A DNA stretch of 64,000 nucleotides from positions 14,646,666 through 14,710,665 of the forward strand of contig NC_084663.1 of the NCBI RefSeq assembly GCF_028389875.1, written 5' to 3'. The notes beneath the pieces were generated by a model. It saw only the letters and a program-made list of their open reading frames with translations, ran no database searches and was not told the origin of the DNA. Position 1 is the first letter of the stretch. The number at the start of each line of letters is the position of its first letter. Both the position numbers and the translations under genes were made by a program. The DNA comes from Rhea pennata. Taxonomy: Eukaryota; Chordata; Aves; Rheiformes; Rheidae. Shown here in pieces: positions 1 to 64,000 of the stretch.

Positions 1-2207
1 CTACATATGTTTAAGAAGTTTTATTATATCAGTTGTAAAGCTGATTCTCCAGGGATTTGAAATGAAGCTAGCCAATGAAAGTAGCAAAAAAGCAGATTTA
101 TCCTGACTAGTTTATATATTGAAAAAACAGCTATATGCTCAATAGTTTGTGAGGCCTGGAAGGCAACATAGTTTTTTTTCCAATGCACCAGAATCTATAG
201 GGTTTTACATGATGCTGCTTCCTGGCAGCTCTGTGCAGGAGGCAATGGCTGTGCCTGTCGTCAGAGGAGCTGGCAATAGCCGAACGCGTTGGCCACGAGG
301 CTGCACTTGCAGCCATTCCACACTGGTCTGTGATCCTCCTCGGATTATATCAGTATTTCCATACATGGCTTACACAGAAGGCCCAAAATCTGTAGTTTAA
401 AAATCCATGCTTTTCCCTTTGACCCAAAGTCCGGGGTGCAGAATAGACAGCGCCACGGGCCTGGCTGCTGGTGGAGAGCCGGGATTGCCAGGTCCTTTCC
501 TCTTCCCCATGGGCCGTTCGTGAAGCTCTTGCTTAGAGTTACTGCATACCGCCATGCAGCAGTGTTACCACCACTTCCGAAATGCCTTTTGCATTTTAAA
601 AAGCAAATTGAAGTAGCTTTCGCTTCTCCCAGGAAGCTTCACAGTTCTGCTGTGCACCGTTACCTAACTTTTCCACTTCCCAAAGCGATGAGGGAAGTAT
701 TGCCTGCATAAGGGCACAGATCTCCGAGAAATAAAGTGCAGGCAGGTACCTTGTGCTCCTCAGCTTCCAAGAGGAGGTACGTCCCGTACCTGCCACGAAA
801 GGTCCTGCAAAGCTCCTCGCCTTTGAGAGCAGTTCCAGCAGCCGCTCCAGCACACGCACGGAGACCAAAGCTGCAAGACCGGCCTCCAAGTTTCAACAGC
901 AGCTCAGTAGCTTTGAAAAACAGTCTGGAATAAAAGATGCTCCAAAAATCTAGGAGCTAAGTCTGACTTTATGTCCACAAACTGGTTTTAAATTAGCATA
1001 ACAACATTGATTATTATTCCTGATTTTGTCAGGAGTGTGAAGTTACACACACAGGGGTGTATGTAAGTTAGCTTAATTACTCTAATATTGCTGAAATGAT
1101 TATTCATAATTTGTTTTATGTATTAATAATAACTATTGATCTATTTATTAAGTGGGAAACTAAAATAAGGATTACCAAAATGCTATTCCCTAAACTGAGG
1201 TCTCTTTGATATGATTGCCATGTATTTCAAAAATATTTCCACAGTTTAACAGCTGAAGTTGATCTAGATATGAGTAGCATAACTCGTTATGTATGGTCAG
1301 GCTTCCCCATGGGGTTTTAGGAGAGGCAGGTAGGAATTTCTCTCTGGTTTCAACACATACAAGACCAAGGCTGCCCAAGAGTGAGAACGAGCTCTCCTCT
1401 CTGTTTGCCTTGGTTTTTCTCCCTTAATTAAGTGAAATCAGTAGGAAAGTCACTGGAAGATTCTGAGACTAAAGCAAGTGCCTGCTATAGATGTGGGGAT
1501 GCTCAAACGGCGAGAGAAAAGCATGTAAAATGTCCTCGTTCTCAGGCAACGACCTGAGAAGGTTGCGTGGCATGAAAACAAGGGAGTTTTCTGGGAGAGT
1601 TTCTAGACTATCAGCTGCGATACACATCACCAAGAAAAGAGCTGCTTGACTCAGTGCGGCTGAATTCCCTGAATGCTTCAGAAGGATAAGGAATAAATCC
1701 TCTCCGAAATTCTGGAAGAGCTTCCAGGTTAATATACCTACCACTGGTTTTCAGTTTTAACTGCTGCACAATAATATGAAATCGCTCATTTACAGTTTTT
1801 AATTAACTTTGCATTTAGTAATTTGGAAATTCCTCAGCCACAACAGAATTTAGGGATGGCAAAAGCAGAGCACTGGGTATTTTGCGTGGCTGTGCTGCCA
1901 TCTGACGGCCAGCCCTGGTGGCGTTATTCCTCGGAAGATGCTCACAGTGCCGCTTTACATTCGTATTTATAGAGATCAGGATAATAAGAACTGCATATAT
2001 AAACTCCTCTGCCCCCCAGAAAAAGGAGGAAAAACAGGTGGCTACAGGGCCAGTGTAGTCACTTGCCCTGGATAGCCATAAAGCTTGAGAACATACCCAT
2101 TTCTGTTTGAATTTCCAAAGACTGAAGAGAACAAGTCTCGTCTCGGTAAACGTGGGTGAGAACTTTTCCTAAGCAGTAAACGGCACAGTCCAGGGTTCCC
2201 AGGGACA
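1..2207. other. Non-coding DNA, nothing specific
   Basis: I see no splice-bounded exon, RNA gene or recognisable repeat here. The left 0.9 kb is somewhat GC-richer and carries several short overlapping open frames on both strands with no protein-like composition, so I treat them as chance. The stretch 960-1200 is AT-rich and featureless. It is either intergenic or a large intron; the sequence does not decide. Confidence 0.5.
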
Positions 2208-2258
2208 GTTTTCTGCATTTCCCGGTTTTCTGCCTTTCCCAGTTTTCTGCATTTCCCA
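2208..2258 (+). repeat. 17-bp x3 minisatellite
   Basis: Three head-to-tail 17-bp units with consensus GTTTTCTGCATTTCCCA occupy 2208-2224, 2225-2241 and 2242-2258. Unit 1 ends in G instead of A and unit 2 has one internal A-to-C change. The near identity suggests a recent local tandem expansion. It does not fall in a convincing reading frame. Confidence 0.85.
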
Positions 2259-4275
2259 GCTACAAACTGAGAGATACTGCCTCTCTCAGAGTTCACTGTA
2301 ATCTCCCCACCTTACTGAAGCACCATTAGTGACCTTCTACTTTTTCTAGTTTGTAGATCACTAAAGGTTTTCCAGATCCCTTTCTAAATTTCATACACAG
2401 GTGAATCTGTAAAATATATGGACTTGTTTTCAACAAGTGATCTTCTGTAGATCTTAATTTTTCCCTAGGTAGATGTTCTGCCCAATGCACTGAATGCCCT
2501 ACCCAAAACCCATGATGCTTACAGTTGAGTCAGGACAGGTATGGCCTATATTGAGCACACACATTAATATGAAGTAACTGACAGGACTCTCCGTTACCTG
2601 AGAAGACCAGGGAATACTTTCCATTATAACTGGCCAGTAGAAGCAAAGAATCTCTCAGTCATATCCAAAAATCTGAATTCTATAGAGCAGAATGAAGTGT
2701 GAATTTGTGAGCCTGAGCACTGGGCCCCATTTCTCAAGGAACAGGAAGACAGTAGAGTGCAAATCACCCTGGGAAGTGGGCAGGGAAGCAGAGCTATGGA
2801 AATAATTCAGGGGTTGAGCTGAGTCATGCACCAACATGAATTATAGAGAGACCTCACAGAAGAGAAGAACCGGGACTGGGAGAGCCAAATGGGAGCTCTG
2901 AAGGAAGGAGTCCCATACCACTGTGTTAGTGAGCCCTTCCTTAACCCCACAGCCTTCCAGACCCACTCTGAGCTCCAGCAAAAGCCGGACAGGAGTCCTG
3001 TTTGTGAGGCTTTCCATGGTGTTATTGCCACAGGGATGAGATGGAGGGATGGAAGAGCAGAAATGTGAGGCAGAATGAATGGAAAAGGCAGGTAGCTTGA
3101 AATGGACTCCTGTACCAGCAGCTAACTGTAACTGGTCAGCATTCCTCTAAATCTCCGTGCTGAAACCACAGCAGCTAATGAGGCTGCTGGAATGATGACT
3201 CTGAGAAGATACTAAACACAGCACTGATGAGCTACAGGCATGCAGTAGGGAACTCATGAGCACCCCTGCTTATGGAACATGGAAAGTTGGTGGTTCCTAA
3301 AGGCAAGATATCAGCTTTAGGCCCTATCCTGATGGCACTTGCTCTGAGCATGCTAATGTCTGATTAGGTTTATCAGACTGAAGGCTGAGAGAGGATAAAG
3401 GTCCTAATCTAAAGAAAAGCAATCAAAGCAAGGAGTCTAAGGGCTATGAATACACTAACTATGAGCAGGAGTGTGGTATGAGGAGCTTGCTTATGGCAAA
3501 GGAGAAGGCTTCCTGTCGCCTGGCGGCAGCTGGAGCCAGAAATGGTAGGAGGACAGAGCCTGTTTGCAGGAAAAGCCTGGGGAGGTGGCAAAGCCCAGAG
3601 AAGGAGACTGGACAAAGTCTAAGGTCAAAATGAGGTTCCCAAGGGTCTTCCCATGGGGAGGTTCCCAGAATGATAAGCAGGATATCAGCACGCTCATATT
3701 TACCATGTGTTTCATGCTGAGTTCTCTGAAATGCACTAGACAGTCTTCTCCGAGGCATTAGACAACAGGACTCCAATATAAGTTTTTAAAATACAGCATT
3801 GCATATATTTAAGCCAATTGCATGACTCTGCCTACTGCTTTTGCAGGACTGGAGTCACTGTTTTGTGTTATGCTCCAAGGACTTACCACACCAGACAACA
3901 TTCTGGCTTGCCAGTCAATGACCCTACGCCCAGTTGTCATTTTACAAAATAGAATGTGCACTTACACGTCTTCCCCTTTTTGCTGCTTCTTTAACCTTAC
4001 AAGCCACTCCAAAGTTGAAGAGTAAAATATTAGTTTTTATTAAAAATAACAGAATATTAATAATTAATAGTAATAAATATCCAAACCCACTTTTCATGAA
4101 AAATTCACAGACATAGCCTGCTATATTACTCTTAGCATCTAGTTAAAGTGGTATGTTGGGGGGGGGTTTGTAAGAATTATGTGGGGATAAAGAGGCTGGG
4201 ATAAACTTTTACAGGCTGAAATATGCAGAGAAAAATCACAAAAATCATGTTGCATGCCTGAGAGGACCGAAGCCA
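2259..4275. other. Non-coding DNA, nothing specific
   Basis: Mixed-composition sequence with short chance frames on both strands. I find no CpG clustering, no strong paired splice sites and no recognisable transposon. Confidence 0.5.
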
Positions 4276-4455
4276 CAGCATCACAGAATGATTCGTGTTG
4301 GAAGGAACCTGGGAAGGTCTCCAGCCCAACCTTCTGCTCAAAGCAGGTCAGCTCAGAGGTTACAGCTTTTTCTGGTCTGTTCTTACAACCTCCCAGTGGT
4401 AGGAACAACACAGAGTCCCTGGGCAATCTGCTCCAATGCTTAGTTAGCTTCATAA
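4276..4455 (-). mobile_element. CR1 LINE 3' fragment (old)
   Basis: On the + strand the sequence starts with a tail-like ATCACAGAATGATTCGTG followed by GTTGGAAGGAACCTGGGAAG, then a CCAGCCCAACCTTCTGCTC block. This is the reverse complement of the CR1 3' end. Further right, a stretch around GAGTCCCTGGGCAATCTGCTC fits the adjoining 3' region of an older CR1 subfamily. The element is 5'-truncated and diverged, with its sense strand on the minus strand. The right boundary is approximate. Confidence 0.8.
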
Positions 4456-6280
4456 ATGAATCAGTAATGAAGTAAATATTAATCAGGACAAGTAGGTATG
4501 TGATTTCAGAGCTGTTGCTATAACATATGATGTTGTTCTGTTTTCTATGAGTAGAATGAAATCATTCCCATCTTTTTACAGTGTGTTTTTAACCCTTGTA
4601 TACATGCACAGAGGTCAAACTTCTTTAATATATTTATAGTGCTAACTTGTGGGTTTCAGATTATATTATCACAGTAGTTAGAAAGGCTGTATTTCACCTA
4701 AGCTTGCACACATACCTGGAACAGCTAAAGAAGGAATAGAATTTTCCCCTAGCGTTATTACTGTGTTTGAGAAATAATAAACGTATCTAGATCAAAATAG
4801 AAAATATTGGTCTGCAGCCCTCACATTTGTAGCTGTACTTTCTGCAGAATTCCCCAGCCAAGAAGAGTCAGGTTGAACTTACAGATGGTGACTAGACCTG
4901 TGCTCGCAGCCCAAGCAATAAATTAAATAATTGTTGTTGGTCAGTATCACCCTTTCTTTGGTTTCATGTTGTGCAAAAATATAAGTCTTTTTGAAAGCCA
5001 TACTCTTTAGGGCTAAACTGGAAGACTTGTAACAGGGTGTCAGTTTAAACTGGAACATGCGTGTGCAAATCTGCTGTTGAGACCCAAAATGACGTCAAAG
5101 ATGACGTATTCACTCCTTGTGCTTAGATGCAACTTGGTGGAGGTAGAAGGACACACATCAGCTTGAAGGTGTAGAAGATCATTGAAACCTACAGTGATGT
5201 CGGCTTCCAGACCACAGATTTTTTCTACCGTAGGAATATAGTATATTCTCTGCTGTGTGAGGAAGTCTTTCCAGCTGGTGGAGAGCAATTCTGTCTTGTT
5301 GTTTTTGTTGTCTTTTCATTTTCAAAGTGAGTTTCTAGTGCTAAAAATCATGATGAAAAGCAGAAAAATACGCTCATCATATGTTTTAAAGGTTTCTAAA
5401 CCAGAAGGGAAAGAAAAAGAATTCAAGGCACATTTGTATTTTAATCTCATTATTTTTAAGCCAATCTCATGATATTTTGTAGCGTGATGCACCATATTTT
5501 ATTGATGAGGGCTCTAGTAACCACTGAAAAGGGCATTTTTCCTGCGGTGCAGAAAACAACACATCAGCCAGATGTCATCCCAGGCTGCAAAATGAAGTAG
5601 CATGTAGGAGCGAGAAGACGCTTTCGTGGGAGCCACCTGACACCATGTCTGCTGGGCACTGGGCCAGCAAGCCAAAGCCCGGAGCAGAATTTTTCCTAGG
5701 TCTTACTCTATTCTCTGCTGTTCCTTTTTTAGCATGTGTATATGTCAGGATTTTAGAGACAAGACTCTAAACCTGTTGCCTGGTGTTTGTCCTCTCCTCT
5801 CCCCTGGATGACAGATGATTAATATCAGCAGAGGAATTTATTGAATGTAACAGGAAGCGGCAGGAAACTTTCCAAACTGAATGATCATTCCAACAGCTTG
5901 AGGGAGGAAATGCATTTATGAAAACGGAGTAGACCAGACCCCTGTACAGAAATCCACGGACGCAAATGAATTGCTGCAGTAGTAAGATGACCAGCACCAT
6001 GGCACCTCCAAGCCCCCAAAGCCAGGCAACGCCAAGTCAGGGCCCAAAGAGACCAATCTGGAAAGAGCTGGGGGTCATCACAGAAGGGAGGGACAGAAAA
6101 TCCGTGGGATCTGAGCACAGAGACCTAGGCCTTCACAGCCAGGGTTAAAGGAGAACTGTAGCAGCCGTGGTAACAGGAAGATTTATTTTTTCAGCATGCT
6201 ACAGTGTATGAGATCAATATGATCCTTTCCTTGGGACTGGTGAGTCATTTTAGCTGGGAGAAGATAGTTATACACATTAC
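4456..6280. other. Non-coding DNA, nothing specific
   Basis: AT-rich to about 5.5 kb, then gradually richer in GC. A closely spaced pair of TGACGTCA-like and TGACGTA half-sites lies near 5090-5107 (AATGACGTCAAAG then ATGACGTATT). It could be a CRE, but there is no promoter context. No gene is visible. Confidence 0.45.
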
Positions 6281-9200
6281 TCAAGCCAGGTGCAGCGTCC
6301 CTCTCCATGCCCGGCTGTGTGGTCTCAGCGGCATGCAGAGACTAGTCCACCCTGTGGGCAGGCCATCTCCATCCAGAAGTGCCCAAGCATCCCGGCTATG
6401 TCCTCTTCATCGAGGCAGAAGCAGAGGAATTCTTCCACCAGTCTCAGGTTTCCAGCAGCTTCATCAAAGCACAAGCCAAAGCCACCGCCTGGCCTGGGCC
6501 ATCTGACTGGCTAAAATCCCAGCCAAGCCGCAAAGGGTTCAGGGCCCCGGCCAGCTGACGCCCTCCCCTGGTGCTCTGCTGGGGGGAAGAGGAGCTCTGC
6601 CCGCCCCAGCCACAGCTCCCAGCGTCTGTGCGCTGCACAGGGAGCTCATTCAACCCACTCCATGGCCACACCGTCACCGGTGCCAAAATGCTGGGGGGTG
6701 CCAGTATGGGGACTGAAAGGGAGGCCCGCAGCGGGCTGGGCAGCTGTTACGCAGGACGGGGCGTCGGGAGGCTGCATGCAGAGTGACTGCGGTGCGCCCT
6801 GGTCCCGTGACACTGGGCAGGCTCTGAATGACTTACCCAGCGCTCGCACCGCACGCCCAAGGCACCCCAGCTGCATCAGGCTTGAAGGAGATATGCTGTA
6901 AGGTCCATCTCTGCGTGATCAGTACGTAGATCCACGTAGACCACAGCGGGCGACCCTGCCCAGCTCTGCAGGACGTGCTGAATGTGCCTAACGCTGCCTG
7001 GCCACAGCAGGATCACTCATTTATCTGTGGGAAGGGCAGCTCTAGCTAGGGCAACAGCATTTGCATGTTTACGTCTGTCTGCAGCTTCCCAGACTTGCTC
7101 TGGGGTACTCAGGCCTGTATCCTAACAGCAGTCAGTCCTCCAGGGCCGGGGGTGAGTCAGACGCAGGTGAGTCAGCTGGAAATGCTATCTGGGAAGGGAA
7201 GAGAGATAACTTTAACTGCAGAGATTTCTAATCTGACAACAAAGCCTTCCACACACTTCAAAGCTGAGGCTATTCAGCAAGACAAATATGGCAAGAATGT
7301 GTAAGTAGGAGGGTCATCCATCAGAGTCCCTTTCAAGTTCCAAAGCGAGATCAGCGAGATCGTTTCCTCCAACAAACCAAAGTTTAGGCCTTGATCAAGA
7401 CATTTCTGAGCAAAATGGTATGTGCATGCAGGCAGTATATCACACACAAAACCCAGACAACCTCGACAGATGGGCTTTAGCAAATCTGCTGCTGCTGTTC
7501 AAGGAATTCTCGCCCTTAGCTGCTCACCCCACCTTGCTGCCAGCGTTAGCAGATGAGGTGGGACGCTTACATGTAAGGACTAGTGATTGCCCTAAACCCT
7601 GAGTAAGGTGAGGACCTGGCGCATGGGTTTCATTCTATGGACTCTTCTGAGTCTTCACAGTTCTGCAGAAGACTTGGAAGGAGTGAAGAGAGGAATCACA
7701 GCTGGGGAAAAGTAACTTCAACCCAAGGAGGACAACTACCAGAGTTCATTTGACAGTGTCCTCCAAGTAGTTCGCAAACTATTCTGGCTTTCAGCTGTCC
7801 TAAAACGTTATGCAAATGTAGGATTATTAGGTTTCTAAGTAGAATTAGTTTTATATGAAAGTAAAGCCAGTTTTAGCTGATTCTTCCTGAACAAGAAAGA
7901 GTTGCAGATTCAAGGTATATAGTGCTTGTTATAGAAAATTATTTATTTATGCATAGATACCAAAGAGATTACTTAAATGCTATAGAGCCAGGAGAAATAA
8001 ATTCATCTCAGTGTGAAAAATACGCCCTGCACCAAAACCGATCTTTATCTCCCTGAGCTCTGAATCCCCTCAGTTTTGATTTTATAGCTATTTGATTTCA
8101 GGCCGAGGAATTCCAGACTCACGAGAAACAGGGAAGTGAGTCCCAGGGAGCAAATATTACGCCTCTGTTTTCCAGCTGGATACGAGAGCAGTGCAAACCC
8201 TCACGCTCTGCACGGCGTCCTGGAACAGCTCGGCACCGAGATAAACTCGGGTATGCTGAAAAATAGCTCAGGCTTCAAATGGCATCTGCTGCAGCATCCA
8301 CGGTCACATTTTCACACCATCTGCTTCTTTCAGAATAAATGACTGTGTTCTCCAGGTGTGCAATCAGATGTAAATGGGGAGTTTAAGACACATATCCTCC
8401 TAGCTTTTGCTAGTCTCACCAGGGAATCAAAGCCCTGTTTTAAACCTTGGAAAGAGAAACACTGAAAAAAAAAAACACTAAAAAGCACAGAGGAAACAAC
8501 CCAGAATTGTGCTGGATTTGGCCTCATTGATTTTAAGGTTGCAGACACCCCACATGGAAGTTACAGAAGATGCTGCCCCCCCCCATTGCCACCCCTTGGG
8601 CTTGCATCCATGTTCTGCCAGCGCTTGGCTCGTGGTGAATTGGTCACAGCGGGGTGTTTGCAAGGAGCTGGTGGAACCTGCCAGCTGGCGACCCCCAGCA
8701 CAGGCCATCCCTGGCACTGGGGCAGCACTGGATGAACCATGGGGGTCACATCTTCAATGGGCACTGAAAGGAAACACCGCAGATGGAGCAGCACTGCCCC
8801 GTGCCCTCCGGCCAGCTGCATCCTGCTCCCTGAGCACTCAGAAATGGGGAGCAGCATCATTGGATCTGAGCAAGCTGGCAAGGGAGCAAGGATGAGCTGC
8901 TGACGGAGGCCTGGAGGCAGCTGCTGAGTCCCAAAGCTGAGATCTGTCTGCAGCCTGACAGCTCTTCCCCTCCCTGAGTCTGTTTTCCCTTTAAGACATT
9001 TTTGTGTTCGACCAAACTGAGGTCTATATTTATTCCGTGTGGCCCACCTGACCCACTGTGTCTTCCTGCAGGTGACAGGTCCTGTAATGCATAGCTTACA
9101 GCCTAAGAGAGGCTGCAGATGCCCCAGACCAGACGAAGCCTGCGCGTCTCTCTCTGCATGATTTTTCCCATGACTGGCCAGCTCACTCGGTGGCTTTGGG

Positions 9201-9680
9201 CACCTTCCCTGCCTTGTGGCAATACAAGCTTCTCCAGACTGGCTGGACAGGCTCCACGGGCTTTCCTGGGAGTCTGGATCATCGTCATGAGTCCCAGGGC
9301 TGTGCAAAGGCAAAGGGAGCAAACGGAGCTGCTGCTGCCCGGGACACCAGTGCTGGTCTGCAAAGCTGGGAAAGCAAAGTGGGAGGCGGCAGCATCCAGA
9401 AGGAAGCCCGGAGGAAGGGAGTGCACCAGCCAACACAGCTTGCAACATCTCTGTGGAGGACACCTCATTTTCTCAGCCTTTCCCACATGCCTCCTGCTGT
9501 CACTAGTCTGTGCAATTCCACAAATTGCAAGGGGTTGGGGATTTTTTCTTCTAGATGAATATGAGGGAGGCAGGCGCCCCACTCCAAGCCTGTGCATTCC
9601 CCGGGCTGGGACTATCCTTGCTGATGGAGGCCAGCTGCTCACTCAGTGCACGTGGAGCAACACGGCTGCCCACTAACGCT
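6281..9680. other. GC-richer block with overlapping chance open frames
   Basis: This stretch is GC-richer than its surroundings and carries several open frames. The longest is about 300 codons on the minus strand (8561-9463), overlapped by about 180-codon frames on both strands (9103-9642 minus, 9119-9676 plus). Three mutually overlapping frames cannot all be coding. Their products are rich in Ser, Gly, Pro, Leu and Cys without recognisable domains, and I see no introns or Kozak context arguing for any one. Most likely non-coding, with stop codons depleted by composition. Confidence 0.45.
7153..7209 (+). promoter_or_regulatory. AP-1/NF-E2 x2 + E-box + GATA x2 cluster
   Basis: Two perfect TGAGTCA sites (7153-7159 and 7168-7174) sit 15 bp apart. 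The second overlaps an E-box CAGCTG (7173-7178). A CTATCT (GATA on the minus strand, 7185-7190) and AGATAA (GATA on the plus strand, around 7204-7209) follow within 35 bp. This combination is typical of blood-lineage enhancers, where NF-E2/BACH/MAF, GATA and TAL1-type factors bind together. The motifs are read directly; the enhancer role is inference. Confidence 0.35.
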
Positions 9681-10269
9681 GCTGCTGAGCAGCGGACAGA
9701 AGTACACTAGTGCACCCCAGAAAATAAACTGGCGTTGAAGGAAAGGAGAATGCAAGAGGAATGTGGCATATGAACCCCAGAGGCAGTGGCTAGGAGGGCA
9801 GGCTGGATTATCTCCCAGTGCCCGGAGCACAGCCCTTACTATCTTCCTGCGACGTTCGGCACTTTAGCAGACACCAAATCAAAGCAGGATTTAGGCTGCA
9901 TCCCACCAGGAACTGGCTACGAACGGCAAGGTAAAAATCAGACGTGGCAGCCTCAGCTTCTCGGTTAAAGCACTGAGAGGGGTTTCTTTATACCTAATCC
10001 ACTGATAAGGAAGAGAGAGGTGGAGCGGGACAGCGCAGCTGGAAAGCGTGTAATGGGCAGTGACAGGCTCCGAAGTCACACGCGTGGTTCTTCACCTGCC
10101 AACGCTGCCCCCTTCCAAAGCCGCTGCTTCAGCATGCCGGGCTTCTGCTAACTGAAGGTGTCTTAGATGCAAGTGAGGAAAACCACACGGAAGTCCCTCA
10201 CGGCTCCAGATAAAATTTTGAGTATATAGAAGTGAAATGTCACTGAGGCCAAGGGAATCGCTCTGTTCC

Positions 10270-10700
10270 TCCCTTCTCCACCGCCAGCCGCTGCAAGCCC
10301 CGAGCTCAGCCGTACCTTGCGAGGGGTTTAGCGCCGAGCGTAACGTAATGCGCTGCTGCAACCCCGCGTCAGCGGCTCGGTGCCCCCCGCGCGGGGGCCG
10401 CTGGCATGGCCGGCGGGAAGCGGAGCCCGGGTGGGACGCGGGGCCCGGTTCCTGTCCTGGCCCCGTGATTTCTGCAAGGTTTTTCAGTAAAACTCTGTAC
10501 AAGATGGGTTGGGCCGTTTTATCAGGCTTGCACCGGGCTCTTTGGCTTTGGGCAGGGAGGTCCTCCAGAGCGCGGCGGGGGCGCGAAGCCCTCTGCTCCC
10601 CGAGCGAGCAGCCTGGCTGGCCCAAGGGCTCGGCCCCACTGCCGCAGGGAGGGCAACGGCGCCTTCTCCCTGCTGAAGGACATTGGTTTCACTGAAGCAA
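10270..10700. promoter_or_regulatory. CpG-rich patch, possible orphan promoter or enhancer
   Basis: CpG dinucleotides become dense here, especially at 10310-10450, within flanking DNA that has few. The block contains repeated GCG/CGG runs, CCCGCGTCAGCGG and a GC-rich CCCGCGCGGGGGCCG element. No first exon with a strong donor is obvious on either strand. A minus-strand CAAG|GTACGG near 10311-10320 is possible but weak. It could be the promoter of an unseen transcript, an alternative promoter or a methylation-free enhancer. Confidence 0.35.
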
Positions 10701-12595
10701 TGGCTCTTGGACCTTGACTGGTGACGGGCAGTGCAGATGGTGCACCTCGAGCTCGCTGGGTTGCCTGCGTGACAAGAGCAAGCGATGAAAGACTCCAAGC
10801 TCACGAACAGAAGTGATTTGCTTCTCTCTCAACCGTCCCTAAGAAAAAAAGTGGAGCGATCCTTCTCACAGCAACAAATAACAACCTTTTCCCACCGCCA
10901 CCAACAGATGCATTAAACTGGGGCTGATTTGTTTCTTCAGCAAGATTGCAAAATAATTCTTTTTTCAGACCTTTTGGTTCCCCCAGGAGATCCCTCAGGA
11001 ACTGCTGCCCTCTCCCCGAACCTCCCACAGCACATGCCTCACCACGGCCTGGGCAAGCCTGGATTGCTAGCGCCAGCGCTCAGCAACGTCCAGCTTATTC
11101 TTCTGCAAACAACGGGAACGGGAAGGTGCTTGAGACTTTCTAACCAGACTTTGCTTCTGCAGCCTTTCTCCTCCTGGCTTCCCATTTTAGGCTGAACAAC
11201 TCTTGCTAAGTGAACAGGAAATAACAGCTCCTTCCTGCTATGCAGCCCTACCCTCCCGGCCCGGGACTGCTCGCCGTCTCCCAGGACGGCTTGGGCACCG
11301 GCCAGCGCTTGTGCTGGCTGGCAGTCCCCTTCGGAGCCAGCCTGACTCACCTGTTGCTCTTAAAGCTCAGAAAAAGATTGGTTCAGATTATCTCAGCCAA
11401 ATCCCGGTTAACTGCTGCTGAACAGCAGCTCTGTGAAAGTTGAGATGGATAAAGCTTGTCCGTTCAGTGTTGACTTTTCTAAATCTCCTACATTTCACAT
11501 GCCCGCTCAGATATCCTGGAGATTTTACGTGACTCACGACAGTGCACAGCAGAAATAATGATGTCAGTCTGGGACATTTTTAGATGCAGTCTCTTGGGGG
11601 AAAAACCCTAGCTTTTAAGGATGACATTGTTATGAGCTTGTTTTTTCACTTGAGTGCCCCAGGCATTCTCAAATCATCTGTGTTTATCCTATCTGATTGA
11701 TGGTGCCCTCTGCGCATGGGGAAAACAGAGCTGAAGACAACATTCAGACAGAAGTTAAGTCATTCGGTTAGGTACATAGCACTGTGTTCAGGAACGAAGA
11801 GGATTACTTGATGCGTGGCACGAATGGGATAGCCAAGCAGGTTTTGACCACGTTAGGTTTCACAGGAGCTCAGGCACTCGGGAAGATGTGCAGAACTGGA
11901 GGGCATTTCCCACAGCTGGGAGAAAGGAAGGTGCTGTGCTCAAAGAGCTTTAGCTTGAAGGGAAATGTGACAGTGCAGCAAAGAAACTGAGGAGGGCTCC
12001 AATTATTTCTAGACAGAAAAAAAAAAATCAACCTCAAATATTTGCAGGGAAGAGAGGAAAGGGAAGTGAAAAGGGCACTGAGAGAAGGGAGAGGGAGTGA
12101 AAGCTCAGACCGCAGAGGATGAGAGGGTTAGTCAGCATGGGCAAGGGGATTTGGGGAGGGATGAGGACAGGACTATGGGGGCAGAAGAGCTTCTGAACCT
12201 CCACACCAATTCTACTGTGTGTGTGCCATAACCAAAGATCCCTGCTTTCTGTCCCTATGCAAGATCCGCAAAACCGCGTGCCCTCAGGGAAAAGAGCAGA
12301 GTCTGAGCCGCATCCCTTCCCACGGTCCAGCTCTTCGGGCCCCACAGCCTTGCTCTGCCTCCCTGCTGCAAACTGGATACGGCTCCTCCTGGCACTTACA
12401 ACCCTCTTCTGGCCACCCACGTGGGAGAGCCATTTTCTGGGCTTTTCCCTGCCCAAGGTAACCTGTCCTGAGGACACTAGAGGTCCTTCTCCTGTTTTGC
12501 CCATAAGCTGCCACCTGAGAGTTTGGCTTTCTGCCTGGGCAGCTGCAAAGAATTAGCCCTACTGAGGCTCAGTCACACAGCAGAGGAGCACAGAA

Positions 12596-12630
<35 letters not shown>

Positions 12631-14159
12631 CATTAAATCCTCTCAGACTTTAAGAAATTCCTGAATTAAAGCCTTAAGAGGAAGTGTTGAAATTGACTGT
12701 AGGGTCAGTGCTGCCTGTAGCAATTTTGGTTTTACTGGTGCAGGTTTTTATTACTTTATCAGTATCTTGAGAGGCTCTATTTTTTATCCTTTCCTGGCTT
12801 TCCCAGGTCTTTGGGATATCTTTGCCATTTCACATTAATTTAAACAATTTTCCCCAAGACCTCAAAGGGTCTTTTTGCATTACCCAGGGCTCCAGGTATT
12901 CTTTCAAAGGAAGAACTGCTTGCTCCAAGTGGTTTTGCTCATTCTCAAGTGCATCTGTTGTCCTACTGTCAGCCTGAGCAATGTTTTGCATGTAAAACTT
13001 TTCTTTCTTCTTCACTTTCTGGTTGTACATGTATTCATATATTTTAAGTGTTCGTTTAGATGTAAGCATTTTAGAAAGTAAAGTTCCCATTCATCCTGTG
13101 ATCACTGGTCTTTTTCTTTCACAGTGCTTCGCAGAGCTGTAACAATTCAACACTGGCCTTAAAAAATTTTAAGGTGTCCGAACACTCAGGAGCTCTAGAA
13201 AAGAGAGCGCCTTACCAAGCATTCCCAGCTCAAAGGAGAGGCTTCTTAAATAACTCTTTGTTTTCATTACTCTTAAAAACACAGCAGGAGAGTGTTCCAG
13301 CCTGCCATACGCTCCAAGACAGGATCAGCTATGCACTGCAGATACATGAACCTCTTAGCCAGTTTTAGCAAGAATAATTACTTTCTAATGACAAAGTTAG
13401 AGACTTTCTCTCTGGAGAAAGTGCTAGACTATTTATTCCTTGTCCTGTTCCTGATCATCTCTAGCAGTTTCATGCTCATTTCTAGAGTGCACTAGGACTA
13501 GTTCGAGGTGGACTGAATTATACCTACATGCAACAAGTTTGATTTAATGCCCAGCAGAACTGATAAAACCTGGGAAAGGAAACTTACTTCTGCACAGAGG
13601 CAAGTGCAACCTTTCCTAGTTCTTCTGCTGTCCTGCTGCATCCAGAGCGACATGGACACATCCACCCGTCAGCCTGCCAGGGCTGGTGCGGGAAATCACC
13701 CCCCAGGTGGCAGGCCTTACTTTCACCCCAGGCTGTTCTCCTCCTCCCTCTGGGGCCTTCCCAGGCTGGGCTAACCCCAACACTAATCTGGCTCCAGAGA
13801 CCACCACCACTATTAATACTACTGAATAAAACCAAAGCAGATGTAGCAGGGAGCAGGCCAGGTGGGGAGAAGCGCACGTCCCTGCAGTGCCACGGGGAAA
13901 GGCTGTGCCGTCCTCCAGGCAACCGCATCCAGCCAGGTGCAAATGATCTACAAACAGAAAACGGAAAATCCTTTACAGGAGCTGGCCGCTTTACAGGAAA
14001 TACACTACGGCACAACTGCTCCATGGCAAAAGGCTTGCCTTCACCAAAGCTCCACGGTTCCTTACCAAACCTGTCAGCCTGAAAGAACTGGAAATAGTAA
14101 GAACTGTAAATAATTCAGCCTGAAAATCTCCTCCTTAAATCTCTTGGCCCTGCTTTTAT
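10701..14159. other. Non-coding DNA with scattered AP-1-like sites
   Basis: No gene recognised. Perfect TGACTCA sites occur at 11343-11349 and 11530-11536, with a TGATGTCA nearby at about 11559-11566. A CTCF-like core on the minus strand (GCGCAGAGGGCACC read leftward) sits at 11702-11715. A purine-rich stretch runs through 12046-12110. Open frames on both strands look like chance. Confidence 0.4.
12600..12628 (+). repeat. T29 homopolymer
   Basis: An uninterrupted run of 29 T. It is the only homopolymer of this length with T on the + strand in the left half of the window. No CR1-like or processed-gene sequence adjoins it that would make it a retroposed tail. Confidence 0.9.
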
Positions 14160-14560
14160 CCATGGCAGGGAATCGCGAGACATACGCAGCTGAGCGGGAA
14201 CCAACACGAAGGACCTTACATCGAGGAGAGGCGCTGGCACCTCGCGGGAGCCGGGGCCCCAGGAGGGTTTCCAGCATTGCATCCCGGCTCACGGGCAGCT
14301 GGGACGTGCCCCGTTTCCGATGGCCCGGGTGAAGGAGAGCTCGCGCCGGATGGGACTGTGCCAGGGGTGCCTGGCTCGAGCAGGCCGTGCGGGGCCGTTC
14401 CCCGGGAGGTTGTTTGCGTTGATCACCTCTGAACAAAGGTGCCAGCAGCTGGGCTCAGGCCAGCGCGGCCTGTTGGAGAACGTCCCCCCGCCCCGAGAGG
14501 CTGCGGTTACGCACCGCGGGAAAGCACGGCGAGACGCCGGCCTTCCCACCAAACATCTGC
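14160..14560. promoter_or_regulatory. Second CpG-rich patch
   Basis: CpG density rises again across about 400 bp (GGAATCGCGAGAC, CACCTCGCGGGAGCCGG, GAGCTCGCGCCGGATGG and similar). Overlapping open frames cover it on both strands, as expected for GC-rich DNA. I see no clear TATA, initiator or paired donor. It lies 3.5 kb from the 10.3 kb patch, so the two may be parts of one regulatory domain or ends of an unrecognised GC-rich transcript. Confidence 0.3.
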
Positions 14561-17138
14561 CTTCGCCCTCTGCTCTCCGCGGTTTAATTAAAGCGTTTTG
14601 CACACAGCTTGCTTTTCTACTCCGTCAGCTTTGCGCTCTAGAAACTCCTTTGGCTCAAAGCTCTTGCCTTAGGAGTGCAACCATTTCAGCTGCTTGCTTG
14701 GCCATCAGGCAAGCTTTCCTTTTCCCCTCCCCCCCTTCTTTCTCTTTTCACAAGCTCGAACAGGCTTAACCCACAAAATCCCATTAACGAAGTTGTGCGT
14801 TCGTAGCAAGCCCAGCTCTTTCACAACCCTAGCCAGGACTTTATCTTTTCAATCGTCCTATTTTCTGATGGGGCTGCTGTACCTGCCCACAAGAGCGTTC
14901 ATTTGCACAAGCAATGCTGCTCCTCAACAGCCTTTTTAGTCCTGCCTCAAAGCAGCTGCTGCAAGTGCACAGCTGAGACACATCAACGTGGGGTTTGCCC
15001 CTGGCAAGTGGCTCGTGTGCCTACGTGACTCATTTATCGAGACAGAGTAAAAGCTGAAATGTAGCCACTCAGTTGCCAGCTAGTAACACAGAAATATGCT
15101 TAATAACTGTTTTTCACCATTCTAGCCTGTAGCTTGTTGCTACCAGCAGATGGAGACAGGGCAGTGAGTGTCTCCCAGCTCCTTTGAGAGGTTTCCCCTC
15201 TCTCTGAGAAGGTCTTTGGAGAGGGGCTTCCTTTAGAAACATTAATTCATATTCCTGCATTTTGCTATTGATCTGACTTCTGTGATGGTTGTCTCGGTTC
15301 CTCACACCTTCCCCACCACTACCTTGCGGTGCCAAGATAACTAGGACCCAGAGAGATACCTGGATACTGGAGAGGCTCAGCTCCAGTGCAAGAGCAGACT
15401 GGAAAAGACTGAATAAAGACTGGAATACCTGAGTCCCTCTGGGGCAGGAGGAGTGCTGAAGGAGCTGCCTGTCCTGTCCCTCACAGCTCTTACCCACACA
15501 CTGTGTATACAAATTGAAATTAACTGTGTAGCTCTGTGTATACAGGTGAAAATTAACTTATTAACGTCAATTAAGCTTGTCTGAGACCGTTCTCCAGCCC
15601 TGAATGTCCCCCACCCATCCCACTGAAGTCTCATAGCCTCCCAAGCGACGTGGCTTCGCCCAGACTGCCCACCGGGAATGACACCAGGCACGCGCTGACT
15701 CCTTCATCCCCAGCGAGTGTTGCTCCGGAGAGACTGTTCACCCCAGGCCAAAACCAGCTGGGAACCACTGTAACAGTATAGACAGTCTAGCTCTGCTGCC
15801 CCAGCAAGTTCCTTAACGCTCTCTGGTTAACTGCTGCTGGTGCAGGACATTTGATTTCCCAGATTTTCACCCCTCCAGACCAGGAATCCTAAATCTAACC
15901 CTGAATGCAGTGGCAGGTACCCTGTTAGCTCACTGTCCCCAACACAGTAATTCCCACGGCCGGTAAAATACTTGCGGATTTCTCAGAACAACTTTGTTTC
16001 TGAGAAAGCCAGTTCAATCAGTCACCACGGCCAAGTTTACCTTCCCATAAGCTACTTTTTTTGTCTGTAAAACAGCCCATGTAGCTTTCTCCATGTTTGG
16101 GACAAAAGAGGTTCAGAGCTGACGTATGAAGTATGTTATTAACTTACATTCTGTTTTGTTTCTACAGAAACCACTTACCAGGAATGCAAACCTGCCAGAG
16201 CAGATCAGACACCGGTCCGTCTCGCCCAGCGTTTTGCGGGCTCTGCTCAGTCTCTTTGGCAGCCCTCTGTGCACGTGACTTCGCTTTCAGAAGAGGGACT
16301 ATCTAACCCTGCAGACAGCAGTTACCCATAAGGAAAAGTCTGTTCTTTATTAAGGTTTTATTTATGCTTTGCAGTAAGGTGTAAATATTGGTAGGTGCAC
16401 CTACAAGCAAAATCCTCCAAGCTAGCTATTTCTATTTTACTACTAACAATAGCAGATGCCTTCAGAGCACTGAATGCTGACAAACTGAAACGCTTAAGCT
16501 TGTTTTAACAATGCATTAAATTATTAATTTTTATGACAGCTAATCAGTTATGATGAATGTTGAAGGCACTGCTCGAAGAGTTTGATATTAAAAAAATAGT
16601 CAAATAATGTAAGAGCTGAGTTCACTGTCTCATAGTTGTGTAGTTACATGCTACAGCATAGTACACATACACATCTGTATGTTTGTATATATATAATTGT
16701 ATATTATAGCGCTACAGCATAGTTGTATACGAAACAGTATATCAGTATTAAACATGCTTTTTATATAGAAATGATTACACAGGTATAAAACCAAAGGCAA
16801 TTAAGGTCACTGAAAGAGCCCCAAGTTCTCCCTTGCCTTCTTCCAGCTTTCCCTCCTGTGTGCTGTATTTTGCACAGGGCTGAGACATTTTGCTGAAAAA
16901 CTTCTCAGGGATTTTAATAATCAGGTTTAATTTTTAATAAGGATGCTAAGAAGTTTGTTAAATGCTATGGGCAGGCAACCTGATGGCATGAAATCTAAGA
17001 AAATACATACAAACCAAATACCTCCTGATATTACAGAGGGTGGAGAAGAGTGATTTTCAGCAGGATTAGGGCAAAAATCCAATTATTAAGAAGAGCACCA
17101 AATGACTAACATTGATTTACTGTCTTGGTGTGTTGCAG
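14561..17138. other. Non-coding DNA
   Basis: GC content falls across this stretch. An AP-1-like TGACTCA at 15026-15032 is followed directly by TTATC (GATA), echoing the 7.15 kb arrangement. A 13-bp GCTACAGCATAGT box occurs twice, at 16650-16662 and 16711-16723, in TA/TG-rich DNA. No exon is recognised. Confidence 0.4.
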
Positions 17139-17300
17139 TTAGGTTTCCTCCTGTTATTTATGGTTATGACATGCTGTCAGGAGCCGAGTAGTTTGAAAAT
17201 GGATGGTTTGGAAGAACGGAGGAGGATGACACCTTTAACTATCCTGGAAACTCCTTGTCACCAGATATTGAGATTAAAGATCCAAAACGCTATTGGATAG
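17139..17300 (+). other. Candidate internal exon, frame interrupted by one stop
   Basis: A 162-bp block is bounded by a good acceptor (TGTCTTGGTGTGTTGCAG before 17139) and a strong donor (GATAG|GTAAGTGAG after 17300). The length is a multiple of three. Read from 17141, its second half is protein-like, including EEDDTFNYPGNSLSP and a DPKRYW-like end, and enters and leaves in the same codon phase. One TAG at about 17189-17191 interrupts that frame. A different frame is open but ends in TAG exactly at the exon end. I do not recognise the protein. Possibilities are a decayed exon of a lost gene, a non-coding exon, or chance. The splice sites are seen directly; everything else is inference. Confidence 0.3.
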
Positions 17301-20300
17301 GTAAGTGAGTAACGAGAATGTTTGGCATTTTTTAGACGGATTAAAAAATTGCAAGAAATAGAAAGCATTATGCTTCAGAGCCAAGTCCCTGACAAAGTCC
17401 TAAGTTATAACCAGAAATCAAGATTATTTCATATTTGTCCCCTAGGGAGCTTCTTAAACCTTCTTCTGAAACAGCTGGTGCTGGCTGCTCTAAAAACAGG
17501 ATACTGTAATCCCATGCATTTGGCTGGGTTTTAAACTCCCTTTGAGATTATGGGAACTCCTGTGAACTGAATGAACAAATCCCCATCTATTATTTAAGGC
17601 AAACAATATCCTAGATCAAAATGCAGGAAGCTCAGACTGTTTTCTGTCAAAAAAGCGGTGGACCCCAGGACAAGGGGACACCATTCTGCCAGATATGGCT
17701 GTGGAAACCTTGTGGTTTTTATCTGCACAAAACACATTTAGCCTTGATCCATCTTTGAAGGAAAAATGTGCATTTGCTCTGCTGCTGCAGGAGTAAACAG
17801 GATTGACTGACCGACTGAGCTAATTAAGCACCATGGTTTCAAATAGGTGTTTTTCCACGTTTGGGATTCAGTGTTAAGGAGGTCATTTAGCAACTGGCAA
17901 TGTCATGAATAGAGAGGATAAAGAGGTCAGTCCAGCAGCCGGGAAGGCAGTATCTTCTCCTGACAGTAGATCAACCAAGAAAACAGTGACACAAGGTGAG
18001 GACACATTGCTCTCTTAAACGTACAGATGAATCTGAATCGCAGTTCAATATGGCCAGTGCAATGCTGTTAGCAGAACCACCTGACCCCACTATTTTAGAA
18101 ATTCAGATGAATTAAGATCATGTAGCCTCGGAGAGGAAAGGCCAAAGAAAAATACATTTACAATAACACGTGTAGTATTTTGTGGGCAATTTTGCCGAGT
18201 TAGTTGAACCGTAAAGGGGTAAATCCTGGTAATTGTGTCAACCAATCCCACCCACAGATTTTGGTGCTGTTGCAGTCTGCTTAGCACTCTTCCCAAGGCA
18301 CTTGGGATGCCCTCTTGCTGGCTCGCTATTCGAATCTTCTGCTTGTAGCTTTGTGTCACGTACCAGAGCATCCATTTTAGGCCTCAAATGTTAGTTTATC
18401 CTATAGGGCTTTTTCCCTTCAGCTTTTCATGCAAGATTTTACAATTACGATGGCATTCTAGCACTGCAGTGAAATCATCTGTAAGTCTTTGGGAGAAATT
18501 AAAGTCTTTACATCTTGCTGCATGCAGCAGTATTACTTTCATGGTTTCTAAACTTCTTTCCTCTAACTTCTAGCTCTACTGTCCCAAATGGTGAAATACT
18601 ACCATTCACTTAAACCTTTAGCTTTAGAAGGCTAACTTGCACCATCGGAGAAGCTCTAGCCTTATGCGTTGTTGGCTGATGAATCCTGCTGTAATTTAGC
18701 TCCTTATCATCTGTCTGATCTGATTAAACCCTGTGTCTTGTTTACACTGTATTGGAGAGCAGGCCTAATGTGACGCCTTTATAACTCAATTGCCTATCAG
18801 ATGAGATTTATTTAGCAGTACTGCTTCTCCTCCCTTGCCTGAGAAACACACTCCCCACATAAATTGGATCTACCTGGATTGGACTGAAATGGTAACAAAT
18901 GTTGGCATGTACTTTCTCTCAATTTAATGGTAAATGTCACAGAAAAATAAGTTCTTAGATAACTGCTTTTTCTCACCATTAACTTCTTGTTAGAATAAGA
19001 GAAAAAGTAGCTTAACATTTTTTAGCAAGCTGTTCAAACTCTCTAGATTTGTGTTACAAGGCCTGAAACAGTTCTATCTAACCTACTGTTACAATACCTG
19101 AACGGTACCCTGTCGCCTCTCTTGTCAGGTATGACATGAGAAAGTTAGTGCTCTTCAGAAGTGTGTCTTTGCTGAATTTAAACTTTCCTCAAAGTCCAGT
19201 TAACAAACACAGCATTCTTACAGTGTTATTCCAGTAGGAGAGCTGATAAAGTACATCCACTGAGCAGCTTAGGTGGAGCTCAGACAACAAATTATCACCT
19301 AAATTGAAAATTCCCCTAAACCTTCTCAGCCAGTCATTTCCCACACCTGCAATGGGCCAACTGCATGCAACTGCTTGTGGTGTTGTGCTGTAAATCAGAA
19401 CAGTTCTGGGGAACAGGTAGAGGAATTTCCTAGTGAGGACCAGATGTCCCAGCAGTGCTGGAGGCTGCTGCTGCTGCTGGGTCTCTGCCGGCTTGCTTTG
19501 AAAAAGAAGTGACAGTGGATGAGATCTACAGCTTGGCGCTGAGGTGGCTGCCTTCTTCTCCTGCTACCTGCTCCGTGGCGCATACCCTGTCCCTGCTGTC
19601 GCATGGGAGAGGGAGGAAGGAAGGGCTCTCCTATGTGTGAGGTGGAGCAGGCAAGCGAAGCGCTGCCCTGTGTGCCCTGTGTGCTCAGGGGCTTGCTGTG
19701 GTACTGAGTAACATCTGCAGGTGCCTGCAGGAAGACCTGTGCCAGGGCTTCACCAGAAAAAAAAGAGGTTGGATGTGTGTCCTGTGCTTGCCTCAATCAG
19801 TGTGCATAGTTGCAATTGTGTGGCAAAATCATGCCGTTATATATGCAAAATGATATTTAAAGTCACCTAAATGCTATCTGGGGCAAACAGCCACAAAGAA
19901 CCAGTATTTTTCTTTTTTTATCAACCTAGGAGTTGGTCTTATAGTATGCAGGCAGAATAGTTCAAAGGTTTGCTACTGCTGAGTAGTCTCTCAGGGTAAC
20001 GTCTTAAAAAACACTTAATGCCTTAGCCAACACTTCCATTTCTGCAGCTAACAGCATCTGCCATTCTTGGACTTAACCTTGGATTTAACTAATCCCAGAG
20101 GACCTCTTTCACCTGGGTTGGTCAGGGGCTCATAACAAATTAGGACATAAACTTACACATCTGGCTTCACAGTGGGACACTTAAATCACTCTGCTCCCCC
20201 TTCTCCCATATGCAGGAGTGTGTGTTCAAAATGCCAGCAGAGGGACTCACACACTCTTTATGTGTTTTATCTTGTTCAGGAGACTGAAAAGCAGACAACC

Positions 20301-23300
20301 AATAGAGCAGATACTCCAGATAAGCAACAATTTCCTGTTCCACATGAAAGCCGTCCTTCAGGCACCGGCTGCAGACCACTTCTCCAACCTAAGACTTGCC
20401 ATGTGCCCATTCTAGCAAGGGGCCGTAGCTGGGACGATGCCTCTGCCATATGCTGTCGAAGTACTTTGAGGAACACGAGCCATTTAAACCCAAGTTTAAA
20501 TGCCAGAATTGGGCAAAGCTTCTTTACAGAATCAAGGATTTGGCCCCAGTATCTACATAACTGAACCACCCCCTGCAACAACTCTTTTTTCTGGCCAGAT
20601 CACCCTTAAGTAAAATAAGGAGCTGGAAGGTAATTTGTCTATAGGTAATGAGTAGACTTTGCTATCAGTACCACAATAGCTTGTAATGCAAGGAAAAAAG
20701 CTGTTCATAAAATTATTCTGTCAGAAATATGCACATCTCTTCCCAGAAGGTGAATTTCAGTACTAACCTGCAGTGTTTGCAGGAGATTCAGGTGTCTGGG
20801 GTCTCATTTGCACACAGGGTAGCAGGATATTCTTATAGCTCAAGTTCTAGCTAAGCTCATGGGAATTACCAGGCTCTGACTTTCATTACACTTTGCTGTT
20901 TTTTCCTAAGGATTCCCTCAATCTTACAGTCTGTTGCCAGACCTGTCTTGTGCTATTTCTGAAAGCTTTTATTTGCAATAAATCACCAGTGAATAGCAAG
21001 CACTGCCTCTTTTATTACACCTCATGCATTTCATTCCTGGTAAGACAGGAGGATTACAAAACATGCTGCAGTAAGTCAGGACTGAGAGAAGACCTAACCT
21101 TTATTTACTTGACGCATCCTGACAATTACTGGTGTAGTTATACTGGAGAAGTCATCAAAGGTCTTATTAGACTTGCCACAGCTTTGCATCCTCATCAACA
21201 TGAAGGAAATTTGCCTGCAGCTGTGCCACCTGGGGCTCCGTGGACTGATGAGAGTTCACAAGCCTAATTAAATCCTGAAGGAGAAACCTCCAAGTGAAGG
21301 TGCTTTCCCAAAAATGATGCTGGGGACATTCTTCTCCACTGCAGAGCTATCATTTGCCCCAACATGCTGTCCAACTGGAGACTCCCTCTCACAGATGAGA
21401 TAAACAGATAATTCTCCACCTACTTGGGACTGTGGATTTTTCTCTGTAGTTCTACATGGTTCTCTGTATTTCTAAAACCCGTCTATTGTAGCATTTTTTT
21501 CAAAGTGGTCTGTTCCTAGACCTACCGTAACAAGACAGAGAGAGGAGGAGAATTACAGTCTGTTGACCTCATTTTCACAGCAGTTTCAGCTAACCAGGGT
21601 ATTTTCCTGTCTTGTCCTAAAATAAGTTACTGCTGCTCTTGCCCAGGCTGATCATATGTAGTGTCAGCATCTCACTGGTAGAAGAAACTCCTTGGTTTGG
21701 CAGCATGGTGGAAGGTGCTACGAAAAGTGACATAACTCTGCTGCTGTGAGCACAGCAGCAAATCCTTTAAAGGAACTTAATTATCACAGATGGAGAAATG
21801 AAAGCAAGGACCATTACACAGGCATGTTAATCGCATCAGTTGTCCTTCATATATTCCCAGTAATTTGGTATTACGTTATATACCAGACTTCCCGTGCAGC
21901 TGAAAAGCCCTGCTTGGACGGGCAGAGTTCTCTGGACCCATCATGCAATCATACTGAAACCCATAGCTCCTTTCACTGCTGTTTTATAGATCCAAAGACT
22001 GACAGATAGTGAGAAGCATGAGACCAGGCTCTGAGCCCAGCAGCAACCCTCCATTCGGGATATAATTACAAGTTCCTTGACAGGGAAAGCTGGTTGGACG
22101 TATAAGTCACTGCACAGGAGAAGGGACAAGGATTTGCAAAAGCAGCAGAAGCTGGGACACCAACTGGTTCAGCTGCATGTATCTTTGTGGGGGGAAAAAA
22201 ATCAGAAGGCTATCAGACAGAAAGCAAGCAGCTAAAAGCAGAACCACGAGAATAAGCAAGAACAGAACTCTCTGATAATCAGCCTTGCTAGAAATGCAAG
22301 GTTAGACACAGAGACTATGAAAAATACTCGTTGCTGCATGTTCTTAGGATGTTCAGAGACACAGTGCCACACTAAAGATACAAGAATTTATCAGTGGATT
22401 TATTCTCCTCCTAGAAGAAACTGGCTAACTGCTCTGGCCAGGAGAAAGCCCTGTCAGTGTAAGACACGTACACTGAAATGCTGCAAAGGTGGGTGCAGAA
22501 AAAGCCACCCTTCACCAACATATTATTTTGCCTCACAATGACGGCACAAACTCTTCTACATGTACAAAATGGCCTGTGAAATCGAGACTGGCTATGTTCT
22601 GAAAACATGGCCTTTACGTTCACAAGGAAATTATTGTCTTAAGGAAGAAACTAGTGGACAAGATTCTACAGATTGTATTATTCAGGAAATGAGGGGAAAA
22701 AAATCATACTAGCGTCTCCCAACCTTAAAATCTATGACCAAAGTAGGCATCTTGTCAAAACAAATATTTTGTTTACTCCTTTATTTTTCTCATAGAGACT
22801 ATATGCATGAAAGCTAGCTGACTGCGCACTGCTAAGGGGCTGTTTTGCCAAGGACATGAATGGGAGGAGATGCATCCTCTCATAAACACAGCATGGAGGA
22901 ATAGTGTTAATAAGCAGAGAAATTATTTAGGCTGATGCATTTGGTATTGGGATTAAATACCTAATTTGGAAATTCAATAAATAATGATTGACTTATTAGT
23001 TATTCATACTCCATACAAACTCCTTAACAGTTTTATTTTTTCTTTTACTTCCTATCCAATATCTTGCTTACATCTGCTTGAGAATGGATTTTCTTTGGGG
23101 CTAAATGCTTCAAAATGTGATCCTCTTATTACCTCACCAGTGTTGTCCTTTCTATTAAGATACATGTTTCTAGCTGCAATTTAAAGGGGAACTGATGCTG
23201 AAAAAGGACAGTCCTGCCCACAACTATTCCTTCCATCTGCAGCTACACATACTGGCTTCCTTATATCTGCACTAGTGATTACACGGCTGCAGATCTCATT

Positions 23301-23973
23301 GATAAATAATAGAATTCTGCAAATAAGAGATTAATTTTCAACTAAAACAGATTAACAGCCACGTGAGCACTAGACTCAGTGCAATGAGGGAGGTCCTGCA
23401 TGCCAGCATGGCAAACAACAGGCAGTAAGTGTACAGCCATCACTAGATGCTGCAGATAGCTCATGCACATGAAAAGCAATATCCAGGAGATAAAGCACTG
23501 CATCGAAGAGGTCAGCTTTCCAGGGGCTGTGTGCAAGTGACAGAGAGCAGAACATACAAGAGATTCTCTGGCACAGCTAACTCGCTTCTGAAATTTCATA
23601 CCATCAGCTAATGTATTTTACACTACCCTCCACTAGCCAAACAGACTCAGTAAGAAATTGTTGCTGCATCTTTTTTCTTTTGTCTTGGCAGAAAAAAAAA
23701 AGGTAGTGTCAGAAGTCAAGATCACAAATGCATAGGAAATTGGTTGTATGGTAGCATGAGAGACTGTCTTACTCATTACAGCTCTGCTCCTACACCACTT
23801 GGAGTTAATCATAGACCTCTGTGTGTATGTTCCTCATATGTATTGTCCAGCTGAGCCCTAGCAGCTTTAGTCTGATCCTGAATCTTTAATGAATACGGGC
23901 CAGTATACTTCCACGTAACAGGCCAACTTCTACCTTGTTTTTTGTTTTATTCTAGTGTAAATCTTTTTGGAGT

Positions 23974-23987
23974 CACCAGAGGGCACC
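23974..23987 (+). promoter_or_regulatory. CTCF-like motif
   Basis: CACCAGAGGGCACC matches the core CTCF pattern (CCAnnAGRKGGC-like) in forward orientation. A single match by eye occurs often by chance in a genome. Confidence 0.2.
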
Positions 23988-26900
23988 ATTATAGATAGCT
24001 ATAGCATTGTGAAGTACCTAAATCATGCCAAGAAAGTGTATTTTGGAAAAAGTACCTGTTAATAGTTATGGAAGTCCTGATAGGCCTTGTGGCATTCACT
24101 AGGAAATGCATTTTTTTTAAACTCACTATATCTTTAATTCAGCACCTTGCCACACCTACTCATGTGAAAATACACTGCATTACATTAATGTTACAAAGAA
24201 TGCCATTGTAAATAGTTTAACTTAACTACAAAGAGATTCTGATCAGAGAATTAGGAACTGAATAATTAAAAACGCACACTTCCTCTTCAGCATCTCCTTT
24301 TCTTCACTTCCCGGTTCTTTTTTCTTAGCTGTTTATTGCGTTGAATCTAAAAGAAGCTAAAACAAAAAACAAATCACAAACTTCCTAATGTTATGTTTGA
24401 TTTTAAATGTTTATTTTTTCTTTCTTGAATGTGGCTTTGCCTCACATCATGTTACATTAGCAGAGAAAAATAATTTGCATCCATTTACCCAAAGGGATTT
24501 AACAATGAGAAGTCCGCTTATATCCAAAGCGGGCAGCTTCCTAGCTCTCCTTGCTGACAGGGCATCTACTCAGCTAATTTCCACACCTCTTCATGAGCTC
24601 CTGCTGCCAGACCTGCAACCATGTTAAGAATAAGGCAGTTCCTCTCCAAATACATTTCCCAGGATCTTTTCACAATATCAGACTTCAGATCATGACATCC
24701 TTTCTACTGATTAGTGACAGATCATCTGAACTCTATTCATACCCATTTGGAAAGACAAACCTGAATGCAATCGCAGAATGTGGCAACAGCTGGAGCTCAG
24801 AGTGGGCTCTTGGACATGACTAGGAAAATGTTTTATATAAACATTTCTCTTTTTTTAAAAAAGGCAAAAAGTTAACTGCTATAATGCTGAGACTAAGTAT
24901 TGATGCACAAGCCAGTTACTACAAGCCAACAGCTCTGCAGGGATTATCTAGGCACATGCTCTCAACTACCCCTTTGTTTCCTTAAATGGGAATATGCTAC
25001 TTTTTAATTACCTCATGCTTACTATTGGGGATTATAGAGAAAAGCATGCACACACAATCTGTGCAACAGCTGATGGGTGGGATGTGAAGCATCCATTTGA
25101 ATTCAGTCTTCAGTGGTTAACAAAGTGTATGTGTTGCCCTTGCACCTCAGCACTGTCAGTTCTTATGCATACTCAGTGCACAGATTTCAATCCACACACC
25201 TAACCGGCATATGTTATTATGTGCCTTTATCTTGTCAAAACATTACAATAAAACTGCCAGTCTTCTAGAAAACTGTTACTACGTTATTCATTGAGGAGTA
25301 ATTCAGATGTGTGGTAACCTGAAGAAGACAATTTACTCCCGCATTTGTTTGAGATCTCCCCCCTCCTTCCTCCACTTCGGATGTTTTGCTTTCTTTCATT
25401 TGATAGTTTAGGTAAACGTGCAAATGCTCTTTCACTAGCAGCTGCATCAGACCTGTCACTGTCAGATTTTCAAACACCGAGCTTGAGCTGTGCAGCCACA
25501 AGGAGCCCTTTGTTGTTATTTTACAGTAGGCAGATTTAGCGAAAGAACAACGACACGCTTCGTTCAAATTATTAAGGATAATATCCTGTACTTGCAAATG
25601 ACTGATTTTTCTTTGGAGGCTTGTCTCTGAATTTTAGGTTAGCTATTTCAGCCATATAAACCCTACAAGTAAAACTATGCTGTCTTTTGTAGAGCTTCAC
25701 TCTACACTCTGCAAAAGCTCTAACTACTACAAGCAAACTTTCTTTCTTTCTTCATCTCAGCCTGGAGCTGTTTCCCATCCTCTTCATGAAAGGGAAAAGC
25801 AGGCAATGAGACTTCACTGGTCAAAGGAAAAGCACCTCTTACATCATCCTCAATACTCTGCAGGTTCCCCAATGCCCATCTGGGTTATTCATCACAGAGC
25901 ACCAGATACAATTGTGAAATGGTCCCTTCATAGCAAACAACATAGCTAAGAAACACATGATGGATAGTCCCTTAAGCAGGGCAAGAACTTCCAAGGGTTG
26001 GAAGGGCTCTGCTGGAACTGGCCCTTCCATCCCTTCCTCTGGCACTGCTGCTGCTCAAAGGCAGGCATGTTCCAGCTGAGACCCAGAAAAATTCTACCTG
26101 AGGCCTAAAGGAAATTCTAGTCTTTACCGGGTTAAATTCAAGCATGCCATCATGTACGTGCACATAACTCTTAGCAACTTCAGAGCAGGTACAATAAAAA
26201 GGATCAAATTAGGGTTTTGTACATATTTTGTTGTTGTGACTAACAACTATCAGATTTATCTTAAAAGCAAAATAACATATATACAATATTAGTTCTATGC
26301 ACTTATGCAGCATTTTGGTTTTGATTGTTTGAAAATTTCTCACAGGTATTACTTGTCCTCTACAGAAACACCGCATAGACAGGAATCTCCAGTCTGAAAA
26401 ATAAAAAACTGAAAGGGACATAGCAGAGAGCTATAAAATCAAGTGCTACGGATGGCAATTGTTCACTTTTCTTCCAAATTAAAGTTCATAGGAAAGATGA
26501 ACAAAAAAGCGGTTCTTCACACATGGCACAGTCAATTGCCTGCACTCCTTGCCAAAGGAGTGAATTCTAGGAGTTTGTACTGGTGTCAGCAAAAAGACTA
26601 GACAATCCTGAAAATGAAATCTGTGAAGGTTTACTGAACACACAAAACCCACCAACAGCACAGGAGGCCTCTGAGGCGCAAGTGGTAGGCACTAGGAGGG
26701 CAATGAAAAACCTAGTATTTATACTGGTCTTTTCCTTGGACTTTGCTCAAGGCATCTGCTTGGGGTGTCTGCTGGAGAAAGGACACTGAGCTTGGCAGAT
26801 CTTCAACCATACTCAATATGGCCATTCTTGTTTCATATCCTAATTACCACAATGGGAAATGATTACAGTTCTCAGGAGTTTTCAGGCTGAGAGTTACACT

Positions 26901-27463
26901 GATAGAAACCGCTAGAGTGAATGACTATGACTAGATGACAATGACTAGACATGTCACCAGAAAGTGTCAGGTAGTCCAGTCTAAAACAAGCCTGAAATAA
27001 TCAACACTTAACCCCTGAAGAGATGCAGCACGTTTTCCTGATATTGTGCAGCAGAAGGAGATGATCAAAAACATGTAACATAGTCCAGATCAAAAAGAAA
27101 TCCAAACTTGCATCGTATTTGTTAGAGTATATTTCAAGACTTGACTTACACTTTTTCCCACAGAAATTTAACAGTTCACAAACATTACTGCTTTTGAGTA
27201 AATCTTAAACTTTCCGGAGAGACAAATAAGGTGAAAGTCACTTTTGTAAGCTCTTTCTATGTATATCGTGTAGTTGGAGTGAACTTTGTGCATTCATGAG
27301 GAAGGAACTCCTACACATTAGAATTACGTTTGACCATGATGCCAGTACCCAGGCATACCCTTGTCTCTGTGCAAACTCGGTTTAACCAAGTCTGAAACAC
27401 TGCCGCATGCATGGTACATGCACACTCTGCATTCCCCTGAAGTTGTATCTCAAGGAGAGTTAT

Positions 27464-27478
27464 CACAAGAGGGCGCCT
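27464..27478 (+). promoter_or_regulatory. CTCF-like motif
   Basis: CACAAGAGGGCGCC resembles the CTCF core more closely than the 23.97 kb site because it keeps the GGGCGCC end. It is in forward orientation, about 23 kb left of the CpG island. Motif match only. Confidence 0.25.
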
Positions 27479-28020
27479 GATGTCCCAAATATCCAGAGCC
27501 TGATCATATACTGCCTTTTCTGCAATAGTATGTCATATATCTAACGTCAAGTTCTGATCAAAAACTGATTGCTGGGGGGTGGATGGAAAAGGGCACAAAG
27601 CCAGGAGTAACACCATAGCTGCTTGTGGCTGGGCCTCAGATTTGCTAACGTACCAAGAACACCAGGGAACACTTTCCCTGTCCCAAAGACCGGATTCTGT
27701 TAATGACTCCGCCTTTCCTAAATAAAGGCTGCTATTAGGTTGTATGAAAAAAACTGCCATTTGCAAGACTTAAATGGTAGGAAGAGGCAGAAATGTCTTA
27801 AGAAAATGGTAAGACAAAAGCCAAAAAGGTTAAATATCTTTAAGTTAAATTTAGCCTGGCAACTGCCCAAACTATGAATTCTGGCAGATTGCTGGTTATA
27901 ACAGAAGCCACTTCCTCTGCAGCAACAGGCAGTCAACGCTATTGTGCGCTTCCTGGGGATGGGCTTTGCGGTGTTTCAGACCGAAGCCACAAAACATTGC
28001 TTATACAGAGCTAAGTGATT

Positions 28021-28055
28021 AAAAAAAAAAAAAGAAAAAAGAAAGAAAAAGAAAA
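28021..28055 (+). repeat. A-rich purine tract
   Basis: A13 followed by GA6, GA3, GA5, GA4-type units gives 35 uninterrupted purines. It is the leftmost of the long A-rich tracts that continue on the + strand up to the CpG island. Confidence 0.85.
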
Positions 28056-28189
28056 CACTAACAGAAAGCCCACCAGTGGCACTTCAGGGAATTCTCCCAT
28101 GCGTATCCACCTCAGAAATGAATTGGGATATTTTTCTCCCTCCCTTCATTTTAACACATAGATTTCTATCACTGGAAACTTTCTGGAGA

Positions 28190-28620
28190 ACAGCTACTCA
28201 CGCAGTGCAGCCTCTGCCATCGTAACCCAAGTATTTTTATGGAAGAGCAGCAGGTCTGAGAATACCCTCAGGGACGTGCCGGGGGCTGCCCGCTCCCCTC
28301 CTGGCGGTGCACTCCTCTCTCTCCGCAGCAGGGCTGCGACAGGAATACAGCTCGTGTCCTCGCAGCCTTCCCGCAACAGGCAGAAGGCTCACAGGGATGG
28401 AGAGCCCTGAGTCCCCTTGGCAGGGCCTGCTGCTCTCCTTGACCACAGAAGGAGCAGTAGGAAGCCGGGACTTTCGCAGCACTTTCTGGCAGCTTTCAGC
28501 ACTGCCTGCCAGTAGGGATGCACGTGAAGCTCCTGTTGCAGCTTTCCGCTGTTTTGTTCACTTGAAAGGTGGGCATCTTCCCCATCCATTCCTTCCTTCT
28601 ACAGCTCCACATGGGGCTAC
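28190..28620. other. Moderately CpG-rich patch
   Basis: GC and CpG content rise locally (GGGACGTGCCGGGGG, CTCCGCAGCAGGGCTGCGAC). Overlapping frames on both strands look like chance. It is too weak to call a promoter; a small intragenic or intergenic CpG patch is the safest description. Confidence 0.25.
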
Positions 28621-28866
28621 AGAGCAGGAAGCAGGCATTACACAGGCTCCAGGTGCTCTAAGTGAAGAGCTGATCAAGTAGATAGCATGGGGGAAGGACC
28701 TGCTGCCACCTGCTCCTCTTGCTGTGCTCCTTACTGAGGCATAGAGCAGACTGGAAAAGGGGAGCCTCCGTGTAGCACCCAGAAAGACGGAGCCAGGTCA
28801 TTTGGTAGGGAAGAGGTAGAGTTCTTGCAGAGGGTCGGTAAGAGTGTGCAACCACGTTTTCCCCGT

Positions 28867-28881
28867 GGGGGGGGGGGGGGG
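28867..28881 (+). repeat. G15 homopolymer
   Basis: Fifteen consecutive G. Similar long G or C runs lie at 37104-37118 (C15), 40380-40394 (G15), 42917-42928 (C12) and 47866-47878 (G13). The lengths of such runs are unreliable in assembled sequence. Confidence 0.85.
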
Positions 28882-29293
28882 ACGACGAGAATGACATTAT
28901 ACTAATATAGGAGACAGGAAACAACAAAGCATAAAAAAAAAAAACCACTGAAAGTGAATACACATATATATATATGAAGGGTTACCAGGAGCACTAACAA
29001 CTGAACTAAACGGAAAACAAGAAAAAGGACCTGGTTCATCTAACTCCTTCCAGTTTTAGTAATCTCTAGTGCCACTCATAACAGTAAAGCAGTAAAAATA
29101 GGTCCTCAGGCATATAGTGTTCAAGGCCTTTAAACGTCACATAGAAAAATGAAGATTTTTTTTTCCCCCCTAGGTGATGGTGACCTTCTAATGTCTTACC
29201 CTGGCATACAATCTGAATTCAGTATTTTGACACAAGTTTGAGAACCTAGATAGACAGGCTGGAATTTCTAATTCCCCTACTTTTTTCATGGAA

Positions 29294-29473
29294 TTACACT
29301 ACTTCACTGCCAAGGATCTTGGTGGGCCAGTCCTGATTTGTCTTTACTAAGTGGCTTCTTTTCTCTCCGTTCCAGAAAAGTGCACTGAGGTCCTCATCTA
29401 CCTCAACGCTGCGGTCCAATCTAAGTATAGACTTCTTTATAGTTATGCAAGAGAAAGGCACTTTTATTTCATC
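29294..29473 (-). CDS. Candidate terminal coding exon, unrecognised protein
   Basis: The minus strand is open for 60 codons and ends in TAA at 29294-29296. The translation is well mixed and protein-like, with KKSILRLDRSVEVDEDLSAL followed by FWNGEKRSHLV near its centre and ILGSEVV at the end. The open stretch begins just after a possible acceptor (TTACCTTAAAATGAG read on the minus strand), whose pyrimidine tract is weak. It lies 22 kb left of the divergent CpG island and at about the place where the + strand A-run pattern begins, so it could be the last coding exon of the leftward gene. I do not recognise the family and found no nearby AATAAA on the minus strand. A 60-codon open stretch can arise by chance. 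Confidence 0.22.
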   Translation of the reverse strand, partial: DEIKVPFSCITIKKSILRLDRSVEVDEDLSALFWNGEKRSHLVKTNQDWPTKILGSEVV

Positions 29474-32400
29474 TCATTTTAAGGTAAACATGTGAACAGG
29501 ATCATCTGAAGTGCACTTCTATCAAAAGGCAATATACTGATTCTAGAATTATCCAGAAAGCAAAGCTCCACCACCAGGTTAGGTGTGGAATGAAGCTCTC
29601 CTCTTAGCTGAAAGGGTTTGCAAACACACCTGCCCCACACAGCCATGGGTGCCATCAGCAGGCAGCTCCTGCTCCCACAGCCGGGGCTCGTGGGCACCTC
29701 TCCCCACATCAGCACACGTCCTCCCGCTGCTGCCTGCGGCAGCTGACAACACAAGCAGCCGTGCTCAGCGCCACAGGGTAAGGCTCAGCTGGGGGCAAAG
29801 GCTGCCTCCAATGCTCGCAGCTGTCTGGACAGTTAACAACCGGGTACAACTTATAGGTGCTGTTTCACAAAACAGCAAAGCCAACCTCATCACCAACTGC
29901 TGCTAAAAGGAGAAGTTCCTGTTTCGTCATCCCTTGCACTAGCCCTGGGGCTCATCTGACCCCACAATAAGCTGGTCAGAGCTAACCTGGCATCAGACTA
30001 GCACTGCAAGAAAAGTGAAGAGTTTTCTGCTCAATCAGCTCACTGAGTTCAACTGAATGCTAGCACTGGTACACGGGTGTACCGCGGGAGGGAAGGAAGC
30101 AGATACTGGCAGGGGTATGCAAGCCACTTTGCTGAATCATTGAATAACACACTACACTACCGAACAGGTTTAACTAAATTGGCAAAGACCCCCATAGGGG
30201 CATCTGTCTGGCTTATAAATTGTTATTACGAAGTGATTATATTGATTCTTCTCAATTCAGTAGTGTCCCGGTTTGCGGATTTCAGTTAGTTTCAATATCA
30301 CAAAACTAATGACCTAGTAAGGCAAATGGGGCAGCTCACAGCAGAGCTGTTGTTTCAACGCTGCACGCAGAAGCTGACAGAGATCACTCATTGAGTACAC
30401 TTCCAGTTCTCCCAAGATTTCTATGCTGTTTCCTACATATTCCATCTTAATTTAAATCAGTACTAACAACATTGCAGGATTCTTTGGGCTGAGGTCATGG
30501 ATATATGGCTCTGCTTCTTCACTGGTCTGTAGTGCAGGATGTGTACAATATAAAGTAAATACTACAGCCTTGAAATGTCATTCCACTCTAATGGTTGTTT
30601 ATACTGTGGCATTTCCTATAAAATAAGTGATCCTACATAGAACTTATGAATAATAACAGCAGCACCTGCTTGCATCTCACTTCATAAGACATTTTCAGTT
30701 TCCTGCTATCATACCCACACATTCTACTGAATGTTTGGAAAACACAGTAATTAAATGTGCCATTACTTCCCCTCATAGTTTAGCATCTCCAGATTTATAG
30801 GCTCTGATATCAAAATATAATTAATTGCCTTAAACTTTGAGAAATCCAATCCAACAGTCCTATCCAATTTTTACAACTCTCACAAGGTTGAAATATAGTG
30901 AATATACTGCTCTTTCCCATAGCAAGTATGATGAAAGATCAACTCAGGCCTCAGTTTTTAAATGGGTTTCTAAATGAAATACACCTAGAGACCAGTGGCC
31001 TTTCAAGTAAGTTTCAACATCAAGCAGGATTAAATAGTCCTAGAATAACTAGCAGGTTTTTTTGCAGACTGCCATCAAGTTTAGAAGGCCTGCTCCTTCC
31101 CAGTTATACCCCCCATCTACCAGTTTAAAAAGGAAATGCATCAGACCTGCTAGAAATTGAAGCTGTTTACATCTGTGACAGTAACTCCTGATGTATTTGC
31201 AGCTGCTTGTGGTATGAGGCACAGGCCCAAAATCTTACCTCCCTTAACATTTTTGTAAAGGCCTTCCACATCGAAACAAAAATCAACCCCATTCTACCCA
31301 GAAAGATAATAGCTACTATTGATTTAGAATCTGTAACAAACAACTCCAACTGTTGCAGGGAATTTATGAATAAATTAATTCACTGCTTTCGATTTCAGCA
31401 GGAACTGGGCTGGGTACTCTGTTCCTGGAGCCGTTGAAGTGAGGTTAAGAGAACAGGTACAGAAACAGATAGCAGACCTTCTGGCTTACGTTTCTTCAGA
31501 ATTCTTAGTGCTGTAGCTGTTCAAAGTTTTGCACAAAGACTAATTAAAACCAGTTTAACAGTTTCTGTTCAGAGTCACCTCTGAAGAAAGGTAATCAAAG
31601 TAAGTATAAGGCTGCTATATATTAAGGCACTCATCTCTATCCTGCAGAAATATTTGTATCTCCCTCCTCAAGGTAACCCACTAACACATAGGCAACATGA
31701 CTAAGTTGGGTCAGTCTGGAACACACACATGTGAATCTATGAATTCCTTTTGTTTTTAGGAGGAACACTTACAATCATAACCTGCCTGTGAAGCTCCATG
31801 CTGCAGTAGAAAGTAGCATCTCTAGAAAGCTAAGAGGCCATTAGCCTCTACAGTCCTATCACTGGCATTAATAGAATTGCCACCAACAGAATCATTATTT
31901 GACTAGTATCTGCTGGAGATGTAGAACACAAAACCCTCACAGTCTTGCTTTTTAAAAAAAAGCATGGAAGAAAGACACAGTGAAAAGAACCTGAGTCTGC
32001 CCTGATATATCAGTGTAGTCCAACGGAGCAGTGATAACAGCCTGAATTACCGAGGCAGTAACTGGAAGCAGACTGCTAGGTAGCAGAACTGTAAACACTC
32101 CTCAGAGGCCAATATGAAAGAATTTAGTCTCAATGAGGAACTTCCATGTGTTCAATCTACAGACTGAATCAGTCATAAGTTGTGTGTCTTCAACACAACA
32201 GGCTGCACAGGATTATGCAATTATTGAAATACATTATCCACCAATATAACTTCATTGCTCACTGGAGCATGAAGGTTTTTAGGTTCAACTAGCTACTTAT
32301 CCTTGAACCATTTCATGACAGCACTGGGCCACTTTCAGTAATAATGTATATTTACTGAGGGATAGAACTGCATGTTAACTACAGATTTTTGGCAGCTATA

Positions 32401-33353
32401 GCCACATCATGAGACTGGTCACTTCCTGCTACACAGACACTGAAAAAAAAAAGACAGAAAAGGATTAGTTTTCCATAACTTGCAGTTGGGTGTGTCCTTC
32501 TAAAAACACTGCAAAGGGGACTCTATTGTGCCAGCCAGCCCAAGAGGAAGGCACTCCCCAAAACACAGGGACCATGTAATTGCTCTTGCACCTTCCAAAA
32601 GGAGCAGAGCACATGCTCCCATCCAAACACAGCCCTGTTTGCTGAGCTTATGTTGACATGAGGAGAGTCATCCCTTGCTAGGGCACAGTCAATCTAGAGC
32701 ACACAGGAGCTACAGATGAAAAAGCAAAACTCATCCTGAGGGAACTTCTGTTTACTTGAATATCTTCTCTATAATCATATTTTATGGGCCACATGTTTTG
32801 GGAATGCTGAACAGTCAGGAGACTGGCAGTGACCAAAGGGAGGTATTTCCTTCCAAAAACTGCTGAAAACCAGGATACAGCCTTAAACACTCTCAAAGCA
32901 GCCTTATGCTTAGCTATATAAGCACCACCATGATTAAAGTTTTGCTCTTAAGTAGGTATTGAACTTCACCAAACAATATTTTTGTTGTTGCTTTTTTCTA
33001 AATAATTAAGAAAAAACAATACCAAGGTTTAAAATTCACTTCGAAAAATATTTTTCTGTCTGGAAGTGAAAAATAACACCTTGCTTTTTAAAAATGTGAT
33101 CCAAGATGGTAACACACAAAATGGGGGGAGGGGGGCCCACAGGTCTTTATCCTCTTCAATCCTACAACTCCTTCCTTTACAAATAGCTCCATTAATTTGT
33201 AGGCAGAATAGCACACAACTCACCAGTAGGTGTGAGTGGCAGATTTAGAAACACTAACCACCCTATCTCTTTGGGTGGGATAGCAGACCCAGATATGCCG
33301 TTCTCTTTTTACAGTAATGACTAAGCAGAGATGAAGCAGTGTCAGGAGGAAAG

Positions 33354-33387
33354 AAAAAAAAAAAAAAAAAAAAAAACACACACACAC
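33354..33387 (+). repeat. A23 plus (CA)n microsatellite
   Basis: A run of 23 A at 33354-33376 passes directly into CACACACACAC. No processed-gene sequence is apparent upstream. Confidence 0.85.
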
Positions 33388-36236
33388 AGCTCAAGTTATT
33401 ACCAAACTTGCATTCCTTCTAACTTTTCTTCCCTTAAAGACAGGAGATAGTTATTTTTATGTTGTGCTTATGCGGCCACACCACTATCAGGCTTAGTATG
33501 ACAATCATCAATTGACTCACGTAAAACAGGGCAACGTTTTACTAGTTTACTGATTAAATTATTTTGTTTTCTAATCAGGAAATCTAATGTGTTGAATTCC
33601 TCCCCTCCCCCATTTCAGTAAGAGTATTTAGTATCTGGCAGGACCAAGCACCTTTTAAGCTGCCATTCCTTTGCATTAGTGTTTTCTGTATAGTACTTTG
33701 AACAAGAGGTTAGACAAAAAAATATAGTGACTTATAATCTTGAAGAACAATGGGCATTTCTGTGAACTGCTTTTCTACACAGGATGTGGGATGGGCCTCC
33801 TTGAGCTTGTGTAATCTGTCTGGAAGTCCAAAAACCACACTCTGAAAACATGCTTTTCCTTCAACAAATAGTCACACACACAGCTTGTCTAATGTTAGTT
33901 TACATGGCTTTCATTCACCAACATGGAAAATTTCCATTTAGAAATGCTTTAAAAATATTATTATCTCAAATACAATACACAGAACTTCTTATATAAAAGC
34001 CTTTACTTTGTTTTAATTCCACCACTGACTGTATTTAGGGGTGGATATGTCACTTATTTAAAATGGGAGCTAGGAGCTGCATCTCTAGTAGTGTTTTAAA
34101 TGCCAGTGTCACATCCTCTGATCATTTGAGCCCCGAAACAAAAAACAAAGGCACTGGAATCAATTTAATCTAATACACTGGGAAGGATTTGTAAGTTAAA
34201 CATTCAGATTATCCTACGAACTAATTTTTTACAATCAGAGCATCTAGAAAAACCATCAGGTTTAGATACCTAGGCAGCCCTTCTGAGTCCCTTATACTCT
34301 GCTGAAAAATAATTCTTCCTCCGAGTGTGCACCAAAACAGTCCTGCTTGTAGGGAAGGAGTATACGTACTGTGCAAGGACAGGACCAAGTATAATAGAGA
34401 CTAAGACATGTGGAAAGCATGGTTTCCTCCACATTTGACATCTGGCATGGCAAGGTAAATTAAAAAAAAAAGGAGACAGTTATGAAGCTGCATGTTAAGA
34501 AGTGCATATTGCAGTAGCGCATTGTTTCATATTATTCCACTTTCAGACAGATTAAGCAAGGTTTCTTATTTCAAAAGCATTCCCATTTATCTAAAATAAA
34601 TTGCCTTGATGCACTGAAAAAAGGAGGAACTGCCACTTGACCACAGAAACATTTTCATCACAAATATCTGTGCTGTATTTGTAGAGATAGCACAATAATG
34701 ACATTAGAGCTTTTGGATCAGGCCTTGGACTCAGACCTCAGAAATATAACTCCCAGTAAACAGCAGGGTAATGTATCTAGGCATCAGACAGCATGTCATT
34801 GCATTTCAGAAGTGCAATGACTTAATTGGGGTCATCATCAAAAAAGAACAAGTATCAGTTATGATCCTCCTTTTAATTTCATTTCATTTACTGGAGTTAT
34901 CTGCTTGAGAATATGAACCTCTCCCTCCCCCTCTTTCCTGTTTGTCCAGCTCTTGCAGTTTTAAGACCTGGTTTATCATCAGCAATTACTGAAGTATTTT
35001 TAATACAAGTTCTCCTTTACAATTTGTGCTCATAGTAAAAATACAACCTTAAGTATAACATTAAAAATGCTGTACTATAATGAATTGTTAGGAATGGTTC
35101 CACTCTAAATAAAAAAATACATGTACAAAACCGGGTTAAGTGCTTTGAAATATTTTCCATCAACTCACCACTATAGATTCTGTTATAATATTAAGTATTT
35201 TAATTCCTCATGAAATTGGCTGGTGATTTGAAGCTTCATTATCTTTTCCAGGGCTTGGTAAATACCCTTTTAAGTTTTTTCAGTAAGTGCTTTTGAATCT
35301 ATTTTTTTTTCTTGCTGCAAGAAGGTTTTCTTTCTGTAGGAAATCAGAAGTAACAGAATTTAAGGTTGGGCAACCGGAAAAACCCCACAACTCTTCCAAC
35401 TTATTAAAACTTATTTTTGCACACTAACAGGTTTCAAGTGATTAGAAAACCTTCAAAACTTTCCCCCTTTTCCCATGCTAATTGAGATCAGTATGGTATA
35501 TTCCATTAGCCAAGTTATGAATTGAGGGATAACTATTCAGCAATATTAGACACAGCAGTTCCTACCTCATCATGCTATATTTTGACAATCAACACACTGA
35601 GTCAGAAATTACTGCATTCTATGCATAACTGTTTAACATCTGACTTCACCCTAAGCAAGTTCTCATCTGAGTACATACACTATATAAATCCAGCTCCTGT
35701 AACTTGGTACGGGAAAGTTGCAAGGAAATTCCAAAAGCTAACAGCAAGTAACGTTTCTATGATTCAACAAGTTATAGCTTTTTCCAGTGTAAAAAACACA
35801 ATATTAACCACATGAAAAAGTGGTTTTTGCCTGCATTGAAAATGCCAGGGCCACTTCAACTTTGGGTGACTGAGTCTACCACCCTGGTTAAATTCCACTG
35901 TGTATTCTTCTACTTTATCCTGTACCTTCACTTAAGTTAGTTCAAGGGTGAAAATAAGAAAGTTTTATGTTGCAGAGCCTCAGAAATCAGCTATACCAGA
36001 AAAAGCAGAGAAATTGCCCTCTGACTGGATTCACTGGGTTTTTATCTTTTTTGTTGAAAACTGTGTTATCAATATGTTTATATTTTAGCCTCTCTTTACA
36101 AAGTAAAGCAATATATCTCAGTTAAAGCTTACAGCAGTTATCCCAGCTGGATAGAAGACTACACTGGAGCAAGGTACTACTACTAGTCATGTCCTAGCCT
36201 AAATAATAATACCTGAAGAGTTCTGTTAACATCACA

Positions 36237-36239
<3 letters not shown>

Positions 36240-36271
<32 letters not shown>

Positions 36272-36290
36272 AGAGAGAGAGAGAGAGAAA
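36240..36290 (+). repeat. A29 (GA)10 purine tract
   Basis: A run of 29 A is followed by ten GA units and AAA: 51 consecutive purines. The GA part is a polypurine mirror repeat of the kind that can form triplex DNA. Confidence 0.9.
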
Positions 36291-37985
36291 TGGAAAAAAA
36301 AGTTCTATTCTGCTTCCTCTCATTCTACTCTTAATTTTTGTTAGAGAAGATTGAAGCCTGTATTCAAAGACTTCAAACCAAGTTGTGAACATCACTCTCA
36401 CTGCTAGCAATACTAGTAATTTTATTAAGGGCTGGAGCTGCCATGGAAAGGCAAGGTGGGGGCAGGGAGGAAGGAGGAAAGAACGAACCAAGTCTATGAA
36501 AGTAAGACTTGAAAGCTGTCATTAAGCTCATTGTTTTAATTACATGTTTTAATGCATGAAGTGAAAGTGAAAAAAGTTTGATGACTAGAAATACAATTGT
36601 GGAAAATCAGGTTCTACTCATTTGTTTTATGACATTATGAAGTCCAACAGCAGGAAGTGGAGAAATGTCAGAACAGACAGCCCATGCAACTAAGTTCTCT
36701 TGTTTTATAACAGTTTGTAATTTCAGGCCACATACTGTTGCCCTAATTTTTTACCAGTAATATGACAAGGAAGAACTCTTCTTCATTTGCGGCAAAAGCA
36801 GTATTGTTAACTTGTGGCAAACTAATAAAACTACAACTAACAAGAAGCTAAAAAAGGATCTCAGAATAACACTTAGCAATACCTTTATTTAGATTTTGCC
36901 CCTGCCTCAGGCTTCCTAAGTACCAGAAAAGTTTTTCATTGATTTAAAAGTTTAAAAAAAAGTTTCAGCAGCAATATTGGCCTGCAAGTAATCTGTCCTA
37001 TCACAGAACACCTCTCCCTCTATTCTGATGATTTGTGGATCCACACTGGGTTCCAGCTCAGAAATAAAGTCCTGGGGTGGAATCAACCCTCTGTTCAGAG
37101 CATCCCCCCCCCCCCCCCAATTAGCCCAAGTGAGGGCTATGGTTTGGTACTACGACAATAACCCATAGTGGTGGTGAACAACAGCAGGGGGTAAGAATAC
37201 CTTAAGCCACTACTGCCTCTCTCATATCTGCAGCAGGCCCTAATATACCACTTCGTAATTCTGGTTAAGAAAGCTGGTAGTATTCCAGCACTAAAGTTGA
37301 ACTCCTCAGTTAACATCAATTTAGTATCACTCACACCAGTTTTTACTTTGTAGATTAGAATGATTTGCTAGTTATCATTAGTTTCTTCCAAGTAGCCCTG
37401 ACAACATCTCCTGCAACCACTAGCTCAACCTTGTAACTCCATCAGCTTTCAAGAGGTTGCCTTCGTTAGTTCCACGCTTCCAAGTCCAGCAGTCATCTAC
37501 TTAGGCTTCTTGATGGCAGGTGTGAGTGGTTGAGAACCACTAAGTTTTCAGCAACTCCCCACATAAGGTTCCTTTCTGTCACTTCACCTCCTATTTGCTA
37601 CAACTGCCCCTTCTCACTTTAGGTCTTCCTTCTCCTTATACTCTCTTGGATTAGACCCTCATATTTCTCTGCTCGACATCCTCCTGTCACCAGTTCCTAA
37701 CCCCCTCCTTTGATTCATTCCCAGAGCTACCTTCATTCCTGAAGTCCTTAATGCCTCTTAGGAGTTTCTTAATACACTCCTTCACCCTTGGTACACTTTA
37801 CTCCATTTCCCTAGCCTACATATGCCAATTTACCACTTTTTTATTTTATTGATCTTCTGATCAACAGATGCTTTGAATCACATTTTTTTTTCTTTTCTGC
37901 TCAGATGTTCGGTTAATTAGAAGCAATTCTAACAGCTAACACACACTCTTACACCCAGCTTAGAGCAATCCAGTATCTTTTAGAC

Positions 37986-38018
37986 AAAAAAAAAAAAAAA
38001 AAACAAAACAAAAAAAAA
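37986..38018 (+). repeat. A18 and A-rich satellite
   Basis: A18 followed by CAAAAC and A9, an impure A-rich simple repeat on the + strand. Confidence 0.8.
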
Positions 38019-38341
38019 CTCCTTTAGATCTAGTTTACAGTGTATTTTCAGCCTTCAAAAGGTATGGATGTACAAGCTACCTTATACATGATTAAGTAAC
38101 TCAGATTTATCTCAGGTATGAAGTATGTATAATCTGACCAGCATCAGAAATTGCAAAAGGCTTATTTGGAAATCTAAGCTTCTTAAAGAAATCCCACCCA
38201 TAACTTGCACTCCTTTTCCCAAAAGGAGCATCACAGCTTGGACAAGTTTTGGCAAGTTTTCAAGTAAGTAGCAAGAGCCTTTATTCTAAAGCATGAAGAA
38301 AGAACAGGAGCATAATTCCTCCCAATTCAACTATATTAAAT

Positions 38342-38351
38342 TGCGTGTGTG

Positions 38352-38405
<54 letters not shown>

Positions 38406-38424
38406 CACGCGCATATATATATAT
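38342..38424 (+). repeat. Compound (TG)/(TA)/(TG)/(CG)/(TA) alternating tract
   Basis: Eighty-three consecutive bases alternate strictly between pyrimidine and purine: TG-rich with TGCG at the left end, then (TA)n, (TG)n, a TGCACGCGCA centre and (TA)n again. The pattern ends where CTC follows at 38425. Alternating TG and CG steps favour left-handed Z-DNA and the TA part favours melting or cruciforms. The tract is likely hypermutable in length. Confidence 0.92.
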
Positions 38425-39206
38425 CTCACATACACACAGAGCACATACAGAACTTTAACCCTATGATTTAGAGAAACTAGAAATATAGTAAGAACAATAG
38501 GTGGTGCTACCAGCCCTGCTTCTGTTCAATACCCACAAAGGACACGCATACAGTAGTAGACCCTACTGTACATATATGTAGACTTAAACCCATCTTTTAC
38601 GTGATTCACTGCTTTTTTTTAAATATACCGTTTATTAAAGTTTTTCCTACTTTTTGATACTGGTAGTAACCAGCACTGTCAAACTAAGTATTCATATGGT
38701 AGTTAGTATATTACTAATTTCATATTAAATGACTGTAAAGAGAAATTAGACTACTTTCTTAGAGAGAGTTGCAAAACTAAATATATATATATCAAGCCTG
38801 TAGAATTACTGGTAAAAAATCAAATTAACAGCAAAATATGACAGTTGTTTGCAATTTTAAAAAAATAGCTGAGGACAAATGTAATTGCTAAACTCTTACT
38901 ACGATGCTGTCTTTTTAACATTAAGTTAGCATGATTCAGCCATCAGGGGATTAGTTTAAGATCCTTACTGTCTGTGCCTAAGTAGTGATGCAAGAGTTTG
39001 CAAGTCTTTCTGTAAACAGACACTCCAATTTTCCCCCTGTGGGGTTCAAGGTTTTGAAACTGGTGTTCTCAATCTACTCTTTCCTACATGGCTAGTTTCC
39101 CAGAGCAGCTAATACCAATACAAACTTTTTATTTCAACAAAAAGGATAACAAGCATCTGAGATCTGTTCATCCCACCTCCTCCCAGTCCTAACTTCAAAT
39201 GAAAAG

Positions 39207-39208
39207 TT

Positions 39209-39240
<32 letters not shown>
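39207..39240 (+). repeat. T9A25 run
   Basis: Nine T followed directly by 25 A, a simple repeat whose T and A arms could pair. No adjoining retroposed sequence is recognised. Confidence 0.85.
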
Positions 39241-40612
39241 GCTGCAAGTACATCTACTAACAACTATGCAAGGGTGTTGGAACATCTCCAAAAAAAACGG
39301 AGCATGAATAAGTGGAAAATACATAGTGGAACACACAGAAGACAGGAAGGAAAAAAGGTATATCCACTGATGACATTTCTTTATAGCTCCTAGAGGAGTA
39401 TGCTATTGCAAGCCTAATGTTTCTATCTTTGCTCCACACATGAGGACACTTCTGCATGCCAAAGCTAGTATTTATCTGCAGCTTGCTTGAGTGGTTCCAG
39501 GCTTGTTTTGTAAACATCCTACAAAGCTAAGAAGCTTCATACTTTTAGGTGAGTTGCTGCAGTTTGATTTGTCAGAAGATACACAATCAGACATTTTTCC
39601 TCACAAATTTACACCTGTGTACAACTTAATAAACCCATGCAATGATAAAAATGTGGTATTATACAATTTGATATCTGTAAGTAGGACTATACCAAAAAAG
39701 AAAGAAAGAAAAAGAAGTGTTTCCCTTAGGGGAAAACCTAGAAGACTGCTATAGATCTCTTCATGCCTCTATGGCTCAAACTAGTAATTCAAAGCTTGAG
39801 ACCTGCCCCCACCCCCCCCAGTTGAAACAGTTCAGCATACCCCAAGCAAAACACATACTGTTACCAAGCTTCCATATTCCTTTACTTTATAAGAGCTTTG
39901 TACCAAAACCTACACATAAAAATAATATACAATTATGGTTAAGAAGTAACAGCTGATGTGAAGACATTCATTATAAACATGAATATGTTTAGATGGTAAT
40001 CACTAAGAAGCACTAGAGTATTGAGTTTCACTGATTTCTCAAATTAGAATTACTCTTCCAGTTGCTGTCATGGAAACTTTGATGCTGTGACAGGCATGTC
40101 TAGTTATGAGCATTAATAGCCATGTTTTGGGGGCTATCCACATGCGATTAACAGATAAGCTGCATTCTCGTTTGAGAGGCTTTATATCTTTATGTTGTTT
40201 AAAAAGGAAGTCAAAATATTATGGAGTGCTACAATATAATTGCAGTAGATGTACTATCCCTCCAACAGAAAGTCAGGAATGTACTGACATCATTTTTATA
40301 TACAAACAGATAAAACAACTCAGAGTTGCTACTCTGAGCCTCACCTCCCTACCACCTTCATCTATGGTGCTCTGTGTTTGGGGGGGGGGGGGGGAGAATG
40401 GGAAGAAGGGAAGGGAGACAGAAAACAAGCACTTTTCCTGCTCCCTAAACCCCAAAATTAACTGAGAGATTATTGCTGTAACATTTAAGCCACACGTGCA
40501 CTCCAAGAAGTCTGAAATACTCTAGTCAAACAGTCACAGGATCCTTGCTTTTTGCCCAGTTCTCTTCCCCCCCCCCCTTTTGTATCATCATGAGACAGAG
40601 ATCATAACAGCC

Positions 40613-40615
40613 TTT

Positions 40616-40651
<36 letters not shown>

Positions 40652-40656
40652 TTAAA
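40613..40656. repeat. 44-bp AT palindrome
   Basis: TTTAAAAT, then (AT)14, then GTTTTAAA forms a full-length inverted repeat centred between 40634 and 40635. Every position pairs except one T opposite G (40620/40649). Such a tract can extrude as a cruciform and is prone to length change. Confidence 0.85.
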
Positions 40657-43600
40657 TATATTTGTATCTCTGAAGTCAGCTAAGCAACAAAAGCTACAGG
40701 AGCATTCTGACTTGTCAACACAAGAACCAACTTTTCCCTTTCAGACAACTCTTGTCCCATGGTTAAAAGGCCAGTGGATTTAGCAAGAGTCTATTCTTCA
40801 CATTAGAAGGGAGAGGAAACAAAACATCCTTAAGCTGGGTATAATGCACTGGAGAGTAACTATTTGTATTAACTTCAGGTTATGTGAGCAAAGGTCATGA
40901 ATACCTGTACAGTCAGACACCACTGGACAGATTTTGCATGATGGCATGAATTTAGACTGTGCTAAGTTCTGTTTAACTGCTGTATTCGTAAACTGAAGTC
41001 AATATTCCTGTATAGCAGAATCAAGATTTACCAGTCACAATTTGTTGAAACTTAAGTGAAACATAGCATTTACAAGTTCTAAGGTGTGCTTACAAGCTTC
41101 ATCAATCCATTTTCCTTGCAAGGCAAAAGCTCTAACCACTAAGCCAGCAGCTATTTTAAAAAGCTACAGAAAGAAAAGTGGAGAATGAACATTTAGTTCC
41201 AGCAAGGGATTCAAAGTAAAGGCAATGCCTAATTAGAGATAAGCATCCTTCTTCTATGCTGTTCATTTCTGACCATCTTCCCTATTCCCCATTCAGTTTG
41301 TTTCCATGGCTCCTTTACGTGCTTAACACTGTCCATTTACTGCATAGGAAACCTGTGAGCTGGTTTTGGAGAAGTCTGGTAGGCAGGTGGGAATTCTGGC
41401 ATAAAACTGGAACTCTTATGACCTAGCCTCCAGCCCAATCACTTTCCTTTGACATTTAAAAAATAACACAGATGACAACATAGGTCTCAAACAGTTTTAA
41501 GTTTGGGGAAAGTCCTGGAGTTAATAAAAAAAGCCCAAGTAGGTCTTTATGCTATAAACTAGCCCACTGTGGTATAACCATAGCCCATCTAGCCATACCA
41601 GCCTACAAAGCTGGGGAAGAGACAGTCGTGGAATGACATTCTAAACCCACAGAGAAATGGCTCCCACTTACCCTCTCTACTCCCAGAGACTTCAAGGCCT
41701 ACTCAAATTTCACAGATGGGCAGGAAACCAAGTATTCCACGTGGCAGATTAAGTGTTAGAAATTCATAAGACTTCAGAGATGGGTTCTCAGCAGGAAGGA
41801 AGTTATAGTGAAATGCAAGACTAATCTGTGTTTCCCTCCACAAGCTCCATAAAACAAATGGGGTGAGGGGTGGGTAGGAGGTGGCGGGAAATGACACAGG
41901 CTTTCCTGTTGCACACCAACTACAACCTGTGATGCACAAATGTGGTGCAACTATTTGAAATAAGGATGTTATTCATATGCAGAAGATTACCTCTAACTTG
42001 GTCTTTCAGAGTTCTGGAATTAGTAGAGTACAATCTCTCACTGCTTCTAATCCACTCTGAAGATAGCTTTCAGTCACTTAAAAGCCATATACTGTTAAAG
42101 GGCTACAGGTTAGGCCTGCTTATTTGACTGAAATTCAGCTCTCTTGGTTGTAAATGTCTTTCTTATACTCCATCTTGCTGTTAGAAGGCAGAACCTCTAA
42201 TAATGATGTCCTCATAAACAAAGTGAAAGAGCTTTAAAATCCATCACTGTTGATCAGGAATACTTTTCTGATAAGTCTTTTCCAGTTAACATTAGAAATT
42301 ATGCTCTCCATTTCAACCCACTTACCCTTTCTCCCTCCCCCTGGGGGGCTGCATTTACCTCTGAAATCTTAGACCATCCTCCATTTGGCACCTTATAATT
42401 ATTCGTAAGCACTGTCATTCACATATCTATATTTAGAAATTTGATTGATTGTTTCATCTTTCACACACTGAAGAACATAAAGCTATTTTAGACAGGCTAA
42501 ACGCTGTCAGGTATATGCTATGAAAGTTTGTTCACGTGAGTGTTTCATCCTTAACTTTTCTCCCCCACAACAGTTAAAAAGGCCACAATTCTCCTTTAAT
42601 TGGGAAATACTTTCCTTGTATGACTAGAGCAAGATTTAACCTTTGAAGAACTATCTTAAAAGTGCTCCTAAGCAATAAAAAAAAAGTTCCTCTTCATTCT
42701 AAGGCCTACTGGGCATACCCAGAACTCAGAACCAACCAGAATTCCCAGAACAGAGCAGAAAGAAAAAAGGCCTACTAGAATTACCCTTTTGGGTATCAAG
42801 TTCAGCTCTGACTTTTGGTTCTGTGACATTCTATTTATGTATTTGGGAGTGTCAGTGAAAGGACTGATCAGCCACAGAGTATCAACTCCAAAAAATACTC
42901 ATTTTTCCATTGTAAACCCCCCCCCCCCAAAAAAAAGTCTACTTTAAACTGTGTGACTTCAGCCATCCCTTAATGGCTTCGACTTTTAAATACAGAATGG
43001 CTTCTGAACATCTGTGAGGCTGAAGTATCCAAGTTTGCAACATGCTATTTCTAGGAGGATACAACAGATGTTTTACATGTGTTAATATGTACATCCTATT
43101 CCAAACAGGATGTAGAGTTTACTTGTAATGACTGCAATCACCACTTAATTGTTGCTCAACACTATTCTAGCAGAAAGCAGAGGCACCCAGAGCAAGACAC
43201 ACACTTCCTGTTAAACAAGCCACTAGATCTATCAGAAAAATATCAGAAATCTGAGACACAGGCTTGTAATTCACAGTAGGCTAGGTAAGGCAGAGCCATT
43301 AAACTGAATGGAAAAGAACTCTAGCCAGGCAACACAAATGTGGGTTTTTTGTTTTGTTTTGTTGTATTCTAGAACTATTTTCTCTTTACCAATGTTGCAG
43401 CATCACAGAATTACTGAATTTAAATGACATGTTAAACTTAATTTGGACATTCAAACCAACTTAAGCATAAAACAAAGTGCAGCTGCAGGAAAAATACCCC
43501 CCAAGCAGATCATCTCATCCTGCAGTTAAGAAAGCAAGGTTAAAACAGGTCTAGTGCTGAGTTTTCCTTAAAAACTAACATTTGCCCTACAAGGCAAAAT

Positions 43601-46337
43601 TTAGATAACTGATACCAAAGAGAACAGGCTAACTACTTTGTTTATTTAAATGAGAATAAGTTTATTAACATATGATACTACTGAAATAGAAAACAAGACC
43701 AAGGTAGTTAACACCTGTACTTCCAAGACCAAGAATACTCATAGTGTGCAATCTGAGGGAAATAGTGAAGGAGAGGCTTGCTTGTTCTAACCCTGCATAA
43801 TCAACTCTTAGAAACAGTACACCCTTACTATATCTTTCAGAGTACAATTCTAATGATACTGTACTTTGAGATACCCATTCCCTCCCAGTTAGGTCTATGC
43901 CAGCAACTCTTCTCCTGTTTAACAAGTCTCTTGATCAAAGAGCAGAAGGCATGAAGAACTCAATGCATTTATTTTTCCACTGTACAAGTCTTAGAGCCCT
44001 ACATCTTTTTCTTCCTGTTCACAGTACTACTTAGCTCAACTTAAAATATTCCTCCTGGTTTCAAAAGACAAAGAAAATCAAGTCAAAATGCTTCAGTTAA
44101 CCCTTATTTTTGCCTGAATACCATACCATTCTCTGAAGTGGTCCTTCAATTTTAGAATTATCTCACTATTACAACCTATATTATACCTATACCTATATTT
44201 AGTATTTATATTTCAGAATAAGCCTGAAGCAGATCGTCTGGTACAAAAAGGAAAACTCAAATACTAAAACATTTACAGAACCTACTGCATACAGAACCTA
44301 GTTGCATTTTATGCAACTTTTTCAAGTGCTAATGCAAATTTGGAATTGCTACATGTATCATACAACTGCATTAATTGAGTTACTGAAACTCAGTAGTAGA
44401 TTAAGAAGCAAGCCCTCTTAAGACTCACCAGAATGAGCGTACCATTACATAAAGGTTCTGCCTCTTAATTCTTCTTGTAGTCTGTTAAATGTAAGAGGAA
44501 TTTGGATGATTAATATCCTATCACTTGTTCCACTGAAGTTTAAGATGGTTTGTCAAACTTCAAATCTGTAGCCTTAATTATAGGTTGTTATAGCCAGTGA
44601 CTCAACAGCCCACTGCCACTATTTTCCAGTTATAGTTATTTTCCCTCTCCAACAGAGGTTAGTCCAGATTTAAATTTGCTATCTCTATTAAAGAGGAGAG
44701 ACTCCAAGTTCAAAAACTGTCATCAGGAGCCACAGTGTCTAGTCCCAGCCACATGAAGTATAGCCTTTCCTATGCTTGTGCAAAGATAGGAGACAGAAGT
44801 GTTTCTCAGAAACAGTTTAAAAATAGGATCTGACAACTGCCCAGCATGCCTTTATAAGCTTACAAGCTTGCTTCAGCATATGAATGCTGGAATGGCAAAG
44901 TGCAGCTTTGGAGATTAATTCAAAGTGTGGCACCACACCAATAAAAGCAATACTTTCATTTTCTGAACAGAGTGGTCTCCTAAATCAGGATAACTGCTAT
45001 AACAAGGTATGAGCAGTGTCTTATGAAGTGTTCTAACTGGAAGGACTATAGTGCATTTAGCTAGATGTTTTCAGAAACAAGAACCTGAAATCAACAGGAG
45101 AGCAGAGATGTAGACCAACAGTAGTACAGACACTGGGGCCCCCAAAGCAGCAGCAGAACTATTCTGTAGTTTAGCACTTACTAGAAAATGAAGGTGGTTA
45201 AAGATTGCTGTGCTAGAGACTAAATGATTATCTCAATCTCATGGATTAGCCATAGTCTCACTTACAGCCTCTTAAGGTTGTTGCTTGGGCAGCACTAGTA
45301 AAGCAGTACAGCTCTGCACCTCCAGCTTGTTTTATACTTCTGAATTTTGGGGAATCAGGAGACAGTGATCTAATCTGACAAGGAACATAGACAATAAGTT
45401 GGGGGGGGGTGGAAAAGCCTAAACAAAGCTTATTTTCAGACAGCTTTTCAGCTTATATTCCTTTGCTCTATAGCTACTGTACTAAAATCAGATCAGGCAG
45501 CTGTTAGAGTCAAACTGAACAGAAGTACAGACACTAGTTTTGGTAGATCAAATACTAAGAATGATGAACTCAAAGCTAAGCTACATTAGTTGTCAATTTA
45601 TTGAAGTCTGCAAGAAGCTAATGCACTACTATAGCTGGTAGCACTTAGTGTTAGAATGGTATCTGTTCAAAGTGCACTGTTTTGCCATCAGTTTTCTGTA
45701 CTTTTGAAACCCGAGTCCTATTAGGCCACACTGAGCAGACTACAGCAATCTTTAGAAACTAACCCTCTGAAAAAAGCAGGAAGTACCACACACAGGCTAC
45801 ATTCCTCCTTTTGCGTAACAGCTAATGCATTACTGCGTATCACTAAGAAGCTGCCAGGGCTTCCTTACTTGACCTCAGGAGTGCAGGAAATCAATTTGTT
45901 CACACTGTGATAGTTCCTTACATGTTAAGAATATACACATACACACATAAATTAAAAAAAAAAAATCCCTTACAGAAGTCATGTTAAGAAGTTTCAGTGG
46001 AGATAAGGAACCCCTTTCGTCAAACACCTAGCTTCTGAACTTGTGCAACTGATTAGTTTTAGAAGTTCACAAAAAAAAATGCAGATACTTGCTTTCCACG
46101 TGACAGGATGATCACCTTCACGGTGTAATTCTAGGATGCTGCAGCCTGCAGTTCAGCAGCTTCCCAACTCTAGCACATGCCAACTCCCAGCAAGTCTCTG
46201 AAAACAGTGCTTTCCCCATTTTCCTCCTACAGACAGTGGAATATCTTCAACTTTGAGCTCCTGAGGGTATTTGCACTGCTTGCATCTCCACATTGACTGA
46301 AAAACTGGTCTTCATTTGCTAGTTATTTTCTTAGGTT

Positions 46338-46339
<2 letters not shown>

Positions 46340-46376
<37 letters not shown>
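46340..46376 (+). repeat. A37 homopolymer
   Basis: Thirty-seven uninterrupted A on the + strand (T on the presumed leftward transcript). No gene-derived sequence precedes it. Confidence 0.9.
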
Positions 46377-46379
<3 letters not shown>

Positions 46380-49300
46380 ATTCACAGCATTTAGGGCTAG
46401 TTAGTGGTATTTTATATCCATGTTAGGACAACACCTCACTTGCTATGAAAGTAATTAACTTTACAGAGGTTAAGTAATGCCTTCCAAAACACTAGATCAT
46501 GGTCAAAGGTGCTCTACTTCAATGTAGACCATGCTACAAGGAAACAAAAGCTACTGCTGCATTTCACTATTCAAAGTTTACCAGTCAGACAGACCTGGTC
46601 CAAATTCCCCCTAATCCTGGATTAGCTGGCCACATAACAGCTTGCAACTTGCTCCTTTTAGTTAAAAATTTGACAGTTTAGGAGGGCACTTGCTGGCTTG
46701 TGGAAAAATCCTTTAAAGCTCTGCTACAGTCCCAACATAAGAAACACCCCCACACACACACTCCACTACCACAACACAAGCCCTGAAGTGGCATGCAAAG
46801 AAAGTTCCTGCTCTGTCCTGCTGCAGGCTTAAGCCTTGACCACCATCCTCCCATATCAAGGTGAATCTGTTGACAGTCACTGGACCTGCTCTACAATATG
46901 CAAGGAATGCGTATTCATTTAACTAGTGATCACTGATCCACAGAGATCACAGGTTTGAACAAGATGATATCAGAATTCATACAGTTAATTCTTCACTGAA
47001 CATCCCAGCTACTGGATTCCTGGCTATTTCTGAAACTAGCATGCTTACTCAAAGTTTTACTCTGTCCCAAATGAAATAAGCTCATTAAGTCTGAAATTCA
47101 GTGAAGACTTAACTGGAATTCTATTCCTTCCCAACTCTAGTCTAGTTAGTTTTGTAGACAACTATTTCTGAGTGGTAGCTAACAAGTTTCTGTCATCTAC
47201 AACTGCAGGTCAATCGAGCACTACATTATACGCTCAAAAAACATTCAAGACTTTGCATATCTGATTCCTTTAGCACGGATTGTAGCGATTCCAGCTATAG
47301 TAGCCAGCCTTTAGGAGCTGCCTCCAAAATTCCCTCAAAATATTTTTACTGTACAAAAACCAACAAACAAAAAAGTCTTAATTCTACTAACAGTTTAAGC
47401 CAACATAACTCCACTCTCCCTGCAGCTGCTTCTTCCTATTCCTGTTCAAGCAGAATCGTCTGTAAAGGCCTGCAGTGGACACAGCCATAAGAAACAGACA
47501 CCACACTATATCCTTTATAATTAGCTTTATGACAGATCTGTTATCCAACTCTACTTCCCACATGAACACTTGTGCCATCAAAAAAAGGGTGGTGCAGGAG
47601 CAAGAATGAACAGCTGGGAAGAGAGGCAGGATCATCTTTGAGCATTAGCACACTTCAAATGTTTCGGCTATGGCATTAATGCATGCTCAGATCTATTACA
47701 CTTAGTATTGCACTACTTTCTCCCCTGTGTACCCTTGAACTCTTGTCAGACCTTTTGTAAGGCTAAAGGTAAACAGTGCTGTTTAAACAACAAGACTACC
47801 AAAGACAGGCCACATATACATGCACAGACAAGCTAACATTGTGACTTGGAACAAGTCTAACTGCCGGGGGGGGGGGGGAAGTCAATCACAATGCAGTTGT
47901 TAGAAGAACTCTAGAAGAACTCTAATTCTGCAGAAATTGTTTCTTGCTCTGGTAGGCTACCATAAATGCAAGCTATATGCCTGGTTTTACCCAGTCTGTC
48001 TCCTGCAGCTCCCTTTAGCCCAATTATCTTCTAGAGAAAAGTTATGTCTTTCATCAGACTGGCTATTGGGCAAGTTCTCCACTGAAGTTTCTGTCACAAT
48101 AGTAGATGCATTTACTTTCAAATCATCCTCCTGCTCTAAGAGAACTCAGAATGCACCACAGGTCAGGCTATTTTGAGACTGCAACACTGCTGGAGCTACT
48201 GCTTTCTTGAAATCAGCCAATTCTGCTTCTCTAAGGATAGCTAATAAAGTAAGTCTTGTAACCAAAAGAATACTATGGCCTCTTTACAACTTGCATTTGT
48301 TTCTATAGCTTCATAGAAGCACAGACTCACCTGTTTAAGTACTGCTTTAATAAGCTACCACTTATATAGAGAAGTTAAAACAGTTCATTTACATCATGGT
48401 TCCCACACCAAAAATCTAGTGTCAACACGATAAAAAAAAAAATCCTCTTTTTGGTTGAAGTATTTAAAGCTCTATAGTGCCATAGTTAAACTTTATTTTT
48501 GAGTATTCTGTATGAAACACTAACAAATATTCAAATCTCTTCCTTGCAATGAGGTAAGCAACCATTTCTCATGTCACATTTACAGAATACAAGCATAAGC
48601 ACTAAAAAAGTGAAGTGTATTTCCTGATTTTCAGTTCACATTGATGTTCTTCATTTAATACACTTACAAGGAAATACAACTGCAGGTCTCAGGTCAGTCA
48701 GTACTACAAAGGATCATCGCACATGGAAAGCTCTTCCGCAACCTTTTATTACAAAAGGAGCGTTTACTTGATGTCATTTTATGCCTATAGAGGCAGGATC
48801 AGCAGAGTCACTGAAGCATTTTGTCTGATAGCCTCCCCATAACGCTAGTAGAGCTTTGTCTACTGAAAATGGTGTTAAATTCAACACAACCTCTAAAACT
48901 CAAGAATCCTGCTCTTCAGAGTAGCCTGTGCAGAACAAAATTGGTTGACGCAATGCTCAGCTGACAGCCATCACCTGACACTCAGGGTTTTACTTTTAGG
49001 AAGCATAACATACATAAAAATTAGACTTAAATAAGACTTGAAACTTGCAAAAGCTTCATAGCACATCATGCTCAATTACTGCCTCCTTTATATAGCCTAC
49101 AAAGGAAACATGTGCTGCTACTAGGCGTTTCCAATCCTGTTCCTCTACCCCCTCCCCCACTGCAACACACACATCCCCTATAGGCTATATCTAATATGGA
49201 CTACTTACAGTAGCTCTCAAGTCTCCAGTCAGCTCTTATGTAACTGGACTCCACCTCATCATTTTTCTTACGTAACACATTAAGTAGCGTCCATTATACA

Positions 49301-49903
49301 GGAGTCTACTATATTAGTCATATAGCCAGTAACTTTCATTCCAGTAGTTCTCACACAATACATTCAAAAATTCAAGCTTTGTCTACTATTACACTAACAC
49401 TGAATAAGACATTCACACCTATCTGGTAAGAACAAAGTTTATGAAAGACTAAGCTGAACAAACTACTAAGTTGAAAACATCCGCAGTTTTAAATTGTTTG
49501 TTGGGTTAGCTGCAACGGATAAAGTTACACTCTACCACACCAGAGTTAAGGCATGGAAGCAGGTGCTGAATTGCCTCAGAGACAGAAATAAAAAACAATC
49601 CGAACATTAACACATTGCATACTGTAAGAACAAAATAGTGATAGGATTAAAAAGCTTGCATTCTTCATTCCCACTTATCAGAACACAGGCAGACCTGGAA
49701 AATACATCTGTCCAATTTCCCACTCACCCATACTTGAGTGACAAGTTCATTTTCCTGCGAACCTCAGAAAAGATTGTACAAGGGACCTCTCCAAAGTATT
49801 TGTATACCAGAATTATTTTTCATTAGGCATATACGTGAACACCTACGTTAAAGAGACAGGCCATCTGCGGCCTAGCTCAGCACTACATGCCACATTACCC
49901 TAC

Positions 49904-49904
<1 letters not shown>

Positions 49905-49942
<38 letters not shown>
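49905..49942 (+). repeat. A38 homopolymer
   Basis: Thirty-eight uninterrupted A, the longest homopolymer in the window, about 0.8 kb left of the likely leftward start sites. True length is uncertain because of sequencing slippage. Confidence 0.9.
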
Positions 49943-49945
<3 letters not shown>

Positions 49946-50472
49946 GCTCAACTCCTAAAATGGGTGGCAATAATACACACATAAAAGAATACTGATCCAC
50001 TTCTTCATACAGAAATGCTGCTCACATAAAGCCATCAACAGCTTTCACTTTTCCACTTTCTTCTCCCGTGTACCCCCCAGCAAAGTAACATTTAAAATAC
50101 AACATCCCACTCAGAAGAACAACTCTGCATACAGTCTGTACATTGGCCTCAGCTGTTTTAATGGAGATCATTTAAACTGAATCTTCCAGTAAATTAGCCC
50201 GAGGAAGCCAGCCTGCGCGTAAGAAAGTGCTCTTATACATGAGAAGGGGGAAGCCGAGAGAGAAGACCGAAGCGGGATCTGCGTTAGTAAAGGCGGCAGC
50301 CGCGGAGGCCGCGCAGCACCGCCTCCACGCCCGAGCGGAGCAGGCAGGCGCCCGCCGGAGACTTTCCCTTGCCGTGGGTAAAGCCTTGCGCAGAGAGGGG
50401 GCGGAATGGAAAGCTTCCCCAAGAGCAGCTACACCCTGGAGATGGGTGGAGAGAAAGGAGAGAAGCGAGAAC

Positions 50473-50496
50473 CTTCCTCAGCAACAGCTACACCCT
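50473..50496 (+). repeat. Second copy of a 24-bp box (first at 50414-50437)
   Basis: A 24-bp box ending in CAGCTACACCCT occurs at 50414-50437 and again 59 bp later at 50473-50496, identical at about 20 of 24 positions. This is a small local duplication inside the CpG island. Confidence 0.6.
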
Positions 50497-50561
50497 CGTG
50501 CATAAGGTTAACGGGGGGAGGGAAGAGGGAATCAACGCGGCAACGACCGTATTGTGCGGCG

Positions 50562-50584
50562 GGGGGAGGGGGGGGGGGGGGGGG
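50562..50584 (+). repeat. G-run, strong G-quadruplex candidate
   Basis: G6-A-G16 or longer in the middle of the left half of the CpG island, immediately left of likely leftward start sites. It can supply four G-tracts without any loop constraint. Run length is prone to assembly error. Confidence 0.75.
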
Positions 50585-50661
50585 AAGCACGGACTCTCCC
50601 GGGCGGCAGCCGCCGCCTCAGCCAGCTTGGGCTGCAGCCAAACCCCGCAAGAATGCAACGC

Positions 50662-50726
50662 GGTCACATGACCTCCGGCGGACGTGCAACTCCCTTCCCT
50701 CTCCAGGGAGACCCTGCGCCATCTTG
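50662..50726 (-). promoter_or_regulatory. E-box and minus-strand YY1 site near leftward start
   Basis: GGTCACATGACC (50662-50673) is a USF/TFE-type E-box with symmetrical flanks. Forty-five bases to the right, GCGCCATCTTG (50716-50726) reads CAAGATGGCGC on the minus strand, a good YY1 consensus. In housekeeping promoters YY1 sites usually lie just inside the transcript in the sense orientation, so this points to leftward starts near 50.7 kb or slightly to the right. Confidence 0.45.
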
Positions 50727-50985
50727 CACTGACGCAGTTACAAATGCAGGCGCAAAGTTGCTCCTCTCTCGCTCTTCCCTCGCTCCTCTCCTCACAGCCC
50801 CAGCATTATTTGGGAAGGGGAAGCCACGGCCCTCTCCCGCTTTCCTTTTCACGAGGTCTTCAGGGATGCCCTGCCCGTGAAGTCCTCCCTCGCGCGGGGA
50901 TCATGGCGCCCGTTTTCTCCCTTTGCACCAGCCTCCCCCTACAGCTCCCCAACCCTGCCCAGCTGCGGCTGCCCCTGCTGCAGGA

Positions 50986-51077
50986 TGATGTCAGCGCCAG
51001 CCAATCAGAGCGCGCCGGGGCAGCCCAGCCAGCCCGCCTATTGGCTTCCGCAAAGCTCCCTCCCCCCTCCTGACTCA
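50986..51077 (-). promoter_or_regulatory. CRE-like, double NF-Y and AP-1 module
   Basis: TGATGTCA (50986-50993) is followed 8 bp later by CCAATCAGAG (51001-51010), then an inverted ATTGG (51040-51044) and TGACTCA (51071-51077). Paired NF-Y boxes with a CRE-like site are typical of the 60-250 bp upstream of CpG-island start sites. This spacing suits leftward starts in 50.7-50.9 kb. Factor names are by motif only. Confidence 0.5.
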
Positions 51078-51196
51078 GTCCCCGCCGCGGTTCGCTGCGG
51101 AGACGCGGCCAAAGCAGAAGTGGGGGGAGGGGAATAGGAGGGGAAGGGAAAAAAACCCTACACAAAAAACCGACAACCAAACCCACCAAGACGCCA

Positions 51197-51206
51197 GCCG
51201 CCATTT
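51197..51206 (-). promoter_or_regulatory. Minus-strand YY1-like site
   Basis: GCCGCCATTT reads AAATGGCGGC on the minus strand, a second YY1 match oriented for leftward transcription. It may mark an alternative leftward start. Confidence 0.35.
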
Positions 51207-51997
51207 CGCGCAACAACAGGCAGAACCCGAGCGAGCAGCCCCAGCCAAGCGCCCTAAGGAGAGAGAGAAAGAGAGAAACAGAGACACACGCATAGAAGAG
51301 TTAGACAGGAAAAAATACCCATAGACTCCGCCATGATCACAAGACGTTTAATCACCCCCCTCCTCCCTCAGACTCAATGCCCCATTACAGCCGCCTCCTC
51401 TGCGTCCAACCAGCTAGCAGATCCCTTCACCTCGGCTCCCTCCTGCCGCAGCAGTAGCTGTTTAGAGCCCCAAACTCTCTCTGCCCAAGGTGTGGGGGGA
51501 GGCTAGTCTATGGCGCTGCTGCTAACTGCTTCTCCAGTCACCCGATTGTGGCGGCTCCATCGAGGCAGGGTAAGAGCTGCCAGCCCAGCTTTTATCTGGT
51601 GCCCCGAGTTTGCGCACTGAAGGAGGCTCGCTCAGCCCCTGGTGGGCGTCGAATGAAACCCCAGCCGCCGCCTCCCCTCCCTCAATCAGCCGTATCGCTG
51701 GAGGGGCTGAAGCCGGGCAGGGAATGCAGGGCGGTGTGCGGGCAGAGCCGGAGCGGGGAGGGGATACGGGGTAAGGCACGGCAGCTCCCTGCAAACAGGA
51801 GAGGCTGCGTCTGTCCCGAAAGGCGGAATGAGCCTCTCGCTTTGCCAGCTCTCAGTGGTCCAGATAAAAGCAGTCCGTACCTGCTAGGTGCCATTCCCTA
51901 GAGGGGAAACTAGAGTCATTCACTGCTCCTCTCGTTCCCTGGAGAAACGAAACGCCTTCAGCGAGCGTTGTTTCACGCCAGCACTCGCTTTAAGGGG

Positions 51998-52015
51998 AAA
52001 AAAAAAAAAAAAAAA
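51998..52015 (+). repeat. A18 run within CpG island
   Basis: A run of 18 A then CAAAAAAC interrupts the GC-rich island between its two halves and divides the leftward-oriented from the rightward-oriented motif groups. Confidence 0.8.
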
Positions 52016-52676
52016 CAAAAAACTCTTTCCCTGTTTCCCACTTGCCTGCTATGAGCCTTATACGCTCCGGGGAAGATTTTCAGCCTGAAGCGTCTATTGA
52101 CAGAAGAGATTCACTCAGCCCCTCCATGTCGCCCTGAACAGGATCAGTCAAACCTCTCGCTCCCTCCCCTTTTTCGTTCGCCCCCTCCTTCCCCGCCCCT
52201 GAAATTAGTTCCTCCGAATGTGGGATCCAGGGAGTCTGTCCGGCTGTCCGTATGCTTTTTGTCGCGAAAATTTACTCCTCGGGTTGAGAGAAAGGATGGA
52301 CGTGAGGAGGAAGCCGGGCAAAGGCGGGGGGGGGGGAGCGGGAGGAGAGGACAGACGTGCAGCGCAGCTGCCCCAGAGGATGCAGTTCTGAGTCAGACAT
52401 CCTCCCGCTCGCGCTCGGACTCCCACGAGAGCACAGGGGACGGAGCCCCCGCCCCTCCCGCGCAGCCCGCGCCTCGAGAGCTGCGGGTCGCCCCCAGCAG
52501 CAGCCCAGGCAGCACCCGCCCCACTCCCCCGCACACCTCCACGCCGTCCCCCCTGCCCAGCCACTGCTGCAGCCCAGGGTCTCGGGACCCAAGGCGTTTA
52601 CTCTAACAAGCGAAGAGCTTTTGTAAAATGGACACTGGGGGCTTGGCGGGTGCAGACTGCGCTCCAGCCCACAAGC

Positions 52677-52687
52677 AAAATGGCGGC
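52677..52687 (+). promoter_or_regulatory. YY1 site for rightward start
   Basis: AAAATGGCGGC is a perfect YY1 consensus on the + strand. A minus-oriented GCCATTTT (52769-52776) lies 82 bp further right. YY1 sites in this orientation usually lie just downstream of the start, suggesting rightward starts at about 52.6-52.7 kb. A TGAGTCA AP-1 site at 52389-52395 would then be upstream. Confidence 0.5.
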
Positions 52688-53098
52688 TGTTTGGCTTCGC
52701 CTTGGTAACCCTGCCCCTGCCAGGCGGGGCGGGGAGCCCCGTGCAGGGGGAGGGAGGGGAGAGTGGACGCCATTTTCCCAGAGAGAGGCAGTGACATAGA
52801 AGGGAGCGTAGGAGGCTGGAAGGAGGGAGACACGGGAGCAGCGGCGGCAGCGGGGTTTGTACGTAGGTCCCAAGGCAAAGGCGCTTCTTAGCTGGTCCCT
52901 GTAGGGTTTTGTGCATCGAGCTCGTTTTGGGGGGAGGGGGGTCTCCTCTTTCCGTTTTCTTTCTTCTGGCAGAGTCTGCTGAGGGTTGAGTCCCGCCTAG
53001 GGTAGGGGTATTCGCAGTGGGGCTGTTGCATTGTTTTGGTTGGGGTAGAAAAGGGGCTCAGCTGAGGGGTCCTGCTGCCTGGCCTGTGACCATTACAG
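52680..53098 (+). other. Probable first exon (5' UTR) of rightward gene
   Basis: The right end is fixed by a consensus donor: CCATTACAG|GTGAGTCC with intron start at 53099. The sequence to its left is GC-rich, CpG-containing and has no long frame opened by a well-placed ATG, so the exon is probably untranslated. The left end is inferred from the YY1 site and could differ by 100-300 bp. Downstream DNA switches to T-rich, intron-like composition. Gene identity is unknown because no coding exon is visible. Confidence 0.5.
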
Positions 53099-54266
53099 GT
53101 GAGTCCTCGGTTATTACTAAGGTATTCTGCTGTGGGTGCTTTGGGGAAGGGGGTGTCAAAAAGGGACTGAAATGTGATGGGGAACATTTTGATATCGTCT
53201 TTTAGAGAATGACTCCTTTCCCACTGAAATGTATTTAAATTCTGTTTAAGTTGCCTTGATTTTTCTTTCTCATTTTGTAGGGTTTGGTTAAAAAATGGCA
53301 GGGTGTCGCTATATCTTGTGAATATGGCGGGTTACTGTAACTAGAGGAGCTGAGGAGAATTTTTTGGCAGTTATGCCAGATTTGTGCATTGTGCTTGGAA
53401 AAAGAGCCAGAAGAAGCTATTATGTGACAATATACCTTTCCTTGGACTCGAGGTTTTAAGAACGGGTTTGCGTGTTATTGGGACTGCGTATTGAGTTTTG
53501 TGAAGCTTAGGGAAATCCATTCTGTTCCTTCATCCTGTATATATTTGCTTTGTGGTACTAAAATGGCTCATTATAGGCCTAATCTCTCTGCTTTCCACAC
53601 CCCCGCCTCCTTTCCTCCCTGTCTGCTAATATCTCTGCTTCATAGTGTAACCTGGACAAACGGCAAACAGTCTAAAAGTGTTTCTGTGCCATTTTTTTAA
53701 GAGGATCATTCTTCCCACCCCTCTGTCTTGAGATTGTAAGTAGTTATATTAGTGCATCCCTTGTTTTAGTTTCTACAGCTGGCATTTGTGTTGCTTGGGT
53801 GGCATATCTTCATCTTTTCCTAAAAAAAAAAAAAATGTGGAGCAGACCCTATTGCAGCAGACATAGGGAAGGAGAAACAAACGGTTCACTGTGTAGTACT
53901 AAATAGGGTAGAGAAACATAATATAGCTTGATTATAAAGGTCCTGTATTCCCCCATACACAGCCATTAGGGAATATGCGGTGGCTAAAAGCACTGAGGTC
54001 TCTAACATGTAGTATATTTCATTTTATTAAAGGCAGAACTTTAGTACTTCATCTGGATTTAATGTTTTAGTCTGTTTATTTACGTTATTTTAGAGGAATT
54101 AATAATGAAACATTTTTGTTATTCAGGGCTCAGATCAGAGAAAAAAAAGATATATCTCTGGCTGTACTTATAATACACAGTTATTTGGTTTTAAACACCA
54201 TACTTCTAAAGTTACTTTTTAAAAAATGTGGAGCAAATTTTTTAATTTCCCTCTTTTGTCCTTTAG

Positions 54267-54303
54267 AGATTCTAAAAATGGCGGCCTCAGGCTGATGTTG
54301 TGG
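54267..54303 (+). other. Strong acceptor followed by YY1-like ATGGCGGCC
   Basis: TTTCCCTCTTTTGTCCTTTAG ends at 54266 and is a strong acceptor. The following bases include AAAAATGGCGGCCTCAGG, which is both a YY1-like site and an ATG in fair Kozak context whose frame stops after five codons (MAASG). The only near donor, GTG|GTAATC, is weak. It may be a rare alternative 5' UTR exon or a secondary YY1 site in the intron. Confidence 0.2.
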
Positions 54304-55201
54304 TAATCTAATCAGCTCGGGTCTTCCACACCCCATGCAGTGCGTTTGTCTGCAGCATATTACAGTCTTATTATGTTTAAATGAAAAGACTCTTCCCTTC
54401 AAATAACATACAAAACATCTCTTGACTTTACTGCGATTTAAAAATGCTGTGTTCCAGCTGATTAATTTTATTGGTTATGTGTGTGAAAGGCAAGTGAACG
54501 AGACCACTCTCGTCGGGGAAAAGGGGGGGTGGAAAGAGGCAACAGACTCGAGCAGCTTCTTTGAGGGGTGTGTATAGGTTTCTGTAAGGTGATATGTATG
54601 TCAGTTTATTAATTTGGAAAACCTGTGTTTGTGATAAGTAGGTTCTTCTTTATGCAAGTCCATCCTATTATTAATATAAAAGTAGTAATATTTATCAAAG
54701 TAAGGAGAGGATTAAGATCATAAAACAGCCAACTAAATTCTTTGTGGAATCTCTTTTGTGAATGTCATGTTCGTCTTCCAGGAAATACCTTTGCTGGATA
54801 TCACGTAGTAATTCCATATATTCATAGTTTGGGAATAGTAGAAGAACTTAATACTTAAGGAAATAATTCAGGCAAGATTATAACCTGTTACTTAATATTA
54901 AGGTAAAGAATTTCTTCTGCCACAATATAATCCTGATATTAGACTTTTTTCTTGAGTTAATGTTGTATATCACAATATAAACTATATATGTGGTAACACA
55001 AATACTGAGTAAAAGTGTAATTCCTCATCTATAATTCTCTTCCTAAATGAAATATGAACCTTTTAGTATCACCACTATAAATATGTTTGGGTGGGGGTAG
55101 GGAGGTCACAAGGATTTATTATTTGATAGTTGGTGTAGTGTGCTCTGACAGAAGCTGCAAACACTATAAACTGTATGTTTAAACAAAAAAAGAAAAGAAA
55201 T

Positions 55202-55311
55202 ATTTTTTTTCTTTCCCCTTCCCTCTCTGTCTCACTGTCTCTTTTTTTTTGTTTGTTTTCTTTTTCCTTTTTTTTTTTAAGCCTGTCTTTAATCTCATCC
55301 TTGGTTTAATG
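55202..55311 (+). other. Long pyrimidine tract with possible micro-exon
   Basis: About 80 bases (55202-55280) are almost all T and C with a handful of purines, ending in AAG at about 55281. A GAG|GTATAA donor follows after roughly 30 bases. This is acceptor-like but could simply be a low-complexity repeat; I do not assert an exon. Confidence 0.2.
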
Positions 55312-56024
55312 AGGTATAAATTTCTGTTCTAGTATAGCTTTGGAACCTTCTGGATTTAAACAATCAAAAGTGAAGTACTGAAATGGCAAATCTGTCTTCA
55401 ATTCCCGGAGAACTTTAATTTAGATCTTTCATGTGTTTGAAAGTATTGATGTGTGGTTTAAGGTATACCTGAAGTTGAACAACAAGATAGTAAGACTTTT
55501 AGAGATGAGTGTAGTTAATGCATGCATTTCATGTGTTTTGAGGCCAAAGGCTGAGTGATTTCAACCACCAAGTGATGCATTAATGGTCCAGTAATGCATG
55601 CTCCCATCATACCTTCCTTATAGGAATTTCACTTTTGAATAAGCCATGTCTTACAGTCTATTTATTTAAAAGCAGATAAATGAGTTTCTAAAGGGTGGAC
55701 ATACGGGCAGTTTTAGAAACCTTTTTGCATTTCCTTCCACCTCTAGCTTTAAAGCGCCTGTTCTGGTGAATGAGTTTTTTACCATTACAACTTCGAGGGC
55801 TATATGGCCCCTGTTAATATCTGCCTCCATGGCCTCAGTCATGTTCTCAGGCAGGCTTCTGATTAAAGATTAAGCTCAAAAGAAACAATTTTGTACACTT
55901 ACCGAAAGTGTTCTCAAAAACAGGAAATTGATGTGCATACTAAAATTTTCTGCCTCATAGGTTGCAAATTTTATGCACTACGACCCTTTTGGGAATTGGG
56001 AGATCTTCCAGAGATTTCCTGTAT

Positions 56025-56081
56025 GAGTTTGAGTGAGTCAAATTATCCTTTGTGACTCAGTTTCTCCATTTGTAAAATAGA
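56025..56081 (+). mobile_element. Ancient MIR/CORE-SINE-like tail fragment
   Basis: TTTGAGTGAGTCAAATTATC then TGTGACTCAGTTTCTCCATTTGTAAAATAG resembles the 3' part of MIR-type SINEs (a CAGTTTCCTCATCTGTAAAATG-like block after a Tyr/Leu-rich tail). It is short and diverged. In birds such relicts are rare and old. Confidence 0.4.
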
Positions 56082-58723
56082 TCACAGATCTGTTTTAAGG
56101 AGACAATATTACTAAGGAAATACTAGCCTTATTTTTTTAAAACACTGAACTACTTTGGTCTCAATTGTTGCAGTAGGGTCTGTTCATGAAGATGAAATAA
56201 TCTTTTCCCCAAACCAGCCCTCCTCCAACAACCTACTCACAAAACTACTTAGAAGAGATAAGGCTTGAAATCGCAATTTCTTTTTTAAAAAAATATTTCC
56301 ATTTTACAAACATTGTTACAAATGCCATTTTCTAAATATTATAATAATCTGGACTTTAGTCCTAAAAACATTTATGTATCTTTAGCTGTTCAGATCTGCT
56401 GGAAAAATCTGCTTAACTGTCATAGCTGAATGCATTTGGGGAATTTTTTTGGCCATCTGGGAAACTTCAGAGGAAAAATAATACTAGCTTCCCCTCCTAC
56501 CCCCCCGCCAACTGTAAGGAAAACTACCAAGATTTGGACTACTGTTAGGGGTTGTATTACTTTATATCTGTAGTTCAGTTTCGGTACCTACAACTGAGTT
56601 AATATTCTGTTGGAAAGCGACGGAAATACAGAACTTGGTGTCAGATTGAAGGTTTTAGCATATCTCTAGGCCTGTTCTCAGTATGATTTAAACAGAGTCT
56701 TAATATTACATCTGTAGTAATAGGAACTTTGGTATGCCTATTTGTGGGACTTAGTTAAGTAGTAGTGTAAGTAATTTTAGAATTGTGCCATTGTTCTTAA
56801 TAGACTAGTGTAAATGAAGGCTTAATTAAAATATTTTACTGTTGCCATGAAACATTCTGGCAAAATGGAATGAGGGCTAGATCACTAAAGATGTAAAATA
56901 ACTTTCTTAAAAGCCAATTCAGACTTCTGGAGAGAGTCTAAGCTGTTTTATTCATCTGTCACAGATACAAATGTGTATTTGTGAATCTCTCAAAAGCAAA
57001 TTTTGTTGGTCTATGTTTTTGAAACAGGTATTGTTTTTAAATATTTCAATCATACAAATAATAGTTTTGCCTCATTGCTGAAAATGAAACTTAATTTTTT
57101 GTGTAGAGCTGCCTAACTTGTTTCAGCATCTGTAGAATATGTATTAAGGAGGGGAAAAAAAAGGATTTTTATATATTTTTATATATTACAGAGCATTCAA
57201 AAGAATGTTTATGGTATTAAGCTATTGAATAGTGTAACATGAATGTTTCTAATTACATGAATGTTCGCGTACTTTTGTGTTCTTGTTCTTACTAACCAAA
57301 AATCTTACCCACAGAAGCTAAGCTAATCTCTTTCAGGATCCATAATTCTGCTCATGACCTTCATTTTGCAAAAAATGCTGCTATAATCACTTTCAAAGAC
57401 TAAACTATTGTTACTTTTGAGGCATAACAAACAAGTTTACTTAAATAAAGATTGTCAGGGTTTCATATACTTGTTAGTAGGTACTGAGATTATTTTTCTT
57501 TCCTTTAACAGCAGATCAACATAAAAGATTCGTAAATGAAAGTGGAGATAACTTAAGCTCTGCAGCTTGTTACATCTTAATAACTGAGGTTATCTGTAAA
57601 CCTTTGAAGATAATTTTGTGTGAAGTATTTCTTTAACATGTCTGACAGCTACTTTTGTTTATTTTTTAAATTAAAATATTTAGTAAGAACTGTGCTAAAT
57701 CACGGTGCCTACTAAAGTTGTGTGTTTCAGAAGCACAAGTGAAGAATAGGTTGAAGTAGCACAAAAGCGACATCCTGTGCAAGTAAAACTTCTGTTAATG
57801 TTTTGTATGTTTTATTGAAAGAGCTATCTTCCTTTCACGTGAGACTTCATATGCTGTTCAGATTGAGATGCACTGTTGTAAAACTTAAAAGCCTTGTAAG
57901 AGACCAGAAGTTTTGCAAATTAGGCTTGATATGTGAATGCCAAAGTAGTATTTAAGATTGTAGTTTTAAAATTTACTTCTAAGTATTTTCAAAAGATGCA
58001 AATATTAAAATGTCAAAGCACAAGTTCAGCTTTAGGAAAGCCTCTTTTTTTTGCTTTTTTTTTTCTTTTCTTCCCTTTTCCTCATGCATAGTAATGTTTT
58101 GTGTCTTTATTTGTGCCCTCATAGAATGTACATTATCAGTCACTTTTACATTGTTATCCAAATAATAAATTGCCTTCAAGTTCAAGGAAAAGATATGAGT
58201 AGGTTTTAATGATGCTTATATATTTATATTGCAACTTAAAACATAGGAGCTATAATCTGTTGTGCATTGTTGTTTATTCATGTCTTTCACAAATAGAATA
58301 CTATTTTCATCATTTTATGTATTGTCTACACTTAAATTTATATACAGAATGATAACTTTGCATCTTTAAACCTGAGGAGCTCAGAATATTACTCTTTAAA
58401 TCTTCCAAATATTGACAAAATTTAAATCTGACTATTTTTAGAAATACTCATCTTTCGCAGTGTGTGATGCTCTTATTTTGCCTAGAGGAGACAAAATCAT
58501 CTAACTCCTGATTTGTATGGTTATAACAGGACTGTGTCTAAGACTGTATCACAAGACAGCTGATATTCAAAGTCTAGACAGTTAATCCCATCTTAACTGT
58601 TGGTTTAAAGAAACTTTTTCAGTGAGAAATGTTTTTAGTATGTACTACTTAAACTGAAGGTGAAGGCCTGAGAATTACAGCACCTCATTTAAAGTGTTTT
58701 GGGGAGGGTACAGAGATCACACC

Positions 58724-58852
58724 TTCATTTGGTGTGTGAAGGTATGGTTTTAGAACTGGGAAAGAAACATGAAGAAAATATGTTTAAAATAAACATATTT
58801 TCTTCATGTTTCTTTCCCAGTTCTAAAACCATACCTTCACACACCAAATGAA
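58724..58852. repeat. Perfect 63-bp inverted repeat with 3-nt loop
   Basis: The left arm is 58724-58786, the loop is AAA (58787-58789) and the right arm 58790-58852. I compared the arms base by base and found no mismatch; the first mismatch is just outside, at 58723. Arms begin TTCATTTGGTGTGTGAAGG and end AAGAAAATATGTTTA on the left side. RNA from either strand would fold into a 63-bp perfect stem. It could be a recent template-switch mutation, a foldback insertion, a small-RNA hairpin, or a sequencing or assembly foldback artefact. It lies in the presumed rightward intron. Confidence 0.95.
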
Positions 58853-60488
58853 AGTTTAAGAACTTTAATTAAAAAATAATAATTACCTTATTGGTTATGA
58901 GGTTAAGTCTATTTTCAGTTGCAACTTTCATCCAAAAATAAATACATTTACATTGAAAGTAGGAAATATGAAATATCTTTTGTTTTTAAATATATGTCCT
59001 GTGACTGTGCTGTCATTAAACATAACACAGTCCCCTCCATCCGCTCCCTTCTCCTCTCTTACCCTCTCATCCATCCCCAAAATCTTAGTAAAGAACACTG
59101 GAATGTTACCAGGTTTTTGAATTGAGGGTAAAAGACATCATCTAACAACTGGAAAGAGTGAAGATTTCAATTTGAAAGATTGCAGCTTTCTCCTTTCCTG
59201 TGTTTAGATTCAAGCACACAAGTTTAACAATTAAGCGAATGTCTACGAACTTGCAAGAGTAAAAGTGGAAGCACTGTTGTGCTATTCATGCAAGCCAAAT
59301 GCCACTGATAAGACAGGGGAACTATATTTTTTGGAAACTACCTAAGTAACAGCATATCAAAATAGAAATTATTTTATCCAGAAGATCGAACTTTGAGTTA
59401 ATCTAAACAATTTACTACTTGTGTGGTAGATATCTCGTAATTACAGTAGTCTTCTATGTCTCATTATGCAGCATAGATAAGTCCCTTATTGTTTTACTTG
59501 ATCTCAAAAAAGCAGTGAAACATTTGGTTTATTGAAACACATAACTATTAAATGTGTGTATTTGTAACTGCTTATTTCCTAGAAAAGGGTCACTTCCTCC
59601 TTTAAAAGAATACCAGATTTTAAAATCGGGACCTTTCAGCGACTGAATCACCATTAAATTGTTAAATTTAATAAAAAAATTTACTCAGCTCTTTCAGTTG
59701 TAGACACAACTTACTATGCATTCTTATGGGATGTTGAGTTTATATACTTGTAGAAGTGCTTATTATTCCTAAAAAACGCTTCAAAATATAAATGTTATGG
59801 AAACAGGTGTAAATAAGATTCTCTTAGAGAATATTGAGCAAGTCATGTACACAAAATAACTTGATTAAACTTACAGGCATTTGCCACCTCACATTAGATA
59901 AAGTGAAACAACTGATGAGAAGAATGACTTAAAAGCAAAATCTATTTGCCAGGCAACTAGTTAGTTAATTAGTTTTTTCTTAACAGTTGAGTTTCTATTT
60001 AAAGCAATTTTACATCTTGACAGTGATGTAACACATTGATATCAGATAGTATTAACAAGTAGAATCTTAAATTTTACAAATCATATGGCAATATTCCCAT
60101 CAAAATGTCATCTTTTGTTTTCTCTCATGCTCCTTCCTGTACTGTGCTCTTGTATTTTACGATTCCCTGATTCTCACCTTATATAATTTTGTTAATAGTG
60201 GTATTGATAGGTCTTTGATCTGTGTGTGGTTTATTTTTAAGAAGCATGGCAGAAATTTCTTCCCCCTACTTTTTAGGTTATTAGTGATCCTAGCTAATGG
60301 CGTCAAGAGAGTGGCAGTTAGTTTCTGCTTTTTTTGTTGTTGTTGTTGGTTTCTGTGAATATCAAAACTAAAGTCAGAAAGCACCAAATTTTTTGTATTT
60401 CTCTCTGCAATAAACTAATTCTAACTCATTCTGTAGCTGTGTTTACCTTTTATTTCCCCTCTACCACTTACTCTTTTTCTCTTCCTAG

Positions 60489-60545
60489 TCCCATATTTTG
60501 TCTCACTTCCACTGAGAGAAGGAAAGGAGTGAAGAGAGAGAAGAG
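60489..60545 (+). other. Candidate 57-bp exon of the rightward gene
   Basis: A very strong acceptor (ACTCTTTTTCTCTTCCTAG ending at 60488) and a strong donor (AGAAGAG|GTAAGG, intron start 60546) enclose 57 bp, a multiple of three. One frame reads PIFCLTSTERRKGVKREKR in phase across it; another has a stop. The interior is GAGA-rich, like a splicing enhancer. It lies 7.4 kb downstream of the first-exon donor and could be a second 5' UTR exon or an early coding exon. No homology is recognised. Confidence 0.35.
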
Positions 60546-61159
60546 GTAAGGGGAAATCTTTCCTATGTTTAATGGCCTGGCGTAAATATCTAAGGGGGGG
60601 AGATGACTTTCCATCACTACTTCAAGAGTACACAAGAAGAGCCGTCTTGGACCAGATGGAGAGGGAGGGAGCCTATGGCTGGTAGAAACTAGTTCTCCTG
60701 TATGGCAGAATCTTGTTAGTTGATTAACTGATGCCAGGTTCATACTGTTACAGACAGCTTTCTTTCCTCTAAGTAGAGTTGGTGCAATGTGCACAATGAG
60801 CAGGGTGTACTGAAGACTGTATAGCTTGATAATGGAAACTATCACTACTTTTAGCGTATAAATCTTGAATACAGTGGAGGGGGTGGATTTCTTCTTCCTT
60901 GTTGTGGATCTCAAACTTGGTGTGCCAGTTCACAAAGTGTGACCGTCTTACCAAACGTGACGGAAGTCATGTTGCACGTAGAGTTCCCTATTTAATAGGG
61001 CAGAATTATTGTAAGAATGCTAATCAACTCTTCTTCAGCTTACTACTTCTGTCTCTGTATTGGGAGTGGATTAAGTGGAAAGTAGGAAGAGGAGGGTAAT
61101 CCTGCAGTTGTTTGACTGTTGTAGCCTTGTTTCTTAAATTGGGCTAGTGATCACTGTTT

Positions 61160-61425
61160 CATAGAATCGGTAAGGTTGGAAGGGACCTCTGGAGATCATC
61201 TAGTCCAACCTCTCTGCTCAGCAGGGTCACCTAGAGCATGTTAGACAGGATCACACTCAGGCAGGCCTTGAAGATCTCCAGAGAAGGAGACTCCATAACC
61301 TCCCTGGGCAACCTGTGCCAGGGCTCCGTCACTCTCACAGGGAAGAAATTCCCCCTCACGGTCAGGCAGAACTTCCTGTGCTTCAATTTCTGCCCATTGC
61401 GTCTTGTCCTGTCACAGTTCAACTA
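61160..61425 (-). mobile_element. CR1 LINE, 5'-truncated, 3' end of ORF2 plus 3' UTR
   Basis: On the + strand the sequence runs CATAGAATCGG, GTTGGAAGGGACCTCTGG, AGATCATCTAGTCCAACCTC, the reverse complement of the avian CR1 3' UTR and its terminal ATTCTATG unit (a single copy). From 61231 to 61422 the minus strand keeps an open ORF2 C-terminus with the conserved WHRLPREVMESPSLEIFKA block and its stop codon. It is heavily 5'-truncated, as usual for CR1, and fairly young since the frame survives. It inserted antisense to the presumed rightward gene. Confidence 0.92.
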
Positions 61426-62569
61426 GTAACTTTAAAACAAAATTCAGTAGTTAGGAAATTAGTATCCTTAAGATCTCTGTTCAAGTTTAATGAAAATCTG
61501 TGAGGAAGTGAAAAAGCACAACTGTTAGTAATGTCTTGGGAGAGGCAGGAAGAAGCAGCATGGTGATCTTAGCCGGTAACTGTTCTCTGTGTGAGCAGCT
61601 GGCATTGGTGTAGCTCTGTAACAGCCATAGTTGATACTTTTTGGCTGGTTGGCAGGGCATGTGGAGAAGGAGCTGAGGTCGACTGGACTACTGAAGATAA
61701 TGTAGGTGATTGTGAAGGGCATAGGAGGGAATTGGGAGTGTTGTGTGTGAGGCCAAGACCTGTTAATACTGTGGCAAGGAAGGTGGGGAGAGAATGTTGC
61801 TGTGAGAGGGATGTAGAGAACAGAGTCAGTGAATGCTTGGGCAGAAGCTACGAATTTGTAGGAAATAAGACTTCTTGTGGAACAAATTTTCTTCTATGTG
61901 ATGTAGAGGAGTTAGTGGGTCCTAATTTGTATATGGAATTTGAGTGTGCCTATTCTATATTCTTATTTTTATCTTCTTTTTATGTCAGCGCAAACTTGAT
62001 TGCTAATTAGTCTGCTAGGTTACCATAGAGAGCAGCAAGCAACCAGGAGAGGTCTGAATTTAGACTCCTAGTAGTTTCTAAGCCTGCATGCTTTATGCTG
62101 CAACTGAAGTATCATAACATTTAGGAATTGGATATTCCTCCTGGTCTCTTAAAATCTCTACTATGGTGAAGAGTGTTGGGGAAAACAGAAAAAGAATTTC
62201 CTTGTGGATAAGATTGGTCATTTATTCATATTTACTCATGTATTCTGCTTCTAGGTCTGATCAGAGATATGTTACCTCCTTACACACAACTGATAATAAA
62301 TATTCTGATTACTTTGACACATAAATGTGCACACATTTAGATAGTATTCAAATAGTGATGTAAATATATAGAGTATTACATTAGAATGTCAATTTATCTC
62401 ACTGGTGTTTTCCAAATAATGCAACTGTAGTATAGGGACAACTTGAGTGCTCAGAACATGACTAGAAAGCTGAAGTTTAGCAAAACCTGCAGTTGCTTTA
62501 ATAAAGTTTTTGTTGTTTTTTTGGTTTTCTCCCTTCCCCCTTCTCCTGCCCCATTTTTTTTATTTATTT

Positions 62570-62586
62570 AAAAAAAAAAAAAAAAA
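62570..62586 (+). repeat. A17 run after T-rich tract
   Basis: A17 follows a pyrimidine-rich tract and TTATTTATTT. It is the only long A-run right of the CpG island on the + strand. Confidence 0.8.
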
Positions 62587-64000
62587 GTTTGTAGGTAGGA
62601 ACGCTAAGAATGAAAACTCAGTTTGGCTCCATGATGGTTCAGGACAGTGGTTTCAACACTGGATTTGTGGACTCTGACACATTTTATTGATAAGTCCATA
62701 TTTACTTAGAAAGTTCTCCTATGTAGATTGTGCTAGTGTATACATAAATCAGCTTTTCTTAGGTCAGTTCTTGTGGATTTCTTCATGGGAGAGGTGATTC
62801 TTAAGACCACAGATTTAATGTTTTTGGTTTGTAGATTTGAAGTAAGGCATGACAGGGATTGCTTTTGCTAATGATTGCAAAATGTGCGTATGTGTGATGT
62901 AATGTTGGACAGGAAGAAGAATCTTTAGGTTGCATGCTTTATTAAGGCAATTTATGCACAGGAAACTTTCCTTGTTTGTTTATCCTCTAAATTCTTTTTC
63001 CTTTTTTGCAGTGTATGCAGTAGCCCTGCTTTAATCTGTCTTTAAAGACATACGCATAATTACCTTCCTGTATGTTATGTTGTGTATCAACCCTTTAGAA
63101 TCTTTTTCTCTACCTCTCCTTATATGAAGAAAGTATTTTTGAGGGGAGAAGGAAGGCAGGGAAACACCATGCAGGCTCTTTTTCCTGGTGGTCTAAGAAA
63201 ATGAAACAGAATAACAACTTTTGATCATCTCTCTGTTACCTGAGATGACCTGCACAAACAAGTAACACCAAGAACAGTAGGAGTTTGTTGGGGTCTGAAA
63301 GCAGGAGTGCTGGAAGTCTCTGTATCGTGCTTGCAAGACCCCACTGAGAATGGAAGCTGCAGTTAGTGATCCTGTGACTGTGGAGCCAACCTGAGCCCAT
63401 AGTAACACAAATTTACTGCTGGGAGCAAATAGAAATTGGAGTTTTGGTTTGGGCTCAGTGCTGTGTGAACAGTTACTCTGCTTTTGTATTCAAATTGACT
63501 TGAATAGTAACATCGTATGGTAGTTGAGCTGACATGTCTTGTTTGGCACAGACCGGGGAGGGATGTGTGTGTAATTTTTGTATCTTTTACCTTTGAATCA
63601 TTTTATTTGTAAATTTGATGATTCTTTTCTACCCTTCCTCCTCTTCCTTGGCCCATACAGAAGTTGAATGTTGTCTGTGCAGATCTTAAATAAATGTTAT
63701 CTCAGCAGTTTGCTTGTTTGTTCCAGAACACTTTGATTTAACTCCTTCAGACTTGAACACATTCCTTAAAAAAAGAATCTTAATGTTTGCACTGCATGTG
63801 TTCTGATATTTAAATACTACTCCAGGAAATTGTTTTAATATTCTACCTGTAGTTAAAGTGGATAAAGCAACAGGTTTGCCAGTACTTTTAGTTTAGAGAG
63901 TTTAGAACCTCTTCTGTTTGTACCTCTCCTGTACTTGGAGGAAGTAAGTTCTCCTTAAATATTGGGGGAACAGCATGTTTCTCAGTAAGTTGGAAAATAG

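Follow-up and report, generated by a model that had tools for sequence, protein, structure and literature searches.

Structure of the Inverted Repeat

The DNA analysed here (the window) is a stretch of 64,000 nucleotides from the Rhea pennata genome, positions 14,646,666–14,710,665 of a contig of 216,929,375 bases (C1). It contains a palindrome of 129 bp, made of two 63-nt arms around the 3-nt loop AAA (Table 1). A preliminary description of the sequence had placed a perfect inverted repeat at 58724–58852, and our analysis confirmed it, with reverse-complement pairing at 63 of 63 positions. When one mismatch was tolerated in a repeat search of the window, the arms paired over 66 nt at 98% (58721–58855); beyond these arms, the flanks in the window showed scattered matches only and no extended homology. 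The identity had also been said to stop abruptly at both ends, which holds in so far as the edges are nearly sharp but overlooks one mismatch and the two further pairs that follow it.

The GC content of the arms is 32% (~68% AT), compared with 37% in the 150 nt to the left of the palindrome and 23% in the 150 nt to the right. Predicted folding of the DNA at 58716–58860 gave the full stem (−72.6 kcal/mol, z −20.7). As a separate observation, the outer end of the left arm (58721–58743) contains a nested inverted repeat, ACCTTCA/TGAAGGT, of 7 nt with a 9-nt spacer, and the right arm has this nested repeat with one base changed.

Table 1. Features of the palindrome and its flanks (coordinates of the window)
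Feature	Position	Strand	Remarks
Left flank	58401..58720	.	Searched stretch 58401–58723 gave one locus in the assembly
Left-arm outer extension	58721..58723	+	Mismatch 58723 vs 58853, then two pairs
Left arm of perfect inverted repeat, 63 nt	58724..58786	+	
AAA loop, 3 nt	58787..58789	.	
Right arm, 63 nt	58790..58852	-	Exact reverse complement of left arm
Right-arm outer extension	58853..58855	-	
Right flank	58856..59200	.	AT-rich, first 150 nt 23% GC; searched stretch 58853–59200 gave one locus

Genomic Setting

No N occurs in the window or in the 10 kb around the palindrome. The bin that holds the palindrome (58001–60000) has a GC content of 31.6%, the lowest of the 32 2-kb bins of the window, and an A6 tract starts 19 nt past the perfect right arm; both are uncontrolled observations. 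Elsewhere in the window, a GC-rich stretch at 50001–54000 (59.6% and 51.7% in its two 2-kb bins) lies ∼5–9 kb before the palindrome; it may be a promoter or a CpG island, and it yielded no recognised coding exon. Uninterrupted A-runs were seen at 46340–46376 (37 bases) and 49905–49942 (38 bases).

To find candidate genes, open stretches bounded by AG and GT were ranked by human codon usage; of the 45 stretches listed, 10 were compared with Pfam. None of these 10 candidate reading frames, three of which are no more than 4 kb from the palindrome, reached the Pfam cut-off, and eight had no Pfam family at E ≤1. The other two gave weak matches below the cut-off, to SEHBP (14.6 bits against 27) and to DUF3319 (11.8 bits against 25). 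Human palindromes are mostly intronic and intergenic according to PMC7999016; for the present palindrome, the intronic setting is an assumption.

Rarity of the Palindrome

To gauge what chance would produce, the window was simulated 20 times under a first-order Markov model. The longest perfect arm in these simulations (loop 0–12) was 13 nt, with values of 9–11 nt in 18 of the 20, and a chance origin of the 63-nt arm was rejected on this basis. The next longest perfect arm of the real window measures 15 nt and lies within an (AT)n run.

For comparison with the rest of the contig, the window was combined with 20 stretches of 10 kb, giving 264,000 letters including 251 N (251 N were counted in sampled stretch L019). 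Rarity is only roughly gauged in this way, the stretches being 20 of 180 drawn and amounting to 200 kb of 1.27 Gb. Throughout these letters, all other perfect arms of at least 13 nt (loop ≤30) lie in simple repeats of the AT/GT type and reach at most 15 nt, and an ungapped search for imperfect or decayed hairpins (loop ≤40) returned eight further rows, all of low complexity. Thus, no comparable short-loop hairpin, fresh or decayed, was found in the 20 sampled 10-kb stretches of this contig. We also observed a weaker stem in the window at 49090–49190, with 29-nt arms that are 72% complementary, a 43-nt loop that places it outside the reach of the decayed-hairpin search (loop >40), and 10 nt of exact outer pairing. 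It is possibly a decayed hairpin or a product of chance.

The palindrome falls within the definition used in a survey of perfect inverted repeats (arms of at least 10 bp, spacer ≤8 nt), in which the longest human arm is 140 bp (PMC13155455). Judged against that maximum, an arm of 63 bp is long, yet within the range for a vertebrate genome. The words bird and Aves do not appear in the text of the survey, and no catalogue of bird palindromes was recognised, by title and opening abstract lines, among the 10 papers listed of 54 matched in a literature search on avian-genome palindromes.

Copy Number in the Assembly

The assembly searched comprises 1,268,942,789 bases in 180 contigs. With the 129-nt palindrome as query, one locus was recovered, on both strands as expected, and the left (323 nt) and right (348 nt) flanks likewise identified one locus each. 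As a positive control we used a dispersed repeat at 61159–61416, ∼2.3 kb to the right of the palindrome, which yielded 4,716 candidates assembly-wide; the best 40 of these were scored, and all 40, the window's own copy included, matched at ≥93%. We take a minus-strand frame of this dispersed repeat to resemble the end of a CR1 reverse transcriptase. The search skips very common words and scores the best candidates only, so that the result for the palindrome is to be read as no recognisable second copy. No target-site duplication was found, the longest directly flanking match being 3 nt over the boundaries tried. Separately, an exact 24-nt pattern from the arm had 0 matches in viral_contigs, and a viral origin was rejected.

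Age of the Arms

The absence of differences at 126 sites sets a 95% upper bound on age of 23.8 My for a rate of 1e-9 and of 6.0 My for a rate of 4e-9 substitutions per site per year, in a model in which two initially identical arms have evolved neutrally without conversion. If the outer mismatch is counted as one substitution in 132 sites, the best estimate over the same range of rates is 7.6–1.9 My and the upper bound 35.9–9.0 My. Rates of 1–4e-9 per site per year are typical. In two bird species, however, rates of 0.16–0.17e-9 are given (PMC9995274), at which the age bound becomes uninformative (140 My). The preliminary view that a perfect palindrome would not last long in neutral DNA is fair in kind but overstated, as ∼6–24 My are allowed at the 95% bound. 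These wide bounds mean that the perfection of the arms is by itself no proof of extreme youth. Taken as a whole, the inverted duplication looks real and unusual, is of a known mutational kind and is probably young.

Probable Origin by Template Switching

Three origins had been offered for the structure: a recent template switch or foldback insertion, a hairpin under selection and a technical foldback. The first, as a template switch or snap-back synthesis, fits best, in view of the single locus, the unique flanks, the 3-nt loop, the AT-rich surroundings and the lack of a target-site duplication, and we consider it likely that the palindrome arose during DNA replication or repair through a single local template switch. 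In such an event, a nascent 3′ end would leave its template and fold back, possibly seeded by the GTTTA-AAA-TAAAC centre. It would then copy ∼60 nt, templated by its own or by the complementary strand, and on its return to the original template one arm would have been replaced or inserted, too recently for the arms to have diverged much. The nested repeat at 58721–58743 might have aided the return switch. The outer-edge mismatch may have arisen by later substitution, or copying may simply have ended there in the first place. Repair synthesis primed by the fold-back would give an end product identical to that of template switching.

Template-switch events often generate perfect inverted repeats by reverse-oriented copying and are enriched in introns as well as close to AT-rich and poly(dA:dT) stretches (PMC7954356). 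The palindrome resembles the short-range mutations described there by a four-point model in being a local reverse-complement copy, in forming a perfect inverted repeat and in lying in AT-rich DNA. The pairing of all 63 positions, 3 nt apart, is as expected if adjacent sequence was copied without error as its reverse complement, and the palindrome and its flanks, each found once, point to an event at a single locus and not to a family of mobile elements. The palindrome differs from those events in that it is known without its ancestral state, and in length: ∼60 nt would have been copied, whereas the expected 2–3 length was set to 10 nt from great-ape events (PMC7954356). Such a length is unusual, although it breaks no defining limit, and it would place the event in the tail of the distribution or suggest a related process, fold-back priming at a break for example. 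Also counting against template switching, the lack of fresh or decayed short-loop hairpins in the 200 kb sampled means that a continuum of ageing examples is absent from the sample.

A second point of comparison is provided by hairpins of RNA genes, MIR633 among them, that are new and consistent with single template-switch events (PMC8794818). The palindrome shares with them a perfect stem, of the sort from which hairpin RNA genes are proposed to start; in contrast to them, it is known from genome sequence alone. With palindromic AT-rich repeats (PATRRs) it shares the intrinsic ability of a palindrome to form a hairpin or cruciform, but PATRRs are several hundred bp long and >90% AT (PMC7999016), whereas the present palindrome has 129 bp and arms of ∼68% AT, and no rearrangement was seen. 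The yeast Mre11 complex is reported to attack hairpins whose loops are <9 nt (PMC8053094). A loop of 3 nt is of this exposed type, which bears on instability and not on function. Our default is to regard the palindrome as neutral DNA that may be unstable and can fold into a hairpin or cruciform.

Alternative Explanations

A technical artefact of the library or assembly, such as a foldback read or a polishing error, deserves attention in that palindromes are difficult to clone and sequence (PMC4057610) and the same contig does contain N elsewhere, as in stretch L019. At the palindrome itself, both unique flanks continue and the surrounding 10 kb, like the window, is free of N. Read-through foldback normally gives kilobase arms and mirrors the flank, and such an artefact does not usually appear as a 129-bp palindrome set in a long contig with unique sequence on either side. 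We regard this explanation as unlikely.

The locus might instead be transcribed and maintained by selection as a hairpin, its 63-bp stem being processed by Drosha or Dicer to small RNAs or edited by ADAR. The predicted RNA fold of the surrounding 201 nt (−109.4 kcal/mol, z −17.0) is in keeping with this. To our knowledge, described pre-miRNAs look different from this perfect and symmetric stem with its loop of 3 nt, and no match to Rfam at the gathering score was obtained in the whole window, although a new gene need not match a curated family. At relaxed thresholds, 381 bases gave 47 Rfam rows, 46 of which overlap the stem; the best of them (E 1.9e-18) reached 83.4 bits, where the gathering score is 135. 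The families in these rows have no relation to one another, many are matched on both strands, and each row falls short of its family's gathering score, indicating that the rows reflect the stem and not kinship. Membership in a described RNA family was rejected accordingly. Natural long hairpins do give endogenous siRNAs in mouse oocytes, where expressed ones induce robust RNAi, so that a role in the germline is still conceivable; in normal mouse 3T3 cells, by contrast, very little siRNA arises from hairpins of >400 bp terminated by a loop or by long single strands (PMC6391682). Within the present data, what bears on selection as a hairpin is the structure itself, in favour, and the missing curated family match, against, and we judge this explanation to be quite improbable. 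A more novel reading is a newborn hairpin-RNA locus still in its perfect-stem phase, in which one template switch would have made the 63-bp double-stranded RNA stem in a transcribed region and the stem would already yield small RNAs or ADAR-edited double-stranded RNA in this species; this strikes us as very improbable.

Insertion of a foldback element or a palindromic, MITE-like mobile element can be entertained in that some derivatives of DNA transposons are near-perfect palindromes. However, neither multiple copies with common ends nor a target-site duplication was found: the palindrome matched a single locus in an assembly in which the same type of search readily recovers a dispersed repeat. 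This combination makes origin from a mobile element very unlikely.

It is equally doubtful that the structure is an old quasi-palindrome whose arms have been repeatedly homogenised by arm-to-arm conversion. Template switching is able to homogenise the arms of inverted repeats or to extend their identity (PMC8604942, PMC3820800), but the sequence outside the 66-nt arms contains no diverged homology, a trace that an old, partly corrected quasi-palindrome might show.

Significance

The palindrome alone changes no general picture. Its kind is already known from great apes and from work on the origins of hairpin RNAs (PMC7954356, PMC8794818). If the reading as a template switch is correct, it would be a clean and unusually long case of a one-step hairpin-forming mutation in a bird genome. 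Such a case may be of use in testing how long perfect palindromes persist and whether new stems feed RNA genes.
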